This document shows positions 1 to 64,000 of a stretch of 64,000 bases of DNA, one piece after another. The DNA comes from Limimaricola cinnabarinus LL-001 (GTDB taxonomy: Bacteria > Pseudomonadota > Alphaproteobacteria > Rhodobacterales > Rhodobacteraceae): positions 1 through 64,000 of the forward strand of contig NZ_BATB01000004.1 of assembly GCF_000466965.1 (NCBI RefSeq), in the 5' to 3' direction. The position numbers and the translations under genes were made by a program. Every line of letters begins with the position of its first letter. Position 1 is the stretch's first letter. The notes below the pieces were generated by a model. The model was not told the origin of the DNA. It did no database searches and saw only the letters and a list, made by a program, of their open reading frames with translations.

Positions 1-228
1 GATATGTGCAACAGCGCCATCCTGACAGCGGAGGTGATACCAGTATTCGTCCAACTGGCCCACTGCTCGCACGGCTCGGGCTGCTGCCACCCGGGCTGAT
101 CGCGTCCTCAACGAATACGCGATTTTCGGCGACGTATAGTGACGCCTTAGATCTATCGGCACTCGGCGACAGAAGTAGAAAACACCCTCCTTGAGGAAGG
201 TATACGGGGCGGAAATGTTATCCGGCAT
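1..228 (-). CDS. Tyrosine recombinase (phage/island integrase), N-terminal part, cut by window edge
   Basis: An uninterrupted minus-strand frame of 76 codons starts at the ATG at 226-228 and runs off the left edge. The visible part reads MPDNISAPYTFLKEGVFYFC, then RRVPIDLRRHYTSPKIAYSL, then RTRSARVAAARAV and LDEYWYHLR. This matches the N-terminal arm-binding region (DUF6538-like, 'YFxRRVPxDLR...SLRT...A') of island-type tyrosine recombinases. The catalytic domain with its Arg/His/Tyr residues lies outside the window. The start is 61 bp from the 3' end of tRNA-Phe, the usual place for the integrase of an element inserted at a tRNA. The identity is recognised from motif pattern only; the start could be a few codons off. 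Confidence 0.72.
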   Translation of the reverse strand, partial: MPDNISAPYTFLKEGVFYFCRRVPIDLRRHYTSPKIAYSLRTRSARVAAARAVRAVGQLDEYWYHLRCQDGAVAHI

Positions 229-289
229 GTGCTACGCCCTTGCCTTGATTGCGCAAAAGCTGGGCGTATCAACGGGTTAAGCAAGCTTA

Positions 290-364
290 TGGTGCCCGGG
301 GGCGGAATCGAACCACCGACACGAGGATTTTCAATCCACTGCTCTACCCCTGAGCTACCCGGGC
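290..364 (-). tRNA. tRNA-Phe (GAA)
   Basis: A full cloverleaf on the minus strand: acceptor stem GCCCGGG pairing with CCCGGGC, D-loop GCTCAGGGGTAGAGC, anticodon loop TTGAAAA with anticodon GAA, T-arm GGTTCGATTCC, and an encoded CCA end. Length is 75 nt. Its 3' end faces the recombinase gene, so the 3' part of this tRNA is the likely attachment site of the neighbouring element. Confidence 0.97.
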
Positions 365-462
365 ACGGGGATGATGGCTGCTGCCGTCATCGGGTGTGGG
401 CCTTCTAGGCGAGGCGTAGGGGGGTGTCCAGAGGCATTCGGTGGAAAATGATCGGTCCCCGT

Positions 463-657
463 TCAATGCGTACGGCGGTGCGTATCGGTCCCGGCTTGCG
501 CTGCCTCGTCGAGCGCCCGCTCGACGTCTTCGGGATCCTGTGACGGCACGGCGTAGGTGCCCCCCAACCAGCGCGCGAGATCGACGTCGGCGCAGCGTTT
601 GGAGCAGAACGGACGGTAATCGGGCACCGTCGGCTTGTTGCAGATCGGGCAAGCCAT
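463..657 (-). CDS. yacG: DNA gyrase inhibitor YacG (small zinc-binding protein)
   Basis: A 64-residue protein with the YacG zinc motif: CPICNKP near the N-terminus (Cys3, Cys6) and FCSKRC about ten residues later, followed by the family's 'DLARWLGGTYAVP' segment. YacG proteins bind GyrB and inhibit gyrase. The ATG at 655-657 overlaps the TGA of rng as TGATG, so the two are translationally coupled. A GTG one codon upstream is possible but less likely. The C-terminal acidic stretch (QDPEDVERALDEAAQ) is normal. It closes the maf-rng-yacG run. Confidence 0.93.
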   Translation of the reverse strand: MACPICNKPTVPDYRPFCSKRCADVDLARWLGGTYAVPSQDPEDVERALDEAAQAGTDTHRRTH

Positions 658-1693
658 CACAGCTTGCTCAACAGCCGCGCCAGACCGGGACGCTCGCGCT
701 TGCGTTGCAGTTCGAACAGACCCATGGGGCTCCAGCCCACGAGCGACGTCTCGACCGGATCGTTGCGGAAGGAGGCGCGGATCGACTGCTCGAGCTGCTT
801 GCGATGCGCCTTCGACATGGGTGCAAAGTCGACGACAATCTGGCCGCCCAAGCCCCGCAGGCGCAGCGCGCGCGGCAGGGCGCGGGCCGCGGCGAGGTTG
901 GCCTTGAGCGCGGCGGCGGGCGTGGTGTCGCCGCCGGTGTTGACGTCGACCGCGACGAGAGCGCGGGTCGGCTCCACGAAGATCGAGCCTTCGCCGGTTG
1001 TTACGCGCGCGCTTTTCAGCCCCTCGATCTGGTCGAGCACATTCTCACGCTCGAAGCCGCCCGGCTCCGTCATCACGTCGTCGGCGACCCAGTCGCGCCA
1101 AGCCAGCAGATGCGGCCCGTCGCCCTCGGTCAGTGCCTCGGGCTCAGCGCCTTCGGCATCGGCCGTCACCGCTTCGGCCAAGGCGCGCATCGAAGCGATG
1201 TCCTCGGCGATGTCGTCCTCGGAAGCCCCCTCGCAGACCGAACGCAGGATCAGGCCGAAGCCCTCGGGCGCGCCCTCCATCCCTTCTTCGGCGAGGATGC
1301 GCAGACGCGCGCGCTCCTCGTCCTCGGAAATGCGGCGCGAGATGTTGAGCCAGGCGCGCCTGGGGTGACGATGGCAAAGCGGCTCTTGAACAGCACCCGA
1401 TCAGTGAGTGGCACGGCCTTGCCATCCTCGGAGATGCCGGTGACCTGCACCAAGAGCGCCTGACCGGGGCGCAGCCCCTTGCCTTGACGCAGAAATCCGG
1501 TGCCACCTTCGGGCAGGCGCACCATCATCCCGCCCTGCCCCTTGAGCGGCCGGTCGCAGATCGCGCGGTAGATCGCGCCGGGGCGTGGCGCGTCGCCCTC
1601 TTCTATCAACAGGTCGTCGAGCTGGCCGTCGACCAGAAGGGCCGCGGCCTCGCGCGTGCCGATATGGTCAAGGACGATGCGGCGTCCCTTCAT
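657..1693 (-). CDS. rng: Ribonuclease E/G family protein (single apparent frameshift near 1349)
   Basis: An RNase G-type endoribonuclease for rRNA/mRNA processing. The N-terminal part begins [12 protein letters not shown] and carries the S1-like region; the C-terminal part carries the catalytic VAVDVNTGG (Mg-binding Asp), [10 protein letters not shown] and [10 protein letters not shown]. They lie in different frames. The break falls after TPGAPG: restoring one G near 1349 gives the expected [19 protein letters not shown] and joins the halves into about 345 residues, normal for the short RNase G of this group. The ATG at 1691-1693 overlaps the maf stop (ATGA). Loss of one base in a GG pair, in an otherwise perfect gene, suggests a consensus error. 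Confidence 0.88.
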
Positions 1694-2295
1694 TGGGTCT
1701 CTCCGTACAAGGGGAATCCGGCCGCCGTCAGCAGCCCCGCGGTTTCCGACAGAGGCAGGCCGACGACGCCGGTGAACGAGCCGTTGATCCATGGGATGAA
1801 GGCCCCGGCGGGGCCTTGGATGGCATAACCGCCCGCCTTGCCCTGCCAGTCGCCGGTGGCGAGGTAGGCGTTGACCTCCGGGTTCGACAGCCGCTTCATC
1901 TTCACCGCCGTCTCGACCTCGCGCGTCCAGAGGCGATCGCCCCGGCGCACCGCGACAGCTGTGATGACGGTATGGCGTCGGCCCGACAGCAGATGCAGAA
2001 ATCGCGCGGCCTCGGCGGCATCCACGGGCTTGCCCATGATGCGGCGACCAAGCGCCACCGTTGTGTCGGCGCACAGCAGCACCTCACCATCGCCAAGCGA
2101 GACGGCATTTGCCTTTTCGCGCGCGATGCGTGCGGCGTAAACACGCGGTAATTCGCCTTGGCGCGGCGTCTCGTCGATATCGGGGGGGCGAATGTCAGCT
2201 GGTTCAAGGCCGATCTGCGCCAGCAATTCGCGGCGGCGCGGCGAGGCCGAGCCGAGGATCAGCCTCAGCCCGCTCTCGGGCGGCAGCGCGCTCAT
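1690..2295 (-). CDS. maf: Maf-like nucleotide pyrophosphatase
   Basis: A 201-residue Maf/YhdE-family house-cleaning enzyme that hydrolyses non-canonical or modified nucleoside triphosphates. Visible motifs are [14 protein letters not shown] at residues 11-24 (the Maf P-loop-like motif), DIDETP, the REKA helix, [16 protein letters not shown] and the C-terminal [13 protein letters not shown]. It starts 7 bp after the infA stop and its TGA overlaps the rng ATG, so infA-maf-rng-yacG forms one transcription unit. No anomalies are seen. Confidence 0.93.
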
Positions 2296-2302
2296 GAGCG
2301 CG

Positions 2303-2521
2303 TCAGCGGAAGCGATAGTTGATCCGACCCTTGGTCAGATCGTAAGGGGTCATCTCGACCTGCACCTTGTCGCCCGCGAGGACGCGGATCCGGTTCTTGC
2401 GAAGTTTGCCCGCCGTGTGCGCGATGATCTCATGGCCGTTTTCCAGCTCGACCCTGAACGTCGCATTCGGCAGGAGTTCCTTCACGACACCGGGAAATTC
2501 GAGCAGTTCTTCCTTGGCCAT
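2303..2521 (-). CDS. infA: Translation initiation factor IF-1
   Basis: A 72-residue, full-length IF-1 of the OB-fold type: [20 protein letters not shown], then [20 protein letters not shown] and [20 protein letters not shown], ending GRINYRFR. It occupies the A-site of the 30S subunit during initiation. A GGAGAGACC Shine-Dalgarno precedes the ATG at 2519-2521. It heads the infA-maf-rng-yacG unit. The 237 bp upstream (2522-2758) must carry divergent promoters for infA and the PRC-barrel gene; I see no convincing -35/-10 pair for either. Confidence 0.97.
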
Positions 2522-2758
2522 GGTCTCTCCGTCCAGTGGTACCCGCGAAACGCGCGGGCCAATGCGGAGTAGATGCGCCTTCGAGCCACGAGTTTCAAGT
2601 GCAAACAGGCCGCGATCCGGCCTGTGCCGTGCAGCTTTGCGATGACCTTCGCCCGCCCGAGTTTCGGGTGCAATCAAAAATTCGTGCCATCTTGGCGGAA
2701 CGTCCGCCGCAGTGCGCCGTTGTGTGCCCGAAGCGAAGCATAATACGGGAGATACTCC

Positions 2759-4332
2759 ATGACCATGCGGATGACACAGCTGCTGCTGACGACGGCCCTT
2801 ACCCTGCCGCTGGCAGCCGGTGCACAGGCGCAGACCACCGATGCCACCTGTTCCGACCTCGAATTGCTGCTGACCGAAAACATGGCCGACGGCGTACCCG
2901 CCGATGCGCCGATGACCCAAGACGACATCAACGCGATCATCGCGGCCGAGAACGACGCGGAATGCGCCGTCGTCTTCGTCGAGCTTGAGCGGCTCGTCGC
3001 AGTCGAAGGCGATACCGCCGAGGGCGAGGCCGAACTGGCCGAAACCGAAACCGCGACCGTGCGCCTCGAGGACGAGGTCGTGATCGAAGGCATGGTGTAC
3101 CTCGAGCAGGAGCAGCCTTCGGTGTCCGTCGAGTCGGGTCAGACCGACGTGATGGTTTCGAACGCCACCCCCGACGTGACCGTGAACGAGGGCCAGCCCG
3201 AAATCCTGATCCGCCAAGCCCCGGCGACCATCACTATGGACATGCCGCAGCCGACGATCCGGATCGAGCAGCCGGCGCCCGAGATCATCATCACCATGCC
3301 CGACCCGACCGTCGACGTGGCCAACACCCAGCCGCAAGTCGAGATCCGTCAGGCCGATCCGGTTGTGACCGTGACCCAGGCCCGCCCGACGGTCGAGCTT
3401 GAGCTGCAGCGCGCCGAAGAAGGCTCCGAAGGCGGCTTCCAGGTCACCGATCGCGCCAGCGGCGAAACCTACGAGCCCGGCGTCGCCGGCGAAGCCCGCA
3501 CCATCGAAGAAGCGCAGGTTCAGCTGACCACTGTCGAGCCGACCATCACCTACGAAGAGAGCCGTGACGGCTCGAACGCCAATGTCTCGGTGCAGCGCGC
3601 CGAGCCGCAGATCCGTTTCGAGAGCGCTGAGCCGGTGATCGAGTTCACCCAAGCCGGTGAGCCGGTGATCGAAATGGTGCAGACCGGCGAGCCGGTGGTG
3701 ACCATCAACGAGGCTGCCGTCGAAGGTGAAGCCCCCGTCGAAGGTGACGCTGCTGCCCTAATGGAGCAGCCTGAAGCTGAGACCGAGTTGAACGAAGCTG
3801 AAGCCGAAGTCGAAGGCGCAGCGAGGAAGTCGAAGCCGAAGTCGCCGCAGCCGGCAATGAGATCGAAGCCGAGGCCGCTGAGGTCGAAGCCGAAGTCGAG
3901 GGCGAAGCTACTGAAGTCGAAGCCGAGGTCGAAGGTGAAGTCGCCGAAGCCGAAGCCGAAATTGAAGTCGTCGAAGCCGAGACCGCCGAGATGACCGAGG
4001 AAGCCACGATCGAGAGCACCGGTCCGATGATCGAGCGCGAAGGCTTTGCAATGGTTGCGGCCAACGAGATCGTGTTGACCGACCTCGAAGGGTCGACCGT
4101 CTATGGCATCAATGACGAGCGCATCGGTGACATCGGCGACATCATGGTCGACGATCAGGGCCAGATTCAGGAAGTGGTCGTCGAAGTCGGCGGGTTCCTT
4201 GGTCTCGGCGAAAAGCCGGTCGCGATCCCCTTCGACCAGATGAGCGTGCTGCGCTCGGAAGCCGGTGAAGTCCGCGTCTTCATCGAAGCCACCGAGGAAG
4301 AGCTCGAGTCGATGCAGTCGGTCGAGCAGTAA
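2759..4332 (+). CDS. Secreted PRC-barrel protein with nonapeptide repeats and acidic linker (apparent frameshift near 3822)
   Basis: The order is a signal peptide (residues 1-25, ending GAQAQ), a short helical region, a proline-spaced beta-repeat array (about 120-217), a variable region with more short TITYEES/VIEFTQA/VIEMVQT strands, a Glu/Ala/Val linker of repeated EAEVEGE units, and a C-terminal PRC-barrel ([22 protein letters not shown]...[22 protein letters not shown]). The linker changes frame near 3822 (GAAGGCGCAGCGAGG). Without correction the frame reads a spurious Lys/Pro-rich tail to 3994; restoring one base gives about 525 residues. GGAGA precedes the ATG. Function unknown; PRC-barrels often mediate surface or RNA/protein contacts. 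Confidence 0.82.
3116..3409 (+). repeat. Nonapeptide-repeat coding array in the PRC-barrel gene
   Basis: Within residues 120-217 the protein shows P-x-(V/I)-x-(V/I)-x4 units, mostly nine residues long: [53 protein letters not shown]. Alternating hydrophobic residues indicate stacked short beta strands. The repeat is clear in the protein; at DNA level the units are diverged. Confidence 0.75.
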
Positions 4333-4355
4333 GCTTCTCTCTTGAGAATAAGGAA

Positions 4356-4380
4356 GGCCGCCCTTCGGGGCGGCCTTTTT
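4356..4380 (+). terminator. Rho-independent terminator after the PRC-barrel gene
   Basis: Perfect 8-bp stem GGCCGCCC / GGGCGGCC around a TTCG tetraloop, followed by TTTTT, 23 bp after the stop codon. An A-rich stretch in front could also serve the convergent phosphatase gene. Confidence 0.9.
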
Positions 4381-4429
4381 CGGTGGTGCTGGCAGGTATC
4401 CCCGATCGAAGTGGAATACCCGTGTCGGC

Positions 4430-4900
4430 TTACATGCGCGGCGGTCCCCAGCGCTGCATGAGCCGATCGACGATCATGTCACGGGTCTGCCGATAGCTGC
4501 GCAGCCGCTCCTCGCGCCCCTCGCCCAGACCCGTCGGATCGAGAACCGGCCAGTATTCGACCGAGAGATGAAAACAGCTGGTCAGGTCGAGCGCCCGGCG
4601 CTGGCTCGCGGGCGACAGGGCCAGCACCAGATCGAAGGATGACAGATCATCGCCCCAATCATGCATCTCGTCGAAGCTGCGCGAGCGGTGCCGATGCAGT
4701 TCGACCCCGATTTCGGCGCAGACCGCGATGGCGAAACCGTCGATCTCTAGATCGTTCTTCACGCCGACCGACTGGATGTAGCAATCGGCGCCATAGAACT
4801 TCTTCATGATCCCCTCGGCCATGGGCGAGCGGACCGCGTTGTGGTCGCAGCAGAACAGGACCGACTGTGGAAGTGGCTGCGATGTTGCGGCCAAATCCAC
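4430..4900 (-). CDS. Low-molecular-weight protein-tyrosine-phosphatase-like protein (arsenate reductase fold)
   Basis: A protein of about 156 residues with the phosphatase P-loop C-x5-R in VLFCCDHNAVRSPMAEG (Cys18, Arg24) and a late Asp in YWPVLDPTG matching the general-acid 'DP' of the LMW-PTPase/ArsC fold. It could dephosphorylate tyrosine phosphate or act on small phosphates; substrate unknown. The start is uncertain: the GTG at 4898-4900, just after the UPF0262 stop, is chosen because the recognisable fold begins within 15 residues; a TTG two codons later is an alternative. It is part of the hisD-UPF0262-phosphatase operon conserved in Rhodobacteraceae. Confidence 0.85.
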   Translation of the reverse strand: MDLAATSQPLPQSVLFCCDHNAVRSPMAEGIMKKFYGADCYIQSVGVKNDLEIDGFAIAVCAEIGVELHRHRSRSFDEMHDWGDDLSSFDLVLALSPASQRRALDLTSCFHLSVEYWPVLDPTGLGEGREERLRSYRQTRDMIVDRLMQRWGPPRM

Positions 4901-4901
4901 C

Positions 4902-5363
4902 TCAGGCCCCGAAATGCAGCACGCAGATGAGGGTAAAGAGCCGCCGCGCCGTATCGGTGTCGACCTCCGCCTTGCCCTCGAGTCGTTCCTGCAGCACCCG
5001 CGCACCCTCGTTGTGAATGCCGCGCCGGGCCATGTCGATCGTTTCGATCTGGCTTGGTGGCAGGGTCTTCACCGCGTCGTAGTAGCTCTCGCAGATCTGG
5101 AAGTAATCCTTGACCACCTGCCGGAACGGCCCGAGCGAAAGATGAAACTCCGCCGCCCGCTCGCCGGTCGTGTTGGCCACGTCGAACACCAGCCGCTTCT
5201 CGCGGATCGCAAGCCCGAGGTGATAGGGCCCCGCCTCGCGGCCGGGCAACGAAAAGCGGTTGTCCTCGAGCAGGTCGAACACCGCGACGCGGCGCTCTTG
5301 CTCGATCTCGGGCGTCGGCGCCTGGCCCGCGTCGTCGAGCCGGATTTCGGCGATGCGGGTCAT
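4902..5363 (-). CDS. UPF0262 family protein
   Basis: A 153-residue protein of the alphaproteobacterial UPF0262 family, whose function is unknown. Recognised from the N-terminal 'RIAEIRLDD', the central GPYHLGLAIREKRLVFDV and FHLSLGPFRQVVKDYFQICE, and the C-terminal ARRLFTLICVLHFG. Predicted cytoplasmic with no signal peptide or membrane segment. The ATG overlaps the hisD stop as ATGA, so it is translated with hisD, and the phosphatase gene follows its stop within 2 bp. Confidence 0.88.
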   Translation of the reverse strand: MTRIAEIRLDDAGQAPTPEIEQERRVAVFDLLEDNRFSLPGREAGPYHLGLAIREKRLVFDVANTTGERAAEFHLSLGPFRQVVKDYFQICESYYDAVKTLPPSQIETIDMARRGIHNEGARVLQERLEGKAEVDTDTARRLFTLICVLHFGA

Positions 5364-6669
5364 GTCTCGCTCCGGTTCAGCCGATCAAGCCGCGCCGTCA
5401 GCGACAGCCCATGCGCCTCGAGGCTTTCGGCCCGCGCGAGCCGCGCGCCAGCGGGACCGATCGCGGCCAGTGCCGCTGGCGTCATCTTGGAAAGTGTCGT
5501 GCGCTTGAGGAAATCCATCACCGAAAGCCCTGAGGAAAACCGCGCCGAGCGTGCCGTGGGCAGGACGTGGTTGGGTCCGGAAATGTAGTCACCGATCGCC
5601 TCCGGCGTCCAGTGCCCCAGAAAGATCGCTCCCGCATGGGTGATCTTTCCGGACAGCGCCTCGGGATCGGCGACGCACAGCTCCAGATGTTCGGCGGCGA
5701 TCCGGTCGGCCAGCGCCACCGCCTCATCCAGATCGCGCACCGTGACGATGGCCCCGAAGTCGCGCCAGCTCGCCCCTGCTATGGTGCGCCGCTCCAACGT
5801 CTCAAGCCGCGCTTCGACTGCCTCGGCCACCCGCGTGCCAAAGGCCGCGTCGTCGGTGATCAGTATCGACTGCGCACTCTCGTCGTGCTCGGCTTGTGAC
5901 AACAGGTCGAGCGCGATCCAGTCGGGGTCGTTGTCGGAATCGGCGATCACGAGGATCTCGGACGGGCCGGCGATCATGTCGATGCCGACGCGGCCGAAGA
6001 CCCGGCGCTTGGCGGCGGCGACGAAGGCGTTGCCCGGCCCGGTGATCTTGTCCACCGGCGCGATGGTCTCGGTGCCATAGGCCAGCGCCGCGATCGCCTG
6101 CGCGCCCCCCACCCGGTAGATCTCATCCACCCCCGCGATGCGGCAGGCCATCAGCACCAGCGGGTTCGCAACGCCGTCCGGCGTCGGCACCGTCACGGCG
6201 AGCCGTTCGACACCGGCGACCTTGGCGGGCACCGCGTTCATCAAGACCGAGGAGGGATAGGAGGCGAGGCCACCGGCACGTAGAGACCCGCCGCCGATAC
6301 GGGCGTCCAGCGCCAACCCAGCATCGCCCCGACCTCGTCGGTCCAGCTTTGATCCTCAGGCATCTGGCGGGCATGATAGGCGCGAATGCGTTCAGCGGCG
6401 AGTTCGAGCGCGGCGCGATCCTCGTCTGAAACCTTGGCGCATTCGGCCTCGATCTCTTCGGGCGAAAACCGCAGCTGCGCGGGATCGAGCGTCATCCGGT
6501 CGAAGCGCGAGGTATAATCAACGAGGGCCAGATCGCCGCGCGCCCGCACATCGGCGATGATCGCGGCCACGATATCGTCCACATCGGGGCTGTCCTCGCG
6601 CTTCATGGTCAGGAGCGCGGAAAAACGGGCCTCGAAATCGGCATCGGTGGTGGACAGGCGGTGCGGCAT
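5360..6669 (-). CDS. hisD: Histidinol dehydrogenase (single apparent frameshift near 6273)
   Basis: Catalyses the last two oxidations of histidine synthesis (L-histidinol to L-histidine, NAD). The N-terminal part begins MPHRLSTTDADFEARF; the C-terminal part has KITGPGNAFVAAAKRRVFG, GIDMIAGPSEILVIAD, LLSQAEHDESAQS, HLELCVADPEAL and ISGPNHVLPT, including zinc and catalytic residues. The frames separate at GLYVPG/GLASYPSSVLMNAVP, where GGG has become GG near 6273. With that base restored the protein is 436 residues, the family length. GGAGACC precedes the ATG. A single lesion in a biosynthetic gene inside an intact operon suggests a consensus error. Confidence 0.92.
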
Positions 6670-6715
6670 GGCGGTCTCCTTCGGCCCGCAGGCATAGCCT
6701 TGCCCGCCCCCCTGC

Positions 6716-7210
6716 TCAACCGTCCAGTTGCCGCAGGTAGTAGAGGTCGTCGACGAAGCCGCTTTCAAGGCGCGCGGTGCGCGGCAGGAAACCGTGCCGG
6801 ACGAAACCATGTTTTTCGTAGAGCCGGATCGCGGGGGCATTCTGCGCGGCCACGAACAGTTCCACCTGCAGCTTTCCATCGGCGGCGGCCCGGTCAAGCG
6901 TGGCACCCAACAGACGCGCACCGATGCCCGTGCCATGCCTTTGGGCACTCACGTAGAAAGCATTGAGCATCACCCGGTGCGCAGTTGCCGTCGCCTCGAC
7001 CACTGGATCGAGAGCAGCCGTGCCGACCAGCCGGTCATCCTCGAAAACACCCAGCACGAGACGCCCCGCGAGGCTTTCCGCGACCTCCTCGTCTGAGCGG
7101 GCCAGCTCCTCCCGCAGCGTGGTCAGGAACGCCTCGGGGAACAGCCGCAGTCCCTCGGTCCGAATCCTGCGCCATTCGGACAGGTCACAGGGACCGAGGT
7201 CGCGGATCAC
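6716..7210 (-). CDS. GNAT family N-acetyltransferase
   Basis: A 164-residue acetyltransferase-fold protein. The acetyl-CoA binding motif A is NAFYVSAQRHGTGIGARLLG (R-x-G-x-G type), followed by VELFVAAQNAPAIRLYEKHGF (motif B) and YYLRQL. The acceptor substrate is not evident. The start is the GTG at 7208-7210, overlapping the stop of the DUF2948 gene as GTGA. It follows DUF2948 and precedes hisD by 46 bp, so it may be part of a murA-DUF2948-GNAT-hisD transcript. Confidence 0.85.
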   Translation of the reverse strand: MIRDLGPCDLSEWRRIRTEGLRLFPEAFLTTLREELARSDEEVAESLAGRLVLGVFEDDRLVGTAALDPVVEATATAHRVMLNAFYVSAQRHGTGIGARLLGATLDRAAADGKLQVELFVAAQNAPAIRLYEKHGFVRHGFLPRTARLESGFVDDLYYLRQLDG

Positions 7211-7680
7211 TCCGGGTGCCGGGGCGCCTTGCCCGAGGGCGCGGCATAGGGCCGGGTCACGTCGCGCAGCACCAGCTCCGGGGCCTCGACATCGATCGCG
7301 ATCTCGCCGTCGCCCGCAAGGATCAACCGGATCGTTCCCGTGCCATCTTCTCCCGGAGCGAACACCACCGCCAGCAGCGACAGCACCGTGTCGCGGTCGC
7401 GCGGATCGAGACCCTGGCTGCGCACCGCCATCACGTTCTCGACGCAGAGCACCGATTGCACGCGCTCGGCCTCGCGCGTGGTCGCAGGATCCTCCCAACG
7501 GAAGCGGTTGAGCAGCATCCCGAAGCGCCGCTCGCTCTTGCGCCAGGCCATCTCGGCGGCGGGCAGGACCGAATCCTGCACCAGCGCCGAAATCACCTGC
7601 ACATCGTCGCCATCGAGCGCCTTGAGCCGCAAGGGGCGCTGCGCGCCCTCTTCGAATGTCGCGTCGCGGGTTGCGGTCAT
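7207..7680 (-). CDS. DUF2948 family protein
   Basis: A 157-residue protein of the Rhodobacterales/Rhizobiales DUF2948 family, function unknown. Recognised by [20 protein letters not shown] and [20 protein letters not shown] at the N-terminus and LSLLAVVF...[16 protein letters not shown] near the C-terminus. No signal peptide or membrane segment. The ATG overlaps the murA stop by 4 bp. The constant pairing with murA suggests, without proof, a cell-envelope link. Confidence 0.85.
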
Positions 7681-8942
7681 GCACGCACCCTTTCGATTCT
7701 GGCGCCCACTGCGCTGAGCTTGTCCTCGACATGCTCATAGCCGCGATCGAGGTGATAGACCCGGTTCACGATCGTCTCGCCTTCGGCGGCAAGCCCCGCG
7801 AGGATCAGGGAAACGGAGGCCCGCAGGTCGGTCGCCATCACCGGCGCGCCCTTGAGCTTGTCGACGCCGGTGACGACCGCGTGGCCGCCATGCACCTCGA
7901 TCTTCGCGCCCATGCGCTGAAGCTCGGGCGCGTGCATGAACCGGTTCTCGAAGATTTTTTCCTCAAGACGGCTGGTGCCCGTCGCGGTGCAGAGCATTGC
8001 CATCATTTGCGCCTGCAGATCGGTGGGAAAGCCCGGGAATGGCTCGGTCGTCACGTCCACGGCACGCGGGCGGTCGCCGCGCAGCTTTACCTTGAGGCCG
8101 GTTTCGGTTTCGGTCACCTCGATGCCCGCGGCGTCGAGCTTCTCGACGAAGGCGCCGATCAGTTCGAGCTTGCCACCGAGACACTCCACCTCGCCGCCGG
8201 TAAAGGCGGGGGCCAGCATGTAGGTGCCAAGTTCGATCCGGTCGGTGACGACCCGATGGGTCGCGGCGCCGAGCCGGTCGACGCCCTGCACCTCGATGGT
8301 CGAGCTGCCCTCGCCTGCGATCTGCGCGCCCATCGCCCGCAGGCAGCGCGCGAGATCGATGATCTCGGGTTCGCGCGCCGCGTTCTCGATGACCGTCGAT
8401 CCCTTGGCGAGCGTCGCGGCCATCAGCACGTTCTCGGTCGCGCCCACGGAGGCAAAGCGCAGCTTCACGCGCCCGCCCCGAAGGCCGCCGCGCGCCATGG
8501 CGTGCAGATAGCCGTCCTTAAGTTCGATCTCGGCACCTAGCGCCGTGAGCGCCTCGATGTGGATGTCCATGGGCCGCGCGCCGATCGCGCAGCCACCCGG
8601 CAGCGAGACCACCGCCTCGTGGGCGCGCGCCAGAAGCGGACCCAGCACGAGGTTCGAGGCGCGCATCTTGCGCACGATCTCATAGTCGGCCCGGGTCGAG
8701 GCGAGGTCATGGGTCGACAGGGCGATGACCTTGCCGCCCTGCATCGAGGACACTTCGCAGCCGAGCGACTCTAGAAGCTGCGTCATGGTGACGATGTCCG
8801 ACAGGCGCGGCGCATTGGTGAGCGTCAGCGGCTCTTCGGACAGAAGCGTCGCGGGCATCAACGCGAGGCAGGCGTTCTTGGCGCCGGCGATCGGGATCTG
8901 GCCGCGCAGCTCGGCGCCGCCGCGTACGATGATCGAATCCAT
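7677..8942 (-). CDS. murA: UDP-N-acetylglucosamine 1-carboxyvinyltransferase
   Basis: The first committed enzyme of peptidoglycan synthesis; it transfers enolpyruvate from PEP to UDP-GlcNAc. At 421 residues it is full length. Visible are [15 protein letters not shown] (residues 20-34), the catalytic loop [15 protein letters not shown] with Cys118 (fosfomycin-sensitive form, Cys not Asp), [11 protein letters not shown], and the C-terminal [14 protein letters not shown]. The ATG at 8940-8942 is chosen over upstream in-frame codons because the family starts 'MDxIxVRGG' there. A small basic-protein gene precedes it by 5 bp and DUF2948 follows. Confidence 0.96.
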
Positions 8943-8947
8943 GCCTG

Positions 8948-9097
8948 CTACTCTTTCTCTTTCTCGTCGCCGGGCTTGGCCTCGGTGGCGCGCGCCTGCG
9001 CCTGCGCTTTGCGACGGGCAATGTTGGTCTTGAGAGCCGCCTTGAGGCGGTCCTTGCGATCGGCCGCGCGGGGCGGGTCCTGGCGAGGTGCTTTCAT
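8948..9097 (-). CDS. Small charged hypothetical protein upstream of murA
   Basis: A 49-residue, strongly charged protein ([20 protein letters not shown], then [17 protein letters not shown], then [12 protein letters not shown]). It is helical in character, with no Cys and no membrane segment. Similar short 'RLKAALKxNxARRKAQxRAR' proteins recur beside murA in Rhodobacteraceae, to my recollection, which is why I accept it. A longer in-frame start at 9187 would add a Trp/Cys-rich leader atypical of the family. The gap to murA is 5 bp, so the two are co-transcribed. Function unknown. Confidence 0.65.
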
Positions 9098-9251
9098 GTA
9101 GGCGCAGATAGCGTCCCTGCCCCTTTCCGTCCAGTTCCCGGCGCGCAAACCCGGCCATACGCCGACAATCGCGGACCGTCGCGTCAAGTTGCGTCAATCT
9201 GTCGAAAATCCCCTTGCGCTCGCTGCCCGGCAGGTAAAAGCCCGCCCAGAC

Positions 9252-9326
9252 GCTGCAGTAGCTCAGTGGTAGAGCACACCCTTGGTAAGGGTGAGGTCGA
9301 GAGTTCAATCCTCTCCTGCAGCACCA
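9252..9326 (+). tRNA. tRNA-Thr (GGT)
   Basis: A 75-nt cloverleaf with acceptor stem GCTGCAG/CTGCAGC, D-arm GCTCAGTGGTAGAGC, anticodon stem-loop ACCCTTGGTAAGGGT with anticodon GGT, T-arm GAGAGTTCAATCCTCTC and an encoded CCA. It is transcribed away from murA and stands alone. Confidence 0.97.
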
Positions 9327-9476
9327 CCCCTCCCCTTTTCGATATAGACCTTTGGGATTGAGGCCATTTGCCCTCGGGGTGAGTTAATCTGCCTGACGGA
9401 TCGCGATTCTCCCTTGCGGAATCCTTCAGCAATTCGCTCAGTAGATGTGTTGCTATTTTGTGTTCAGAGAGTTTCC

Positions 9477-9713
9477 ATGTATACAGTCGACCCGCTTCTT
9501 CCGTGGGCGTTGCTGGGCGTTATCGCCCTTGCAGCCACCACCCCCTCGATCCCTCAGGACAACCGGCAAGATCTTCCCGCTCCGCAGGCGAGCGAAGGGA
9601 TGCGTCTGGAGCAAATGATCGCCGCGTCCTGCCGCGCGTCCTCCCGAACCCCGGAGACCTGTCCGATCGCGGTTCCCGTGATTGAAACCCCGCTCTGGGC
9701 GGCGATGCACTGA
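9477..9713 (+). CDS. Hypothetical small protein with N-terminal hydrophobic segment
   Basis: A 78-residue frame beginning MYTVDPLLPWALLGVIALAA. One hydrophobic segment (residues 7-22) could be a signal anchor, followed by a polar region with two cysteines (AASCRASSRTPETCP). The upstream sequence AGAGAG is a weak ribosome site. I do not recognise the family. It stands between tRNA-Thr and the convergent acyl-CoA synthetase gene in slightly AT-richer DNA (9330-9480). Acceptance rests on frame length and start context only. Confidence 0.4.
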   Translation: MYTVDPLLPWALLGVIALAATTPSIPQDNRQDLPAPQASEGMRLEQMIAASCRASSRTPETCPIAVPVIETPLWAAMH

Positions 9714-9770
9714 CGCGTCGTGGCGAGGGGTCCGCCCCCCTCGCCATCATGCCTTCTTCGGGGTGGAGCC

Positions 9771-11666
9771 TCAGTCGCCGATCCAGTCCCAGGGCCGCGT
9801 GAAGGCCCCGAGGGCCTTGGCGGCATCGGCCTCGGTCGCGGTGCCGGTGCGCCGGATCTTGGCGACGAGACCGCGGCGGCTGTCCTCGACCACCTCCGCC
9901 ACCTCGGCCCCGACACCGGCTGCGGCCAATGCTTCGTCATAGACCCGGGCGATCGCCATTCTGCGCAGCGCCGGCTTGAAGATCTTGCCGACCGCCGTCT
10001 TGGGCAGTTCGGGCAGGATTTCGAGATGACGCGGCCGGGCGGCCCGTTCGGGCACGTGCTCGCGCGCGTAGTCGAGCAATGCCGCGCGATCGATCTCGGC
10101 GCCGTCCACTAGTTCGACATAGACACAAGGCACCTCGCCCGCATGCGCATCCGGCTGACCGATGGCCCCCGCAAAGGCGATCGCGGGATGGGCGGCCAGC
10201 GCCTCCTCGATCTCGGCGGGGTCGATATTGTGACCGCCCCGGATGATCAGGTCCTTGGCCCGGCCGGTGATCCATAGATACCCATCGGCGTCGATCCGCC
10301 CCAGATCGCCGGTGCGCAGGAACTGCCGCTCATCCTCATCGCCGGGCCAATAGAGCCCGTCGTTCTTGGCGGGATCGGTATAGGTGTCGCCGCGTGCCAC
10401 GCCGGGGTTCGACACGCAGATCTCTCCCACCGTGTCGGGCGCGCAGTCCTCGCCGGTGTTCGGGTCGAGGATGCGCACCTGCGTATAGGGGAACGGCACG
10501 CCCACAGAACCCACCTTCTTTTCGCCCTCGGGCGGGTTGATCGCCACCAGACAGGTCGCCTCGGTGAGACCGTACCCCTCGCAGATGGTGACGCCCGCCG
10601 CCTCCTCGAAGCGCTTGTAAAGCTCGACCGGCAGTGGCGCGGAGCCCGAGAATGCGAGGTTGAGCGTCGAGATGTCGGCATTCACGGGGCGCTGCATCAG
10701 GGCCGAGATCGCGGTCGGCACGGTGATCATGAAGGTCACCTGCCAGCGCTCGACCAGCTTCCAGAAGTTGTCGAACACCCCCTCGCCCCGGTAGCCTGCC
10801 GGGGTCGGCAGGATCACATGCGCGCCCGAGGCCAGCGAGGATCCCATGATGACGATGGCCGCAAAGACATGGAACATCGGCAATGGGCAAATGATGTTGT
10901 CGCGGTCCGAGAACATCAGCCGCCCGCCAAGCCAACCGTTATAGACGATGCCGGAGTAGCGCAGCTGCGCCACCTTGGGCATGCCGGTGGTGCCGCCGGT
11001 GTGGAACAGCGCCGCGACACGGTCGCCTGGGCTGTCGGCGAAGGCGAGACTGCGCGGCTGGCGCGCAACCTCGCGCGAGAAGTCGAGCACGCGGGCCTTG
11101 TGGCGCACCGGCACCTTGGGCCGGATCAATGGCACGATAAGCTTCTTCACCCCGGTGAGGTAGCGCAGCAGGTCGACCTCGAGTACCGTCTTAACGTTGG
11201 GCGCCAGCGCTACCGCTTCGGCGGCCTTCTGCGCCACGTCGCTCTTGGGGAATGCCTTGAGCGTGATCAGCACCTTGGCTTTGGTCTGGCGCAGGATCGC
11301 CCCGATCTGGCCCGCATCGAGAAGCGGGTTGATCGGGTTTACGACGCCCGCGATCTGACCGCCGAGATAACTCTGCACCACTTCCGAGCAGTTGGGCAGC
11401 AGGAAGGCTACCACGTCGGTTTCGCCCACGCCCAGCTCGCGCAGCAGGTTCGCGGTCTGAATCGATTTTGCGTGCAGCTCGGTCCAGTTCAGCGTTTCGG
11501 CCGGAGCCTTGGGGTCGGACAGGAGCTGGAAACTCAGCGCCTCGCGCTCCGGAAAAGCCTTGGCGGTCCGCTCCAACAGGCCGTGTGTCGTCGCCGGCTG
11601 GCCCTGCGCCGCCCATGTTCCCCCGGCCTCGATCGCTGCGCGATCGGCCATGCCCGCAAAACCCAT
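9771..11666 (-). CDS. Acyl-CoA synthetase (AMP-forming, fatty-acid CoA ligase type)
   Basis: A 631-residue adenylate-forming enzyme that activates a carboxylic acid to acyl-AMP and then acyl-CoA. Motifs: P-loop LFHTGGTTGMPKVAQ (A3) near residue 225, CPLPMFHVFA, GYGLTEATCLVAINP (A5), RTGDLGRIDADGYLWITGRA (A7/A8), KDLIIRGGHNIDPAEIEEAL, and the catalytic lysine region LPKTAVGKIFKPALRR (A10). The long N-terminal region with LLPNCSEVVQSYLGG is typical. Chain-length preference cannot be read from sequence. GGAGGAACGG precedes the ATG. It is probably monocistronic. Confidence 0.92.
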   Translation of the reverse strand: MGFAGMADRAAIEAGGTWAAQGQPATTHGLLERTAKAFPEREALSFQLLSDPKAPAETLNWTELHAKSIQTANLLRELGVGETDVVAFLLPNCSEVVQSYLGGQIAGVVNPINPLLDAGQIGAILRQTKAKVLITLKAFPKSDVAQKAAEAVALAPNVKTVLEVDLLRYLTGVKKLIVPLIRPKVPVRHKARVLDFSREVARQPRSLAFADSPGDRVAALFHTGGTTGMPKVAQLRYSGIVYNGWLGGRLMFSDRDNIICPLPMFHVFAAIVIMGSSLASGAHVILPTPAGYRGEGVFDNFWKLVERWQVTFMITVPTAISALMQRPVNADISTLNLAFSGSAPLPVELYKRFEEAAGVTICEGYGLTEATCLVAINPPEGEKKVGSVGVPFPYTQVRILDPNTGEDCAPDTVGEICVSNPGVARGDTYTDPAKNDGLYWPGDEDERQFLRTGDLGRIDADGYLWITGRAKDLIIRGGHNIDPAEIEEALAAHPAIAFAGAIGQPDAHAGEVPCVYVELVDGAEIDRAALLDYAREHVPERAARPRHLEILPELPKTAVGKIFKPALRRMAIARVYDEALAAAGVGAEVAEVVEDSRRGLVAKIRRTGTATEADAAKALGAFTRPWDWIGD

Positions 11667-11809
11667 TCCGTTCCTCCCCGGTCGGTTGTCGTATTCGTGC
11701 CGCCTCGCGGCTCCATCCCTGCACGAAGCATCAGACTGACCCGCGCGTCACGCAAGCATGACGCCGCGATAGCCCCGTATCGCGCAAGGGGTTTTCGAGA
11801 CCCTCGACG

Positions 11810-13606
11810 CTACTCGGCGGCCTCGATCATGCCATCGGTGAATTGCAGCCGCGCCAAACGGGCATAGAGCCCGCCCTCGGCCACCAGCGCGTCGTGGCTG
11901 CCCTGCGCCACGATCCGGCCCGCCTCGAAGACCAGGATACGGTCGGCCTTCTTCACCGTGGCCAGACGGTGCGCCACGATGAGCGTCGTGCGCCCGGTGG
12001 CGAGCCGGTCCACGGCGCGCTGCACCAGCCTTTCGCTTTCGGCGTCGAGCGCGCTCGTCGCTTCGTCGAGCAGCAGTACCGGCGCGTCGCGCAGGATCGC
12101 GCGCGCGATGGCGATCCGTTGTTTCTGCCCGCCCGACAGCATCACGCCCCTCTCGCCGACCTGGCTGTCATAGCCGTCGGGCAGTGCCATCAGAAACTCG
12201 TGCGCGGCGGCGGCATGAGCCGCGGCCTCGACCTCGGCATCGGTGGCGTCGGGGCGGCCGAAGCGAATATTCTCGCGCGCCGTGTCGGCAAAGATCACCG
12301 GGTCCTGCGGCACCAGCGCCATCCGACACCGGAAATCCGACCGCGCCATGTCACGCAGGTCCGTCCCGTCGAGCGTGACCCGGCCAGTCTTCGGATCCCA
12401 GAACCGCAGCAGGAGCTGGATCATCGTCGTCTTACCCGCCCCCGAAGGGCCGACCAGCGCCACCGTCTCTCCCGGTGCGATGGTGACGCTGACATGGTCG
12501 AGCGCCGAGACGTCGGGGCGCGAGGGATAGGAAAAGGAGACATCGTCGAACACGATCTCGCCACGCGCCTCGGGCACTGGTCGCGGGGCGGACGGCTCAC
12601 GCAGGCTGTCTTCGGCATTGAGAAGCTCGACCAAACGCTCTGTCGCTCCCGCCGCGCGTTGCAGCTCGCCCCAGATCTCGGTCAGCGCACCGACCGATCC
12701 TGCGACCATCACCGCGTAGATCACGAACTGCACCAGCGCGCCGATGGACATCTCACGGGCGTTCACGTCTCGCGCGCCGATCCACAGCACGCCGACGATG
12801 CCCGCGAAGATCAGGAAGATGACGATCGCCGTCATCACCGCCCGTGTGCCGATCCGCTCACGCGCCGCGACAAAGCTCTTTTCGGTGATCTCGTCGAACC
12901 GCTCCTTGCTGCGCGCCTCGTGGCTGTAGGCCTGCACGGTCTGCACCGACAAAAGCGTCTCTGAGGCATTGCCCGAGGAGGCCGCGATCCAGTCCTGGTT
13001 CTCTCGGCTCAGGACGCGCAACCGGCGGCCCAGCACCACGATCGGCACGATGATCGCGGGTACGATCAGCAGCACCAGCCCGGTGAGCTTGGCCGAGGTC
13101 AGCATCAAGAGCGCCAGACCGCCGATCAGGATCAGCAGATTGCGCAGCGCGATCGAGGCCGAGGAGCCGATCACCGACAGGATCAGCGTGGTGTCGGTGG
13201 TGATCCGGCTCAGCACCTCGCCGGTCATGATCCTCTCGTAGAAGGCGGGGCTCATGCCCACCATCCGCCCAAAAAGCGCCTTGCGAATGTCGGTCACCAC
13301 CCGCTCGCCCAGCCGCGTCACTAGGTAGTAACGCGCCGCCGTGCCCAGCGCGAGCAGCCCCGCGATCACCAAAGCCGCAGCGAAATACCGGTCGAGCAGC
13401 ATACCTGCGTCGACCTCGAAATTGTCGACCACCCGGCGCACCGCCAGCGGCAGCACGAGGCTTACGCAGGCAGTGAACACCAGCGCCGAAATGGCGAGCG
13501 TCATGATGCCGCGATAGGGCGCGATGAACGGCCAGAGCGCCCGCAGCGCCCCGATGTTGCGCGAGCCCGGCCGGTCCTCGTCGCTGGTCTTGGGGGATCG
13601 GGCCAT
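11810..13606 (-). CDS. ABC exporter, fused membrane and ATPase domains (MsbA-like)
   Basis: A 598-residue half-transporter with an N-terminal six-helix membrane domain (residues ~20-310) and a C-terminal nucleotide-binding domain. The latter has Walker A GPSGAGKTT, Q-loop ALVPQDP, signature LSGGQKQRIAIARA, Walker B VLLLDEATSALD and H-loop IVAHRLATVKKADR. It would act as a homodimer exporting lipids or hydrophobic compounds; the substrate is not evident. No partner half-transporter is adjacent. The first 20 residues are polar, as usual in this family. It is flanked by the acyl-CoA synthetase and the broken MFS gene on the same strand. Confidence 0.92.
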   Translation of the reverse strand: MARSPKTSDEDRPGSRNIGALRALWPFIAPYRGIMTLAISALVFTACVSLVLPLAVRRVVDNFEVDAGMLLDRYFAAALVIAGLLALGTAARYYLVTRLGERVVTDIRKALFGRMVGMSPAFYERIMTGEVLSRITTDTTLILSVIGSSASIALRNLLILIGGLALLMLTSAKLTGLVLLIVPAIIVPIVVLGRRLRVLSRENQDWIAASSGNASETLLSVQTVQAYSHEARSKERFDEITEKSFVAARERIGTRAVMTAIVIFLIFAGIVGVLWIGARDVNAREMSIGALVQFVIYAVMVAGSVGALTEIWGELQRAAGATERLVELLNAEDSLREPSAPRPVPEARGEIVFDDVSFSYPSRPDVSALDHVSVTIAPGETVALVGPSGAGKTTMIQLLLRFWDPKTGRVTLDGTDLRDMARSDFRCRMALVPQDPVIFADTARENIRFGRPDATDAEVEAAAHAAAAHEFLMALPDGYDSQVGERGVMLSGGQKQRIAIARAILRDAPVLLLDEATSALDAESERLVQRAVDRLATGRTTLIVAHRLATVKKADRILVFEAGRIVAQGSHDALVAEGGLYARLARLQFTDGMIEAAE

Positions 13607-13714
13607 CGCACGCCTCGTTCAAAGATTGCAATGGTTGTCTAGACGCCGCGTGGCGCCATCACAAGCGAAGGGGGCAAGGCGAGTAATGCGGCACCGTGCC
13701 CGGCCCGGTCCGGC

Positions 13715-14892
13715 TCAGGCCGGAACGGCTGCCAGCGCGCGAGCCCGGCGGCGCAGCGCCAGCACCGGGGGCAGGATCATCAGCAGCAGCGCCGCGACGG
13801 CCCCGAAGGCCAGCCGCAGGCCGAATACCTCCGACAATCCGCCCATCAGCACCGGTGCGATCAGGAAGGCGCAAAAAGCGATGACGGCAACACGGGCGAT
13901 GGCCTGCGACCGCTGATGCGGCGCCACCATGCGCCCCGCCAGTGCCAGCCCCATCGGGCCGATCACCGAAATGCCGAGACCGGTGATCGCAAAGCCGAGA
14001 TAGGCCACCATCGGCACCGGGGCCATCGCCGCGATCGCCGCGCCAAAGGCCGAGACCAGAGCCGCCACCCGGATCACTGCCGTCTCACTGAGCCTCTCGG
14101 CCAGTGCCTGACCGCCGAAACGGCCCAGCGTCATGGTGATGCCCAGAAGGGCGGGACCAAGCGCGCCCTGCGCCGCGCCACCGCCCAGCGTCCGTTCGAT
14201 ATGCAGCGCCGACCAGCTTTCGACCGTGGCCTCGCTCAGAAAGGCGATCATCACCACGATACCGCACAGCGCCACCGGCCAGAGCGGCAGCGTCACCGAC
14301 GCCCCTTCCTCCGGCATCATCTCCGGCGAGGGCGCGCGCCACAAAAGCGGCATCAGCACCAGCGTCACGACCGTCATGCCACCGAACACCACGAGGATCG
14401 GCAACCCGGCCTCGCGGGTGAGGCCGGAGGCGAGCGCGGCGCAACCATAGGCCAGCGAGAACAGCCCGTGATTGGCGTTCATCAAGGAACGCCCCGACTG
14501 CGCCTCGATCTGGCTCACCCGCGCGTCATCACCACGTCGCAGACGCCCGAACCACGTCGCAGACGCCCGACGCCATGCCGACGCCGACCATGCCGATGGC
14601 GAAAGCCAGCGGCGTCGCGGCAAGCGCCGGTGCGATCCACGCCAGCGCCAGAAGTGCCGCCGCGACGGGCAAGGCCGCGCGCCCCAGCTTCTGATCGAAC
14701 CGCGGCGCCAGCCACATCGTCGTCAGGAGGCCGAGGGAGGAGCCAAGCAGCAACGAGCCGAACACCGCGTCATCGACGCCGAGACGGTCGCGGAACACCG
14801 GCACATGCGCGGCGAAGACGCCCCAGTAGAGCCCCATGACCACGAAGGCGGAGCCCGGCGCGCGGGTCAGTCGGAGAGCCGAGAGAATGGAC
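13715..14892 (-). pseudogene. MFS transporter (YbjJ-like), disrupted by a 20-bp tandem duplication plus a 1-base loss
   Basis: A major-facilitator permease of about 390 residues in two frames. The first begins MSILSALRLTRAPGSAFVVM and ends after GMASGVCDVV; the second resumes RVSQIEAQSGRSLMNANHGL and runs through the remaining helices to LALRRRARALAAVPA. The junction holds a direct 20-bp duplication (14531-14550 and 14551-14570). Removing it still leaves a one-base deficit near 14527 relative to the expected DVVMNARVSQIEA. A net +19 bp therefore breaks the gene. The ATG at 14890-14892 is the first plausible start. It is divergent from rplY. Confidence 0.85.
14531..14570. repeat. Perfect 20-bp tandem duplication inside the MFS gene
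   Basis: ACCACGTCGCAGACGCCCGA occurs twice head to tail with no mismatch. The encoded residues (SGVCDVV, then again ASATW out of frame) appear once in homologous proteins, so one copy is extra. This is slippage in the organism or an assembly artefact. Confidence 0.95.
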
Positions 14893-15064
14893 ATGCGCAA
14901 GGCCGTGCCACGCGGCGGACCGACAGTCCAGAGACGCCGCGTCGCCTGCGCCTGTTTATGCCCATGCAGGCCTTTTCAAACGGGGGATTCGGCGCTAAGG
15001 GCACAGGTTCTGAATCGGGCCATACACCCTTGGAGGATGGCCCATCACCTGAAAGGACTTACCA

Positions 15065-15709
15065 ATGGCCAAAGAGATTCCGGATCTCGTCGCCACGGCA
15101 CGCACGGGGACAGGCAAGGGGGCCGCTCGTCAGGCACGTCGCGAGAACCTCGTTCCGGGCATCGTGTATGGCGGCGGCGCCGATCCGCTGCCGATCAACC
15201 TGCCCTACAACGCCCTGATCAAGAAGCTGAAGGCAGGCCGTTTCCTGTCAACGCTGTTTAACCTCAAGGTCGAGGGCCAGGACGACGTGCGCGTTATCTG
15301 CCGCTCGGTGCAGCGCGACGTGGTGCGCGACCTGCCGACCCATGTGGACCTGCTGCGCCTGCGCCGCACCACGCGGATCAGCCTCTATATCCATGTCGAG
15401 TTCGAGAACCACAAGGACGCGCCGGGCATCAAGCGCGGCGGCGTGCTCACGGTGGTCCGCCCTGAGGTCGAGCTGAACGTGCTCGCCGGCGAGATCCCCG
15501 AGCAGATCGTGGTCGACCTGACCGGCAAGCAGATCGGTGACGTGATCCACATCAGCGACGTCACCCTGCCCTCGGGCGCCAAGCCGACGATCGACCGTGA
15601 CTTCGTGATCGCCAACATCTCGGCGCCCTCGAAGCTCGCCGCCGCCGCCGAGGAAGAGGCCGAGCCCGCCGCCGACGAGGTCGAGGCGACCGAGCAGACC
15701 GACGCCTGA
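15065..15709 (+). CDS. rplY: 50S ribosomal protein L25/general stress protein Ctc
   Basis: A 214-residue long-form L25 (Ctc/TL5 type). The N-terminal 5S-rRNA-binding domain (residues ~5-95: [20 protein letters not shown], then [22 protein letters not shown]) is followed by the TL5 beta domain ([20 protein letters not shown]-like region to about residue 185) and an Ala/Glu tail. A GAAAGGA ribosome site precedes the ATG. It heads the rplY-pth pair and has its own terminator 25 bp after the stop. The 172-bp space before it (14893-15064) must hold the rplY and MFS promoters, but I find no confident -35/-10 pair. Confidence 0.95.
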
Positions 15710-15733
15710 TCGCCTTGGCGACCAAGCGTGTGG

Positions 15734-15760
15734 AAACGGGGCCCTTCGGGGCCCCGTTTT
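15734..15760 (+). terminator. Rho-independent terminator after rplY
   Basis: Perfect 11-bp stem AAACGGGGCCC / GGGCCCCGTTT around TTCG, ending in TTTT. It lies between rplY and pth, so pth is either transcribed separately or by read-through. Confidence 0.88.
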
Positions 15761-15808
15761 GCGTCCGGGCACTGGCCCTGCGCGTGGCGGCGCGCTAGGT
15801 TCCGCCGC

Positions 15809-16525
15809 ATGAAACTCTTCGTCGGACTTGGAAACCCGGGCGGCAAATATGCCCGGAATCGTCACAACATCGGCTTCATGGCCGTGGACCGGATCGCGGA
15901 GGATCACGGCTTCGCGCCTTGGCGCGCGAAGTTTCAGGGCGAGATGTCCGAGGGCAGGCTCGGGTCGCAGAAGGTGCTGCTTCTCAAGCCAATGACCTTC
16001 ATGAACCTGTCCGGCCAGTCGGTCGGTGAGGCGGCGCGGTTCCACAAGATCGACAGCACCGACATCTGCGTCTTTCATGACGAGATCGATCTCGTGCCCG
16101 GGCGGCTCAAGACCAAGGCTGGCGGCGGTCACGCGGGGCATAACGGCCTGCGTTCGATCCACCAGCACCTGGGGCCGCATTACGACCGCGTGCGCATGGG
16201 CGTGGGCCATCCCGGCCACAAGGATGCGGTGCCGGGCTACGTGCTCAAGGATTTCGCCAAGGCCGACGAGGCCTGGCTCGACGACATGCTGCGCGGTATC
16301 TCCGACGGAGCGGCAGCCTTGGCGGCGGGCGACGATGCGCGGTTCCTCAACGCAGTATCACTGCGACTGAACCCGCCGCGTTCCGGTGGTGGGACCAAGG
16401 GCCGACCCGCCGAGCCGCAGGCGCCCGAGACCGAACCCGCGGCGCGACAGGACCCCGCCTCGGCAGAACCGGACAGGTTAGATGATCGCTCTGCCCTGCA
16501 AAAGCTGGCGGATCGGTTCAGGTGA
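15809..16525 (+). CDS. pth: Peptidyl-tRNA hydrolase
   Basis: Releases tRNA from stalled peptidyl-tRNA. Family landmarks: [20 protein letters not shown] with the catalytic His in [45 protein letters not shown] and [10 protein letters not shown]. At 238 residues it is longer than the ~190-residue enterobacterial enzyme because of a disordered Pro/Ala/Glu-rich C-terminal extension of about 50 residues (from [12 protein letters not shown]), common in Rhodobacteraceae. No strong ribosome site is visible upstream of the ATG at 15809; the start is fixed by the family N-terminus. Confidence 0.95.
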
Positions 16526-16604
16526 CTTGTTCGACCGGAGTTGCCGAAGGTTCGCCGCGCTACCAATTCTGGCGCGCCCACTGACCCCTTTCAGGAGGAT
16601 TGCC

Positions 16605-16973
16605 ATGCAGATGGACCCGTCGCTTAACGTTCTGGACGGCCCGCTGGCGCCCTGCTCGACCGCGCCCCTGACCGGGTTCTTTCGGGATGGGCACTGCAAC
16701 AGCTGCGCCGAGGACCAAGGCAGCCATACGGTCTGCGCGGTGATGACGGCCGAATTCCTCGCCTATTCGAAATATGTGGGCAATGACCTGAGCACGCCGC
16801 GACCTGAGTTCGGCTTTGCCGGTCTGGCCCCCGGAGACAGCTGGTGCCTTTGTGCGGGACGTTTTCTGCAGGCCCATGACGAGGGCTGCGCGCCTCGGGT
16901 ACACCTTGCCGCCACCCACAAACGCGCGCTCGAAATCGTGCCGCTCGAGGTTCTGACACAACACGCAAGCTGA
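16605..16973 (+). CDS. DUF2237 family protein
   Basis: A 122-residue protein of the DUF2237 family, function unknown. Recognised by SLNVLDGPLAPCSTAPLTGF, FRDGHCNSCAEDQGSHTVCA, FLAYSKYVGNDLSTPRPEF and the Cys pair in PGDSWCLCAGRF. The conserved cysteines suggest a metal site or redox role (inference). AGGAGG stands 7 bp before the ATG at 16605, a strong reason to reject the upstream starts in the same frame. It is followed by a terminator-like hairpin shared with the convergent gene. Confidence 0.88.
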   Translation: MQMDPSLNVLDGPLAPCSTAPLTGFFRDGHCNSCAEDQGSHTVCAVMTAEFLAYSKYVGNDLSTPRPEFGFAGLAPGDSWCLCAGRFLQAHDEGCAPRVHLAATHKRALEIVPLEVLTQHAS

Positions 16974-16981
16974 CAAGCAAA

Positions 16982-17013
16982 AGCCCCGGCCGGATACTGT
17001 CCAGCCGAGGCTT
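16982..17013 (+). terminator. Probable bidirectional terminator
   Basis: Stem AGCCCCGGC / GCCGAGGCT with one internal mismatch, followed by TTTGTTT on the plus strand and preceded by AAAAG. It sits between the convergent DUF2237 and DUF7282 genes. Confidence 0.65.
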
Positions 17014-17060
17014 TGTTTGACGGGACCGGCCGCGAAGCCGATCCCGCTAAATCACCAAGA

Positions 17061-17201
17061 TCAACCAGCGTCGTCTTCGTCGCCTTCACCTTCGGTATCT
17101 TCACCCTCTTCGATGAAGCCTTCGGTTTCGGTGTCGTTGGGCTGGATCGTGGATTCGTCGGTGTCGCGGTAATCCGGATCGCTGCTGTCATCGGACTCGG
17201 C
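17061..17201 (-). repeat. Acidic-tail coding repeat, copy 1 (DUF7282 gene)
   Basis: Codes the last 46 residues and the stop. It is similar in DNA to 17856-17996, including identical runs such as TCACCCTCTTCGATGAAGCC and GTCGCGGTAATCCGGATC (plus-strand reading). The repeat is therefore a DNA duplication, not only protein convergence. Confidence 0.85.
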
Positions 17202-17693
17202 ACGGACTTCCGGTTCAGCAATGTCGGTCGAGGGCATGTCGTCGCCCGAGTGCATCATCATGCCTTCGGGAACGGTGAACATCGCCGTCACGGGCGCGTC
17301 GTTGACCATGACCGGCGTGTCGACGTCGGTCATGTCGGGGCCAAAATCATAGACGCCGTTGCCGTTCGACTCGACGTGCAGCATGGCCACGAGTTCGGTC
17401 CCGGCGGCAAGCGCCCCGGGCACCATCACGGTGACATCGGTGTTCTCGCCGGCCATGACCATGGCGTGTGCCAGCGATTCAGGCACCACCGGCTCGCCAT
17501 CGGTAACGGCGTGCAGGACGATGTAGCCGTCCTGGCGGGTGTTGATGCGGGGGAAGGTCACAGTGGTCTGCCCGTCCATCATCGACATCTGCATGGCCGT
17601 GGCATCGGTATCGATCATCATGTCGTCCTGCGCCATGGCGCCACCGGCCATGAGAGCGGTAAGTGCAGCGGCGCTGGTAAAGGTCTTGAGCAT
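17061..17693 (-). CDS. Secreted DUF7282-like domain protein with acidic C-terminal tail
   Basis: A 210-residue exported protein: signal peptide MLKTFTSAAALTALMAGGAMAQ, a Met/Asp-rich spacer, a single beta-rich domain of DUF7282 type (residues ~45-150: QDGYIVLHAVTDGEPVVPES, TDVTVMVPGALAAGTELVAM, VNDAPVTAMFTVPEG) and a 46-residue tail (from AESDDSSDPDYRD to DEDDAG). The tail is nearly the same as in the next gene upstream (36 of 46 identical by hand alignment) although the cores are unrelated. GGAGACG precedes the ATG. The length and charge of the tail suggest calcium or cation binding, or a surface role; function unknown. Confidence 0.8.
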   Translation of the reverse strand: MLKTFTSAAALTALMAGGAMAQDDMMIDTDATAMQMSMMDGQTTVTFPRINTRQDGYIVLHAVTDGEPVVPESLAHAMVMAGENTDVTVMVPGALAAGTELVAMLHVESNGNGVYDFGPDMTDVDTPVMVNDAPVTAMFTVPEGMMMHSGDDMPSTDIAEPEVRAESDDSSDPDYRDTDESTIQPNDTETEGFIEEGEDTEGEGDEDDAG

Positions 17694-17795
17694 TTTCGTC
17701 TCCAGAATGAGTTCGCTCCCCAACCCTTCAGACCCGATAGGGTTCGTTACCGTACGACACGTATTCGTGTGAACTAAACATAAAGACTGAAACAG

Positions 17796-17827
17796 AAAAA
17801 GGCCGACCGGAGGATATCCGGTCGGCC
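17796..17827 (-). terminator. Rho-independent terminator after the EF-hand gene
   Basis: Perfect 11-bp stem GGCCGACCGGA / TCCGGTCGGCC with a five-base loop, followed on the minus strand by TTTTTC. It separates the EF-hand gene from the DUF7282 gene, so these twins are transcribed independently. Confidence 0.9.
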
Positions 17828-17855
17828 CTTCAGATCAGGTATGGAACGACTGGCG

Positions 17856-17996
17856 TTACTGACCGTCGTCCTCGTCGCCTTCGCCGTCGCCGTCTTCACC
17901 CTCTTCGATGAAGCCTTCGGTCTCGGTATTGTTCTCTTGGATCGTGGATTCGGTGGCGTCGCGGTAATCCGGATCTTCGTCATCATCGGACTCGGC
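17856..17996 (-). repeat. Acidic-tail coding repeat, copy 2 (EF-hand gene)
   Basis: Second copy of the tail-coding segment, in the same orientation and reading frame as copy 1. It differs mainly in the Gly/Glu/Asp codons just before the stop. Confidence 0.85.
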
Positions 17997-18266
17997 GCGG
18001 GCTTCGGGCGAAGCCGGCTCGGTCGCCATGCTCATGCCGGTCGCGATGCGGATTTCCTGCACGCTCAGCATCATGTCGCCGTCGCTGTCGTCCTCCATCA
18101 GGATCGCCGCGCCGTCGGCGCCGAAGGCAGCGACCAGCTCGTCGTTCGACAGCATCATGTCACCGTCGGTGTCGACCTCGGCGAACGGAATGCTCTGCGC
18201 CGAAGCGGCCGAAGCACCCAGAACGAGGGCGGTCGTGGCAGCAGCGAAAGTCAGTTTGTTCAGCAT
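17856..18266 (-). CDS. Secreted EF-hand protein with acidic C-terminal tail
   Basis: A 136-residue exported protein: signal peptide MLNKLTFAAATTALVLGASA ending at SAQ, two calcium-binding EF-hand loops (DTDGDMMLSNDEL near residue 31 and DDSDGDMMLSVQEI near 58), then a 46-residue acidic tail (AESDDDEDPDYRD to DEDDGQ). The tail matches that of the neighbouring DUF7282 protein. Loop positions 1, 3, 5 and 12 carry Asp/Glu as needed for calcium. GAGAGGA precedes the ATG. Likely a periplasmic or extracellular calcium-binding protein; partner unknown. Confidence 0.85.
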   Translation of the reverse strand: MLNKLTFAAATTALVLGASAASAQSIPFAEVDTDGDMMLSNDELVAAFGADGAAILMEDDSDGDMMLSVQEIRIATGMSMATEPASPEARAESDDDEDPDYRDATESTIQENNTETEGFIEEGEDGDGEGDEDDGQ

Positions 18267-18360
18267 GTCGTGTCCTCTCAATTGTGAGTTCGTCGTCCAA
18301 CGTGTCATCCGACAACTCCGTTCGACGGCAAGTGATCACATAATCGTGAGGCCAAACAAA

Positions 18361-19586
18361 TCAAGCCGAGATATCAACGCCCAGATGCTTGGCGACAGTG
18401 AAGATGTCCTTGTCGCCCCGACCGCACATGTTCATTACCAAGAGATGGTCGCGCGGTAGATCCGGCGCGATCTTCATGACATGGGCCAATGCGTGAGACG
18501 GCTCCAGCGCCGGGATGATGCCTTCGAGCGCACAAGACAGCTTGAACGCCTCTAGCGCCTCCATGTCAGTGATCGCCACGTATTGCGCGCGGCCGATCTC
18601 ATGCAGCCAGGCATGTTCGGGGCCGATGCCGGGGTAATCGAGCCCGGCCGAGATCGAGTGACCTTCGAGGATCTGGCCGTCATCATCCTGCAGCAGGTAG
18701 GTCTTGTTGCCATGCAGCACACCGGGGCGTCCGCCGGTGAGAGAGGCGCAGTGCTGCATCTTCTGGTCGACGCCCTTACCGCCCGCCTCGACGCCGATGA
18801 TGTTCACCTCGCGGTCGTCAAGAAAAGGAAGAACAGCCCCATCGCATTCGACCCGCCGCCGATCGCGGCGATCAACGTGTCCGGCAGGCGCCCCTCGGCC
18901 TCGTGCATCTGCTCGCGCACCTCCTTGCCGATGATCGACTGGAAGTCGCGCACCATCGCCGGATAGGGGTGCGGGCCCGCGACGGTGCCGATGCAGTAGA
19001 AGGTATCGCGCACATTGGTAACCCAGTCGCGCAGCGCGTCGTTCATCGCGTCCTTGAGGGTGCCGCGCCCGGAGGTGACAGGGATCACGTCCGCACCCAG
19101 AAGCCGCATCCGGAACACGTTGGGCGCCTGCCGCTCCACGTCATGCGCGCCCATGTAGACCACGCATTTCAGGCCGAACTTGGCGCAGACCGTCGCGGTG
19201 GCGACGCCGTGCTGGCCTGCGCCGGTCTCGGCGATGATCCGGGTCTTGCCCATGCGACGGGCGAGGATGATCTGACCCAGCACGTTGTTGATCTTGTGCG
19301 CGCCGGTGTGGTTCAGCTCGTCGCGCTTGAGATAGATCTTGGCGCCGCCCAGATGCTCGGTCAGCCGCTCGGCATAATAGAGCGGGCTCGGGCGACCCAC
19401 ATAATGGGTCCACAGGTCGTTCATCTCGGCCCAGAAGGCGTCGTCGGTCTTGGCCTTCTCATATTCGGCCTCGAGCGACAGGATCAGTGGCATCAACGTC
19501 TCCGAGACGAAGCGGCCTCCGAATTCGCCGAAGCGGCCGCCCTCGTCGGGCCCGGCCATGAAGCTGTTGATGAGATCGTCCGCCAT
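18361..19586 (-). CDS. trpB: Tryptophan synthase beta chain (single apparent frameshift near 18827)
   Basis: Condenses indole with serine to tryptophan using PLP. The N-terminal part has [20 protein letters not shown], the PLP lysine region [33 protein letters not shown] and [13 protein letters not shown]. The C-terminal part has [27 protein letters not shown] and [15 protein letters not shown]. The frames part at GLFF[P][11 protein letters not shown], where CCC has become CC (GGG to GG on the plus strand, about 18827). Restored length is 408 residues, normal. GAGGAGG precedes the ATG. Probably a consensus error. trpF is 0.5 kb upstream. Confidence 0.93.
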
Positions 19587-19654
19587 GCGCTGAGCCTCCT
19601 CGCGTTCGGCGTCCGGACTACCCTTGCCGCGCCGCACGGTAAAGGCCCAAGGCG

Positions 19655-20005
19655 TCAGTCGCGGTCCCGGGGCGCGGCGTGGTTCCTGTCGCGCCAGCGG
19701 CGCAGCATGCCGTCGCTCCAGCGACGGCCCCGGATCAGCGTGGAGTTGACGCCCGGTCGCAGCATCGGCAAATCCACCGCCAGAAGCGCCAGACCGATCG
19801 GCAGCATCCACAGCCCGAAGAGCGGCAGGATCGCGGCGAAACCACCCAGTATCAACAGGATCCCCGCGGGAATGCGAATCCAGCGCGCATGGTCCGCCAT
19901 CAATCGTTCGGTCAGCCCGTGCAAACGTGGCGATCCGCCGGTCATGGCCCGCATCTGCCGGCGCAGCCGGGCCTTCTCACGCTCGTGATCGACGGGTTTG
20001 CTCAT
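19655..20005 (-). CDS. Small membrane protein with PGPGW-type transmembrane region
   Basis: A 116-residue protein with a charged N-terminus ([20 protein letters not shown]) and two close hydrophobic segments ([20 protein letters not shown] and [18 protein letters not shown]), followed by a basic tail. This matches small alphaproteobacterial inner-membrane proteins found next to trpB and sometimes mislabelled 'tryptophan synthase subunit beta like'. No catalytic motif is seen. The ATG at 20003-20005 is preferred to the one three codons upstream. It sits between trpF and trpB on the same strand. Confidence 0.7.
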
Positions 20006-20059
20006 GGATGGCATGTAGGGCAGCCGACAGGCCGGGGCAATCGCCCAAATTGATGCCCC

Positions 20060-20698
20060 TCAGAGGCCTGCGGCGTCGAGAAAGGCGCGAATGCGGACCT
20101 CATCCTTCACACCCGGCGCGCGTTCCACGCCCGAAGATACGTCGACCTGCCGCGCGCCGGTTCGGGCCACCGCTTCGGCGAGGTTGTCGGGCGTGAGACC
20201 GCCCGCCAACATCCACGGCACCGGCCAGCGCCGTCCCGCGATCAGCCGCCAGTCGAAGGCCAGCCCATTGCCGCCCGGAAGCGGGGCACCTTTGGGTGCC
20301 TTGGCGTCGACAAGGATCTGGTCGGCCACGGCGGCATAGGCATTAAGCGCGGGCAGATCGGCCTCGGAGGCCACGCCCACTGCCTTCATCACCGGCAGGC
20401 CGTAACGCGCACGGACCTCGGCCACGCGCTCGGGTGTCTCGTGGCCATGAAGCTGCAGCATGTCGAGCGGCACCCGTGCCACGATCTCGTCGAGTGTGGC
20501 GTCGTCGGCATCCACCACCAGCGCCACCTTGGCGATGCCCGGCGGCACATCGACGGCGAGCGCGGCGGCCTGCTCGACCGTCACCGCGCGTGGGGATTTC
20601 GCAAAGAACACGAAACCCACATAGCGCGCGCCCGCCGCCATGGCGGCGTCGAGGCCTGCCCTGTCGGACAGGCCGCAGATCTTGACGGAGACAGGCAC
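20060..20698 (-). CDS. trpF: Phosphoribosylanthranilate isomerase
   Basis: Third step of tryptophan synthesis (Amadori rearrangement of phosphoribosylanthranilate to CdRP). Beta/alpha-barrel with catalytic Cys in [10 protein letters not shown] near the start, [62 protein letters not shown] (phosphate site) and catalytic Asp in [15 protein letters not shown]. The start is the GTG at 20696-20698, 2 bp after the lapA stop; 212 residues is typical. The reading frame stays open far upstream but that extension is low-complexity and overlaps lapA and ihfB. Confidence 0.94.
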
Positions 20699-20700
20699 GG

Positions 20701-21066
20701 TCAGGCGCGCGCGGGCACGGCCGGCGCATCGACGAGGGCCAGCACGTCGTCCTCGCCCTCGTGCTTCTCGTGGCGAAGGCGGTCCACCTCGCGCTCGAGC
20801 CGGTTCACCTCGCGGGCGCGCTTGCGGGCCTCGGCGCGGTGCTTGTGCTCGCGCAGCCACTCCCACAGGAAGCCGATCAGGAGGCCGAGCGCCACGCCGA
20901 TCAGGATGACGGCATAGAGCGGCATGTCGACATCGGGCGAGACGCCGAACAGGCCGCTGAGCCCCTCGGGCAGTACGCGCAGCGTGACGACGCCGCGATT
21001 GGCGAGGCCGAGGATGACGAGACAGATGGCGACGATGCCCCAAAAGGCGGTGCGGAGAGCTCTCAT
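20701..21066 (-). CDS. lapA: LapA/DUF1049 family membrane protein
   Basis: A 121-residue inner-membrane protein with two transmembrane segments (residues ~7-24 [19 protein letters not shown] and ~50-70 [20 protein letters not shown]) followed by a basic coiled coil ([20 protein letters not shown]). The layout is that of lipopolysaccharide assembly protein A. Its place between ihfB and trpF is conserved in Rhodobacteraceae. In enterobacteria LapA helps control LpxC turnover; that role here is assumed, not shown. Confidence 0.82.
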
Positions 21067-21075
21067 GTCTTGGTT

Positions 21076-21357
21076 CTATTTCCCATTGAGCCGGTCGCGC
21101 AACAGCTTGCCGGTCTTGAAGAAGGGGACGTGTTTCTCGTCGACCTCGACCGCCTCGCCTGTGCGGGGATTGCGGCCGAGACGCTGGTCGCGCTTCTTGA
21201 CCGAAAAGGCCCCGAAGCCGCGCAATTCGACGCGGTTGCCCTCGGCCATGGCCTGGGTGATCCGGTCGAAGATGGTGTTCACGATCTTTTCCACGTCGCG
21301 TTGATAGAGATGCGGGTTCTCGTCCGCGATCTTCTGGATCAGTTCGGATCGAATCAT
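21076..21357 (-). CDS. ihfB: Integration host factor beta subunit
   Basis: A 93-residue DNA-bending protein of the HU/IHF family: [60 protein letters not shown] and [20 protein letters not shown]. The RNPRTG arm with the intercalating proline is intact. The ATG at 21355-21357 is chosen; the upstream in-frame start adds residues (MSAGQGGAH) not in the family. It follows rpsA, as usual in proteobacteria, but a terminator and its own promoter candidate separate them here. Confidence 0.96.
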
Positions 21358-21420
21358 GTGCGCCCCCCCTTGCCCGGCCGACACCCCGGAGGCGGGGTGT
21401 CACGGACCTGTGACAGGAAG

Positions 21421-21449
21421 ACTATAGGACGTTCACGGGTTCCGATAAA
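21421..21449 (-). promoter_or_regulatory. Candidate promoter of ihfB
   Basis: Minus-strand -10 TATAGT at 21421-21426, 17 bp downstream of a weak -35 TTTATC at 21444-21449. The implied start lies about 57 nt upstream of the ihfB ATG. The -35 is poor, so this is tentative. Confidence 0.35.
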
Positions 21450-21493
21450 TAGTGCAGTCAAATCAAGGGGACTGTTTTCGCGATCCGTTCACG

Positions 21494-21529
21494 AAAAGGC
21501 CCCGCCGTCCGTTTCCGGACGACGAGGCC
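21494..21529 (-). terminator. Rho-independent terminator after rpsA
   Basis: 14-bp stem with two mismatches (GGCCTCGTCGTCCG / CGGACGGCGGGGCC) around a GAAA loop, followed by TTTT on the minus strand, 37 bp after the rpsA stop. A second GC-only hairpin (GGGGCC...GGCCCC, 21541-21558) precedes it. Confidence 0.82.
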
Positions 21530-21566
21530 GATCTTGTGGCCGGGGCCCCGAGAGGCCCCGACGGGC

Positions 21567-23246
21567 TCAGCGGTCGCCCTTGAGGGCAGCGCCGAGGATG
21601 TCGCCCAGCGAGGCGCCCGAATCGGAGGAACCGTACTGCTCGACCGCTTCCTTCTCTTCGGCGATCTCGCGCGCCTTGATCGACAGGCCCAGCTTGCGGG
21701 TCTTGCTGTCGACATTGGTCACGCGCACGTCGATCTTGTCGCCGACGCCGAAGCGCTCGGGGCGCTGCTCGGCACGGTCGCGCGACAGGTCCGAGCGACG
21801 GATGAAGGACTTCATGCCCTCATAGGTCACCTCGATGCCGCCGTCTTCGATCTTGGTCACCTCGACGGTGATGATCGAGCCGCGCTTCACGCCGCCGATG
21901 GCATCCGCGAACGGGTCGCCGTCCATCGCCTTGATGGAGAGCGAGATGCGCTCCTTCTCGATGTCGACCTCGGTGACCTTGGCCTTCACGACGTCGCCCT
22001 TGCGGAAGTCGCCGATCACGTCCTCGCCACGACCTTCCCAAGTCAGGTCGGACAGGTGGACCATGCCGTCGATGTCGCCCGGAAGGCCGACGAACAGGCC
22101 GAACTCGGTGATGTTCTTCACCTCGCCCTCGACCTCGGTGCCCTCGGGATGGGTCTCGGCGAAGACTTCCCACGGGTTGCGCTGGGTCTGCTTCAGGCCG
22201 AGCGAGACGCGGCGCTTGGCGCTGTCGATCTCGAGCACCATCACTTCCACTTCCTGCGAAGTGGAAACGATCTTGCCGGGGTGCACGTTCTTCTTGGTCC
22301 AGCTCATCTCGGAGACGTGGACCAGACCCTCGACACCCGGCTCCAGCTCCACGAAGGCGCCGTAATCGGTGATGTTGGTCACGCGGCCGGTGTGCACGCT
22401 CTCGATCGGGAACTTGCCCTCGACCGAATCCCACGGATCGTCCTGCAGCTGCTTCATGCCGAGGCTGATGCGGTGGGTTTCCTTGTTGATTTTGATGACT
22501 TGGACCTTGACGGTCTCGCCGATCGCCAGGATCTCGGACGGGTGGTTCACGCGGCGCCACGCCATGTCGGTGACGTGAAGCAGGCCGTCGACGCCGCCCA
22601 GATCAACGAACGCACCGTATTCGGTGATGTTCTTGACCACGCCGTCGACCGTCTGGCCTTCGTGCAGGTTGGCGATGACCTCGGCGCGCTGCTCGGCGCG
22701 GCTCTCTTCGAGGATCGCGCGACGCGACACCACGATGTTGCCCCGGCGACGGTCCATCTTGAGGATCTGGAACGGCTGCTTGAGACCCATGAGCGGGCCG
22801 GCGTCGCGCACGGGACGCACGTCGACCTGGGAGCCCGGCAGGAAGGCCACGGCGCCGCCGAGATCGACGGTAAAGCCGCCCTTGACGCGACCGAAGATGG
22901 CGCCCTCGACGCGCTCCTCGTCGGCATAGGCCTTCTCGAGGCGGTCCCAGGCTTCTTCGCGGCGGGCCATCTCACGGCTGATGACGGCTTCGCCACGGGC
23001 GTTTTCGACCTGGCGCAGGAAGACCTCGACCTCGTCACCGGGCTTGAGGTCCGGCTGCTCGCCGGGGTTCGCGAATTCCTTGAGATCGATGCGGCCTTCC
23101 ATCTTGTAGCCGACATCGATGATGGCCTGGCCCGCCTCGATGGCGAGAACGCGGCCCTTGACGACGCTGCCTTCGGACGGCGTGTCGATTTCGAAGCTTT
23201 CGTTCAGGAGGGCTTCGAATTCCTCCATGGATGCTTTAGCGCACAT
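21567..23246 (-). CDS. rpsA: 30S ribosomal protein S1
   Basis: A 559-residue S1 with six S1/OB repeats, visible as recurring units such as GRVLAIEAGQAIIDVGYKME, GRVKGGFTVDLGGAVAFLPG, VKNITEYGAFVDLGGVDGLL, VTNITDYGAFVELEPGVEGL, VKNITEFGLFVGLPGDIDGM and VTKIEDGGIEVTYEGM. It binds mRNA and brings it to the 30S subunit. The ATG at 23244-23246 gives MCAKASMEEFEALLNESFEI, the family start. A roughly 160-nt leader follows a good promoter candidate; the long leader may allow S1 autoregulation (known in other bacteria, inferred here). The usual neighbour cmk is separated from it by a PAP2 gene. Confidence 0.97.
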   Translation of the reverse strand: MCAKASMEEFEALLNESFEIDTPSEGSVVKGRVLAIEAGQAIIDVGYKMEGRIDLKEFANPGEQPDLKPGDEVEVFLRQVENARGEAVISREMARREEAWDRLEKAYADEERVEGAIFGRVKGGFTVDLGGAVAFLPGSQVDVRPVRDAGPLMGLKQPFQILKMDRRRGNIVVSRRAILEESRAEQRAEVIANLHEGQTVDGVVKNITEYGAFVDLGGVDGLLHVTDMAWRRVNHPSEILAIGETVKVQVIKINKETHRISLGMKQLQDDPWDSVEGKFPIESVHTGRVTNITDYGAFVELEPGVEGLVHVSEMSWTKKNVHPGKIVSTSQEVEVMVLEIDSAKRRVSLGLKQTQRNPWEVFAETHPEGTEVEGEVKNITEFGLFVGLPGDIDGMVHLSDLTWEGRGEDVIGDFRKGDVVKAKVTEVDIEKERISLSIKAMDGDPFADAIGGVKRGSIITVEVTKIEDGGIEVTYEGMKSFIRRSDLSRDRAEQRPERFGVGDKIDVRVTNVDSKTRKLGLSIKAREIAEEKEAVEQYGSSDSGASLGDILGAALKGDR

Positions 23247-23413
23247 GCGGTCAGTTTTTCCTTTGTAAGTCGCTATACGGGCCAGGCGGTTGTCTCCGCC
23301 GGTCTTTGGATTACGATTTGCCCCGGAAACGTTCCAACGCGACGAGGGCCGGAGTTCCGACCCTGCCGATCCTGCTCGTACGCGCATGGCGTACCGTTCC
23401 CTTGACGCTCGCG

Positions 23414-23442
23414 TCTATAGTCCGATCCAGCGCGCTGATCAA
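23414..23442 (-). promoter_or_regulatory. Candidate sigma-70 promoter of rpsA
   Basis: Minus-strand -35 TTGATC (23437-23442), exactly 17 bp, then -10 TATAGA (23414-23419). The predicted start near 23406 leaves a ~160-nt untranslated leader before rpsA. The rest of 23247-23520 shows no gene. Confidence 0.5.
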
Positions 23443-23520
23443 GCAGCACGGCCACACTCGCGCCCGCAGTTGCGGCCCAGGCCCCTGCCGCCATTGTCCC
23501 GACCGCGCCACATCGGCCCT

Positions 23521-24232
23521 ATGGGGAGCACGACCGACGGAGGCCCGGTGGATCTCGACATACTTCTCGCCCTGAACGGGTTCGCCGGGCGCGGTGATGT
23601 GCTCGATGCGCTGCTCGTCCAGCTTTCGGCCAGCCCGGTGTTCAAGGGCATCCCGCTGATGATGCTGGTCTGGGGGCTGTGGATGGTGCCGCATGCGCAT
23701 GTCGCGCGCGCCGTGCGGGTCTTGCCGCGACATTGGTCACGGCGGTGCTGGCGCTGGCGGCGGGGCGGGTCCTGTCGATGTCCCTGCCTACCGGGCGCGA
23801 CCGATCCACGATCCGGACCTGCCGCTGCGCCTTGCCGACACGATCGATCACGACACCCTGAACGGCTGGTCCTCGATGCCGAGCGATCACGCGGTGCTGT
23901 TCGTGGCGCTGGCCACCGGCATCCTGCTGATCGACCGGCGCTGGGGGCTCGTGGCGCTGGCGCATGCGGGCGTCGTCATCGCGCTGCCACGCGTGATCTT
24001 GGGCTTTCACTGGCCCAGCGACATCCTCGTGGGCGGCCTGATTGGCGCGGGCCTCGCGCTTGCGGCGGTGCCCTTGCTGCGGCGCCTCCTGCTGGACACC
24101 GGCCTTCTGGACTGGCTCGAGGCACGGCCGGGTCTCAGCTATCCGCTGATGTTCCTCGTCACCCACCAGCTCGGGACGATGTTCACCTCGACCCGCACCC
24201 TGCTCGCCGTGCTGCGCGACGTGATGTCCTAG
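23521..24232 (+). pseudogene. PAP2 family phosphatase, membrane protein (two apparent frameshifts, near 23706 and 23787)
   Basis: A type-2 phosphatidic-acid-phosphatase-like membrane protein. Frame 1 gives VDLDILLALNGFAGRGDVLD and FKGIPLMMLVWGLWMV. Frame 2 gives RRAGLAATLVTAVLALAAGR and VLSMSLP. Frame 3 gives YRARPIHDPDLPLRLADTID, the PAP2 motif GWSSMPSDHAVLFVALATGI, then IALPRVILGFHWPSDILVGG with catalytic His and LSYPLMFLVTHQLGTMF. The second break is CCC to CC near 23787. Catalytic residues are intact, so the gene may be functional if the breaks are errors. The start is uncertain (ATG 23521 or GTG 23548, the latter with GGAGG). Its stop overlaps the convergent cmk stop. Confidence 0.78.
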
Positions 24233-24840
24233 CGCCCCAGTGCCGCGGCCACGCGCGCCACGGCGGCCGAGACTGCTTGCGCGGCGTCCAGATCCGAGGT
24301 GTCGAGCAGGAACGCGTCCTCGGCGGGCCGCAACGGCGCCGCGGCGCGCTCCGAATCCCGCGCATCGCGGGCCTTCACATCCGCCAGCACGCTGTCGAAG
24401 CTGGCATCATGACCGGCCTCCAGCAATTCCGCGAGCCTTCGCCCGGCGCGGGCTTCGGCGCTGGCGGTGACAAAGAGCTTCACTTCGGCACTCGGACAGA
24501 TCACCGTGCCGATGTCACGCCCGTCAAGCACCGCGCCCCCTTCGCGCCGCGCGAAACCGCGCTGAAACTCGAGCAGCGCCGCGCGGACCTGCGGGATCAC
24601 CGCGACCTCGCTGGCCGCCCGGGCGACCTCGGGGCTTCTGAGGCCCGGCTGCTCCAGAGCCTCGGGCGCCAGCCCGCGCGCCGCCGCGACCGGTTCGGAG
24701 CCTTTCAGGACCAAAGCGCCGACGGCCCGGTACAACAGCCCCGTGTCGAGATGCGCAAAGCCGAAATGCGCGGCGACGGCGCGGCCCACCGTCCCCTTGC
24801 CCGCCGCGGCCGGGCCGTCGATGGCGACCGTGAAGATCAT
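24229..24840 (-). CDS. cmk: (d)CMP kinase
   Basis: Phosphorylates CMP/dCMP with ATP. A 203-residue NMP-kinase fold: P-loop [18 protein letters not shown] at residues 6-23, [17 protein letters not shown]-binding [20 protein letters not shown], the lid region [20 protein letters not shown] and [11 protein letters not shown]. The ATG overlaps the aroA stop by 4 bp, so the two are translationally coupled. The stop codon (24229-24231) overlaps that of the convergent PAP2 gene. Confidence 0.95.
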
Positions 24841-26183
24841 GCCCGCCTCACATCGGCGCCGAGACCCGTCATCAGCGGCTCGAACACCGGAAAGGAGGTC
24901 GCGATCGGCCCGCCATCATCGACGCGCATGGGCTCGTTGCTGGCCAGCCCCATCACGAGGAAGGACATGGCGATGCGGTGGTCGAGACGACTCTCGACCG
25001 TGACGCCGCCCGGCACCTCTCCATGGCCGCGACCATGGACGATCCACCAATCCTCGCCTTCCTCGACCTCGACGCCCGCGGCGCGCAGCCCTTGGGCCAT
25101 GGCATCGATCCGGTCGCTCTCCTTCACGCGGAGCTCCTTGACGCTGCGCATCACGGTCGGGCCTTGGGCAAACGCCGCGACGACCGAGAGCACCGGATAT
25201 TCGTCGATCATCGATGCGGCGCGGGCAGGCGGCACCTCGATGCCCTTCATGTTCGGGGAGAACCTTGCCCGCAGGTCGGCCACCGGCTCGCCCCCCTCCT
25301 CGCGCGGGTTCTCGTAAACGAGATCCGCGCCCATCTCCCGCAGCGTCTCGAACAGCCCGGCTCGGGTCGGGTTGAGGCCGATATTCGGGACCAGCACGTC
25401 CGAGCCCTCGGCGATCAGCGCGGCGCAGACCGGGAAGGCCGCGGAGCTGGGGTCGCGCGGCACCACGATGTGCTGCGGGGTCAGCTCGGGCTGACCGGTG
25501 AGCGTGATCACCCGCCCCTCATCGGTCTCCTCGACCGTCAGCTCCGCGCCAAAGCCTGCGAGCATCCGCTCGGTGTGGTCGCGGGTGGCCTCCTTCTCGA
25601 TCACCACGGTTTTGCCGGGAGCGTTGAGCCCCGCCAGCAGCACCGCCGATTTCACCTGCGCCGACGGCACCGGCACGGTGTAGCGCACCGGCATGGGATC
25701 GGCCGCGCCGGTGATCGTCATCGGCAACCGCCCGCCCTCGCGCCCTTCTGCGCGCGCGCCGAACAGGGCCAGCGGATCGGTGACGCGCCCCATCGGGCGC
25801 GAGCAGAGCGAGGCGTCGCCAGTGAAGGTCACGGTGATCGGCGTGGTGGCCATCGCCCCCATGATCAGCCGCACGCCGGTGCCGGAATTGCCGCAATCGA
25901 TCACGCCCTCAGGCTCGGCAAAACCGCCGACGCCTGCACCGTGCACCGACCAACGGCCCTCGCCGTGATCCGTGACCTCGGCCCCGAAGGCGCGCATCGC
26001 CTTGGCCGTGTCCAGCACGTCCTGCCCTTCAAGCAGCCCCTCGATCACCGTTTCGCCCACCGAGAGCGCGCCGAGGATTAGGCTGCGGTGGCTGATCGAC
26101 TTGTCGCCGGGCACATGCGCCTCACCGCTAAGCGCGGGCCCGCGTTGGGACATCATCGGGATCGGATCGCCATGGCCGGACAT
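24837..26183 (-). CDS. aroA: 3-phosphoshikimate 1-carboxyvinyltransferase (EPSP synthase)
   Basis: Sixth step of the shikimate pathway, the target of glyphosate. A 448-residue enzyme with [99 protein letters not shown] and [15 protein letters not shown]. The PMGRVTDPL and IATSFPVF motifs resemble the class II, alphaproteobacterial enzymes. Whether the GNSGTG loop confers tolerance cannot be decided; class II CP4 has GNAATG there. The ATG at 26181-26183 is a plausible start. aroA-cmk form one unit. Confidence 0.94.
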
Positions 26184-26249
26184 CGGGGCACCTCGTGAAT
26201 TGATCGCCTCGTTCCTAGACCGGCCTCGGGACATGGTCCACGCCCCGGG

Positions 26250-26292
26250 CCACTTTACTCCCGAAATACTCTCCCGCCGGAGGCTCCCGCCC
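26250..26292 (-). terminator. Weak hairpin region after trmB
   Basis: Directly after the trmB stop the minus strand reads GGGCGGGAGCCTCCGGCGGG, then AGAGTATTTCGGGAGTAAAG. The CTCC-GGCG-GGAG hairpin followed by AGTATTT looks like the short element that ends many Rhodobacteraceae genes (recollection). Terminator strength is unclear. Confidence 0.4.
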
Positions 26293-26997
26293 TCAGGGTT
26301 TGCGGAAGGTCAGGTAATGCGGGCGCCGGCCCTCGCGCAGGGCCTTCTGCTCGTAGCGTGTCGAAGGCCAGTCGACCCAGGCCCGATCGTCGGAATGATC
26401 GATGCGTTCGAAACCCGCGACCGGCACCTCCTCGAGCGTCTGGCGCACATAATCGGGGATATCCGTCGCCACCCGGAACTCGGCACCGGGTCTGAGCACA
26501 TGCAAAAGCGGCACGAGATGCTCCTGCGTCACGAAGCGCCGCCGGTGATGCCGCGCCTTGGGCCATGGATCGGGATAGTTGAGAAACGCCTTCTCGACGC
26601 TGCCCTCGGGCAGCACGTCGAACAGGTCGCGCACGTCGCCCGGATGCGCCGAGATGTTGTCCACGCCCGCATCGCGGATCTTGCCCAAAAGCATCGCCAC
26701 GCCGTTGATGAACGGCTCGGCACCGATGATCGCCACCTGCGGATATGTCTTGGCCATGTGCACAAGGTGCTCGCCGCCGCCAAAGCCGATCTCGACCCAG
26801 ATCGGCCGTTCGCCAAAGCGGGCCGCGAGGTCGAGGGGCGCGCGCTCGGGGTTCACGTCCCAGCCGACGGGACCGGGTGAGAGCGCGTCGAGATCGTGCT
26901 CGAGATGGTCCTTCTGCGTCGGGCGCAGGGTTTTGCCGCGAATCCGGCCATAGAAGTTGCGCCATGGGGCGCCCGAGGAATGCGAGCCTTTTGTCAT
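26293..26997 (-). CDS. trmB: tRNA (guanine-N7-)-methyltransferase
   Basis: Makes m7G46 in tRNA using SAM. A 234-residue enzyme with the SAM-binding [33 protein letters not shown] and the family signature [19 protein letters not shown], then [15 protein letters not shown] and the tail [20 protein letters not shown]. The ATG at 26995-26997 begins [19 protein letters not shown], the usual alphaproteobacterial start; upstream in-frame sequence is not conserved in character. It lies downstream of metK, which supplies its cofactor, with a 136-bp gap. Confidence 0.94.
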
Positions 26998-27087
26998 GGC
27001 GCGCGGGTTAGCGCGGGTCGGACGCGCGCGCAACAGGACTTGGCAGCACGTGGAGGCCTGTGCCGGTCGCCATGCGTACTTGAAGAG

Positions 27088-27122
27088 CGAAGTGGCAAGG
27101 CCGCCCGATCCCCGCCACTTCG
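27088..27122. repeat. Inverted repeat between metK and trmB
   Basis: CGAAGTGGC ... GCCACTTCG, a perfect 9-bp inverted repeat with a 17-nt loop, 12 bp beyond the metK stop. It has no T-run, so it is either a Rho-type/weak terminator for metK or a processing site. Confidence 0.5.
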
Positions 27123-27133
27123 AGCCCTCGGGT

Positions 27134-28315
27134 TCAGAGGCCGCGCTTGAGCGCTTCGGCCAGATCCGTGCGCTCCCACGAAAAGCCGCCATCGCCTTCG
27201 GGGGCGCGGCCGAAATGGCCGTAGGCCGCCGTGCGCTGATAGATCGGGCGGTTCAAGCCGAGCTGCGTCCGGATGCCGCGCGGGGTAAGGTCCATGGCCT
27301 GCGCCACGGCGCGTTCGATCTCGGCGTTCGAGACCACGCCGGTGCCATGGGTATCGGCATAGATCGACAGCGGCCGCGCCACACCGATCGCGTAGGACAG
27401 TTGGATCGTGCAGCGGTCGGCGAGACCAGCGGCGACCACGTTCTTGGCGAGATAGCGCGCGGCGTAGGCGGCAGAACGGTCGACCTTGGTCGGGTCCTTG
27501 CCCGAGAAGGCACCGCCGCCATGCGGCGCGGCGCCGCCATAGGTGTCGACGATGATCTTGCGGCCCGTGAGGCCGGCGTCGCCGTCCGGTCCGCCGATCA
27601 CGAAACGACCGGTGGGGTTCACCCACCATTCCGTCTCGGGCGTGATCCAGCCCTCGGGGAGAACCTCGCGGATATAGGGCTCGACGATGGCCCGGATGTC
27701 GGCGCTGGTCTGGCCTTCGTCCGAATGCTGGGTCGACAGCACGATCGACGTGGCCGCGACCGGCATGCCGTTTTCGTAGCGCAGGGAGATCTGGCTCTTG
27801 GCATCGGGGCGCAGCGTCGGCTCGGCCCCGGACTTTCGGGCCTCTGCAAGGCGTTTGAGCACCCGGTGCGCGTAGTGGATCGGCGCGGGCATCAGCTCGG
27901 GCGTCTCGCGGCAGGCATAACCGAACATGATGCCTTGATCGCCCGCGCCCTCTTCCTTGCCATCGGTGGCGTCCACGCCTTGGGCGATATGCGCCGACTG
28001 CGCGTGCAGCAGGTTCGTCACCTCGACGTCGCGGTGGTGGAACGCCTCCTGCTCATAGCCGATGTCGCGGATGCACTCGCGCACGATCCCCTCGACCCCG
28101 CTCAGGATCTCGGACAGGCGATCCCGGTCCTTGAGGCCGATCTCGCCACCGACCACGACACGGTTGGTCGTGGCGAAGGTCTCGCAGGCGACGCGGGCCT
28201 CGGGCTCCTCGATCAGCAGCGCGTCGAGCACGGCGTCGGAAATGCGATCGCAGACCTTGTCGGGATGCCCTTCGGACACCGATTCGGAGGTGAAGATGTA
28301 ATTCTGGCGGGACAT
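27134..28315 (-). CDS. metK: S-adenosylmethionine synthetase
   Basis: Makes SAM from methionine and ATP. A 393-residue enzyme: [20 protein letters not shown], the [20 protein letters not shown] hexa/nonapeptide region, KTVVL-type ATP loop replaced here by [33 protein letters not shown] and [20 protein letters not shown]. The ATG at 28313-28315 (MSRQNYIF) is preferred to one five codons upstream because GGAG stands 9 bp before it and forms part of the SAM/SAH riboswitch. Expression is thus expected to fall at high SAM/SAH by masking of the ribosome site. Confidence 0.96.
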
Positions 28316-28322
28316 GGGGAGG

Positions 28323-28367
28323 CGCTCCATTGAAAATCACCCGACACGCCAGGAAGCCGTTGTGTCG
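28323..28367 (-). promoter_or_regulatory. SAM/SAH riboswitch controlling metK
   Basis: The minus strand reads CGACACAACGGCTTCCTGGC then GTGTCG: a perfect 6-bp stem around the conserved AACGGCUUCCUGGC loop. After a linker comes CAATGGAGC, whose UGGAGC pairs with GGCUUCC-loop bases as the pseudoknot and holds the metK Shine-Dalgarno GGAG. This is the consensus and position of the SAM/SAH riboswitch class known from Rhodobacterales metK leaders. It begins only 14 nt after the lnt stop. Confidence 0.92.
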
Positions 28368-28381
28368 AGAATCCGACCCCG

Positions 28382-29911
28382 CTACGCTCCGTCTTGGTCC
28401 CGGTCAAGCCGATTGTGCCGCCAGCCGACGGCCGCCAGAAGCAACAGGAGCACGAGCATCGGCGCATCGCCCCAGCGCGCATAGCCCGGCGTCGGCCCGC
28501 GCGGCGGCAGTGCCGCGTCGACCGCGCCCATCTTGCCCAGCTCGATCCGCGCGGTCACACGTCCCATCGCGTCGATCATCCCGGACACGCCGGTATTGGC
28601 AACCCGCGCCATCGGCATGCGCTGCTCGATCGCGCGCAGCCGCGCCTGCGCGAAGTGCTGGTAAGGGCCGGAAACGGTGCCGAACCACGCGTCGTTGGTC
28701 ATCAGGAGCATCAGGCGGGGCCGCAGCGCCCCGGTCGCGGCGGCCGCGTTGATCTCGCCCGCGAAGATCCCCTCGTAGCAGATCAGCGGCAGTGCCAGCC
28801 CAATACCGGGCACCGAGACCGGGTGCAGCCCCGGCCCTGGCGTATAACCGCCGCCCTCGCTCGCTGCCAAACCTTGGATGCCGAATCGCGCGGCGACCTC
28901 GCCAAAGGGGATGTATTCGCCGAACGGCACGAGATGCGTCTTGTCGTAGAGCGACGTGATCTCGCCCGCCGCATCGACCACGATGGCCGAATTGTAGTAG
29001 CGCGCTCCATCGCGCCTCTGGATGCCGAGCGCCAGCGCCGCACCTCGCGCCGCGTCCACGCCTTGGGCCAGTGAATCGCCCGATTGATCGAGCAGCCAAG
29101 GCAGCGCCGTCTCGGGCCAGACCACGAGATCGGGCACATCGCCCTGACGGGTCAGCTCCATCAACCGCTCGTGAAACACCGGCAGCCATTTGGGGTCCCA
29201 CTTCAGCGACTGCGCCGCGTTCGGCTGGACCAGCCGGACAATCGGGGCCTCTGGCACGGGCATAGGCGCGGCGCCGGGATCGAGCGCGATCCATGCTCCG
29301 ATGCTGGCCAGAACCGGAATGGCGAGGCTGGCGCGGAGACCGATCGCCAATGCGGCCGCAGGCAGGCCCAGCGCGATCAGCGTCAGCAGCGGCGCACCGC
29401 CCAAAGCGGCGAGCTGCGCCACCGGCGTGTCAATGAATACGTGCCCCGGCATCGCCCAGGGAAAGCCGGTGAACACCACGCCGCGCGCCATTTCGGCCGC
29501 GACCCACAACGCCACGAGCCCCCCCGTACCCCGGCGGTGCGCAAGCGTGAAGACCGCGCCCCAGAACAGCGCCAGCCCGCCGCATAGCAGCACTACCGCG
29601 AAGGGGGCCATCCAGCCGTCGCGCGCCGCATCGACGAAGAACGGCTCGATGATCCAAGACAGGCCCAACCCGAACCAGCCCGCGCCAAAGCCCCAGCCGA
29701 CGAGGAATGCGCCGCGCCGCGTGGTGGCGAAGCGACGCAGCACCAGCACCAGCACCACCGCAGGGAGCGTCAGCCACCATAGCCCCCAAGGCGCCAGCCC
29801 CAAGGCAGCGACGACACCCGCGACCGCCGCCAGCCCGACGCGAGGCCAGGGCCGCGCCGCAAGCCGCCGCGCGGTGGGACGGGCCGTGGCCCGCAACGTG
29901 CCCGAAGTCAT
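28382..29911 (-). CDS. lnt: Apolipoprotein N-acyltransferase
   Basis: Adds the third acyl chain to lipoproteins in the inner membrane. A 509-residue protein with about seven hydrophobic segments in residues 20-220 and a nitrilase domain after residue 220. The catalytic triad is visible: Glu in [14 protein letters not shown], Lys in [20 protein letters not shown], Cys in [14 protein letters not shown]. Other marks are [20 protein letters not shown] and [18 protein letters not shown] last C-terminal helix ([15 protein letters not shown]) follows. It starts 4 bp after the corC stop. Confidence 0.94.
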
Positions 29912-29915
29912 CCGT

Positions 29916-30833
29916 TCAACTGTCCCGGCTTTCGGGCATGCGGATGCGCAACCGCTTGATCCGGCGCGGATCGGCGTCGATCACCTCGAACTCGATCCCG
30001 GCCGGATGCTCGATCACCTCGCCACGGGCAGGCACGTGGCCCGCCAGCATCGACACGAGACCGCCCAAGCTGTCGATCTCTTCCTCGTCGATCTCCTCAT
30101 GCGCGGTCAGATCCTGCCCGATCGCGCGCTCGAAGGTTTCGAGCGGCGTGCGCGCGAGCGCCAGCCAGACGCCCGGTTTTTCGCGCAGGAAGCTTTGTGC
30201 CTCGTCGACGTCGTGCTCGTCCTCGATCTCGCCCACGACGGTCTCGATCAGGTCCTCGATGGTGACGAGCCCGTCGGTGCCGCCGTATTCGTCGATGACC
30301 AGCGCCATATGTATCCGCTCGGCCTGCATCTTCTGCAGCAGCACGCCCAAGGGCATCGACGGCGGCACGTAGAGAAGAGAACGGAGCATGTCTCGCAGGG
30401 AAAAATCGGGCCGCTCGGGCACGAAGCAGAACTTCAGCGCGAAGTCCTTGAGGTTTACCAACCCGATCGGCGTGTCGAGCGTGCCGTCGAAGACGGGAAT
30501 CCGGGTGAGGCCGCTGTCACGGAACACCTCGACCAACTCTTCCATGGGAATCGTGACGGGCACCGAGATGATGTCCGCCTTGGGCACCATCACGTCCTCG
30601 ACCCGCATTCGCCGCAGGTTGAGCATCCCCGGTACCGGCAGGACCGGCGCGAAGCTGCGCGGCGCTTCGACCGGCGGAAGCTCGGACTCGGCAGGTGTCA
30701 GCACCCCGATGATGCGGCTGAAGAAACCGCGCCCCCCGCCATTCTCGGCGGTGACGCTACTTGGCCCCTCGGGACCATCTCCGTCGCCGTCACGGGTGTT
30801 GCCCGTGTCGGCCGTGTCAAACGCGTCGCCCAT
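29916..30833 (-). CDS. corC: CorC/TlyC-like CBS-domain protein
   Basis: A 305-residue protein with an N-terminal disordered Asp/Gly-rich region (~40 residues), paired CBS domains ([20 protein letters not shown] ... [20 protein letters not shown]) and a C-terminal CorC/HlyC transporter-associated domain ([20 protein letters not shown]). It has no DUF21 membrane domain, so it is the soluble form found next to ybeY and lnt; proposed roles include Mg/Co efflux support. The ATG at 30831-30833 overlaps the 3' end of ybeY by 17 bp with GGAGAAG as ribosome site. Confidence 0.9.
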
Positions 30834-31386
30834 CTTCTCCTTCCGGTGCTGCCTCGGCTGTTTCGGCATATGGGTCCGATACCCCCATCTTGCCAAGTAC
30901 CTCTGTCTCGAGACCTTCCATCAGCGCCGCATCCGCATCGGTTTCATGGTCATAGCCCATGAGATGAAGGGTGCCGTGCACCAAAAGATGCGTAACGTGA
31001 TCGGCGATTGTCCGCCCGCCCGCCTCGGCCTCGCGCAGGCAGGTCTCCCAAGCGATGGCGATATCGCCCAACTCGGTCGGACCGACGGGGTCGCGGCGGG
31101 GCGGCGCGGGCCGGGCTCCGGCGCGATCGGGGCGGCGATCTTCGGACGGCCAGCTCAGCACATTGGTGGGCGTGGGCTTGCCGCGAAAATCCGCGTTGAG
31201 ATCGGCGATCCGCACGTCCGAACAGCCCAACAGGCTGATCTCGAACAGCGAAGGGTCCTGTCCCAGCGCCTTGAGCGCCGCGACGCAGGCGCTCTCGGCC
31301 AGGGCCCCTAGCGACACCTCTTCCCAGCGGTGATCCTCGATCAGGCAATCGACCAGTGGCGGCCGCGCCGCCCTACGCTGCGCCAT
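30817..31386 (-). CDS. ybeY: Endoribonuclease YbeY (rRNA maturation)
   Basis: A 189-residue UPF0054 metalloprotein for 16S rRNA 3' maturation and ribosome quality control. The zinc motif H-x3-H-x5-H is intact in LLVHGTLHLMGYDHETDADA. NADFRGKPTPTNVLSWPSED and ELGDIAIAWETCLREA are further family segments. A Pro/Arg-rich insert (RRPDRAGARPAPPRRDPVG) precedes the GDI motif, common in this group. The ATG at 31384-31386 overlaps the phoH stop by 14 bp; longer starts lack family similarity. Operon phoH-ybeY-corC-lnt. Confidence 0.93.
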   Translation of the reverse strand: MAQRRAARPPLVDCLIEDHRWEEVSLGALAESACVAALKALGQDPSLFEISLLGCSDVRIADLNADFRGKPTPTNVLSWPSEDRRPDRAGARPAPPRRDPVGPTELGDIAIAWETCLREAEAGGRTIADHVTHLLVHGTLHLMGYDHETDADAALMEGLETEVLGKMGVSDPYAETAEAAPEGEDGRRV

Positions 31387-32368
31387 CGGCTTCATAGGCA
31401 TCGATGATCGCGGCGACCAGCGGGTGACGCACCACGTCCTTCGAGGTGAAGTAGTTGAAGCTGATCTTGGGGATGCCCTTGAGCAGTCGTTCGGCATCGT
31501 GCAACCCCGAGGTGACGCCGCGCGGCAGGTCGACCTGCGAGCGGTCGCCGGTGATCACCATGCGCGAGCCTTCGCCCAGACGGGTGAGGAACATCTTCAT
31601 CTGCATCGTCGTGGCGTTCTGCGCCTCGTCGAGCACCACGAAGGCGCGGGACAGCGTGCGCCCACGCATGAAAGCGAGCGGCGCGATCTCGATCACCTTC
31701 TCCTCCATCATCTTGGCGGCCTGTTTGCCGGGAAGGAAGTCGTTCAGCGCATCGTAGAGCGGCTGCATGTAGGGGTCGACCTTTTCCTTCATGTCGCCGG
31801 GCAGGTAGCCGAGCTTCTCGCCCGCCTCGACCGCCGGGCGGCTCAGGATGATCTTGTCGACATGGCCCTGCAGGAACATCGACACGCCCACCGCGACGGC
31901 GAGATAGGTCTTGCCGGTGCCGGCGGGGCCGATGCCGAAGCACAGCTCCTTGTCGAAGAGCGAGCGCACATAGTCCTTCTGCGCTTCGGTGCGCGGCTCG
32001 ACAAGCTTGCGGCGGGTCTTGATCTCGATGCGCTCGCCCGCGGGATCGGCCTTGAACAGGTCGATCTGGTCGGCATCCGTGGACGAGGCCGCCTCGGGGA
32101 TACCCATGCGCAACTCACGATCCACATCGCCCGGCTCGACCGCGCGACCGGCTTCGAGACGTGCATAGAGGGCCTGCAACACCCGGGCCGCATCCGCGCT
32201 GGCCTCTTCCTCGCCGATCACGGACAGGCGGTTGCCGCGTCGCAGAATCTGAACGCCCAGACGCTCCTCGATGGCCGAGAGGTGGCGATCATGTTCGCCG
32301 CATAGATCTATCAACAGGAAATTGTTGGGAAACTCGAGGACTGTCTCGGTCGGGCTGGCGATGGACAA
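31373..32368 (-). CDS. phoH: PhoH-like ATPase
   Basis: A 331-residue PhoH/PhoL-type ATPase: N-terminal KH-like region (LIDLCGEHDRHLSAIEERLG), Walker A CFGIGPAGTGKTYLAVAVGV, ILSRPAVEAGEKLGYLPGDM, Walker B FVVLDEAQNATTMQMKMFLT and sensor MVITGDRSQVDLPRG. It is linked to RNA metabolism with YbeY. The start is taken as the TTG at 32366-32368 because GAGGAG stands 7 bp upstream and the sequence (LSIASPTETVLEFPNN) begins as in relatives; the ATG far upstream adds an unrelated Cys-rich leader. Confidence 0.92.
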   Translation of the reverse strand: MSIASPTETVLEFPNNFLLIDLCGEHDRHLSAIEERLGVQILRRGNRLSVIGEEEASADAARVLQALYARLEAGRAVEPGDVDRELRMGIPEAASSTDADQIDLFKADPAGERIEIKTRRKLVEPRTEAQKDYVRSLFDKELCFGIGPAGTGKTYLAVAVGVSMFLQGHVDKIILSRPAVEAGEKLGYLPGDMKEKVDPYMQPLYDALNDFLPGKQAAKMMEEKVIEIAPLAFMRGRTLSRAFVVLDEAQNATTMQMKMFLTRLGEGSRMVITGDRSQVDLPRGVTSGLHDAERLLKGIPKISFNYFTSKDVVRHPLVAAIIDAYEADGAA

Positions 32369-32503
32369 GCAGGACTCCTCATGCCGGATGGCGCCTATGT
32401 AGCAAGGCGATGGTCGCAATTCGCAGGCGCGCGTGCAAGCGGATGCGGCCATGCCGCAGGCGAAAACGCGCGAGGCGGGGGTCGGTTGCCTCGCCCCGAA
32501 CGC

Positions 32504-32531
32504 AAAAGGGCCGCGCCTTTCGGCACGGCCC
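32504..32531 (-). terminator. Rho-independent terminator after the lipoprotein gene
   Basis: Minus strand: GGGCCGTGCC GAAA GGCGCGGCCC, a 10-bp stem with one mismatch, then TTTT. It ends the OmpA-lipoprotein unit 25 bp past the stop. The rest of 32369-32503 shows no gene. Confidence 0.88.
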
Positions 32532-32555
32532 CTGTGGATAGCCCGTCGTTCGGGC

Positions 32556-32855
32556 TCAGAGCAGGTCCGGGATCGGCGAGCCGGACTTGAACGGGCCGAC
32601 CACCGTGTTCGGCTGCGCCACGCCCGAGCAGACCGGAAGGCCGTCCGGCGTCAGGCGTTCGGACATGTAGCCCTCGACGCCGTCGTCGATGATCCAGTGG
32701 TCGCAGCCGTCTGGATCGACCCATATCCCGGCGACCATGGTCGAGACATCATGCGAGTTGATGCCGCGATCGACGGACTTGTCGGGGCCGATCGGCGCAC
32801 AGGCGGCGGCGGAGCCGAGCAAGCCGAGGATCGCGAAGCTCTTCAGGACAGTCAT
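32556..32855 (-). CDS. Small lipoprotein with a GIWxDPDGC module
   Basis: A 99-residue protein. The N-terminus MTVLKSFAILGLLGSAAACA is a lipoprotein signal with Cys19 in a degenerate lipobox. The core, AGIWVDPDGCDHWIIDDGVE, then GYMSERLTPDGLPVC, repeats the module found in the OmpA-like protein encoded immediately upstream. The two conserved Cys could form a disulfide. The ribosome site GAGGAGCG overlaps the stop region of the OmpA gene, so both are co-expressed. No known function. Confidence 0.8.
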   Translation of the reverse strand: MTVLKSFAILGLLGSAAACAPIGPDKSVDRGINSHDVSTMVAGIWVDPDGCDHWIIDDGVEGYMSERLTPDGLPVCSGVAQPNTVVGPFKSGSPIPDLL

Positions 32856-32866
32856 GATGTCGCTCC

Positions 32867-33441
32867 TCAGCGCAGGCAGTAGATTTCGACGCGGCGATTG
32901 GTCTGCATTCCGGCGGCGGTCTCGTTCGACGCTTGGGCTGACGCTCGCCAAAGCCGCGCACATCGACGACCCGCGCCCCGAGTCCTTGCGCCACCTGCGC
33001 CACCGAACGGGCGCGATTGTTCGACAAGGTGATGTTGTACTCGTCGCTGGCGCGGCTGTCGGTGTGTCCATAGATCAGGAAACCGAAAGCATCGGCCCCG
33101 CCGAAGAACTGGCGCAGACGCTCGCGGCCGGCGGCCGAGACGTCGTATCGGTCGGTGGCGAACAGCGTGTCGGTCGGCACGATGCCGCAGATCTCGGAGC
33201 GGTGGCACACCGGGCTGCCATCGCGCATCCGGCGCGGCCCCATGAAGCCCTCGGCCCCATCATCCATGGCCCAGTGCTCGCAGCCGTCGGGATCGATCCA
33301 GATGCCCGGCACATAGCGCTCTGCGGGCACGATGCGGGGGTCCTGCGCCAACGCCGGCGCGCTCAGCGCCCCAAGCGTCAGTCCGACCGCCGCGATCCCC
33401 CCGGCCACGGCGCGCAACTTTGCAGTGATGTATGAGGCCAC
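32867..33441 (-). CDS. OmpA-family outer-membrane/periplasmic protein (single apparent frameshift near 32936)
   Basis: Signal peptide (GGIAAVGLTLGALSAPALAQ), a GIWIDPDGCEHWAMDDGAEG module with two Cys, then an OmpA peptidoglycan-binding domain: LFATDRYDVSAAGRERLRQF, FLIYGHTDSRASDEYNITLS, NNRARSVAQVAQGLG and VVDVRGFGERQP. The frame breaks at QPQASNETAAGMQTNRRVEI, where CCCC has become CCC near 32936; restoring it adds the normal end YCLR. The GTG at 33439-33441 is chosen because AAAAGGA lies 9 bp upstream; a TTG three codons earlier is less likely. Forms an operon with the lipoprotein gene. Confidence 0.83.
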
Positions 33442-33739
33442 TATCTTCAATCCTTTTCGATCCGTCGGCGGGCGCCCACCACCGGCAGCCGGGCGGGCCT
33501 TGTCTGTTCGCTCATTCGATTGATTGTAGTGTTAATGCGGATCGAGGCGTTGGGAAGGCCTCGGCAGGAATTTGCCAGTCCGTGAGGCTACAGTTCAACC
33601 GATATCGGGAGCATTGTTGCCCCGAAGACCATCATATCGCTGCGCGGACCATGCCGACACGACGGGCCCGCCTCAATTTCACCACGATGGCACGAGCGGA
33701 ACGATTCTGCGGGACCCGGCCTCAAGAGGCCGGTCCCGC
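33442..33739. other. Intergenic region with no recognisable gene
   Basis: Separates the OmpA start from the miaB stop. I see no coding frame with family character. The only structure is a hairpin next to the miaB stop (33709-33739). An AT-rich patch CATTAACACTACAATCAATC on the minus strand (about 33515-33535) may belong to the OmpA promoter. Confidence 0.5.
33709..33739 (-). terminator. Hairpin directly after miaB
   Basis: GCGGGACC(C)GGCCT CAAG AGGCCGGTCCCGC: a 13-bp stem with one bulged base, touching the miaB stop. There is no T-run, so termination is possible but not certain. Confidence 0.55.
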
Positions 33740-35065
33740 TCAACCGATCAGCGACCCGGCGAGCGAGTTGGGCCCCGAGGCGGTGATCCTCACCCGTGCG
33801 ATCTCGCCGCGAAGGCTCTCGGGGGCCTGCACATGTACCGCGAAGAGATGCTCGGACTTGCCGACCATCTGCCCCGGAAGCCGACCGGGCTTTTCGAACA
33901 GCACCGTAGTCTCGCGACCCACCATGGTCTCTTGGGCAGTGCGCTGCTGCTCTCCCAGCAGCGCCTGCAGCCGCTGCAGCCGCGCGTCCATCACCGACGC
34001 CTCGACCTGCACCTTGCGCTCAGCCGCGGGCGTGCCGGGGCGCGGCGAATACTTGAACGAAAAGGCTGAGCCATAACCCACGGCTCGCACCAGATCCATC
34101 GTCGCCTCGAAATCGGCGTCGGTCTCGCCGGGGAAACCGACGATGAAATCCGAGGTGAGCAGGATGTCGGGCCGCGCCGCGCGGATGCGCTCGATCAGCC
34201 GAAGATACTGGTCGGCCGTGTGCTTGCGGTTCATCGCCTTCAGGATGCGATCCGAGCCCGACTGCACTGGCAGGTGCAGATAGGGCATCAGCTTGGCCTC
34301 TTGGCCATGCGCGGCGATCAGCGCCTCGTCCATGTCGTTGGGATGCGAGGTGGTGTAGCGGATGCGTTCCAACCCGTCGATCGCCGCCAACTGCCCCACC
34401 AGCGCGGCAAGACCTCCTTCGGCACCGTGCCACGCATTGACGTTCTGACCCAGAAGCGTGATCTCGCGCACTCCGGCCTCTACGAGCTCGCGCGCCTCCG
34501 CGACGATGCGTTCGGCCGGACGGCTGACCTCGGCGCCACGCGTGTAGGGCACGACGCAGAAGGCGCAGAACTTGTCGCAGCCCTCCTGCACCGTGAGAAA
34601 GGCGGTCGGCCCGCGCTTGGCCTTGGGCCGCGACTTCAGCGCCTCGAACTTGTCGTCCTCGGGGAAATCGGTATCGACGGCGCGGCCGCCCTGCCCCACC
34701 GCGCGCTCCATCTCGGGCAGGCGGTGATAGCTCTGCGGCCCGACCACGAGATCGACGAGCGGCATCCGGTTCAGGATCTCCTCGCCCTCGGCCTGCGCTA
34801 CGCAGCCCGCCACGCCGATCTTGAGACCGGGCTTGGCCTCCTTGAGCGGGCGCAGCCGCCCGAGATCGGAATAGACCTTCTCGGCGGCCTTCTCGCGGAT
34901 ATGGCAGGTGTTAAGCAGCACCATGTCGGCGTCTTCCGCCGTCTCGGTGGTGACGTAGCCCGACGCGCCCAGCGTCTCGGCCATGCGCTCGCTGTCATAG
35001 ACGTTCATCTGACAGCCATAGGTCTTGATGAAGAGCTTCTTGGGCGCCTGGGTCATCACCGCCAT
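33740..35065 (-). CDS. miaB: tRNA-2-methylthio-N6-dimethylallyladenosine synthase
   Basis: A 441-residue radical-SAM methylthiotransferase acting on A37 of tRNA. The N-terminal domain binds an auxiliary 4Fe-4S cluster through Cys in [30 protein letters not shown] and [11 protein letters not shown]. The radical SAM CxxxCxxC is [49 protein letters not shown] and the C-terminal TRAM domain ([12 protein letters not shown]...[13 protein letters not shown]) follow. ATG 35063-35065 or the one three codons later are both possible. In relatives miaB often neighbours phoH; here two extra genes intervene. Confidence 0.95.
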
Positions 35066-35178
35066 CCCTTTGCGTGATCAGGGGCGTGGTCTAGGCCAAA
35101 GGCCCGGCTCTTGCAATGAGGAGCCCGCTGGGCAATCCCTGTTCGAAGCACCCGAGGCCCCAGACGACAGGACGCGCG

Positions 35179-36054
35179 ATGACCCCCGACAGCCTCGATC
35201 GCCTTGTGGCGTCCTTGCGCGCGGAGCGGCGCGGCGCCTCGCGCGGACCAATGGCCCTCGTGCTGATCGAGGATGCGGCCGAGATCGAGAGCACGCTGCA
35301 CCATCACCTCGCAATGGGCTTCGCGCGGGTCGTCGCTTTCGCCCCCTCGGACCTGCCCCGCCCCGCCCTGTCGGACCCCCGGCTCGACTGGGTCGAGGCC
35401 GACACCCGCACCGACGACACCGGGATCGACATTGTCAACGCGGTGATCGGCGCCGTCTCGCCAGGGCAATGGCTGTTCTACTGCTACAATGCCGAGTATC
35501 TCTACTTTCCCTTCAGCGAGGATCGTGGCGTGGCCGAGCTTTGCGCCTTTCTCGCCGAAGAGCGGCGCGACACCGCGCCCGGCGTCACGGTCGATCTCTA
35601 TGCGCCCGATCTCGCCGCCGACCCCGACGGAATGTCGCGCCTGCGGGCCAGTTTCGACCGTCTGGGATATTTCTCGCATGGGCGGCACGACGGGCGGGGC
35701 CACTTGATCGAGCGCCAAGTGGATATCTTCGGCGGGTTGCGCTGGCGATTCGAGGAGCATGTGCCACGAGATTGCCGCCAGATCCTGCGGGTCCCGTTGT
35801 TTCGCGCCGCCCCGAGGCTGAAGCTCGGAAGGGACCACCGCTTTGATCGGGCCGAGTACAACACCCTGCAATGCGAATGGCACCGCTCGCCCACGGTGGC
35901 GACATGCTCTTTCCGCACCGCCAAGGCCCTGCGCCGCAACCCGGCGTCGCGCGAGGTGATCGACGGTTTTCACTGGGCCGGATCGCAGCGTTTCGAATGG
36001 CGTGCGCGCCAACTGCTCGATCTGGGGCTGATGGAGCCCGGGCAGTGGTTCTGA
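35179..36054 (+). CDS. Putative glycosyltransferase (GT2/GT92-like)
   Basis: A 291-residue soluble protein. The N-terminal LVLIEDAAEIESTLHHHLAM, GFARVVAFAPSDLP resembles the opening of GT2/GT92-type enzymes that read a short peptide strand and then 'HHLxxGF'. LFYCYNAEYLYFPFSEDRGV occupies the place of the usual DxD region but lacks a clear D-x-D. DLYAPDLAADPDGMSRLRAS and the C-terminal HWAGSQRFEWRARQLLDLGL are not assignable. Function is an inference from fold-like pattern. It is convergent with the YbjN gene, with stops 1 bp apart. Confidence 0.5.
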   Translation: MTPDSLDRLVASLRAERRGASRGPMALVLIEDAAEIESTLHHHLAMGFARVVAFAPSDLPRPALSDPRLDWVEADTRTDDTGIDIVNAVIGAVSPGQWLFYCYNAEYLYFPFSEDRGVAELCAFLAEERRDTAPGVTVDLYAPDLAADPDGMSRLRASFDRLGYFSHGRHDGRGHLIERQVDIFGGLRWRFEEHVPRDCRQILRVPLFRAAPRLKLGRDHRFDRAEYNTLQCEWHRSPTVATCSFRTAKALRRNPASREVIDGFHWAGSQRFEWRARQLLDLGLMEPGQWF

Positions 36055-36055
36055 A

Positions 36056-36556
36056 CTAGGCCCGTCCGTAGGCTTCGGCGATGGCGATCTGCATCGCGGC
36101 GGCCGGGTCGCGATGCGCCCAGGACACAAGCTGAAATGCAGGATAGAACCGCTCGCAGGCGTTGAAGGCGGTGTGGATCATCGTGTCGACCTGCTCGGAG
36201 CCCGCGATTTGCCCGCCCGACAGCACCAGCCCGTAGCGATAGGCCATCATTCCCTGCGCGCCCCACCATGTGAACCCACCCGCCCAGCAGCGGTCGTTGA
36301 TGCGGTTGATCAGGTCGAGCATCTGCGGCAGCCGCGGCTCGGGCGGCTGCATCTCGAACATGCAGGCCAGACGCAGCGTCTCATCGGCGGGCTGCCAAGC
36401 CAGCGTCACCGCGTAGTCGCGCCACTGGCCCTTGAGGGTCATGGCGATCTGGTCCTCGGCCACCCGCTCGACCGCCCATTCATGCAGGTCGGCGACCTGT
36501 TCCACGAGGTCGATCGGGTGGATCTCGTCGTCGAGATAGGGCTCTGACAATGCCAT
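36056..36556 (-). CDS. YbjN domain-containing protein
   Basis: A 166-residue protein of the YbjN (DUF1790) type, a type III secretion-chaperone-like fold, found widely in alphaproteobacteria. Marks: HPIDLVEQVADLHEWAVERV, ALTLAWQ-like YAVTLAWQPADETLRLACMF, LLDLINRINDRCWAGGFTWW-type LDLINRINDRCWAGGFTWWG, and YRYGLVLSGGQIAGSEQVDT. Predicted cytoplasmic; function unknown, possibly a chaperone or regulator of stress or motility as for E. coli YbjN. The ATG at 36554-36556 gives the family start. Transcribed divergently from the M42 peptidase gene. Confidence 0.85.
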   Translation of the reverse strand: MALSEPYLDDEIHPIDLVEQVADLHEWAVERVAEDQIAMTLKGQWRDYAVTLAWQPADETLRLACMFEMQPPEPRLPQMLDLINRINDRCWAGGFTWWGAQGMMAYRYGLVLSGGQIAGSEQVDTMIHTAFNACERFYPAFQLVSWAHRDPAAAMQIAIAEAYGRA

Positions 36557-36862
36557 GGACGGCCTCTTTTCCTTGCGGTGACGGGTGCCGGGCACCAGCC
36601 TGGGACACATGACACGGAGGTTCTTCCGTAGCGCCTGTCCCGGGTGTATATGGTGAGTCTTGGCCGAGTCGCTGTAAAGCCGTTTCTTGGGGATAATTGC
36701 CCGGATTCGGTCGATTCGAGAATCATCCCCGACATTTCTTGTGGATAACCGAATCACCCGCTCGCGGTTCCGCAGCGGCAGCGTATCCTGGGGTTTCCGC
36801 CACGAGGCCGTTGCACCCGCCGCGCCGCCGGGCCAGCCTCTGCGGCAAAAGCGGAGACAAGC
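36557..36862. other. Divergent intergenic region (YbjN / M42 peptidase)
   Basis: 306 bp, AT-richer than its surroundings, presumably carrying both divergent promoters. I see no coding frame. TTGTGGATAACCGAATC near 36740 and the inverted GGGGAT ... ATCCCC pair around 36690-36728 are visible, but no convincing -35/-10 pair. Confidence 0.5.
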
Positions 36863-37900
36863 ATGAACACCGACCTTCTGAAACGCCTGTGCGAAACCCC
36901 CGGCGTGCCGGGGCACGAGCATCGGGTGCGCGACCTGATCACCGCCGAGATCGACAGCCTGTTCGACCACGTGGAAACCGACCCGATGGGCAGCCTTCAC
37001 TGCCGCCGCGACGCCGCTGTCCCCGACGCGCCAAAGATCATGCTGCTGTGCCACATGGACGAGATCGGCTTTCTGGTGAGCCATATCGACGATAAGGGGT
37101 TTCTCTGGCTGCAGCCGGTCGGCGGCTTCGATCCGCGCAACCTGTTCTCGCGCCGGGTGCTGGTCTGCACCGATGAGGGCGACATCAAGGGCGTGATGAA
37201 CCCCGGCGGCAAGCCGATCCACATCTCCTCGCCCGAGGAACGCAAGAAGGTGCCCGCGGTGGGCGAGTTTTACATCGACACCGGGCTTGGCAAGGCGGCC
37301 GCCGAGAAGGTCAGGATCGGCGACATGGTGGTGATGGACGAGCCCTTCCTCGAAATGGGCGAGAGGTTCGTGTCCAAGGCGCTCGACAACCGCGTCGCCT
37401 GCTGGCTCGGGATCGAGGCGATGCGCCGGCTGGGCGACAAGGGACGCGGTGCCGAGATCCACGTGGTGTTCACCTCGCAGGAGGAGGTCGGCCTGCGCGG
37501 CGCGCGCACCGCCGCCTACAAGGTGCGCCCCGACATTGGTATCGGCGTCGACACGACGCTGGCCTGCGACACGCCCGGTGTGCCGGAAAAGGACCGCACC
37601 ACCGTGCTGGGCAAGGGCTTCGGCCTGCATGTGCGTGACACCAGCTTCATTGCGGACCGCGGCCTCGTGGCCGATCTCGAAACCCTCGCCCGCGATCGCG
37701 AGATCCCGTTCCAGCGCACCATGCTGGCCGCCGGCGGTCAGGATGGGGCGGCGGCCCAGCAGGCGGCCGCGGGCGCGCGCGCCGTAGGCGTGGTGGTCGG
37801 CACCCGCTACATCCATACCGTCACCGAAATGGTCGACCGCACCGATCTCGAGGCCGCCCGCGACATCCTGAGCGCCTATCTCGAAGGTTTCGAGGGCTGA
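36863..37900 (+). CDS. M42 family metallopeptidase
   Basis: A 345-residue dinuclear-zinc aminopeptidase of the M42 (glutamyl aminopeptidase/endoglucanase-like, FrvX) family. Metal and catalytic residues: His in IMLLCHMDEIGFLVSHID, Asp in FVSKALDNRVACWLGIE, Glu-Glu in VVFTSQEEVGLRGARTAAYK, Asp in IGVDTTLACDTPG and a late His in GTRYIHTVTEMVDRTDLEAA. Likely a cytoplasmic self-assembling peptidase that trims short peptides. It is monocistronic and ends at a strong palindromic terminator. Confidence 0.92.
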   Translation: MNTDLLKRLCETPGVPGHEHRVRDLITAEIDSLFDHVETDPMGSLHCRRDAAVPDAPKIMLLCHMDEIGFLVSHIDDKGFLWLQPVGGFDPRNLFSRRVLVCTDEGDIKGVMNPGGKPIHISSPEERKKVPAVGEFYIDTGLGKAAAEKVRIGDMVVMDEPFLEMGERFVSKALDNRVACWLGIEAMRRLGDKGRGAEIHVVFTSQEEVGLRGARTAAYKVRPDIGIGVDTTLACDTPGVPEKDRTTVLGKGFGLHVRDTSFIADRGLVADLETLARDREIPFQRTMLAAGGQDGAAAQQAAAGARAVGVVVGTRYIHTVTEMVDRTDLEAARDILSAYLEGFEG

Positions 37901-37912
37901 GCCTCCTTAAAC

Positions 37913-37947
37913 GTGAAACGGGCGGCCCGCCGGGCCGCCCGTTTCAC
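37913..37947. terminator. Perfect bidirectional terminator palindrome
   Basis: GTGAAACGGGCGGCCC / GGGCCGCCCGTTTCAC: a perfect 16-bp stem with a 3-nt loop. It lies between the convergent M42 peptidase and ubiK genes and is shaped to stop both (TTTC on one side, GAAA on the other). Confidence 0.85.
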
Positions 37948-37967
37948 ATCCGACCGGTCGCAAGCGA

Positions 37968-38216
37968 TCAGTTCGAGGTCTTGGTCTCGAGCGCCACGAT
38001 CCGCGCCTTGAGCGCCTCGTTCTCCTCGCGCGCCTTCTGCGCCATGGCGCGCACCGCGTCGAACTCCTCCCGCGTCACCAGGTCGCGATCGGCGAGCCAA
38101 CGGTCGAGCATCGACTTCATGGCGTTGTTGGCTTCGTCCTTCGCACCCTGCGCCACGCCCATCGCGTTGGTCATCAGCTGCGACAGATCGTCGAAGATCT
38201 TGTTTTTCGATTGCAT
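37968..38216 (-). CDS. ubiK: Accessory factor UbiK family protein
   Basis: An 82-residue BMFP/UbiK-type protein: amphipathic N-terminal helix (MQSKNKIFDDLSQLMTNAMG) and a C-terminal coiled coil (TREEFDAVRAMAQKAREENE, ALKARIVALE). In E. coli UbiK is needed for efficient aerobic ubiquinone synthesis; related proteins fuse membranes. Divergent from lgt by 166 bp, a pairing commonly seen in Rhodobacteraceae. Confidence 0.88.
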   Translation of the reverse strand: MQSKNKIFDDLSQLMTNAMGVAQGAKDEANNAMKSMLDRWLADRDLVTREEFDAVRAMAQKAREENEALKARIVALETKTSN

Positions 38217-38382
38217 GGCGGGTCTCCGCTGTTTCGGGCTGGTCCCTATATGGGCGGCGCCGGGCGTCGCGACAAGGCGGCTACGCCTCCACGCGCGGCC
38301 TCACGTCCGAGCGAGCGACGCCCCCCTCCCGCGCGGGACCCCGGATTGACAAGCCCCGGCGCGCCGCCGCAGGTATCGCCCC

Positions 38383-39273
38383 ATGAATGGCATCCCCTTC
38401 CCCGAGATCTCGCCCGAGATCTTCTCGATCTCGCTCGGCGGGTTCGAGTTCGCGCTGCGCTGGTACGCGCTGGCCTATATCGTCGGCATCCTGCTGGGCT
38501 GGAGGCTCGCCGTCGCGGCGCTCCGGCGGCCCCGGCTCTGGGCCGGGGACGACCCCGCCATGACGCCGCCCGAGCTTGAGAACCTGCTCAGCTGGATCAT
38601 CCTCGGCATCATCGGCGGCGGGCGTTTGGGCTACGCGCTGATCTATCAACCGGACTATTACCTGGCCCGCCCGTGGGAGATCCCCTTCTTGTGGCAGGGC
38701 GGCATGTCGTTCCATGGCGGCTTCATCGGCGTGATCTTCGCGATCCTGATCTTCGCGCGCCGCCACAAGCTGCCGCTCGGCGGCGTCGCCGACACCATCG
38801 CGCTGGCCACGCCGCCCGCGATCCTGCTCGGCCGCATCTCGAATTTCATCAATGCCGAGCTTTGGGGCCGCCCGACCGACCTGCCATGGGGCGTGATCTT
38901 TCCCGGCGAAGCGGCGCAGGATTGCGCCGGCATCGTGGGGGCATGCGCGCGCCACCCATCGCAACTCTACGAGGCGGGGATCGAGGGTCTGTTTCTGCTG
39001 GTGCTGTTCACCCTCATGGCGTTCCGCTGGGGCGCGCTGAAACGCCCTTGGCTGCTCTCGGGGACTTTCTTTCTCGTCTATGGCATCGGTCGTTTCCTGG
39101 TGGAGTTCGTGCGCCAGCCCGACGCGCAGTTCGTCGGCCCGGGCAACCCCTTGGGCCTCGCGCTGCATGTCGACGGCTGGGGCCTGACCATGGGCCAGCT
39201 CCTGTCCCTGCCGATGATCTTCGCGGGGCTCGCGGTGATCGCCGCTGCGCGCCGCCAAGCGCAGCCCGCATGA
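38383..39273 (+). CDS. lgt: Prolipoprotein diacylglyceryl transferase
   Basis: First step of lipoprotein maturation in the inner membrane. A 296-residue protein with about seven helices: [40 protein letters not shown], the active-site region [40 protein letters not shown] (Lgt signature with Arg/Asn), [19 protein letters not shown] and [18 protein letters not shown]. Its stop overlaps the start of the next gene (ATGA), so it heads a lgt - methyltransferase - pgeF operon. Confidence 0.96.
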
Positions 39274-40331
39274 CGGCGCTGCGCGAGATCCTGCTGCGTC
39301 GCATCGCGGCGACCGGGCCGATGAGCGTGGCCGACTACATGACCGAATGCCTGCTGCACCCGGTGCACGGCTACTATACGACGCGCGATCCGCTGGGCGC
39401 GGGCGGCGACTTCACCACCGCGCCGGAGATCAGCCAGATGTTCGGCGAGCTCATCGGCCTGTCGCTGGCGCAGGCCTGGCTCGACCAGGGCGCGCCCTCG
39501 GCCTTCGTTCTGGCCGAACCGGGCCCGGGACGCGGCACGCTGATGGCCGACATTCTACGCGCCACCGCCCACGTGTCGGGGCTTCACGACGCCGCCCGCC
39601 TGCACCTCGTCGAGGCCTCGCCCGCCCTGCGCGCCGCGCAGGCGCGCGTGTTGCCCCATGCGACATGGCACGACCGGCTCGACCAGCTCCCCGAAGAACT
39701 GCCGCTGTTCCTCATCGCCAACGAGTTCTTCGACGCGCTGCCGATCCGCCAGTTCATCCGGGACGGCAATGGCTGGCGCGAACGGGTGGTCGGGCGCGAT
39801 GAGGACGAACTCGTCTTCGGCCTTACCTCGCCCCTGCCCCTCGCCGATCTCGAACACCGGCTCAACGACACGCAGGACGGCGACATGGTCGAGGTGTCGC
39901 CTGCCCTGCCCGCGCTCATTGGCGAGATCGGCGGCCGCATCGCGGCGAGCGGCGGCGCGGCGCTGATCGTCGATTACGGTGGCCGGGGCGGCACTGGCGA
40001 CAGCTTTCAGGCGGTGCGCAACCATCGAAAGGTCGATCCACTGGCCGAACCGGGCGAGGCCGACCTTACCGCGCATGTCGATTTCGAGACGCTCGCCCGC
40101 GCCAGCGTCCCCGCCGCCTGCGCCGGACCGGTGCCGCAAGGCGTGTTTCTGGAACGGCTCGGCATAACCGAGCGGGCGCGCGCACTGGCATCACGGCTCG
40201 ATGGCGCGGCGCTCGACCGCCATGTCGCCGCACATCGTCGCTTGACCCACCCCGAAGAAATGGGCGACCTGTTCAAGGTAGCAGCACTTCATCCGTGCAA
40301 TGCCCCGCCGCCACCCGGAACCGAACCGTGA
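39270..40331 (+). CDS. SAM-dependent methyltransferase, MidA/NDUFAF7 family
   Basis: A 353-residue COG1565 (DUF185) protein: [40 protein letters not shown], the SAM motif [70 protein letters not shown] and [19 protein letters not shown]. Mitochondrial NDUFAF7 methylates an arginine of a complex I subunit; the bacterial role may be similar (inference). The ATG overlaps the lgt stop, and its own stop overlaps the pgeF GTG, indicating translational coupling of all three. Confidence 0.92.
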
Positions 40332-41095
40332 ACGCAGCCACACCGCTCGACATCATCATTGCGGACAGCCTGTCTCCCCTGCGCCACGGCTTTTTCGGCC
40401 GCGCCGGCGGCGCCTCCTCGGGGGTGTTCGCGGGGCTCAACTGCGGACCCGGCAGTTCGGATCAGCTCGAGGCGGTGCGAATCAACCGTGCCAAGGTTGC
40501 GAAGGCGATGAGCGTCACGCCGGACGCGCTGATCGGGCTGCATCAGGTCCATTCCGCCGACGTCGTGACCGTGACCACGCCAAGTGACCAGCCTGCCCAC
40601 GCCGACGCGCTGGTCACCGCGACGCCCGGCCTCGCGCTCACCATCCTGACCGCCGATTGCCAGCCCGTGCTCTTTGCGGATGCCGGGACCGGTGTCATCG
40701 GGGCCGCCCATGCCGGGTGGAAGGGGGCCTTGGCGGGTGTGCTCGAGGGGACGATCGACGCGATGATCGGCCTCGGGGCACGGCGCGAGCGCATTCACGC
40801 GGTAATCGGCCCCTCGATCAGCCAGCGCAACTACGAGGTCGGGCCGGAACTGCTCGATGCCTTCCTGAGCGAAGACGATGAGGCGGGGCGGCATTTCGCC
40901 CAAGGCGAGGGTGACAGGCTGCTGTTCGACCTGCCGGGCTTCGGCCTGCGGCGGCTGCGCGCGGCCGGCATCGCTTCGGCGGAATGGACGCATCACTGTA
41001 CCTATGCCGATCCGGCCCGGTTCTTCAGCTATCGCCGCGCCACCCATGCGCGCGAAGCCGATTACGGGCGGATGATCGCGGCCATCCGGCTTTGA
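40328..41095 (+). CDS. pgeF: Peptidoglycan editing factor PgeF (YfiH, multicopper polyphenol oxidoreductase family)
   Basis: A 255-residue YfiH/laccase-domain protein: LRHGFFGRAGGASSGVFAGL, GLHQVHSADVVTVT (first metal His), LTILTADCQPVLFADAG (Cys) and GAAHAGWKGALAGVLEGTID (His), then AVIGPSISQRNYEVG and THHCTYADPARFFSYRRATH. In E. coli PgeF clears wrongly built muropeptides. The GTG at 40328-40330 overlaps the preceding stop (GTGA); the ATG further upstream would overlap the methyltransferase more deeply and lacks family similarity. Confidence 0.92.
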   Translation: MNAATPLDIIIADSLSPLRHGFFGRAGGASSGVFAGLNCGPGSSDQLEAVRINRAKVAKAMSVTPDALIGLHQVHSADVVTVTTPSDQPAHADALVTATPGLALTILTADCQPVLFADAGTGVIGAAHAGWKGALAGVLEGTIDAMIGLGARRERIHAVIGPSISQRNYEVGPELLDAFLSEDDEAGRHFAQGEGDRLLFDLPGFGLRRLRAAGIASAEWTHHCTYADPARFFSYRRATHAREADYGRMIAAIRL

Positions 41096-41126
41096 GAGCA
41101 CGGCGGGGTCCGGCGCGGCCCATCAA

Positions 41127-41143
41127 TGAAACAGTCCGTTTCA
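41127..41143. promoter_or_regulatory. Palindrome TGAAAC-N5-GTTTCA next to a candidate -35 box
   Basis: A perfect 6+6 inverted repeat, 10 bp before a TTGACA hexamer (41154-41159) upstream of the Hint-domain gene. The matching -10 is poor (CATGTT). It could be an operator. A related but imperfect sequence, GAAAACGGTCCGTTTC, lies upstream of sat/cysC near 44342. Confidence 0.35.
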
Positions 41144-41256
41144 ACTGCATCTTTTGACACGACGACCCCGTGGCCCCATGTTGGGGCCGAACCCAATGAT
41201 CTTCGGGTGTTGTCGGTGGGGGCCGACAGCCGATGTGACGACCGAAAGGTGATCGC

Positions 41257-42045
41257 ATGGCCCTGCCCCTGCTCCCCCAAACCGTTCCGGCGCGTGCCGG
41301 TGCGCCTCTTCCCGTACCGATCGCCGCCCCCGCGCCCGCCTCGGCGCGTGCAACCGGGCTGATGCGCCGGATCGAAATCCTTACCCTATGCCCGCACCGC
41401 CCCGGCGACATCGTGGAGACGACGCGCGTCGTCCCTGCCGTGCCGATCTTCGAAGAGGCGGTGGCGGCCTTCGCCCGTGGCGCCCAGGTCCCCACGGAAC
41501 GCGGTCTCGTCGCCGTCGAGGACCTGTTGCCGGGCGACCGCGTCAAGACCGTCGGCCGGGGCTTTCGGACACTGCTGTGGCGCGGCGCCACGACGCTGGT
41601 GACCGGCGTGCCGGGGCAGTCCGCCGAGATGGGGCGACTGACGCGGATCTCAGCGGACGCGCTGGGCATCGCCCGGCCCATGCACGACCTCGTGCTCGGG
41701 CCGATGGCGCAGCTGGTGCGTCAAGGCGACGCGATCGAGCGGATCACCGGCCACCGCGCCGCCGCGATCCCCGCGCGTGACCTGATCGACGGCCTGGGCG
41801 TGGTGGAGTTGACGCCGCCCTCGGCCGTCGCGGTGTTCCACCTGGGCTTCGAGCGGCACGAGCGTTTCCTGGCCAATGGCGTGGAGGTTGCAAGCTATCA
41901 CCCCGATCCGTCCCGCTTGGCCCGGCTTCTATCCGATGAGCGCGAATTGTTCCTGTCGTGCTTTCCGCATCTGCAGCAAATCGAGGATTTCGGCCCCCCC
42001 GCCCTGCCGCGCCTGCGCGCGACCGAGCTCGACATGGTGGCCTGA
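41257..42045 (+). CDS. Hint-domain-like protein lacking the catalytic cysteine
   Basis: A 262-residue protein with a Pro/Ala-rich N-terminus and a Hint (Hedgehog/intein) fold: VAAFARGAQVPTERGLVAVE, DLLPGDRVKTVGRGFRTLLW, GLTRISADALGIARPMHDLV-type segment, and LIDGLGVVELTPPSAVAVFH with ERFLANGVEVASYHP. Self-splicing Hint proteins begin the domain with Cys (CF..GT); here that position is Ala in AAFARGA. It is therefore probably non-cleaving, like other Roseobacter Hint-like proteins. AAAGGTG precedes the ATG. Function unknown. Confidence 0.75.
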   Translation: MALPLLPQTVPARAGAPLPVPIAAPAPASARATGLMRRIEILTLCPHRPGDIVETTRVVPAVPIFEEAVAAFARGAQVPTERGLVAVEDLLPGDRVKTVGRGFRTLLWRGATTLVTGVPGQSAEMGRLTRISADALGIARPMHDLVLGPMAQLVRQGDAIERITGHRAAAIPARDLIDGLGVVELTPPSAVAVFHLGFERHERFLANGVEVASYHPDPSRLARLLSDERELFLSCFPHLQQIEDFGPPALPRLRATELDMVA

Positions 42046-42058
42046 GGGGGTCTCCGCC

Positions 42059-42559
42059 TCAGGCCTTGCGGGCCAGCCGCTCCTCCAGCACGTCGAAGGG
42101 CACGCCGGGCTCTGCCTTGGCGTTGCGGATCACCAGGCTGGTCTTGACCGAGGCGACATTGGGCGCCGAGGTCAGCTCGCCGGTCAGGAACGATTGAAAG
42201 CTGCGCAGGTCGGGTGCCACGCATTTGAGGATGAAATCCACCTCGCCATTGAGCATGTGACACTCGCGCACGAGGGGCCAACCGCCGCAGCGCGCCTCGA
42301 AGGCCGACAACTCGGCTTCGGACTGGCTCACCAGACGCACCATGACGAAGACCGAGACGTCGAAGCCAAGCTCGCGCGGGTCGACATCGGCATGGTAGCC
42401 TCGGATATAGCCCTGCTCCTCAAGCGTGCGCACCCGTCGCAGGCAGGGCGGGGCCGAAATGCCCACACGCCGCGCCAGCTCCACGTTGGTCATCCGGCCA
42501 TCGGCCTGCAGCTCGGCCAGGATCATCCTGTCGATCTCGTCGAGTTTCGCCCCAGGCAT
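42059..42559 (-). CDS. Lrp/AsnC family transcriptional regulator
   Basis: A 166-residue feast/famine regulator: N-terminal winged helix-turn-helix (LDEIDRMILAELQADGRMTN, VELARRVGISAPPCLRRVRT) and a C-terminal RAM ligand-binding domain (FDVSVFVMVRLVSQSEAELS, ECHMLNGEVDFILKCVAPDL). The ATG at 42557-42559 is chosen because GGAG is 6 bp upstream; a start four codons earlier is possible. It is divergent from trxB with a ~200-bp gap that probably carries its operator. Likely senses an amino acid; target not shown. Confidence 0.92.
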   Translation of the reverse strand: MPGAKLDEIDRMILAELQADGRMTNVELARRVGISAPPCLRRVRTLEEQGYIRGYHADVDPRELGFDVSVFVMVRLVSQSEAELSAFEARCGGWPLVRECHMLNGEVDFILKCVAPDLRSFQSFLTGELTSAPNVASVKTSLVIRNAKAEPGVPFDVLEERLARKA

Positions 42560-42756
42560 CGTCGTCTCCATGAATGTTGCGCCAGACCTAGGGCACCACG
42601 GCAACAAACGCAAGAATATTGCGCACACGCGCAACATCGTGACCCGGAACGTGACGTGGGTGCCGCAACGATCTAGAACCGCTTAGGCAGCGGGGTTTGC
42701 ACCGGCAGGGACAGTGGCTATATGCAGCCGACTTCAGGCTTGCAAGGGGACGCCCC

Positions 42757-43779
42757 ATGACCACGCGCCGCGACACCAGGGTACTCATCATCGGCTCGGG
42801 CCCGGCGGGCTATACCGCAGCCGTCTATGCGAGCCGCGCGATGCTCAACCCGATCCTCGTGCAGGGCCTTGAGCCGGGCGGCCAGCTCACCACCACCACC
42901 GAGGTCGAGAATTGGCCCGGCGACGCCACCGTGCAAGGTCCCGACCTGATGGTGCGGATGGAGGGCCATGCGCGCGAGATGGGCGCCGAAATCATCACCG
43001 ACATCATCACCGATCTCGACCTGTCGAAGCGGCCCTTCGTCGCGAAGGGCGACAGCGGCACCGAATACGCGGCCGAGGCGGTGATCCTCGCCACCGGTGC
43101 CCGTGCCAAGTGGCTCGGCCTGCCCTCCGAGGAGGCCTACAAGGGCTTCGGCGTTTCGGCCTGCGCCACCTGCGACGGGTTCTTCTATCGCGGTCAGGAG
43201 ATCGTCGTGGTGGGCGGCGGCAATACCGCCGTGGAAGAGGCGCTGTTTCTCACCAACTTCGCGTCCAAGGTGACCTTGATCCATCGCCGCGACGAGCTGC
43301 GCGCCGAGATGGTGCTGCAAAAGCGCCTGTTCGAGCATCCCAAGGTCGAGACGCTCTGGTTCCACCAGATCGAGGAGGTCGTGGGCGAGGACAGTCCCAA
43401 GGGCGTGACCGGCGTGCGGGCCAAGAACGTGCAAACCGGCGAAATTACCGAGATCCCGGCCAAGGGCGTCTTCGTCGCCATCGGCCATGCGCCCGCCTCC
43501 GAACTGGTCAAGGACCAGCTCGATACGCATCACGGCGGTTACGTGAAGGTCGAACCGGGGTCGACCCGCACCTCGATCCCGGGCGTGTTCGCGGCTGGAG
43601 ACCTCACCGATCACGTCTATCGTCAGGCGGTAACAAGCGCGGGCATGGGCTGCATGGCAGCACTCGACGCCGAAAAATTCCTTGCCGAGCACGGGGGTGC
43701 CGCCGAGGTGGCGGGCCACTCCAAGGACGAGACCCTGCCGCTGGGTTACGGCGCGCCACAGACCGCGGACGCCGGGTGA
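42757..43779 (+). CDS. trxB: Thioredoxin-disulfide reductase
   Basis: A 340-residue NADPH-dependent flavoenzyme. FAD motif [20 protein letters not shown] near the N-terminus, redox pair CATC at residues 136-139 ([20 protein letters not shown]), NADPH motif [20 protein letters not shown] and the late FAD motif [21 protein letters not shown] ~20-residue C-terminal extension ([12 protein letters not shown]) is usual in this group. Its stop overlaps the GTG of a RES-like gene. Confidence 0.95.
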
Positions 43780-44279
43780 CGACGGGGGCGGATATTTTCC
43801 GCCCCCTTTCGATCCCTCTTTGGCGCATCTGCGCCGAAGGGGCCGAACCCCTTGCTCCTGTGGCGTCGGCTTCGGGTCGCTTTCACCATGACGGGCAGCC
43901 CGCGCTTTATGCTTCGCTGAGCCCCGAGGGCGCAGGCGTGGCGATGGCCAGCTATGCGAGCCCCGGCGATCCACCCCGGCTGATCTGGCCGCTGCACCTC
44001 GCGCCCAAGGCGTTGGCGGATCTGCGCGACCGGGCGGTCTGTGCGGCGCTCGGGATCGACCCTGACGATCTCGTGTCGCGATGGGCCGATGACAGGGCCG
44101 CGGGACGACAGGTACGGAGTTGGCGGGCCTCGGACCATCTGCGCGCCATGGGACCGGACGGCTTTCTCTATCCCTCGCGCAAGGCGCCCGAGCATGGCCA
44201 TGTCATTCTGTTCGCAACGAAGGGGCTGCGTCTGGCCGGGCCACCGGAGCCTTGGAGTCTTGCCGCGCCCATTCGCTAG
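43776..44279 (+). CDS. RES-domain-like protein coupled to trxB
   Basis: A 167-residue protein resembling RES-domain NAD-phosphorylase toxins: [20 protein letters not shown], then [20 protein letters not shown] (the 'GGRxxxxGxPxLYxSLSPE' motif with Arg) and [20 protein letters not shown] (the late Ser motif). The Glu expected after 'SPExALaE' is not obvious (AGVAMASY). No Xre-type antitoxin is adjacent. The GTG at 43776-43778 overlaps the trxB stop. Family call from motif pattern; a decayed or re-purposed RES fold is possible. Confidence 0.62.
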
Positions 44280-44440
44280 GCGAGGTGTTCGCGCCTCGGT
44301 ATCAGACGCGCCAGTCTGTTCCCCAAGGTTCGCCATCAGCGGAAAACGGTCCGTTTCGGAGTCTCTGCCACTTGAATGATGGCCGATGCACGGTCTAGGA
44401 GCGGCACAAGCACCCCCGGCCCCCCTGGAGAATTGTCTTG

Positions 44441-46144
44441 ATGGCCTCGAACCTCGCCCCGATCCCCGAACTATATGTTTCCTACGAGTCCGCCCAGAAG
44501 TTGAAGGTCGAGGCCGGCAACCTCATCAGCCACGACCTGACACCGCGCCAGATCTGCGATCTGGAACTGCTGATGAACGGTGGCTTCAACCCTCTCAAGG
44601 GGTTCCTGACCGAGGAGGACTACAACAGCGTCGTCGAGACCATGCGCACCAAGGACGGTGCGCTGTGGCCGATGCCGATCACGCTCGATGTCTCCGAGAA
44701 GTTCGCCGAGACCGTCGAGCCGGGTCAGGACATCGCGCTGCGCGATCAGGAAGGCGTGATTCTCGCCACCATGACCGTCACCGACAAGTGGGTGCCCAAC
44801 AAGGCGCGCGAGGCCGAAAAGGTCTTTGGCGCCGACGACAGCGCACACCCGGCGGTGAACTACCTGCACAACCAGGCGGGCAACGTCTATCTCGGTGGCC
44901 CGGTCACCGGCATCCAGCAGCCGGTGCATTACGACTTCCGCGCCCGCCGCGACACGCCCAACGAGTTGCGCGCCTATTTCCGCAAGATGGGCTGGCGCAA
45001 GATCGTCGCGTTCCAGACGCGCAACCCGCTGCACCGCGCGCATCAGGAACTGACCTTCCGCGCCGCCAAGGAAGCCCAGGCCAACCTGCTGATCCACCCG
45101 GTCGTCGGCATGACCAAGCCGGGCGACGTGGATCACTTCACCCGCGTGCGCTGCTACGAGGCGGTGCTCGACAAGTATCCGTCCTCCACGACGCACCTGT
45201 CGCTCCTGAACCTTGCCATGCGCATGGCCGGCCCGCGCGAGGCGCTGTGGCACGCGATCATCCGCAAGAACCACGGCCTCACGCACTTCATTGTCGGCCG
45301 CGACCATGCCGGCCCCGGCAACAACAGCCAGGGCAAGGATTTCTACGGGCCCTATGACGCGCAGGAACTGGTGCGCCAGCATCAGGAGGAAGTCGGCATC
45401 GAAATGGTCGACTTCAAGCACATGGTCTATGTGCAGGAGAAGGCGCAGTACTACCCGATCGACGAGGTGCCCGAGAACTCCACCGTTCTCAACATCTCCG
45501 GGACCGAACTGCGCCGCCGCCTTGCCGAGGGCCTCGAGATCCCTGAGTGGTTCTCCTTCCCCGAAGTGGTCAAGGAGCTGCGCCGCACCAAGCCGCCGCG
45601 CGCGAAGCAGGGCTTCACGGTGTTCTTCACCGGTTTCTCCGGTTCGGGCAAATCGACCATCGCCAACGCGCTGATGGTCAAGCTGATGGAGATGGGCGGC
45701 CGTCCCGTGACGCTGCTCGACGGTGACATCGTGCGCAAGAACCTCTCCTCCGAGCTGGGTTTCTCCAAGGAGCACCGCGACCTCAACATCCGCCGCATTG
45801 GCTATGTCGCGAGCGAGATCACCAAGAACGGCGGCATCGCGATCTGCGCGCCGATCGCGCCCTACGCCACGACGCGCCGCGCCGTGCGCGAGGATGTCGA
45901 GAGCTTCGGCGCCTTCATCGAGGTGCATGTCGCCACCTCGATCGAAGAGTGCGAAAAGCGTGATCGCAAGGGCCTCTATAAGCTCGCGCGCGAAGGCAAG
46001 ATCAAGGAGTTCACCGGCATCTCGGACCCCTACGATGTGCCCGAGAGCCCGGAACTGCGGGTCGAGACCGAGGGCACCGATGTCGACAACTGCGCGCATC
46101 AGGTGATCCTGAAGCTCGAGCAGATGGGCCTGATCGCGGGCTGA
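44441..46144 (+). CDS. Bifunctional sulfate adenylyltransferase/adenylylsulfate kinase
   Basis: A 567-residue fusion of ATP sulfurylase (residues ~1-385) and APS kinase (~390-567), activating sulfate to APS and PAPS. Sulfurylase marks: FQTRNPLHRAHQELTFRAAK (HxxH), LLIHPVVGMTKPGDVDH, HFIVGRDHAGPG and ISGTELRRRLAEG. Kinase marks: P-loop FFTGFSGSGKSTIANALMVK, LLDGDIVRKNLSSELGFSKE, FIEVHVATSIEECEKRDRKG and ISDPYDVPESPEL. The ATG at 44441 follows GGAG by 10 bp. A terminator follows. The fused form is typical of Rhodobacteraceae and fits a sulfate-using, sulfolipid-making cell. Confidence 0.95.
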   Translation: MASNLAPIPELYVSYESAQKLKVEAGNLISHDLTPRQICDLELLMNGGFNPLKGFLTEEDYNSVVETMRTKDGALWPMPITLDVSEKFAETVEPGQDIALRDQEGVILATMTVTDKWVPNKAREAEKVFGADDSAHPAVNYLHNQAGNVYLGGPVTGIQQPVHYDFRARRDTPNELRAYFRKMGWRKIVAFQTRNPLHRAHQELTFRAAKEAQANLLIHPVVGMTKPGDVDHFTRVRCYEAVLDKYPSSTTHLSLLNLAMRMAGPREALWHAIIRKNHGLTHFIVGRDHAGPGNNSQGKDFYGPYDAQELVRQHQEEVGIEMVDFKHMVYVQEKAQYYPIDEVPENSTVLNISGTELRRRLAEGLEIPEWFSFPEVVKELRRTKPPRAKQGFTVFFTGFSGSGKSTIANALMVKLMEMGGRPVTLLDGDIVRKNLSSELGFSKEHRDLNIRRIGYVASEITKNGGIAICAPIAPYATTRRAVREDVESFGAFIEVHVATSIEECEKRDRKGLYKLAREGKIKEFTGISDPYDVPESPELRVETEGTDVDNCAHQVILKLEQMGLIAG

Positions 46145-46189
46145 TCCCTGCCATTGCGGACGGATCTTCACCCCGTCCCCCAAAAAACG

Positions 46190-46220
46190 ACAGCCGGCCC
46201 TTGGGCCGGCTGTTTTCTTT
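46190..46220 (+). terminator. Rho-independent terminator after sat/cysC
   Basis: CAGCCGGCC / GGCCGGCTG stem with CTTG loop, followed by TTTTCTTTT and preceded by AAAAAACGA. Confidence 0.9.
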
Positions 46221-46409
46221 TGAATAGGCGATCCGCCTTGACGGCACAGGCCTCCGCTGGCGTTGTGGCCCGGTCCGTTCATTCGGGAAGCAGCATGAAA
46301 ACACCCGGCCCGAGACCTTGGACGGCGCGCCCACACCAGGCCCCCGACACCGCCGCATATCCGGCCTTGTACGACCGATGCCGCTTCCGGCCCGACGCGA
46401 GGCGGCGTC

Positions 46410-47348
46410 ATGAGCGTGCCCTCTCTCGGCCAGGGCATGGGCGTGATCTATTGCCTGCTCGCCGCGATTGCCTGGGGCACCACCGGCACCGTGGCCAGCC
46501 TCGCGCCGGAGGTGCCCGCCCCGGCTATCGGCGCCGCGGCGATGGGCTTGGGCGGCCTGCTGCAGGCTGCCATCGCCTGGCGCGCCATCCGCGATGCCCG
46601 CGAGGGGCTGGGCCGGACCTGGGGACTGCTGGTCGTCGGGGCGATCGCCGTGGCGATTTACCCCCTCGCCTTTTATTCCTCGATGCGTCTCGCCGGGGTC
46701 ACCATCGGCACCGTGATCTCGATCGGATCGGCGCCGCTTGTCTCCGCGCTCCTCGAAAACCGGCTGGAGCGCCGCCCGCTCAGCCTACGCTGGGCAATCG
46801 GTGCCGCCATCGGCATCGCGGGGATGATCCTGCTGAGCCGTGCCGATGCGGATCACGGTGCGATCGCGCCGGACGCTCCGCTCGGGGTCGGTCTCGGTCT
46901 CGTGGCGGGGGGGACCTATGCGCTGTATTCCTGGATCGCGGGCCAGCTGATGCAGCGCCGCATTCCAGCCATGGCCGCGATGGGCGCAACCTTCGGGCTT
47001 GGCGGGCTTCTGCTAATGCCGGTTCTGGCCGCGACGGGCGGGCCGCTTCTCGACGGCCCCCGAAACTTCGCGGTCGGTGCCTACATGGTCATCGTGCCGA
47101 TGTTTCTGGGCTACATTGCCTTCGGCCGCGGGCTAGAGCGCATCGCCTCGAGCCTCGCAACGACGATCACCCTGTTCGAGCCGGTGGTGGCGGCGCTGCT
47201 CGCTGTGCTGATAGTGGGCGAAAGGCTGCCCGTCACGGGCTGGCTCGGCGTGGCGCTGATCCTCGCCTGCCTGCTGTGGATCACACTGCCGTTGCCGCGT
47301 CTTCCGGCAGAGCGACGCCTGCGCCGCGCGATCGTCCCTCGGCGGTGA
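46410..47348 (+). CDS. EamA-family (DMT) transporter
   Basis: A 312-residue inner-membrane protein with ten hydrophobic segments in two EamA repeats: GVIYCLLAAIAWGTTGTVAS opens the first; VGLGLVAGGTYALYSWIAGQ opens the second; LATTITLFEPVVAALLAVLI and GWLGVALILACLLWITL close it. Such proteins export amino acids or other metabolites; the substrate is not evident. A Pro/Arg tail ends the protein. The spacer from the sat/cysC stop is 265 bp. Confidence 0.88.
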   Translation: MSVPSLGQGMGVIYCLLAAIAWGTTGTVASLAPEVPAPAIGAAAMGLGGLLQAAIAWRAIRDAREGLGRTWGLLVVGAIAVAIYPLAFYSSMRLAGVTIGTVISIGSAPLVSALLENRLERRPLSLRWAIGAAIGIAGMILLSRADADHGAIAPDAPLGVGLGLVAGGTYALYSWIAGQLMQRRIPAMAAMGATFGLGGLLLMPVLAATGGPLLDGPRNFAVGAYMVIVPMFLGYIAFGRGLERIASSLATTITLFEPVVAALLAVLIVGERLPVTGWLGVALILACLLWITLPLPRLPAERRLRRAIVPRR

Positions 47349-47381
47349 CGCGGCCCGCCCGGCCCGGCCATGGAACGAGAA

Positions 47382-47413
47382 CGGCCCGCCGCCTCGGACG
47401 AGGCGACGGGCCG
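47382..47413. terminator. Hairpin between convergent EamA and DUF1150 genes
   Basis: CGGCCCG-CC-GCCTC / GAGGC-GA-CGGGCCG: 7 + 5 bp stem with a 2x2 internal loop and a short apical loop. No T-run, so termination is likely but unproven. Confidence 0.55.
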
Positions 47414-47424
47414 CAAGGCAGGTC

Positions 47425-47661
47425 TCAGTGAAGCGTCACCGGCTGCATGTCGTGCTGGCGGGCCAGGGTGAAGGCCAGCTTGCGGTCGGCCACGAGGGCG
47501 AGCTGCTGGCCGTCGCTGTCATGCACGGCGAATAGCGTGTCGAGTCCGTCGGCCTGTTCGCGCACCTCCTCGGGGAGATCGGCCACGCAGACCGGCTTGA
47601 CGTAGACGAGCTTGCTCTCGTCATCGGCGGAGAGCTTGTGATGGCGGAACTGGGTATTCAT
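47425..47661 (-). CDS. DUF1150 family protein
   Basis: A 78-residue alphaproteobacterial DUF1150 protein, function unknown: KLVYVKPVCVADLPEEVREQ, LDTLFAVHDSDGQQLALVAD and RKLAFTLARQHDMQPVTLH. Predicted cytoplasmic. Its ATG overlaps the hsp20 stop (ATGA), and the hsp20-DUF1150 pair is conserved, suggesting a stress-related partner of the small heat-shock protein (inference). Confidence 0.9.
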   Translation of the reverse strand: MNTQFRHHKLSADDESKLVYVKPVCVADLPEEVREQADGLDTLFAVHDSDGQQLALVADRKLAFTLARQHDMQPVTLH

Positions 47662-48077
47662 TTTCCACTCCTCTTGATGCGGATCGTCTGCACGACGCTG
47701 TCGGCGGGCTGACGGGACAGGTCGATGTGCAAAAGGCCGTTCTCCATGACCGCGCCGCCCACCTCGACGCCATCCGCGAGCACGAAGCTGCGCTGGAACT
47801 GGCGCGCGGCGATGCCGCGATGCAGGAAAACCCGCTCGGAACCGGCGTCGGACTGGCGTCCGCGCACCACGAGCTGGCTGTCCTCCACGGTGATCGACAG
47901 GTCGGCTTCGGCAAACCCGGCCACGGCGAGCGTGATCCGATAGGAGCGGTCCGAGGTCTGCTCTATGTTATAGGGCGGATAGCCGTCTCCCGACGCCTTC
48001 GCGGTACGTTCGACCAGCCGTTCGAGCTGTTCGAACCCCAGAAGGAAGGGGTGCGTCCCCAATGTGAGCTTCGTCAT
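47658..48077 (-). CDS. Hsp20/IbpA-type small heat-shock protein
   Basis: A 139-residue alpha-crystallin-type chaperone: N-terminal THPFLLGFEQLERLVERTAK, YPPYNIEQTSDRSYRITLAV, AGFAEADLSITVEDSQLVVR, GIAARQFQRSFVLADGVEVG and the A-x-x-x-n-G-L region GAVMENGLLHIDLSRQ; C-terminal IRIKRSGK. It holds unfolding proteins and prevents aggregation. GAGG stands 9 bp before the ATG. I checked the short leader for an obvious heat-shock promoter or ROSE thermometer and saw none. Confidence 0.93.
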   Translation of the reverse strand: MTKLTLGTHPFLLGFEQLERLVERTAKASGDGYPPYNIEQTSDRSYRITLAVAGFAEADLSITVEDSQLVVRGRQSDAGSERVFLHRGIAARQFQRSFVLADGVEVGGAVMENGLLHIDLSRQPADSVVQTIRIKRSGK

Positions 48078-48236
48078 GCGACACGTCCTCAAACCAAGCG
48101 ACCGTCCGTCAGCGGCCCCGGCAATCGGCAGCCGCCTGACCCTCAATATGGGTGGCGCAAATCCGCCTTGCAAGTGCTGGGGCTATGCGGCGCGGAGCGC
48201 AGCTTCTATGATGTCCCAAACACTCGGGACAGCTGC

Positions 48237-48455
48237 ATGAACAAGTCGGCGAAGATGGAAGAGATCGAGGTGCTCCGGGTGGAGCTCGAAGTGCTCAAGA
48301 GCGAGCACCGTGATCTCGACGAGGCGATCCATGCGCTCGATGAGCGGGGTGGGGCCGACATGCTGCGGCTGCGCAGGCTCAAGAAGCAAAAGCTGTTGCT
48401 GAAGGACAAGATCTCCCGCATCGAGGACCGAATCCTGCCCGACATCATTGCCTGA
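48237..48455 (+). CDS. DUF465/YdcH family protein
   Basis: A 72-residue coiled-coil protein: EIEVLRVELEVLKSEHRDLD, EAIHALDERGGADMLRLRRL and KKQKLLLKDKISRIEDRILP. This is the YdcH (DUF465) pattern 'EHRxLDxxI..........LKKxKLxLKDxI'. Small, helical, cytoplasmic, function unknown. The ATG at 48237 lies 160 bp from the divergent hsp20 start. The ribosome site is weak. Confidence 0.85.
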   Translation: MNKSAKMEEIEVLRVELEVLKSEHRDLDEAIHALDERGGADMLRLRRLKKQKLLLKDKISRIEDRILPDIIA

Positions 48456-48548
48456 GCTGCGGCACGGTCCGGCGGGGATCGTGCTTGCCGTTGCGCCACC
48501 CTTGCCGCCGGTGTAGTCCCGCCCGCATCCAAGCAAAGGACGAGGGCC

Positions 48549-49034
48549 ATGGGCGTGAAAGTCGGCATCATCATGGGCAGCCAGTCGGACTGGGCGACGA
48601 TGCGCGAGGCCGCGGCCATGCTCGACGAGCTGGGCGTGGAACACGAGACCCGGATCGTCTCGGCGCACCGCACGCCGGATCGGCTGTGGGACTATGGCAG
48701 ATCGGCCGTGGAGCGTGGACTTCAGGTGATCATCGCGGGCGCCGGCGGTGCCGCGCATCTGCCGGGCATGATGGCCTCCAAGACCCGTGTGCCGGTGATC
48801 GGCGTACCGGTGCAGACCCGCGCGCTTTCGGGTGTCGATTCGCTCTATTCGATCCTGCAGATGCCGCGCGGTTTTCCTGTGGCCACCATGGCGATCGGGT
48901 TCGCGGGCGCGGCGAATGCCGGGCTGATGGCCGCAGGCATCCTCGCGCTGCAGGACGATGCCCTCGCGCAGCGGCTCGACGACTGGCGCGCCGCCCTGTC
49001 GGCCTCGATCCCCGAGGAGCCCTCCGATGACTGA
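48549..49034 (+). CDS. purE: N5-carboxyaminoimidazole ribonucleotide mutase
   Basis: Converts N5-CAIR to CAIR in purine synthesis. A 161-residue class I Pur[81 protein letters not shown] and [20 protein letters not shown], including the catalytic His in SAHRTP. GGACGAGGG precedes the ATG. It overlaps purK by 8 bp. Confidence 0.96.
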
Positions 49035-50103
49035 GACGCTTCGCCCCGGACAGACCATCGGCATCTTGGGCGGCGGCCAGCTTGGCCGGATGCTTGCCGT
49101 CGCGGCCTCGCGGCTCGGGCTGAACTGCCATGTCTACGACCCCGCCCCGGGCGGCCCCGCCGCCGAGGTCTGCGCCGCCTCGACCACCGCCGCATGGGAC
49201 GACGAGGCGGCGCTGCGTGCCTTTGCGGGCGCGGTGGACGTTGTTACCTACGAGTTCGAGAATGTCCCCGCCGCCTCTCTCGACCTGATCGAATCCCTTG
49301 TGCCGATCCGCCCGGGCCGCCGCGCCCTCGCCGTGAGTCAGGATCGCATCGACGAGAAGCAGTTCCTGCAAAATCTCGGTCTGACCACCGCACCCTTCGC
49401 GCAGGTGGACGACGCGACCACGCTGGACGCCGCGCTGTCCCGGATCGGCGCGCCCGCGATCCTGAAGACCCGTCGCTTTGGCTATGACGGCAAGGGGCAG
49501 GCGCGGATCATGACGCCCGGGGACGCCGCCGGCGCTCTCGCGGAGATAAAGGACGCGCCCGCGATCCTCGAAGGCTTCGTCGATTTCAGCCACGAGGTCA
49601 GCGTCATCGGCGCGCGCGGGATTGACGGTGCGGTGGCCTGCTTCGATCCCGGCGAAAACCGGCACGAGGACGGCATTTTGCGCGAGACCATCGTGCCCGC
49701 CCGGCTTTCGGCGTCGCAGCGCACCGATGCGGTGCTGCTGGCGGCCCGGATCCTGACCGCGCTCGACTATGTCGGCGTGATGGGGGTGGAGCTTTTCGTC
49801 ACGCCGCGGGGCCTCGTGGTCAATGAGATCGCACCGCGCGTGCACAACTCGGGCCACTGGACCCAGAATGGCTGCCTGATCGACCAATTCGAGCAGCACA
49901 TCCGCGCCGTGGCCGGCTGGCCGCTGGGCGACGGGGCGCGGCATTCGGATGTCACGATGGAGAACCTGATCGGCGACGATATCGACCGCATTCTAGAAAT
50001 CGCGGGCACGCAGTCGGCGATCCATCTCTATGGCAAGGCCGAGGCGCGGCCGGGCCGCAAGATGGGCCATGTCAACCGGCTGACCGGCCCGGCCGCCCGC
50101 TAG
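49027..50103 (+). CDS. purK: N5-carboxyaminoimidazole ribonucleotide synthase
   Basis: ATP-grasp enzyme making N5-CAIR from AIR, bicarbonate and ATP, the partner of PurE. A 358-residue protein: [100 protein letters not shown] and [20 protein letters not shown]. The ATG at 49027 lies inside the end of purE. Its TAG overlaps by two bases the stop of the convergent sqdC. Confidence 0.96.
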
Positions 50104-50942
50104 AGCATCCCGCGCAACGCGGCGTCGAGCGCCTCGAAGCCGCCCGGCCGCCAGCCCAAGGCCCGCAGCCGGTCACAGCGCATGGCGCTGACGCGCCCCG
50201 CATCAGCCGTTCGGGCAACGCACCCTCCCGCCCCGTGATCCGCGCCACCCGCTCCAGCAGGTCGCGCCGGTCAAGGGTGATGTCGGAGGCGTTGAAGCTG
50301 CGCGGTTCAAGCGCCGCCTTGGGGACCTCCAGCAGCAGCGCCACGGCAGCCGACAGATCGTCGCCATGCAACTCTGTCGCCACGCGCGGCGCGATCGGCC
50401 TGCCGCTAAAGAATTCATCGAACAACCCGCGCCACTTGTGATCGGGTCCGGTCCCGTAGATGCCGGTGGCGCGAAGGCTCGCCGTCGCGAAACCGGGTCC
50501 TGCCAGCGTCGACAACCCCTGCTCCACCGCCCACTTCATCTCGCCATAGAGCGTGTCCGGGCGTGGCGGAAGGTGTTCGTCCAGATCGGTCCCGGGCGGA
50601 TAACCGCCATAGACCGCCCGGCTCGACAGGAAGACGACGCGACCCGGACCCGCCGCGTGCGCCTCCTTGAACAGCCGTAGCGACCCATCCCGGTTCCGCG
50701 CCAGAAACCCCTCGGGATCGTCCCCCTCGCCACCGCGGTAGCGCCCCGGCAGATGCGAAAAGGCGCGTGGACCAGCACGTCGCAGCCGTCGAGCGAGGCG
50801 GTTTCCCCGAGCCGCCAGCCGCGCCATTCCGCGCCCCCGACAGGCCGGCGCCCCAGCGCCACGACCTCGTGACCCCTTGACACGAGACCGCGCAGCAGGG
50901 AGCGCCCCACCAACCCCGCGCCCCGGTCAGCGCGACCTTCAC
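50100..50942 (-). pseudogene. sqdC: SqdC-like NAD-dependent epimerase/reductase of sulfolipid synthesis (three apparent frameshifts)
   Basis: A short-chain epimerase-like protein read in four frames: VKVALTGARG, then LVGRSLLRGLVSRGHEVVAL, then FSHLPGRYRGGEGDDPEGFL with VVFLSSRAVYGGYPPGTD and YGEMKWAVEQG (Ser/Tyr/Lys active site), then RVSAMRCDRLRALGWRPGGF to the stop. Lesions are one-base losses in G/C runs near 50915, 50764 and 50197; corrected length is about 281 residues. The GTG overlaps the sqdD stop (GTGA). By order (sqdB-sqdD-sqdC) it matches R. sphaeroides SqdC, a sulfolipid head-group protein. Three hits could mean a real pseudogene or a poor stretch of consensus. Confidence 0.72.
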
Positions 50943-51774
50943 GACGGGTCCGGCAGGCTCGACAGATCCGGCACCGGCCCCTCACCCGCATAGGCGCGCC
51001 ACAAATCGATCAGGGGCCACAGACGATCGGCCTTGGCATGGTCCTGCCACGGCTTCTCGTACTGGAAATGCAGCACGCGGATCTGCTCCCAACTCCACAG
51101 CTCGGGCAGGTTGAACCAGACATATTGCAGCGTGTTGCAGGTCACCGGCAGGCCGTGCCAGTCGGGGAAGAAGTCCTGCAGGAACGTTTGGTCGGTGCGC
51201 CGCCAGAAGGCACCGGGCGCGTCGAGCCGCGCCAGCATGGCGTCAAAGGTCGCGGGAGCGGGCTGCGCGGTAAAGACGCCCGAATTCAGCCGGTGGAAAT
51301 CGCCCAAGCCCTCATAGACGTTCGGCGCGGCGCAGAACTCGGGATAATCGAACAGCTTGTCGATCGGGCGCAGCACCAGCGTGTCGGCGTCGAGAAACAC
51401 GACATGGTCGTAATCGTCGAGCTGCCACAGCCGCAGCTTTGCGAAATTGTCGAGCGGCGTGTGAAACCCCGGCTTCTCGCCCTTGGTGAAGGGCGCGGCC
51501 CCGTGCAGCGCCTCGCGCGCGTGCGCTACGTTGAAGGCGTCGGAGGTCGGCAGCAGATCGGTCGCGACCAGCCGCGCGCCGCGCGCCCACAAGGCGCGAG
51601 ATCGACCTCTTCCACGCCGCCGGTGTGCAGCACCACGATGTCGGCCTCCGTGCCGCTCAGCTTCAGCGAGCGGATCAGCGCCTTGGCCCCCAGCGCGAAA
51701 TCGGCATTGGTGACGAGGGTGACGAAGGCCCGGCGGCTCTGCGCCGGGCCCTCCGGTTTCAGCCCCTCGCTCAC
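50939..51774 (-). CDS. sqdD: GT8 glycosyltransferase, SqdD-like (single apparent frameshift near 51593)
   Basis: A glycogenin/GT8-type enzyme: RRAFVTLVTNADFALGAKAL, RSLKLSGTEADIVVLHTGGV, then in a second frame LWARGARLVATDLLPTSDAF, KLRLWQLDDYDHVVFLDADT with the DxD metal motif, HRLNSGVFTAQPAPATFDAM and HFQYEKPWQDHAK. One C missing near 51593 (expected VDLAPLWARGARL) explains the break; corrected length is about 278. In R. sphaeroides the sqdB-linked GT8 protein SqdD transfers sulfoquinovose to diacylglycerol. The GTG overlaps the sqdB stop. Confidence 0.83.
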
Positions 51775-52991
51775 GAAGCGGAGCGCAGCGCCCGGCCCTC
51801 GGGGTCGTGCTCGACCCGCGCGCCGAGATCGCGGGTCCAGGCCGAGACGGCGGGGACGCGCGAGCGATCGATCCGATGCGCGTATTTTCTCGCCACCTCG
51901 ACCACCTCGTCCAGAAGCCCCTCCTGCAGGGTGACCGGGTCGAGCCCGAGCCTCAGGAACTGGTCATTGCGAACCACGAGGTCGTTCTCTTCGGCCTCCT
52001 TGCGCGGGTTGGGCAGGTAGGCGACCTCTGCCCCGGTTTTCTTCGCCACCATCTCGGCCAGATCGCGCACGCGGTGCGTCTCGGTCATCTGGTTGAAGAT
52101 GCGTACCCTTTCGCCCGATTTCGGCGCGTCGCCCAGCGCCAGTTCGATGCAGCGCACCGAATCCTGGATGTGGATGAAGGCGCGCGTCTGCCCGCCGGTG
52201 CCATGCACGGTGAGCGGATGGCCGATCGCCGCCTGAATGAGAAAGCGGTTCAGCACCGTGCCGTAGTCGCCGTCATAGTCGAAACGGTTGATCAGCTGCT
52301 CGTGCCGGCGGGTCTGGTCGGTATGGGTGCCCCAGACGATACCTTGATGCAGGTCGGTGATCCGCAGGCCATCGTTCTGGGCATAGAACTGGAACAGGAT
52401 CTGATCGAGGCTCTTGGTCATGTGATAGACCGAGCCCGGCTTGGTCGGATAGAGGATCTCCTGTTTCGCCTTGCCGCCCGCAAGCGTTTCGACCTCGACA
52501 TCGAGATATCCTTCGGGGATCGCCGCGCCGACCGAGGAATAGCCGTAAACGCCCATGGTGCCGAGATGCACCAGATGCGCGTCGATCCCGGTCTCGACCA
52601 GCGCCGCCAGCAGGTTGTGCGTGGCGTTGGTGTTGTTGTTGACCGTGTAAACCTTGTGGCGATCGGATTTCATCGAATAGGGCGCGGCGCGCTGCTCGGC
52701 GAAATGGATCACGGCGTCGGGCTTTTCCTCGGCCAGCCAGGATTTCAGCCGCTCATACTCCTTGGCGAGATCGATCAAGTGAAAGCGCAGGCGCCGCCCT
52801 GTTACCTCGTGCCAGATCCGACAGCGCTCTTGGATTGAATCCATCGGCGTCAACGACTGCACGCCAAGCTCGGTGTCGATCCAGCGCCGGCTCAGATTGT
52901 CGACGATGTGGATCTCGTGGCCCTGTTCCGACAGGTGCAGGCAGGTCGGCCAGCCGACGAAACCGTCGCCGCCGAGGATCGCGATCTTCAT
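51771..52991 (-). CDS. sqdB: UDP-sulfoquinovose synthase
   Basis: A 406-residue SDR-type enzyme making UDP-sulfoquinovose from UDP-glucose and sulfite, for the sulfolipid SQDG. MKIAILGGDGFVGWPTCLHL (NAD motif), VDNLSRRWIDTELGVQSLTP, DAVIHFAEQRAAPYSMKSDR, GTMGVYGYSS, VYHMTKSLDQILFQFYAQND (Tyr/Lys) and the hallmark LHQGIVWGTHTDQT with RFDYDGDYGTVLNRFLIQAA and GQTRAFIHIQDSV. Intact. First gene of sqdB-sqdD-sqdC; all three overlap by 4 bp. It needs reduced sulfur, consistent with the sulfate-activation gene upstream in the window. Confidence 0.94.
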   Translation of the reverse strand: MKIAILGGDGFVGWPTCLHLSEQGHEIHIVDNLSRRWIDTELGVQSLTPMDSIQERCRIWHEVTGRRLRFHLIDLAKEYERLKSWLAEEKPDAVIHFAEQRAAPYSMKSDRHKVYTVNNNTNATHNLLAALVETGIDAHLVHLGTMGVYGYSSVGAAIPEGYLDVEVETLAGGKAKQEILYPTKPGSVYHMTKSLDQILFQFYAQNDGLRITDLHQGIVWGTHTDQTRRHEQLINRFDYDGDYGTVLNRFLIQAAIGHPLTVHGTGGQTRAFIHIQDSVRCIELALGDAPKSGERVRIFNQMTETHRVRDLAEMVAKKTGAEVAYLPNPRKEAEENDLVVRNDQFLRLGLDPVTLQEGLLDEVVEVARKYAHRIDRSRVPAVSAWTRDLGARVEHDPEGRALRSAS

Positions 52992-53119
52992 GTGGTGCCC
53001 CCTTGTTCATGCCCGGAGCCTGACAAGCGCCGGTGACAGGGCGACGACGCCCCGTGCTATCGGATCGGCATGATGCATGGGCCGCGGCGAAACGCCAGCC
53101 CGCCTCGGCGATGCTCCGC
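52992..53119. other. Upstream region of sqdB, no gene
   Basis: With the remnant at 53120-53448 and the inverted repeat at 53520-53564 this makes a ~590-bp stretch without an intact gene. The sqdB promoter should lie here; no clear consensus is seen. Confidence 0.5.
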
Positions 53120-53448
53120 TTACACAGGAGCCTGCACCTCAAGACGGGCGACTGCGACGGTGAAAAGGAAGCGGATCGAGAGAACGATCAGCACCAACGA
53201 GACCGCGACGACGCGACAGTAGTTCAGGGTCCTGCCGGTGATCGAATCCGCCACCACCGGCTCGACGATCAGGATCTTCTCGTATGGTGCCGTCGGTCAC
53301 CTATTCGAGGCCGAGCATCAGCCCCTCATGTGATTGCACGGCAGCAGCCTCAAGCGAGCGGGCCGGTCCTGCCATTGACATTGCCGGTGGGAATGTCGGC
53401 TTGGGCAGGCAAGGCACTTCCCGAGAGGATGCTCGTTGCCACGAGCAT
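53120..53448 (-). pseudogene. Decayed branched-chain amino-acid-type ABC transporter remnant
   Basis: The minus strand codes a signal-peptide-like start MLVATSILSGSALPAQADIP then TGNVNGRTGPLA, a stop, and after one base shift SLEAAAVQSHEGLMLGLEY, as in periplasmic LivK-type binding proteins. It then runs into KILIVEPVVADSITGRTLNY and a hydrophobic VVAVSLVLIVLSIRFLFTVA segment like part of a LivM-type permease, ending at TAA 53120-53122. An AGGAAGGAG ribosome site remains upstream. This looks like an internal deletion that joined two transporter genes. The sequence is too short for certainty. Confidence 0.42.
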
Positions 53449-53519
53449 TCGTGTCAGTCTTGGTCTCCTTCCTGGTCGAAACAGGGCCCTCCTCAAGACC
53501 CGTCATATGCGAGAAGGTC

Positions 53520-53564
53520 AGGCTTGGCCGCCGTCACCGGTCGAGCATGACGGCGGCCAAGCCT
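53520..53564 (-). terminator. Perfect 17-bp inverted repeat after the redoxin gene
   Basis: AGGCTTGGCCGCCGTCA ... TGACGGCGGCCAAGCCT with an 11-nt loop, 18 bp past the redoxin stop on the minus strand. It lacks a T-run; a terminator is the simplest reading. Confidence 0.65.
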
Positions 53565-53581
53565 ACGGCATTCCGAGCGAT

Positions 53582-54403
53582 TTACCGTCTGCGTGCAGGC
53601 TTTCGCAGGGCCGAGAGCGCGCCGACCAGCGCCGTGGCCCCAAGCCCGATGGTCGCGGCGGCCGCCGCCGTGCGCAGGTGCGGCGGCAACGGCTTGTAAA
53701 GATCCGCGATGCGGGCCAGCGCGGCCACCGGCGGCGCGGCCTTCCACAGATCCGCCTCGGCGCGGCGACCCGAACGCTGCGTAACCTCGCGCATCACACC
53801 GATCCCCGCCGCCATCGGCTTGAGCCGCGACGTGCTTTCGCGCTTTTTCGGCAGCCGGCCCTTGGAGACCGCCTCGAGTGCGTCGCCCAGCGCCTCGTCA
53901 TCACCTGCCCAGAGGCCGCGATAGACGATGGTGCCCTCGCGATCAGTGAGCCAGACGGCGTTGGGCTTCTCGTCGAGCAACCGGTGCAGCGTGCCATGCG
54001 TGTCATCCACCGCCACGGCCCAAGGCAGCTTGTCGCGCGACTTGAGGATGCCGGCGTTGCGGATCTTGGTGTCCATGTCGTGTGGCTGATCGAAAAGCTC
54101 GCCGGGATGCGCCTCGCGCACATGAAGCATCACGAAGACGATCTGACCGCCGTAACGGCGGTGCAACCGCTTCAGCGCCGGATTCGAGGACGCCGTCATC
54201 GGGCAGGTGTAGGACCCCGTGACGAGCAGCATCGGCTTGTTGCCGGTGATCGCGCTGCTACGGATGTGACCGCCATTGGCGGCAGGAAGATCGAACACGG
54301 GCAACCGGTCGCCCGGCCCCGGCGTGCCGGGTTGAAAGGCCATGTCCTTTTGCAGGGTGCTGCTCTGGACGTGGTCGTAGACATATTCGCTGGTCGAGGT
54401 CAT
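53582..54403 (-). CDS. Thioredoxin-fold redoxin, deiodinase-like, with C-terminal hydrophobic segment
   Basis: A 273-residue protein with an AhpC/deiodinase-like domain: GDRLPVFDLPAANGGHIRSS, the redox site LLVTGSYTCPMTASSNPALK (single Cys in GSYTCP), VFVMLHVREAHPGELFDQPH and VWLTDREGTIVYRGLWAGDD. The pair GSxTCP plus 'REAHPGE' resembles iodothyronine-deiodinase-family proteins, where the Cys is Sec in animals. The C-terminus has a hydrophobic stretch (AAAAATIGLGATALVGALSA), possibly a membrane anchor. It lies 54 bp downstream of the GH15 gene and is probably co-transcribed. Substrate unknown. Confidence 0.75.
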   Translation of the reverse strand: MTSTSEYVYDHVQSSTLQKDMAFQPGTPGPGDRLPVFDLPAANGGHIRSSAITGNKPMLLVTGSYTCPMTASSNPALKRLHRRYGGQIVFVMLHVREAHPGELFDQPHDMDTKIRNAGILKSRDKLPWAVAVDDTHGTLHRLLDEKPNAVWLTDREGTIVYRGLWAGDDEALGDALEAVSKGRLPKKRESTSRLKPMAAGIGVMREVTQRSGRRAEADLWKAAPPVAALARIADLYKPLPPHLRTAAAAATIGLGATALVGALSALRKPARRR

Positions 54404-54457
54404 CGCTGGTCTCCGCGTCTGGTGTGGCATCTGTCGAGGATACAACACACGAAAGCC

Positions 54458-56272
54458 TCAGCCGTTCGATCCGACCTCGTCTTGCCGCTCTTGCGTCTCG
54501 GCGGCGCGCGCTTCGAGCGCCGTGTTGAGGTCGAACACCGCGCCGATCAGGCCTGCATGGGCGAAGGCCTGCGGGATGTTGCCCAGCATCGCGCCGGAGC
54601 GCGGGTTCGCCTCCTCGGACAGGAGCCCCAGATCGTTGGCCTGCGCGATCCCGGCCTTGATGATCGCCTGCGCGCGCTCCAGATCGCCGCGCATCACCCA
54701 GTATTGCGCAACCCAGAACCCGGCGGCGAGAAACACCCCCTCGTCATGTCCGTCGGCGCATTCGAGGCGACGGTGATAGAGCAGCCCATCGGGGCTCCAA
54801 TCGCGCTCCAGCGCCGTCATGGTGGCGCGCATTTCGGGCGTGTCGGCGTCGCAGAAGTTCCAGACCGGGAACAACGCGGCGGTGACGTCCACCTCCTCCA
54901 CCCCCGGATAGACGGCATAGGCCCCCTCCGAAGTCAGCCCGTGTGCCGTGATCCAGTCACGGATCTCGGCGGCCACCCGGCGCCATTGGGCGGCCTCCGC
55001 CGCGCTGCCATATTCGGCGGCCGATTCCAGCGCGCAGGCGGCGACGACCTTGCCCGAGACATAGTGCCGGGGGGGTGTCTCCTCCCAGATGCCATGGTCG
55101 GGCTCGGCCCAGTTCGCGCAGAGAAAATCGCAGATGTCCTGCACCACGTCCCAATGGGCGAGGCCCTCGGCGCTGCCCTCGCGGTACAGAAGCTTGGCCG
55201 CCAGCACCACGTTGGCATAGGCATCGAGTTGTAGCTGATCGGCCGCCCCGTTGCCGACGCGCACGGGCCGCGCACCGCGCCAGCCCTCGAGCGGCAGCTC
55301 GGTTTCGCGCGGCGCGGTTTCGCCGTCGAGATCGGTGAAGACCGCCATGGGATAGCGATCGGAGCTGCCCGAACCGCGGCAGATGAAGCGCAGATAGGCC
55401 TCGCCCTCACGGTCCCGGCCAAAGAGGCGCAGCAGCGCCGAAACGATCATGCCCGCGTCGCGCAGCCAGACATAGCGGTAATCCCAGTTGCGCGTGCCCC
55501 CCGGCACCTCGGGCAGGGAAGTGGTGACGGCAGCGACAGTAGCGCCGCTTTCCTCATGGGTGCACAGGCGGATCGCCCGGAGCGAGGCCGCTATCTCCTC
55601 GGCGAAGACGCCGGTGTAATCCAACGCGGCGTCCAACTCCTCCCAATGGCCCAGCGTGTGACCGCGCCAGTTGTCGATTTTGGCGCGCTCCGGGCGCGAG
55701 AGCGGCCCGTCCGACAGCGCCATCCAGCCTGCCTCGCCCTCGGGCAGCGACATGACCACGCTGTCACCCTCGGCCTTCAGCCGGTGCGAGCCGTGAAGCG
55801 CCATGCCCTCGATCGTCACGGTGTCGGCCTCGACCTTAATGTTGGGACGGCGGCGGCCATATCCGGGGCGCGGGTCGAGAACGATCCGCACCGGCGCGGG
55901 CGCGGTCGAGATCTCGCGCACCAGCACGCCCGTCGGGGCCTGCGGACCGGATGTCATCCAGTCGCACAGCAGCAGATTGCCATCGACCGAAGTGAGCGTG
56001 GTCTCCAGCATGCCGCTGCCGTCGATATAGCGGCGCGGCCCTGCTTCGGCGCCGGCCATCTCGATGCGCCATTCGCCGCCTTTCGGGTCAAGCAATCCGG
56101 CAAACAGGCTCGGCCCGTCGAAACGGCAGGGGCAGTACCACAGGATACGGCCCATCCGGTCGAGCACGGCGGCAGATCGGCGATCGCCGATCACGCCGAG
56201 GTCTCGGATCGGCACGGTGTTGGAGGCCACAGCCCCGATCTGGTCTTCGGGGCGGTAACGGGTGTCGGTCAT
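54458..56272 (-). CDS. Glycoside hydrolase family 15 (glucoamylase/trehalase-like)
   Basis: A 604-residue enzyme: N-terminal beta domain (IRDLGVIGDRRSAAVLDRMG, RILWYCPCRFDGPSLFAGLL) and an (alpha/alpha)6 barrel with PGGTRNWDYRYVWLRDAGMI (substrate-binding Arg/Asp/Tyr), GAADQLQLDAYANVVLAAKL, GIWEETPPRHYVSGKVVAAC (catalytic Glu region) and NPRSGAMLGNIPQAFAHAGL. Family 15 members of this kind hydrolyse trehalose or alpha-glucans; no signal peptide, so cytoplasmic. It precedes the redoxin gene on the same strand. Confidence 0.92.
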   Translation of the reverse strand: MTDTRYRPEDQIGAVASNTVPIRDLGVIGDRRSAAVLDRMGRILWYCPCRFDGPSLFAGLLDPKGGEWRIEMAGAEAGPRRYIDGSGMLETTLTSVDGNLLLCDWMTSGPQAPTGVLVREISTAPAPVRIVLDPRPGYGRRRPNIKVEADTVTIEGMALHGSHRLKAEGDSVVMSLPEGEAGWMALSDGPLSRPERAKIDNWRGHTLGHWEELDAALDYTGVFAEEIAASLRAIRLCTHEESGATVAAVTTSLPEVPGGTRNWDYRYVWLRDAGMIVSALLRLFGRDREGEAYLRFICRGSGSSDRYPMAVFTDLDGETAPRETELPLEGWRGARPVRVGNGAADQLQLDAYANVVLAAKLLYREGSAEGLAHWDVVQDICDFLCANWAEPDHGIWEETPPRHYVSGKVVAACALESAAEYGSAAEAAQWRRVAAEIRDWITAHGLTSEGAYAVYPGVEEVDVTAALFPVWNFCDADTPEMRATMTALERDWSPDGLLYHRRLECADGHDEGVFLAAGFWVAQYWVMRGDLERAQAIIKAGIAQANDLGLLSEEANPRSGAMLGNIPQAFAHAGLIGAVFDLNTALEARAAETQERQDEVGSNG

Positions 56273-56348
56273 GCGGCTCTCCTTCCCGCAACAACCGAAA
56301 GCGTACGAACCGGGTTCCTGTGACGTAGCGGCGCGGCGTCTGGCTCGC

Positions 56349-56825
56349 CTAGAGCGGCACGTCCGTCGTGTTCTTGATCTCGCGCAGCGTCACGCTGGTC
56401 GAAATCGACAGTACATGCGGCAGCTGCACCAGTGCGTTCTTCACCGTGCTCTCGTAATGGCGGATCGAGCGCGCCAGCACGCGCAGCAGGTAATCGTGAT
56501 CGCCAGAGACGGTGTAGCATTGCACCACCTCGGCAATACGCACCACGGCGGCCTCGAACTCCTCGAGATGGGTGCGGGAATGGCCGTTCATCCGCACCGC
56601 GCAGAATACGGTGATATCAAAGCCCGCCGCCACCGGGTCGACGATGTGGCGCCGCTCCTCGATCACGCCCGCCTCGCGCATCCGCGTGAGCCTGCGCCAG
56701 CACGGCGTATGCGACAGCCCCAGCCGCTCGCCGACCTCGCGCAGTGTCAGGTCCGGTTCGGCCTGCAGCAGGCGCAGCAGGCGGCGGTCGGTCTCGTCCA
56801 GCGTGATCTCGGTACCGCCCATCAT
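56349..56825 (-). CDS. Lrp/AsnC family transcriptional regulator
   Basis: A 158-residue regulator: helix-turn-helix in LDETDRRLLRLLQAEPDLTL and REVGERLGLSHTPCWRRLTR, RAM domain in GFDITVFCAVRMNGHSRTHL and CYTVSGDHDYLLRVLARSIR. Starts at the ATG at 56823-56825 (MMGG) or one codon later. It lies directly downstream of the leucine-degradation genes in the same direction (59-bp gap), so it may sense leucine or a branched-chain keto acid and control that operon (inference). Confidence 0.9.
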   Translation of the reverse strand: MMGGTEITLDETDRRLLRLLQAEPDLTLREVGERLGLSHTPCWRRLTRMREAGVIEERRHIVDPVAAGFDITVFCAVRMNGHSRTHLEEFEAAVVRIAEVVQCYTVSGDHDYLLRVLARSIRHYESTVKNALVQLPHVLSISTSVTLREIKNTTDVPL

Positions 56826-56884
56826 GCCCCATCCCCGGCAGCGATCCTTTCGTCCGGCGGGGACCACGTCAATGGGCGCTCGCG

Positions 56885-57661
56885 TCATACCCAACGGGCC
56901 GGGCGTTTTTCGAGAAAGGCGGCAATGCCTTCCTCGGCCTCGGGGCTCTCCCATGCTTCGACCAGCCGGTCGATGCTGGCTTCGATCACTGCCTCGTCGA
57001 TCCGCGGCCCGAGGCTGCGCGCCAGCGCTTTGGCCCGCGCCGCCGCACCGCGCGCGATCTTCAGATAGGGGGCGACCTCGGCCTCGACAGCGGCGTCGAG
57101 ATCGGCCAGCGGCACGGCGCGCGCAACGATGCCCAGACGCACGGCTTCGTCCGCGTCGAAAACCCGCGCCGACATGAAGACCTGCCGCGCCCGCCCCTCG
57201 CCCATCCGCGCCAGTACATAGGGGGAAATGGTCGCCGGGATGATTCCCAGCCGGGTCTCGGTGAACCCGAAAAGCGTGGTGTCGGCGGCCACCGCGACAT
57301 CGCAGATGCAGGCCATCCCGATGCCGCCGCCATAAGCCCCGCCCTGTATCCGTCCGATCAGCGGACTCGGCATGGTGTTGAGCGCATCCAGCATCCCTGC
57401 GAGCCGCCGCGCCTCGACGCGCCGCCCCTCGCGGTCGGCCCGGATCTGCGCCTGCATCCAACTAAGGTCGCCGCCCGCGCAGAACACCTCCCCCGCCCCT
57501 TGCAGGACCACGGCGCGCGCACTGGCCCCTTCGGCTTCGGCCAGCGCCGTCAGCTCATTTATCATCCGCGCCGAAAGCGCGTTGCGCCGGGCCGGCGCGT
57601 TCAGCGTGACCGTGAGAACGCCGCGATCGTCCGTGGCGAGGGCCAATGTCTCGTAGTTCAT
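56885..57661 (-). CDS. Enoyl-CoA hydratase, probable methylglutaconyl-CoA hydratase
   Basis: A 258-residue crotonase: LTVTLNAPARRNALSARMIN, VVLQGAGEVFCAGGDLSWMQ (oxyanion hole), IGRIQGGAYGGGIGMACICD and LFGFTETRLGIIPATISPYV with the catalytic Glu region. The operon position after HMG-CoA lyase and the MCC subunits assigns it to hydration of 3-methylglutaconyl-CoA to HMG-CoA (leucine pathway, LiuC type). The ATG overlaps the HMG-CoA lyase stop by 4 bp. Confidence 0.9.
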   Translation of the reverse strand: MNYETLALATDDRGVLTVTLNAPARRNALSARMINELTALAEAEGASARAVVLQGAGEVFCAGGDLSWMQAQIRADREGRRVEARRLAGMLDALNTMPSPLIGRIQGGAYGGGIGMACICDVAVAADTTLFGFTETRLGIIPATISPYVLARMGEGRARQVFMSARVFDADEAVRLGIVARAVPLADLDAAVEAEVAPYLKIARGAAARAKALARSLGPRIDEAVIEASIDRLVEAWESPEAEEGIAAFLEKRPARWV

Positions 57662-58509
57662 GCCCCGAGCCCTCTTGCATAGGCCGCCGCTTGGGCGATC
57701 CTCCTGTGGTCGAGCCCGGTCTCGAAACCCCGCTCGGCCAGCATCAACGCCAGCGCCTCGGTCGCGACGTTGCCCGCGGCACCCGGCGCGAAGGGGCAGC
57801 CACCCAAACCGCCGATACTGGCGTCGAACACGCGCAGGCCCCGGTCGAGGCAGACGCCCACGTTGTCGAGGGCACGGCCCGAAGTGTCGTGGAAATGCCC
57901 GGCGAGCTTTTCGGCGGGCGCCCGCGCCAGCACCGCGTCGAGCATCGCGCCGGTATCCTTGGGCAGCGCTTGGCCCAGCGTCTCGCCAAGGGATATCTCA
58001 AAGCACCCCATGTCGAGCAGCCACATCGCGACATCCGCCACGGCCTCTGGCGCGACCTTGCCGTCATAGGGGCAATGCGTCACGCAGGAGACATAGCCGC
58101 GCACCGGCAGACCGGCGGCTTCGGCCGCCTCCATGATCGGCGCGAAGCGCTCCATGCTCTCGGCGATCGAGCAGCCGATATTGGCCCGGCTGAAGCCCTC
58201 CGAGGCCGAGGCGAAGACCGCGACCTCCCCCGCACCTGCCTCGCGCGCTGCCTCGAAGCCGCGCAGGTTCGGCGCCAGCGCCGCGTAACGGATCGCCGGG
58301 GCACGCGCGATAGCCGCCAGCACCTGGGCCGCGTCAGCCATCTGCGGCACGCGCTTGGGGTTCACGAAGCTCGTCACCTCGATCCGGGCGAAACCGCAGG
58401 CCGAAAGCCGGTCGACCAGCGCGATCTTGTCGGCAGTGGGGATGATCCGGGCTTCGTTCTGCAACCCATCACGGGGGCCGACCTCGACGATCTCGACGCG
58501 CTCAGCCAT
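57658..58509 (-). CDS. Hydroxymethylglutaryl-CoA lyase
   Basis: Cleaves HMG-CoA to acetyl-CoA and acetoacetate, the last leucine-degradation step. A 283-residue TIM barrel: VEIVEVGPRDGLQNEARIIP (catalytic Arg/Asp), RIEVTSFVNPKRVPQMADAA, VSCVTHCPYDGKV, EISLGETLGQALPKDTGAML, LAGHFHDTSGRALDNV (metal His) and FDASIGGLGGCPFAPGAAGN with the active-site Cys loop. It overlaps the MCC alpha gene by 8 bp. Confidence 0.94.
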   Translation of the reverse strand: MAERVEIVEVGPRDGLQNEARIIPTADKIALVDRLSACGFARIEVTSFVNPKRVPQMADAAQVLAAIARAPAIRYAALAPNLRGFEAAREAGAGEVAVFASASEGFSRANIGCSIAESMERFAPIMEAAEAAGLPVRGYVSCVTHCPYDGKVAPEAVADVAMWLLDMGCFEISLGETLGQALPKDTGAMLDAVLARAPAEKLAGHFHDTSGRALDNVGVCLDRGLRVFDASIGGLGGCPFAPGAAGNVATEALALMLAERGFETGLDHRRIAQAAAYARGLGA

Positions 58510-60490
58510 CCTGCGCCTCCAATGTCAGCAGCAGGTCGCCATCGGAGACCTGCGATCCCTCCCGCGCCAGCACCTCGGCCACCACCCCGTCGCGCGGCGC
58601 GGTGAGGGTATGTTCCATCTTCATCGCCTCGAGGATGGCGAGCGGCTGTCCCTTTTCGACCTTCTGCCCGGCTTCGGCGCGCATGCGTTTCACGAGGCCC
58701 GGCATCGGCGCGGCGATGGCGTCGCCACCCGCCCCCGCTGCCTCTGCCGCCGAGAGTGGATCGGGGATGGCGAAGGTGAACGCCCGGCCTGCGTCCCAAA
58801 CGGTGACTGCTTGGCCGTGCCGCGCAGCCTCCGCCCGGAAGCGGTGGCCCGCGACTGTCACTTCCAATCCCTTGGTGTCACGTGAAACGCCCGTTTCGGT
58901 GCCTTCTCGGTGCCAGCTTCCCGGCCCGTCCCGCAGAAGTGCCACGTCCAGCGTCTCGCCCTCGTGCTCAAGCGACACGTGGATCTCGGAGGCGCCCCAG
59001 TTTCGGAACCCCCTAAGCGTGTCCCATGGCCCCTCGCCCGCAGGCGGGTGGTCCAGCCCAGCGGCGGCGAGCGCGGCCAGTACCGGCACGTGATCGGGCA
59101 TCGCCAGCTTGGCGGTCAGCGTGTCCAGATCCCGGCCGATCAGTCCGGTGTCGACCTCACCCGCGGCGAAGCCCTCGTGGCGCAACAGCGCGGCGAGGAA
59201 GCCGAGATTGGTGACGGTGCCACCGACTTGCGTGGCCTCCAGCGCGCCCAAGAGTCGCGCCATCGCCTCCTGCCGCGTGGCACCATGCGCGATCACCTTG
59301 GCGATCATCGGATCGTAATGCGGGGTGATTGCGTCTCCCTCGGTCACGCCCGCATCCACCCGTAGCGCGCCGCGTTCAAAGCAGGCGGCATCGGGAAAGC
59401 GCAGCCGCTCCAGCCGCCCGGTGGCGGGGAGAAAGCCGCGCTCGGCATCCTCGGCATAGAGCCGTGCCTCGACGGCGTGACCGTCGATCCGCAGATCCTC
59501 CTGCGTCAATGGCAAGGTCTCGCCCCGCGCCACCCTGATCTGCCATTCGACGAGGTCGAGCCCGGTGATCGCCTCGGTTACCGGATGCTCGACCTGAAGC
59601 CGTGTGTTCATCTCCATGAACCAGAACCCGTCCTCGCGCAGCCCCTCGGAGCCGTCCGCGATGAACTCGATTGTACCCGCGCCCACGTAGCCGATCGCGC
59701 GCGCCGCCTCGACCGCCGCCGCCCCCATCGCGGCGCGGACCCGTTCGGGCATGCCCGGCGCGGGGGCCTCCTCGATCACCTTCTGATGACGGCGTTGCAG
59801 CGAGCAGTCGCGCTCGAACAGGTGCACGACGTTGCCATGGCTGTCGGCGAAGACCTGGATCTCGACATGGCGCGGCGCGGTCACGTATTTCTCGACCAGA
59901 ACGGCGGCATCGCCGAAGCTCGCTTCGCCTTCGGCCCGCGCGCCGGTCAGCGCATCGGCGAAATCCGCAGCCCGCTCGACCAGCCGCATCCCCTTGCCGC
60001 CGCCGCCCGCCCGCGCCTTGATCAGCACCGGATAGCCGATGCGGCCGGCCTCTTCGGCCAGCATCGATGCGTCCTGCCCCGCGCCATGATAGCCGGGCAC
60101 GACCGGCACGCCCGCCTCCTGCATCCGCGTCTTGGCCGCGTCCTTGAGGCCCATGGCGCGAATCGCGCTCGCGGGCGGCCCGATGAAGACCAGCCCCGCC
60201 GCCTCGACCGCCTCGACGAACTCGGGGTTCTCCGACAGAAACCCATAGCCCGGATGGATCGCGCCCGCGCCGCTGGCCCGCGCGGCCTCGATGATGGCTG
60301 CGGGCTTGAGGTAGCTTTCGCCCGCCGGCGCCGGTCCGATCCGTACCGCCTCGTCGGCCATGCGCACATGCACCGCGTCCGCGTCGGCATCCGAATGCAC
60401 GGCAACGGTCCCAAGCCCCATGCGACGCGCGGTAGAGATGACCCGTGCTGCGATTTCGCCCCGGTTCGCCACGAGTATCTTGTCGAACAT
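58502..60490 (-). CDS. Methylcrotonyl-CoA carboxylase, biotin-containing alpha subunit
   Basis: A 662-residue protein: biotin carboxylase (MFDKILVANRGEIAARVIST, IGPPASAIRAMGLKDAAKTR, VLIKARAGGGGKGMRLVERA, ATP-grasp; VMEMNTRLQVEHPVTEAITG type WFMEMNTRLQVEHPVTEAIT), a linker domain, and a C-terminal biotinyl domain with PLAILEAMKMEHTLTAPRDG (biotinylated Lys in EAMKMEH). With the beta subunit it carboxylates 3-methylcrotonyl-CoA. The ATG at 60488-60490 gives the family start. It is 8 bp after the beta-subunit gene. Confidence 0.94.
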   Translation of the reverse strand: MFDKILVANRGEIAARVISTARRMGLGTVAVHSDADADAVHVRMADEAVRIGPAPAGESYLKPAAIIEAARASGAGAIHPGYGFLSENPEFVEAVEAAGLVFIGPPASAIRAMGLKDAAKTRMQEAGVPVVPGYHGAGQDASMLAEEAGRIGYPVLIKARAGGGGKGMRLVERAADFADALTGARAEGEASFGDAAVLVEKYVTAPRHVEIQVFADSHGNVVHLFERDCSLQRRHQKVIEEAPAPGMPERVRAAMGAAAVEAARAIGYVGAGTIEFIADGSEGLREDGFWFMEMNTRLQVEHPVTEAITGLDLVEWQIRVARGETLPLTQEDLRIDGHAVEARLYAEDAERGFLPATGRLERLRFPDAACFERGALRVDAGVTEGDAITPHYDPMIAKVIAHGATRQEAMARLLGALEATQVGGTVTNLGFLAALLRHEGFAAGEVDTGLIGRDLDTLTAKLAMPDHVPVLAALAAAGLDHPPAGEGPWDTLRGFRNWGASEIHVSLEHEGETLDVALLRDGPGSWHREGTETGVSRDTKGLEVTVAGHRFRAEAARHGQAVTVWDAGRAFTFAIPDPLSAAEAAGAGGDAIAAPMPGLVKRMRAEAGQKVEKGQPLAILEAMKMEHTLTAPRDGVVAEVLAREGSQVSDGDLLLTLEAQDG

Positions 60491-60497
60491 CACTGCC

Positions 60498-62105
60498 TCA
60501 CATCCTGAAGACGCCGAAGCGCGTGTCGGGAATGGGCGCATTCAGCGCCGCCGAAAGCGACAGCGCCAGCACCTCGCGGCTGCGGCGCGGATCGACGATG
60601 CCGTCGTCCCAGAGCCGGGCCGAGGCATAGAGCGGGTGCGCCTGCTCCTCAAACTTCTCGCGCAAGGGCTGCTTGAAGGCCCATTCCTCCTCTTCGGTCC
60701 AAGGGGTGCCTTGCCGCTCCAGCGCCTCCCCGCGCACCTGCGCCATGACGCCCGCCGCCTGCTCGCCGCCCATCACGCCGATCCGGCTCGCGGGCCATGT
60801 CCAGAGGAACCGCGGTGAGTAAGCCCGGCCACACATGCCGTAATTGCCCGCGCCGTAAGAACCGCCGACGATCATCGTCACCTTGGGCACCTCGGTCGAG
60901 GCCACCGCCGTCACCAGCTTCGCGCCGTCCTTGGCGATGCCGCCCGCCTCGTATTTACGACCCACCATGAAACCGGTGATGTTCTGCAGAAACACCAGCG
61001 GTATCTTGCGCTGCGAGCACAGTTCGACGAAATGCGCGCCTTTCAAAGCTGCCTCGGAGAACAGCACGCCGTTATTGGCGATGATGCCCACCGGCAGGCC
61101 CATGATGTGGGCAAAGCCCGTCACCAGCGTCTCGCCGTAACGCGGCTTGAACTCGTCGAGGCGCGAGCCGTCGAGCAAGCGCGCCAGAAGCTCGCGGATG
61201 TCATAGGGTTTGCGCGGATCGGCCGGGACCACGCCGAGGATCTCCTCGGGGTCGTGGAGCGGCTCTTCGACTGCGCGCATCACCACGGTTTCAGGCTTGC
61301 GGCGGTTCAACCCCGCTACTGCCTGCCGCGCCAACGCCAGCGCGTGCGCGTCATTGTCGGCGAGGTAGTCGGCCACGCCCGAGAGGCGGGTGTGCACGTC
61401 GCCGCCGCCCAGATCCTCGGCCGAGACGACCTCGCCGGTCGCGGCCTTCACCAGCGGTGGGCCTGCAAGGAAGATCGTGCCTTGCGCCTTCACGATGATG
61501 GTCACGTCCGACATGGCGGGCACATAGGCGCCGCCCGCGGTGCAGGAGCCCATCACCACGGCGATCTGCGGGATGCCCTTCCCGCTCATCCGCGCCTGAT
61601 TGTAGAAGATCCGCCCGAAATGGTCGCGGTCGGGAAAGACCTCGTCCTGGTTGGGCAGGTTGGCGCCGCCGGAATCCACGAGGTAGACGCAGGGCAGATG
61701 GTTCTGCTCCGCGATCTCCTGCGCGCGCAGGTGTTTCTTCACGGTCATCGGGTAGTAAGTGCCGCCCTTCACGGTGGCGTCGTTGCACAGCACCATGACC
61801 TCCTGGCCCTCGATCCGCCCGACGCCCGCGATCATGCCTGCGCCCGGTGCCGCCCCGTCATAGAGGTCATACGCCGCCGTGGCGCCGACCTCCAGAAACG
61901 GGCTGCCGGGATCGAGCAGCCGGGTGACCCGGTCGCGTGGCAGCAGCTTGCCGCGCGAGACGTGTCGGTCGCGGGCCTTCGCGCCGCCCCCGGCGCGCGC
62001 CGCCTCGACGGCCTCGCGCACCGTCTCGAGCGCGGCGAGCTGCGCGTCGCGGTTCTCGCGGAAGGCGTCCGATGCGGCCGGAACGGCGGAGCGCAGCACC
62101 CCCAT
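60498..62105 (-). CDS. Methylcrotonyl-CoA carboxylase, carboxyltransferase beta subunit
   Basis: A 535-residue carboxyltransferase: [80 protein letters not shown] (the MCC-specific segment), [40 protein letters not shown] and [20 protein letters not shown]. The SGGANLP/VFPD pattern favours methylcrotonyl- over propionyl-CoA as substrate. Overlaps the isovaleryl-CoA dehydrogenase stop by one base. Confidence 0.94.
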
Positions 62106-63268
62106 CAGCGCACCTTGGCCATCATCTCGCGTCCGATCAGCATGCGGCGGATCTCGCTTGTGCCCGCGCCGATCTCCATCAGCTTGGCATCGCGAAAGAT
62201 CCGGGCCACCACGCTTTCGTTCATGAAGCCGGCGCCGCCCATCGCCTGCACCGCCTGATGCGCGACCACCATCGCCTCCTCAGAGGCGTAGAGCACGCAG
62301 GCGGCGGCGTCGGCGCGGGTCACCCGGCCCTCGTCGCAGGCGCGGGCCACGGCATAGACATAGGCGCGCGCAGAGCCGAGCTTGGTGTAGATGTCGGCGA
62401 TCTTGCCCTGCATCAGCTGGAAATCCCCGATAGGCTGTCCGAACTGCTTGCGCTCGGCGAGATAGGGCATGATTTCGTCGAGGCAGGCGGCCATGATGCC
62501 GGTACCGATCCCCGACAGCACGACGCGCTCGTAGTCGAGCCCACTCATCAGCACCTTCACGCCGCGCCCGACCTCGCCCAGCACGTTCTCGTCCGGCACC
62601 TCGACATTCTCGAACACCAGCTCGGCGGTGTTGGAACCGCGCATGCCGAGCTTATCGAAATGCTCCGAAGTGGAGAAGCCCGCCATGCCGCGCTCGACGA
62701 CGAAGGCGGTGATGCCCTTGGAGCCCGCTTCGGGGTCGGTCTTGGCATAGACCACCAGCGTTTCGGCGTCGGGGCCGTTGGTGATCCAGTACTTGGTGCC
62801 GTTGAGCGTCCAGCCACCGGAGGTCCGATCGGCGCGCAGGCTCATCGACACCACGTCGGAGCCTGCCCCGGCCTCGGACATGGCGAGCGCGCCGACATGC
62901 TCGCCGGTCACCAGCTTGGGCAGGTATTTCGCCTTTTGCGCGTCGTTGCCGTTGAGCGCGATCTGGTTCACGCAGAGGTTCGAATGCGCCCCGTAGCTCA
63001 GCGCCACGGAGGCGGAGGCCCGCGCGATCTCCTCGACCGCGACGACATGCGCGAGATAGCCCATGCCCGCGCCGCCATATTCCTCGGGCACGGTGATGCC
63101 CAGAAGGCCCAGATCGCCCATCTCGCACCACAGATCGGCTGGGAACAGATTGGACTTGTCGATCTCGGCGGCGCGGGGCTTCAGCCGCTCCTGCGCCCAG
63201 CGGTGCACCGTCTCTCGCAGGCTGTCGCCATCCTCGCCCAGATCGAACCTCATCGCGTGATCGAACAT
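62105..63268 (-). CDS. Isovaleryl-CoA dehydrogenase
   Basis: A 387-residue acyl-CoA dehydrogenase oxidising isovaleryl-CoA to 3-methylcrotonyl-CoA, passing electrons to [83 protein letters not shown] and the catalytic Glu of isovaleryl-CoA enzymes in [40 protein letters not shown] near the end. It stands 10 bp after the upstream oxidoreductase gene and heads the run of leucine genes. Confidence 0.94.
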
Positions 63269-63278
63269 CGCACTCTCC

Positions 63279-64000
63279 CTATTCCGCCGCCACCTGGTGC
63301 GGCGTGTCGTTCTTGATCACGGCGCGGAGCGCGTCGCGGATCGGCGCCGCCTGCTCCATCGCCGCCAGCTTCACCGGCCCGAAGCCGCGGATCTGGTCGG
63401 GCAACTCCAGAAGCTTGAGGATCTCGGCATCGTGCCCTTGGCCCAACCGCTCCTGCGCAAGATCCATGTCCGCCTCATAGGCACCGATCAGCGCCCGCTC
63501 GCGCTTGCGTTCCTCGGTGCGGCCAAAGACGTCGAACGCGGTGCCGCGCAGCCGTTTGCCCCGCGCCAGCAGACCGAACGCCTTGAGGATCCATGGGCCG
63601 AACTCGCGCTTTTTCGGCCGGCCTTCGGCATCGGTGCCCGGTAGCCCCGGCGGCGCGAGGTTGAAGGCGATCCTGTAGTCGCCGTCGAACTGGTTCTTGA
63701 GGTTCTCCGAGAATTCGGGCCGCGTGAACAGCCGCGCGACCTCATATTCATCCTTGCAGGACAAAAGCTTGGCATAGTTTTGCGCAACGGCGCGGGTGAT
63801 CTTGTCGGCTTGCGCATGGCCCTTCACCGCCGCACGGACCCGTGCCACCCGGTCGGTGTAGCGCCGCGCGAGCCTTGCATCCTGATAGGCGGTCAGGTGC
63901 CCGGTGCGGTGCGCCACAAGCTGGTCGAGTGTCATCTGCGCCTGCGGCAGATGCGGCGGCTCGTCGGTCTCGCCCATCTCGGCGATCACCCGCTTGGGCT
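63279..64000 (-). CDS. Indolepyruvate:ferredoxin oxidoreductase-like protein, C-terminal part, cut by window edge
   Basis: About 240 C-terminal residues of a long fused 2-oxoacid:ferredoxin oxidoreductase. The visible region has [80 protein letters not shown] and [20 protein letters not shown], characteristic of the C-terminal domain of indolepyruvate ferredoxin oxidoreductase family proteins. The frame stays open to base 64000 (PKRVIAEMG...). The 10-bp gap to isovaleryl-CoA dehydrogenase makes them one operon; the TPP and gamma domains lie outside the window. Confidence 0.88.

Follow-up and report, generated by a model that had tools for sequence, protein, structure and literature searches.

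Two neighboring genes in the analyzed window, a stretch of 64,000 nucleotides from Limimaricola cinnabarinus LL-001, encode proteins that end in nearly the same acidic tail on cores of different kinds, which raises the question of how one tail came to be on both and what it might do there. Both genes lie on the minus strand. Gene A (17064–17693, stop codon at 17061–17063) encodes 210 residues that comprise a signal peptide, a methionine-rich stretch, a DUF7282 β core and the tail; gene B (17859–18266, stop codon at 17856–17858) encodes 136 residues with a signal peptide, two EF-hand loops and the tail. The two syntenic markers are trpB on the upstream side (18361–19586, minus strand, its start placed by likeness to the L. 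cinnabarinus gene) and a convergent DUF2237 gene on the other (16605–16973, plus strand). The gene order trpB–B–A–DUF2237–pth, with both twins tailed, is present in all 8 Limimaricola genomes drawn, and the spacing between B and A is 162–183 nt, except for 410 nt in G007. In that genome the gap (locus L031) holds undetermined bases in the frame of L004 and is probably an assembly gap. The trpB of the window is itself split by a frameshift into two ORFs in different frames (18804–19811 and 18361–18807); the L. cinnabarinus trpB at L028 does not have this frameshift, which is perhaps a sequencing error. Terminator-like hairpins on the minus strand follow both genes, at 16972–17020 for A and 17797–17831 for B, and both fold strongly, the two energies being -27.7 and -27.9 kcal/mol, with z scores of -5.9 and -6.2. 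The consensus terminator scan called B's hairpin and missed A's, at 0.8 calls expected by chance; on folding, the hairpin that an earlier note had assigned to each gene is strong in both cases.

The tails of A (17064–17201, minus strand) and B (17859–17996, minus strand) each comprise 46 residues, of which 36 are identical, with net charges of -20 and -21, respectively. At the DNA level they lie within a direct repeat of 162 nt on the minus strand (17069–17230 and 17864–18025), each copy of which covers the tail plus some preceding codons, and the two copies are 80% identical without gaps. This DNA match exceeds dinucleotide shuffles at z 19 to 42 in all eight genomes, and the common tail described before is thereby confirmed in both its protein and its DNA likeness. 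A core slice of G004 also reached z 7.2 in the shuffle test, probably from tail-adjacent residues inside the slice; the 60 nt past the stop codons gave z 5.3 in G003 and 3.2 in G005. The tail is hydrophilic and acidic, and its final residues are GDEDDAG or GDEDDGQ. For the mature chains, the predicted net charge is -41 for A and -34 for B; the tail accounts for about -20 in each case, and neither chain contains lysine or cysteine. Across the genus, lysine is missing from 15 of the 16 mature twins, and the exception, the A protein of G003, has a single one; ten other proteins of the window average 3.6% lysine, which by simple composition gives p ~2e-5 for two lysine-free chains. A further acidic, exported-looking ORF with many QPxVxI near-repeats is found in the window at 2759–3994 on the plus strand.

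The two cores belong to different families. A is a member of DUF7282 (PF23951), with 77.1 bits against a Pfam cut-off of 27. B possesses two canonical EF-hand loops, DTDGDMMLSNDE and DSDGDMMLSVQE, both of which fit the 12-residue pattern D-x-D-G-D-x-x-x-x-x-x-E, and its best Pfam EF-hand score (EF-hand_1, 18.4 bits) is below the cut-off of 25.4. The EF-hand core suggests calcium binding by B. An assignment of B to XopAW (NCBIfam) was rejected at 23.4 bits against a cut-off of 120. BLASTP of the whole proteins yields a tail match that extends into the cores (49/114); with leader and tail removed, the cores show no likeness to each other (E 4.1), in agreement with the earlier reading of them as unrelated. 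AF2 models A as a β-sandwich and B as a pair of helical EF-hands, at low confidence (mean pLDDT of the two models 61.7 and 58.3), and in these models the acidic ends are mostly without regular structure. Sequence search of the PDB gave no match for A at E 0.1 and two calcium-binding proteins for B (E 1.6e-4 and 3.9e-4), and Foldseek against the PDB returned no match within E 0.001 for the model of A or that of B. The best VIA-align match for A is a C2 domain (Z 7.4, RMSD 4.2, 102 aligned), which is under the trust level of the tool, and we make no claim of C2 membership. Because the structure matches are weak, we limit the structural claim to a β-sandwich in A and a helical EF-hand in B. Six residues of A (H61, G82, M104, H106, D125 and P127) are kept in all 28 aligned DUF7282 homologues (L036–L065, from the best of 78 matching genomes, minus the Limimaricola loci L044 and L049). 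Of these residues, H61, M104, H106 and D125 would suit a metal site.

To define the distribution of the tail, searches covered 61 genomes (the own genome and relatives), 394 genomes of the family (one per genus, except two of Limimaricola) and 289 of the class, the latter two sets with a tail model of 17 rows. The tail was found in 8 of the 61 genomes, which are all 8 Limimaricola genomes drawn, with both twins tailed in each. Its carriers in these genomes are DUF7282 and EF-hand proteins only: besides the 16 twins, four genes elsewhere in the genus carry it, namely the DUF7282 paralogues L017, L018 and L020 and the EF-hand paralogue L019. In the own genome the model found two places only at E up to 10. 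The family set yielded the two Limimaricola members and three short matches (L023, L024 and L025; E 0.003 to 0.06), which were rejected: two are larger proteins, presumably type VI secretion TssA-like, with a chance EDPDYRD, and the third, in a short frame, matches only weakly. The class set yielded the own genome only, and a search of plasmids gave no match. Within the sampled genomes, the tail is thus a genus-level novelty on two core families. The idea of a general cassette that accepts many cores was accordingly too wide; a search for other cores, as the earlier note had advised, returned only these two core families, and descent of both from one core by a single tandem duplication was not found.

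Alignment of 17 tails, from which the three long-tailed paralogues L017, L018 and L020 were left out, revealed invariant residues at S3, D5, D8 to D13 (DPDYRD), E16, G28, E32 and D43, whereas identity elsewhere in the tail falls to about 50%. DPDYRD is therefore present in 17 of the 20 tail genes; the three DUF7282 paralogues without it have a longer acidic end.

A disordered tail is commonly expected to evolve together with the protein that carries it. Had the tail been copied once and then diverged, the expected distance would be the same for all A–B tail pairings across the eight genomes. The true pairing stands out: 29 of the 40,320 possible pairings are as good on DNA, 28 on protein and 167 on third codon positions, and without G004 (L. 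pyoseonensis) 29 of 5,040 are as good on DNA. The A and B tails of G004 share 87% DNA identity with each other and at most 67% with the other 14 twin tails, and they are sisters with a support of 100/100. With all genomes included, the AU test rejected a single clade of A tails (p 3.9e-6). The same pairing analysis served as a control on the 5' parts of the genes, where 29,936 of the 40,320 pairings were as good for the leader (-38 to -1) and 6,757 for the signal peptide. A single ancient copying, in which the likeness within a genome reflects parallel selection or shared base composition, would leave separate A and B tail clades, and with G004 removed the AU test did not reject them (p 0.159). 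Such a history is also in keeping with the weak synonymous signal, as codon choice at columns with the same residue is only weakly matched within genomes (687 of 40,320 pairings as good, or 471 of 5,040 without G004); a six-genome synonymous test gave 2/720 on a hand-picked subset and hence does not count as evidence. It sits poorly, however, with the identity of the G004 tails, with the third-position result and with leaders and signal peptides of the same genes that lack such matching, and we regard it as rather unlikely. Altogether, the matching of tails within genomes is decisive in one lineage, L. pyoseonensis; there is good support for one or more copying events beyond the first, and frequent conversion across all lineages is only suggested.

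The 5' ends of the genes behave differently from the tail. By eye, both proteins begin with a Sec-type leader ending in A-x-A-Q; compared with each other, their signal peptides give an E value of 0.009. Compared between A and B, the signal-peptide DNA exceeds shuffles at z 3.0 to 9.3 in 5/8 genomes and the 60-nt leaders at z 3.0 to 7.2 in 3/8. Unlike the tails, leaders and signal peptides are no closer within a genome than between genomes. Of the shared leader region and signal type described earlier, the excess over shuffles in some genomes and a common promoter-like element remain, and a within-genome excess does not appear. The same holds for the constant 5' ends of the proposed cassette: the promoter-like element is constant, and the leaders and signal peptides are not matched within genomes.

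The position downstream of trpB bears on the origin of the tail, and trpB positions were compared with the listed EF-hand and DUF7282 matches in 55 genomes, 32 of which had been chosen for such matches, so that the sample is non-random. Among the matches listed, an EF-hand gene lies directly 3' of trpB in at least four other genera (G093, G229, G316 and G342). The proteins of these four share the opening AQ-x-[IV]-x-F-x-x-[IV]-D and carry Asp-rich tails of other sequence. Two EF-hand relatives (L126 and L128) match no Pfam family at E 0.1, and their label derives from core-profile matches (E 3.7e-15 and 1.9e-18) and visible loops. DUF7282 genes with a double domain are situated directly 3' of trpB in G200 and G341. 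In G025, both genes are present at the same locus but swapped, DUF7282 coming first after trpB and EF-hand second. Beyond them lies a convergent DUF2237-like gene, with pth (recognised from its antisense frame alone) one gene further on; the EF-hand protein of G025 passes Pfam EF-hand_5 (28.7 vs 25.9). The DUF7282 proteins of G025, G200 and G341 stop with the domain and have no tail, whereas the EF-hand ones are acidic-ended. The DUF7282 proteins L096, L097, L099 and L100 of these three genomes are double, with an acidic or Ala-rich linker.

In 11 of 30 loci read by eye, the same spot is taken by small exported PepSY-like proteins whose ends are acidic or rich in Gly; 3 of the 30 have under 700 nt past trpB. 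The 11 loci are L108, L110, L112, L113, L119, L125, L128, L132, L133, L134 and L136; two of the proteins were scored against Pfam PepSY_2 (cut-off 24.3), one of which passes (31.5) and one fails (16.3). A LuxR-type regulator-like gene is next in L112, L119, L128, L134 and L136, and likewise in L127 without a PepSY gene; that of L119 matches the Pfam family GerE. Elsewhere, DUF7282 genes of the commoner subfamily lie near an ECF sigma factor gene in 4 of the 36 loci searched (L104 1849–3867 of G004, L047, L060 and L062), and 3 of the 4 also match an anti-sigma-like neighbor.

Since both genes occur at the trpB spot elsewhere without the Limimaricola tail, the tail would have been copied between existing neighbors. 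Both genes appear to be older than the tail, which probably spread from B to A. An alternative cassette history, in which the gene was duplicated once in tandem and one of the copies then received a new core, would account for two adjacent genes on the same strand with the same tail, and for the likeness of their leaders and signal peptides over shuffles. It conflicts with the presence of both core families at the locus in other genera without that tail, and with leaders and signal peptides that are no closer within a genome than between genomes, signal peptides being alike in composition anyway; we consider it the least probable of the alternatives. The origin by duplication and recombination proposed before thus stands in part: the copying of a segment is supported, and a tandem duplication of homologous cores is not.

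As to function, the earlier note had offered a sorting or surface-retention element. Such a targeting or retention signal would be read by a machine of its own, like those of C-terminal sorting systems, and a constant C-terminus on unrelated cores, with invariant residues that include DPDYRD in 17/17 aligned tails, would fit one. Tags such as PEP-CTERM or LPXTG combine a short motif with a hydrophobic helix and a basic C-terminal end. The tail described here has neither hydrophobic helix nor basic end, is confined to two core families and two places in the own genome, lacks DPDYRD in 3/20 genes, and is missing from the relatives at the same locus. A sorting role is, because of these tailless relatives above all, improbable. 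For a variant with type I secretion, the Sec-type signal peptide read by eye would argue against it, as type I secreted (RTX) proteins have no N-terminal signal peptide. Another alternative dispenses with any sequence-specific role and takes the tail as one of many acidic ends maintained solely for their charge under salty conditions. In other genera, EF-hand and PepSY-like proteins encoded at this locus also end in tails that are Asp-rich or otherwise acidic but differ in sequence, which agrees with this view, and the absence of DPDYRD from the three long-tailed paralogues, which are acidic all the same, strengthens a role of charge alone and weakens a sequence-specific tag. Conversely, the retention of DPDYRD in 17/17 aligned tails, while the rest drops to about half identity, speaks for more than charge, and we rate a purely electrostatic role as possible but short of the favored reading. 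It is equally improbable as sorting that the tail is a sequence-specific tag kept alike within each genome by repeated copying between these neighboring stress genes so that one partner, be it a metal ion, an envelope polymer or a protein, recognises both unrelated proteins. Taken together, a cation-binding and solubility arm would be the most likely function, followed by charge alone, with a sorting signal unlikely.

A common element precedes the genes: GAAC-N16-GGTT for A (17722–17745, minus strand) and GAAC-N17-CGTT for B (18299–18323, minus strand), both of which are EcfG-like. In the form GAAC-N16/17-NGTT, it is found 52 to 58 nt before the start in 20/20 tail genes (16 twins and 4 paralogues), which, given the relatedness of the genus genomes, amount to few independent cases. 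The element occurs 14 times in the window on both strands, these two included, or in about 1.2% of 110-nt stretches, and in 0/15 genes at the trpB spot in other genera, of which 8 are of the EF-hand or DUF7282 kind and 7 are PepSY-like. The published EcfG promoter is GGAAC-N16-CGTT, in which AAC hardly varies and the -10 is flexible, TGTT and GGTT being among its forms (PMC7083833). In 16/16 twins, C or T stands where GGAAC has its first G, and the -10 of A reads GGTT or TGTT instead of CGTT. An extended promoter pattern gave 19 sites in the own genome and 6 in the reversed control, figures that are pattern counts only. NepR scores above its cut-off in 8/8 genus genomes, and the region between nepR and the divergent gene upstream of it carries CGAAC-N17-GGTT and, on the opposite strand, GGAAC-N17-CGTT in the 6/6 genomes examined. 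In L161, nepR lies beside a putative sigma factor gene and a divergent gene that is putatively PhyR-like. Upstream of the promoter-like elements, a CAC...GTG dyad was seen by eye in most of the genus (~18336–18349 for B and ~17757–17770 for A, minus strand), with the form TCAC-N6-GTGA in B and ACAC...GTGT in A in most species, and is a possible regulator site. From these motifs, A and B probably belong to the EcfG (PhyR/NepR) general stress regulon, a claim weakened by a sigma-70-like site with 9/12 matches before B (18308–18281; the scan gave 2 sites in the region against 0.4 expected).

The reading that we favor, with somewhat better than even confidence, joins these observations: A and B would be Sec-exported acidic proteins of a stress regulon, with a tail that was copied onto A, copied again later, and acts as a cation-binding arm. 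The two genes would be transcribed separately, and their products, both strongly acidic, would be exported by the Sec route. Their cores would derive from two older families that sit downstream of trpB in several Rhodobacteraceae genera. In an ancestor of Limimaricola, an acidic tail, probably that of B, would have been copied onto the neighbor A, and at least one later copying would have made the tails of one genome alike again. The disordered tail, with its roughly -20 charges, would most likely serve as a polyanionic arm for cation binding and solubility beside metal-binding cores, and the site of action would be the periplasm or the outside of the cell.

Searches of the literature on DUF7282, C-terminal tail conversion, EF-hand proteins with PepSY or EcfG, and acidic tails yielded no description of such a pair. 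The nearest studied counterpart found is CaBP of Caulobacter vibrioides, like B a small exported EF-hand protein with a link to an ECF sigma factor and stress, a likeness drawn from its description only; the abstract mentions no shared tail (PMC13171946). CaBP differs from B in its three predicted EF-hand motifs, compared to two loops, and in SigV rather than EcfG as the sigma factor. Sphingopyxis granuli SGRAN_2273 is a putative EF-hand gene that depends on EcfG and has a GGTT -10 like that of A here; it is comparable to B in regulation only, with no homology implied (PMC7083833). Lanmodulin and LanP are small acidic metal binders with EF-hand or PepSY domains (PMC11845868), and in G229 a PepSY-like and an EF-hand gene lie together after trpB. 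Lanmodulin has four EF-hand loops, compared to two in B, a proline as the second loop residue of one or more EF-hands, where B has T and S, and 12–13 residues between adjacent EF-hands, compared to 16 in B (PMC11845868). By the two features tested, loop position 2 and spacing, B is not a lanmodulin.

The DUF7282 relatives read are likewise without the Limimaricola tail, while A passes the family cut-off, and this uncharacterised family gains a testable setting, with EF-hand neighbors after trpB and a possible stress promoter. With one tail on two folds, exchanged between them, the eight species form a small natural series in which a sequence-specific job of a disordered acidic tail can be weighed against an action by charge alone. 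Acidic exported metal-binding proteins and segment copying between neighbors are already known kinds; what is new here is a trpB locus common to other genera, the exchange of a tail between unrelated genes and a possible stress promoter.
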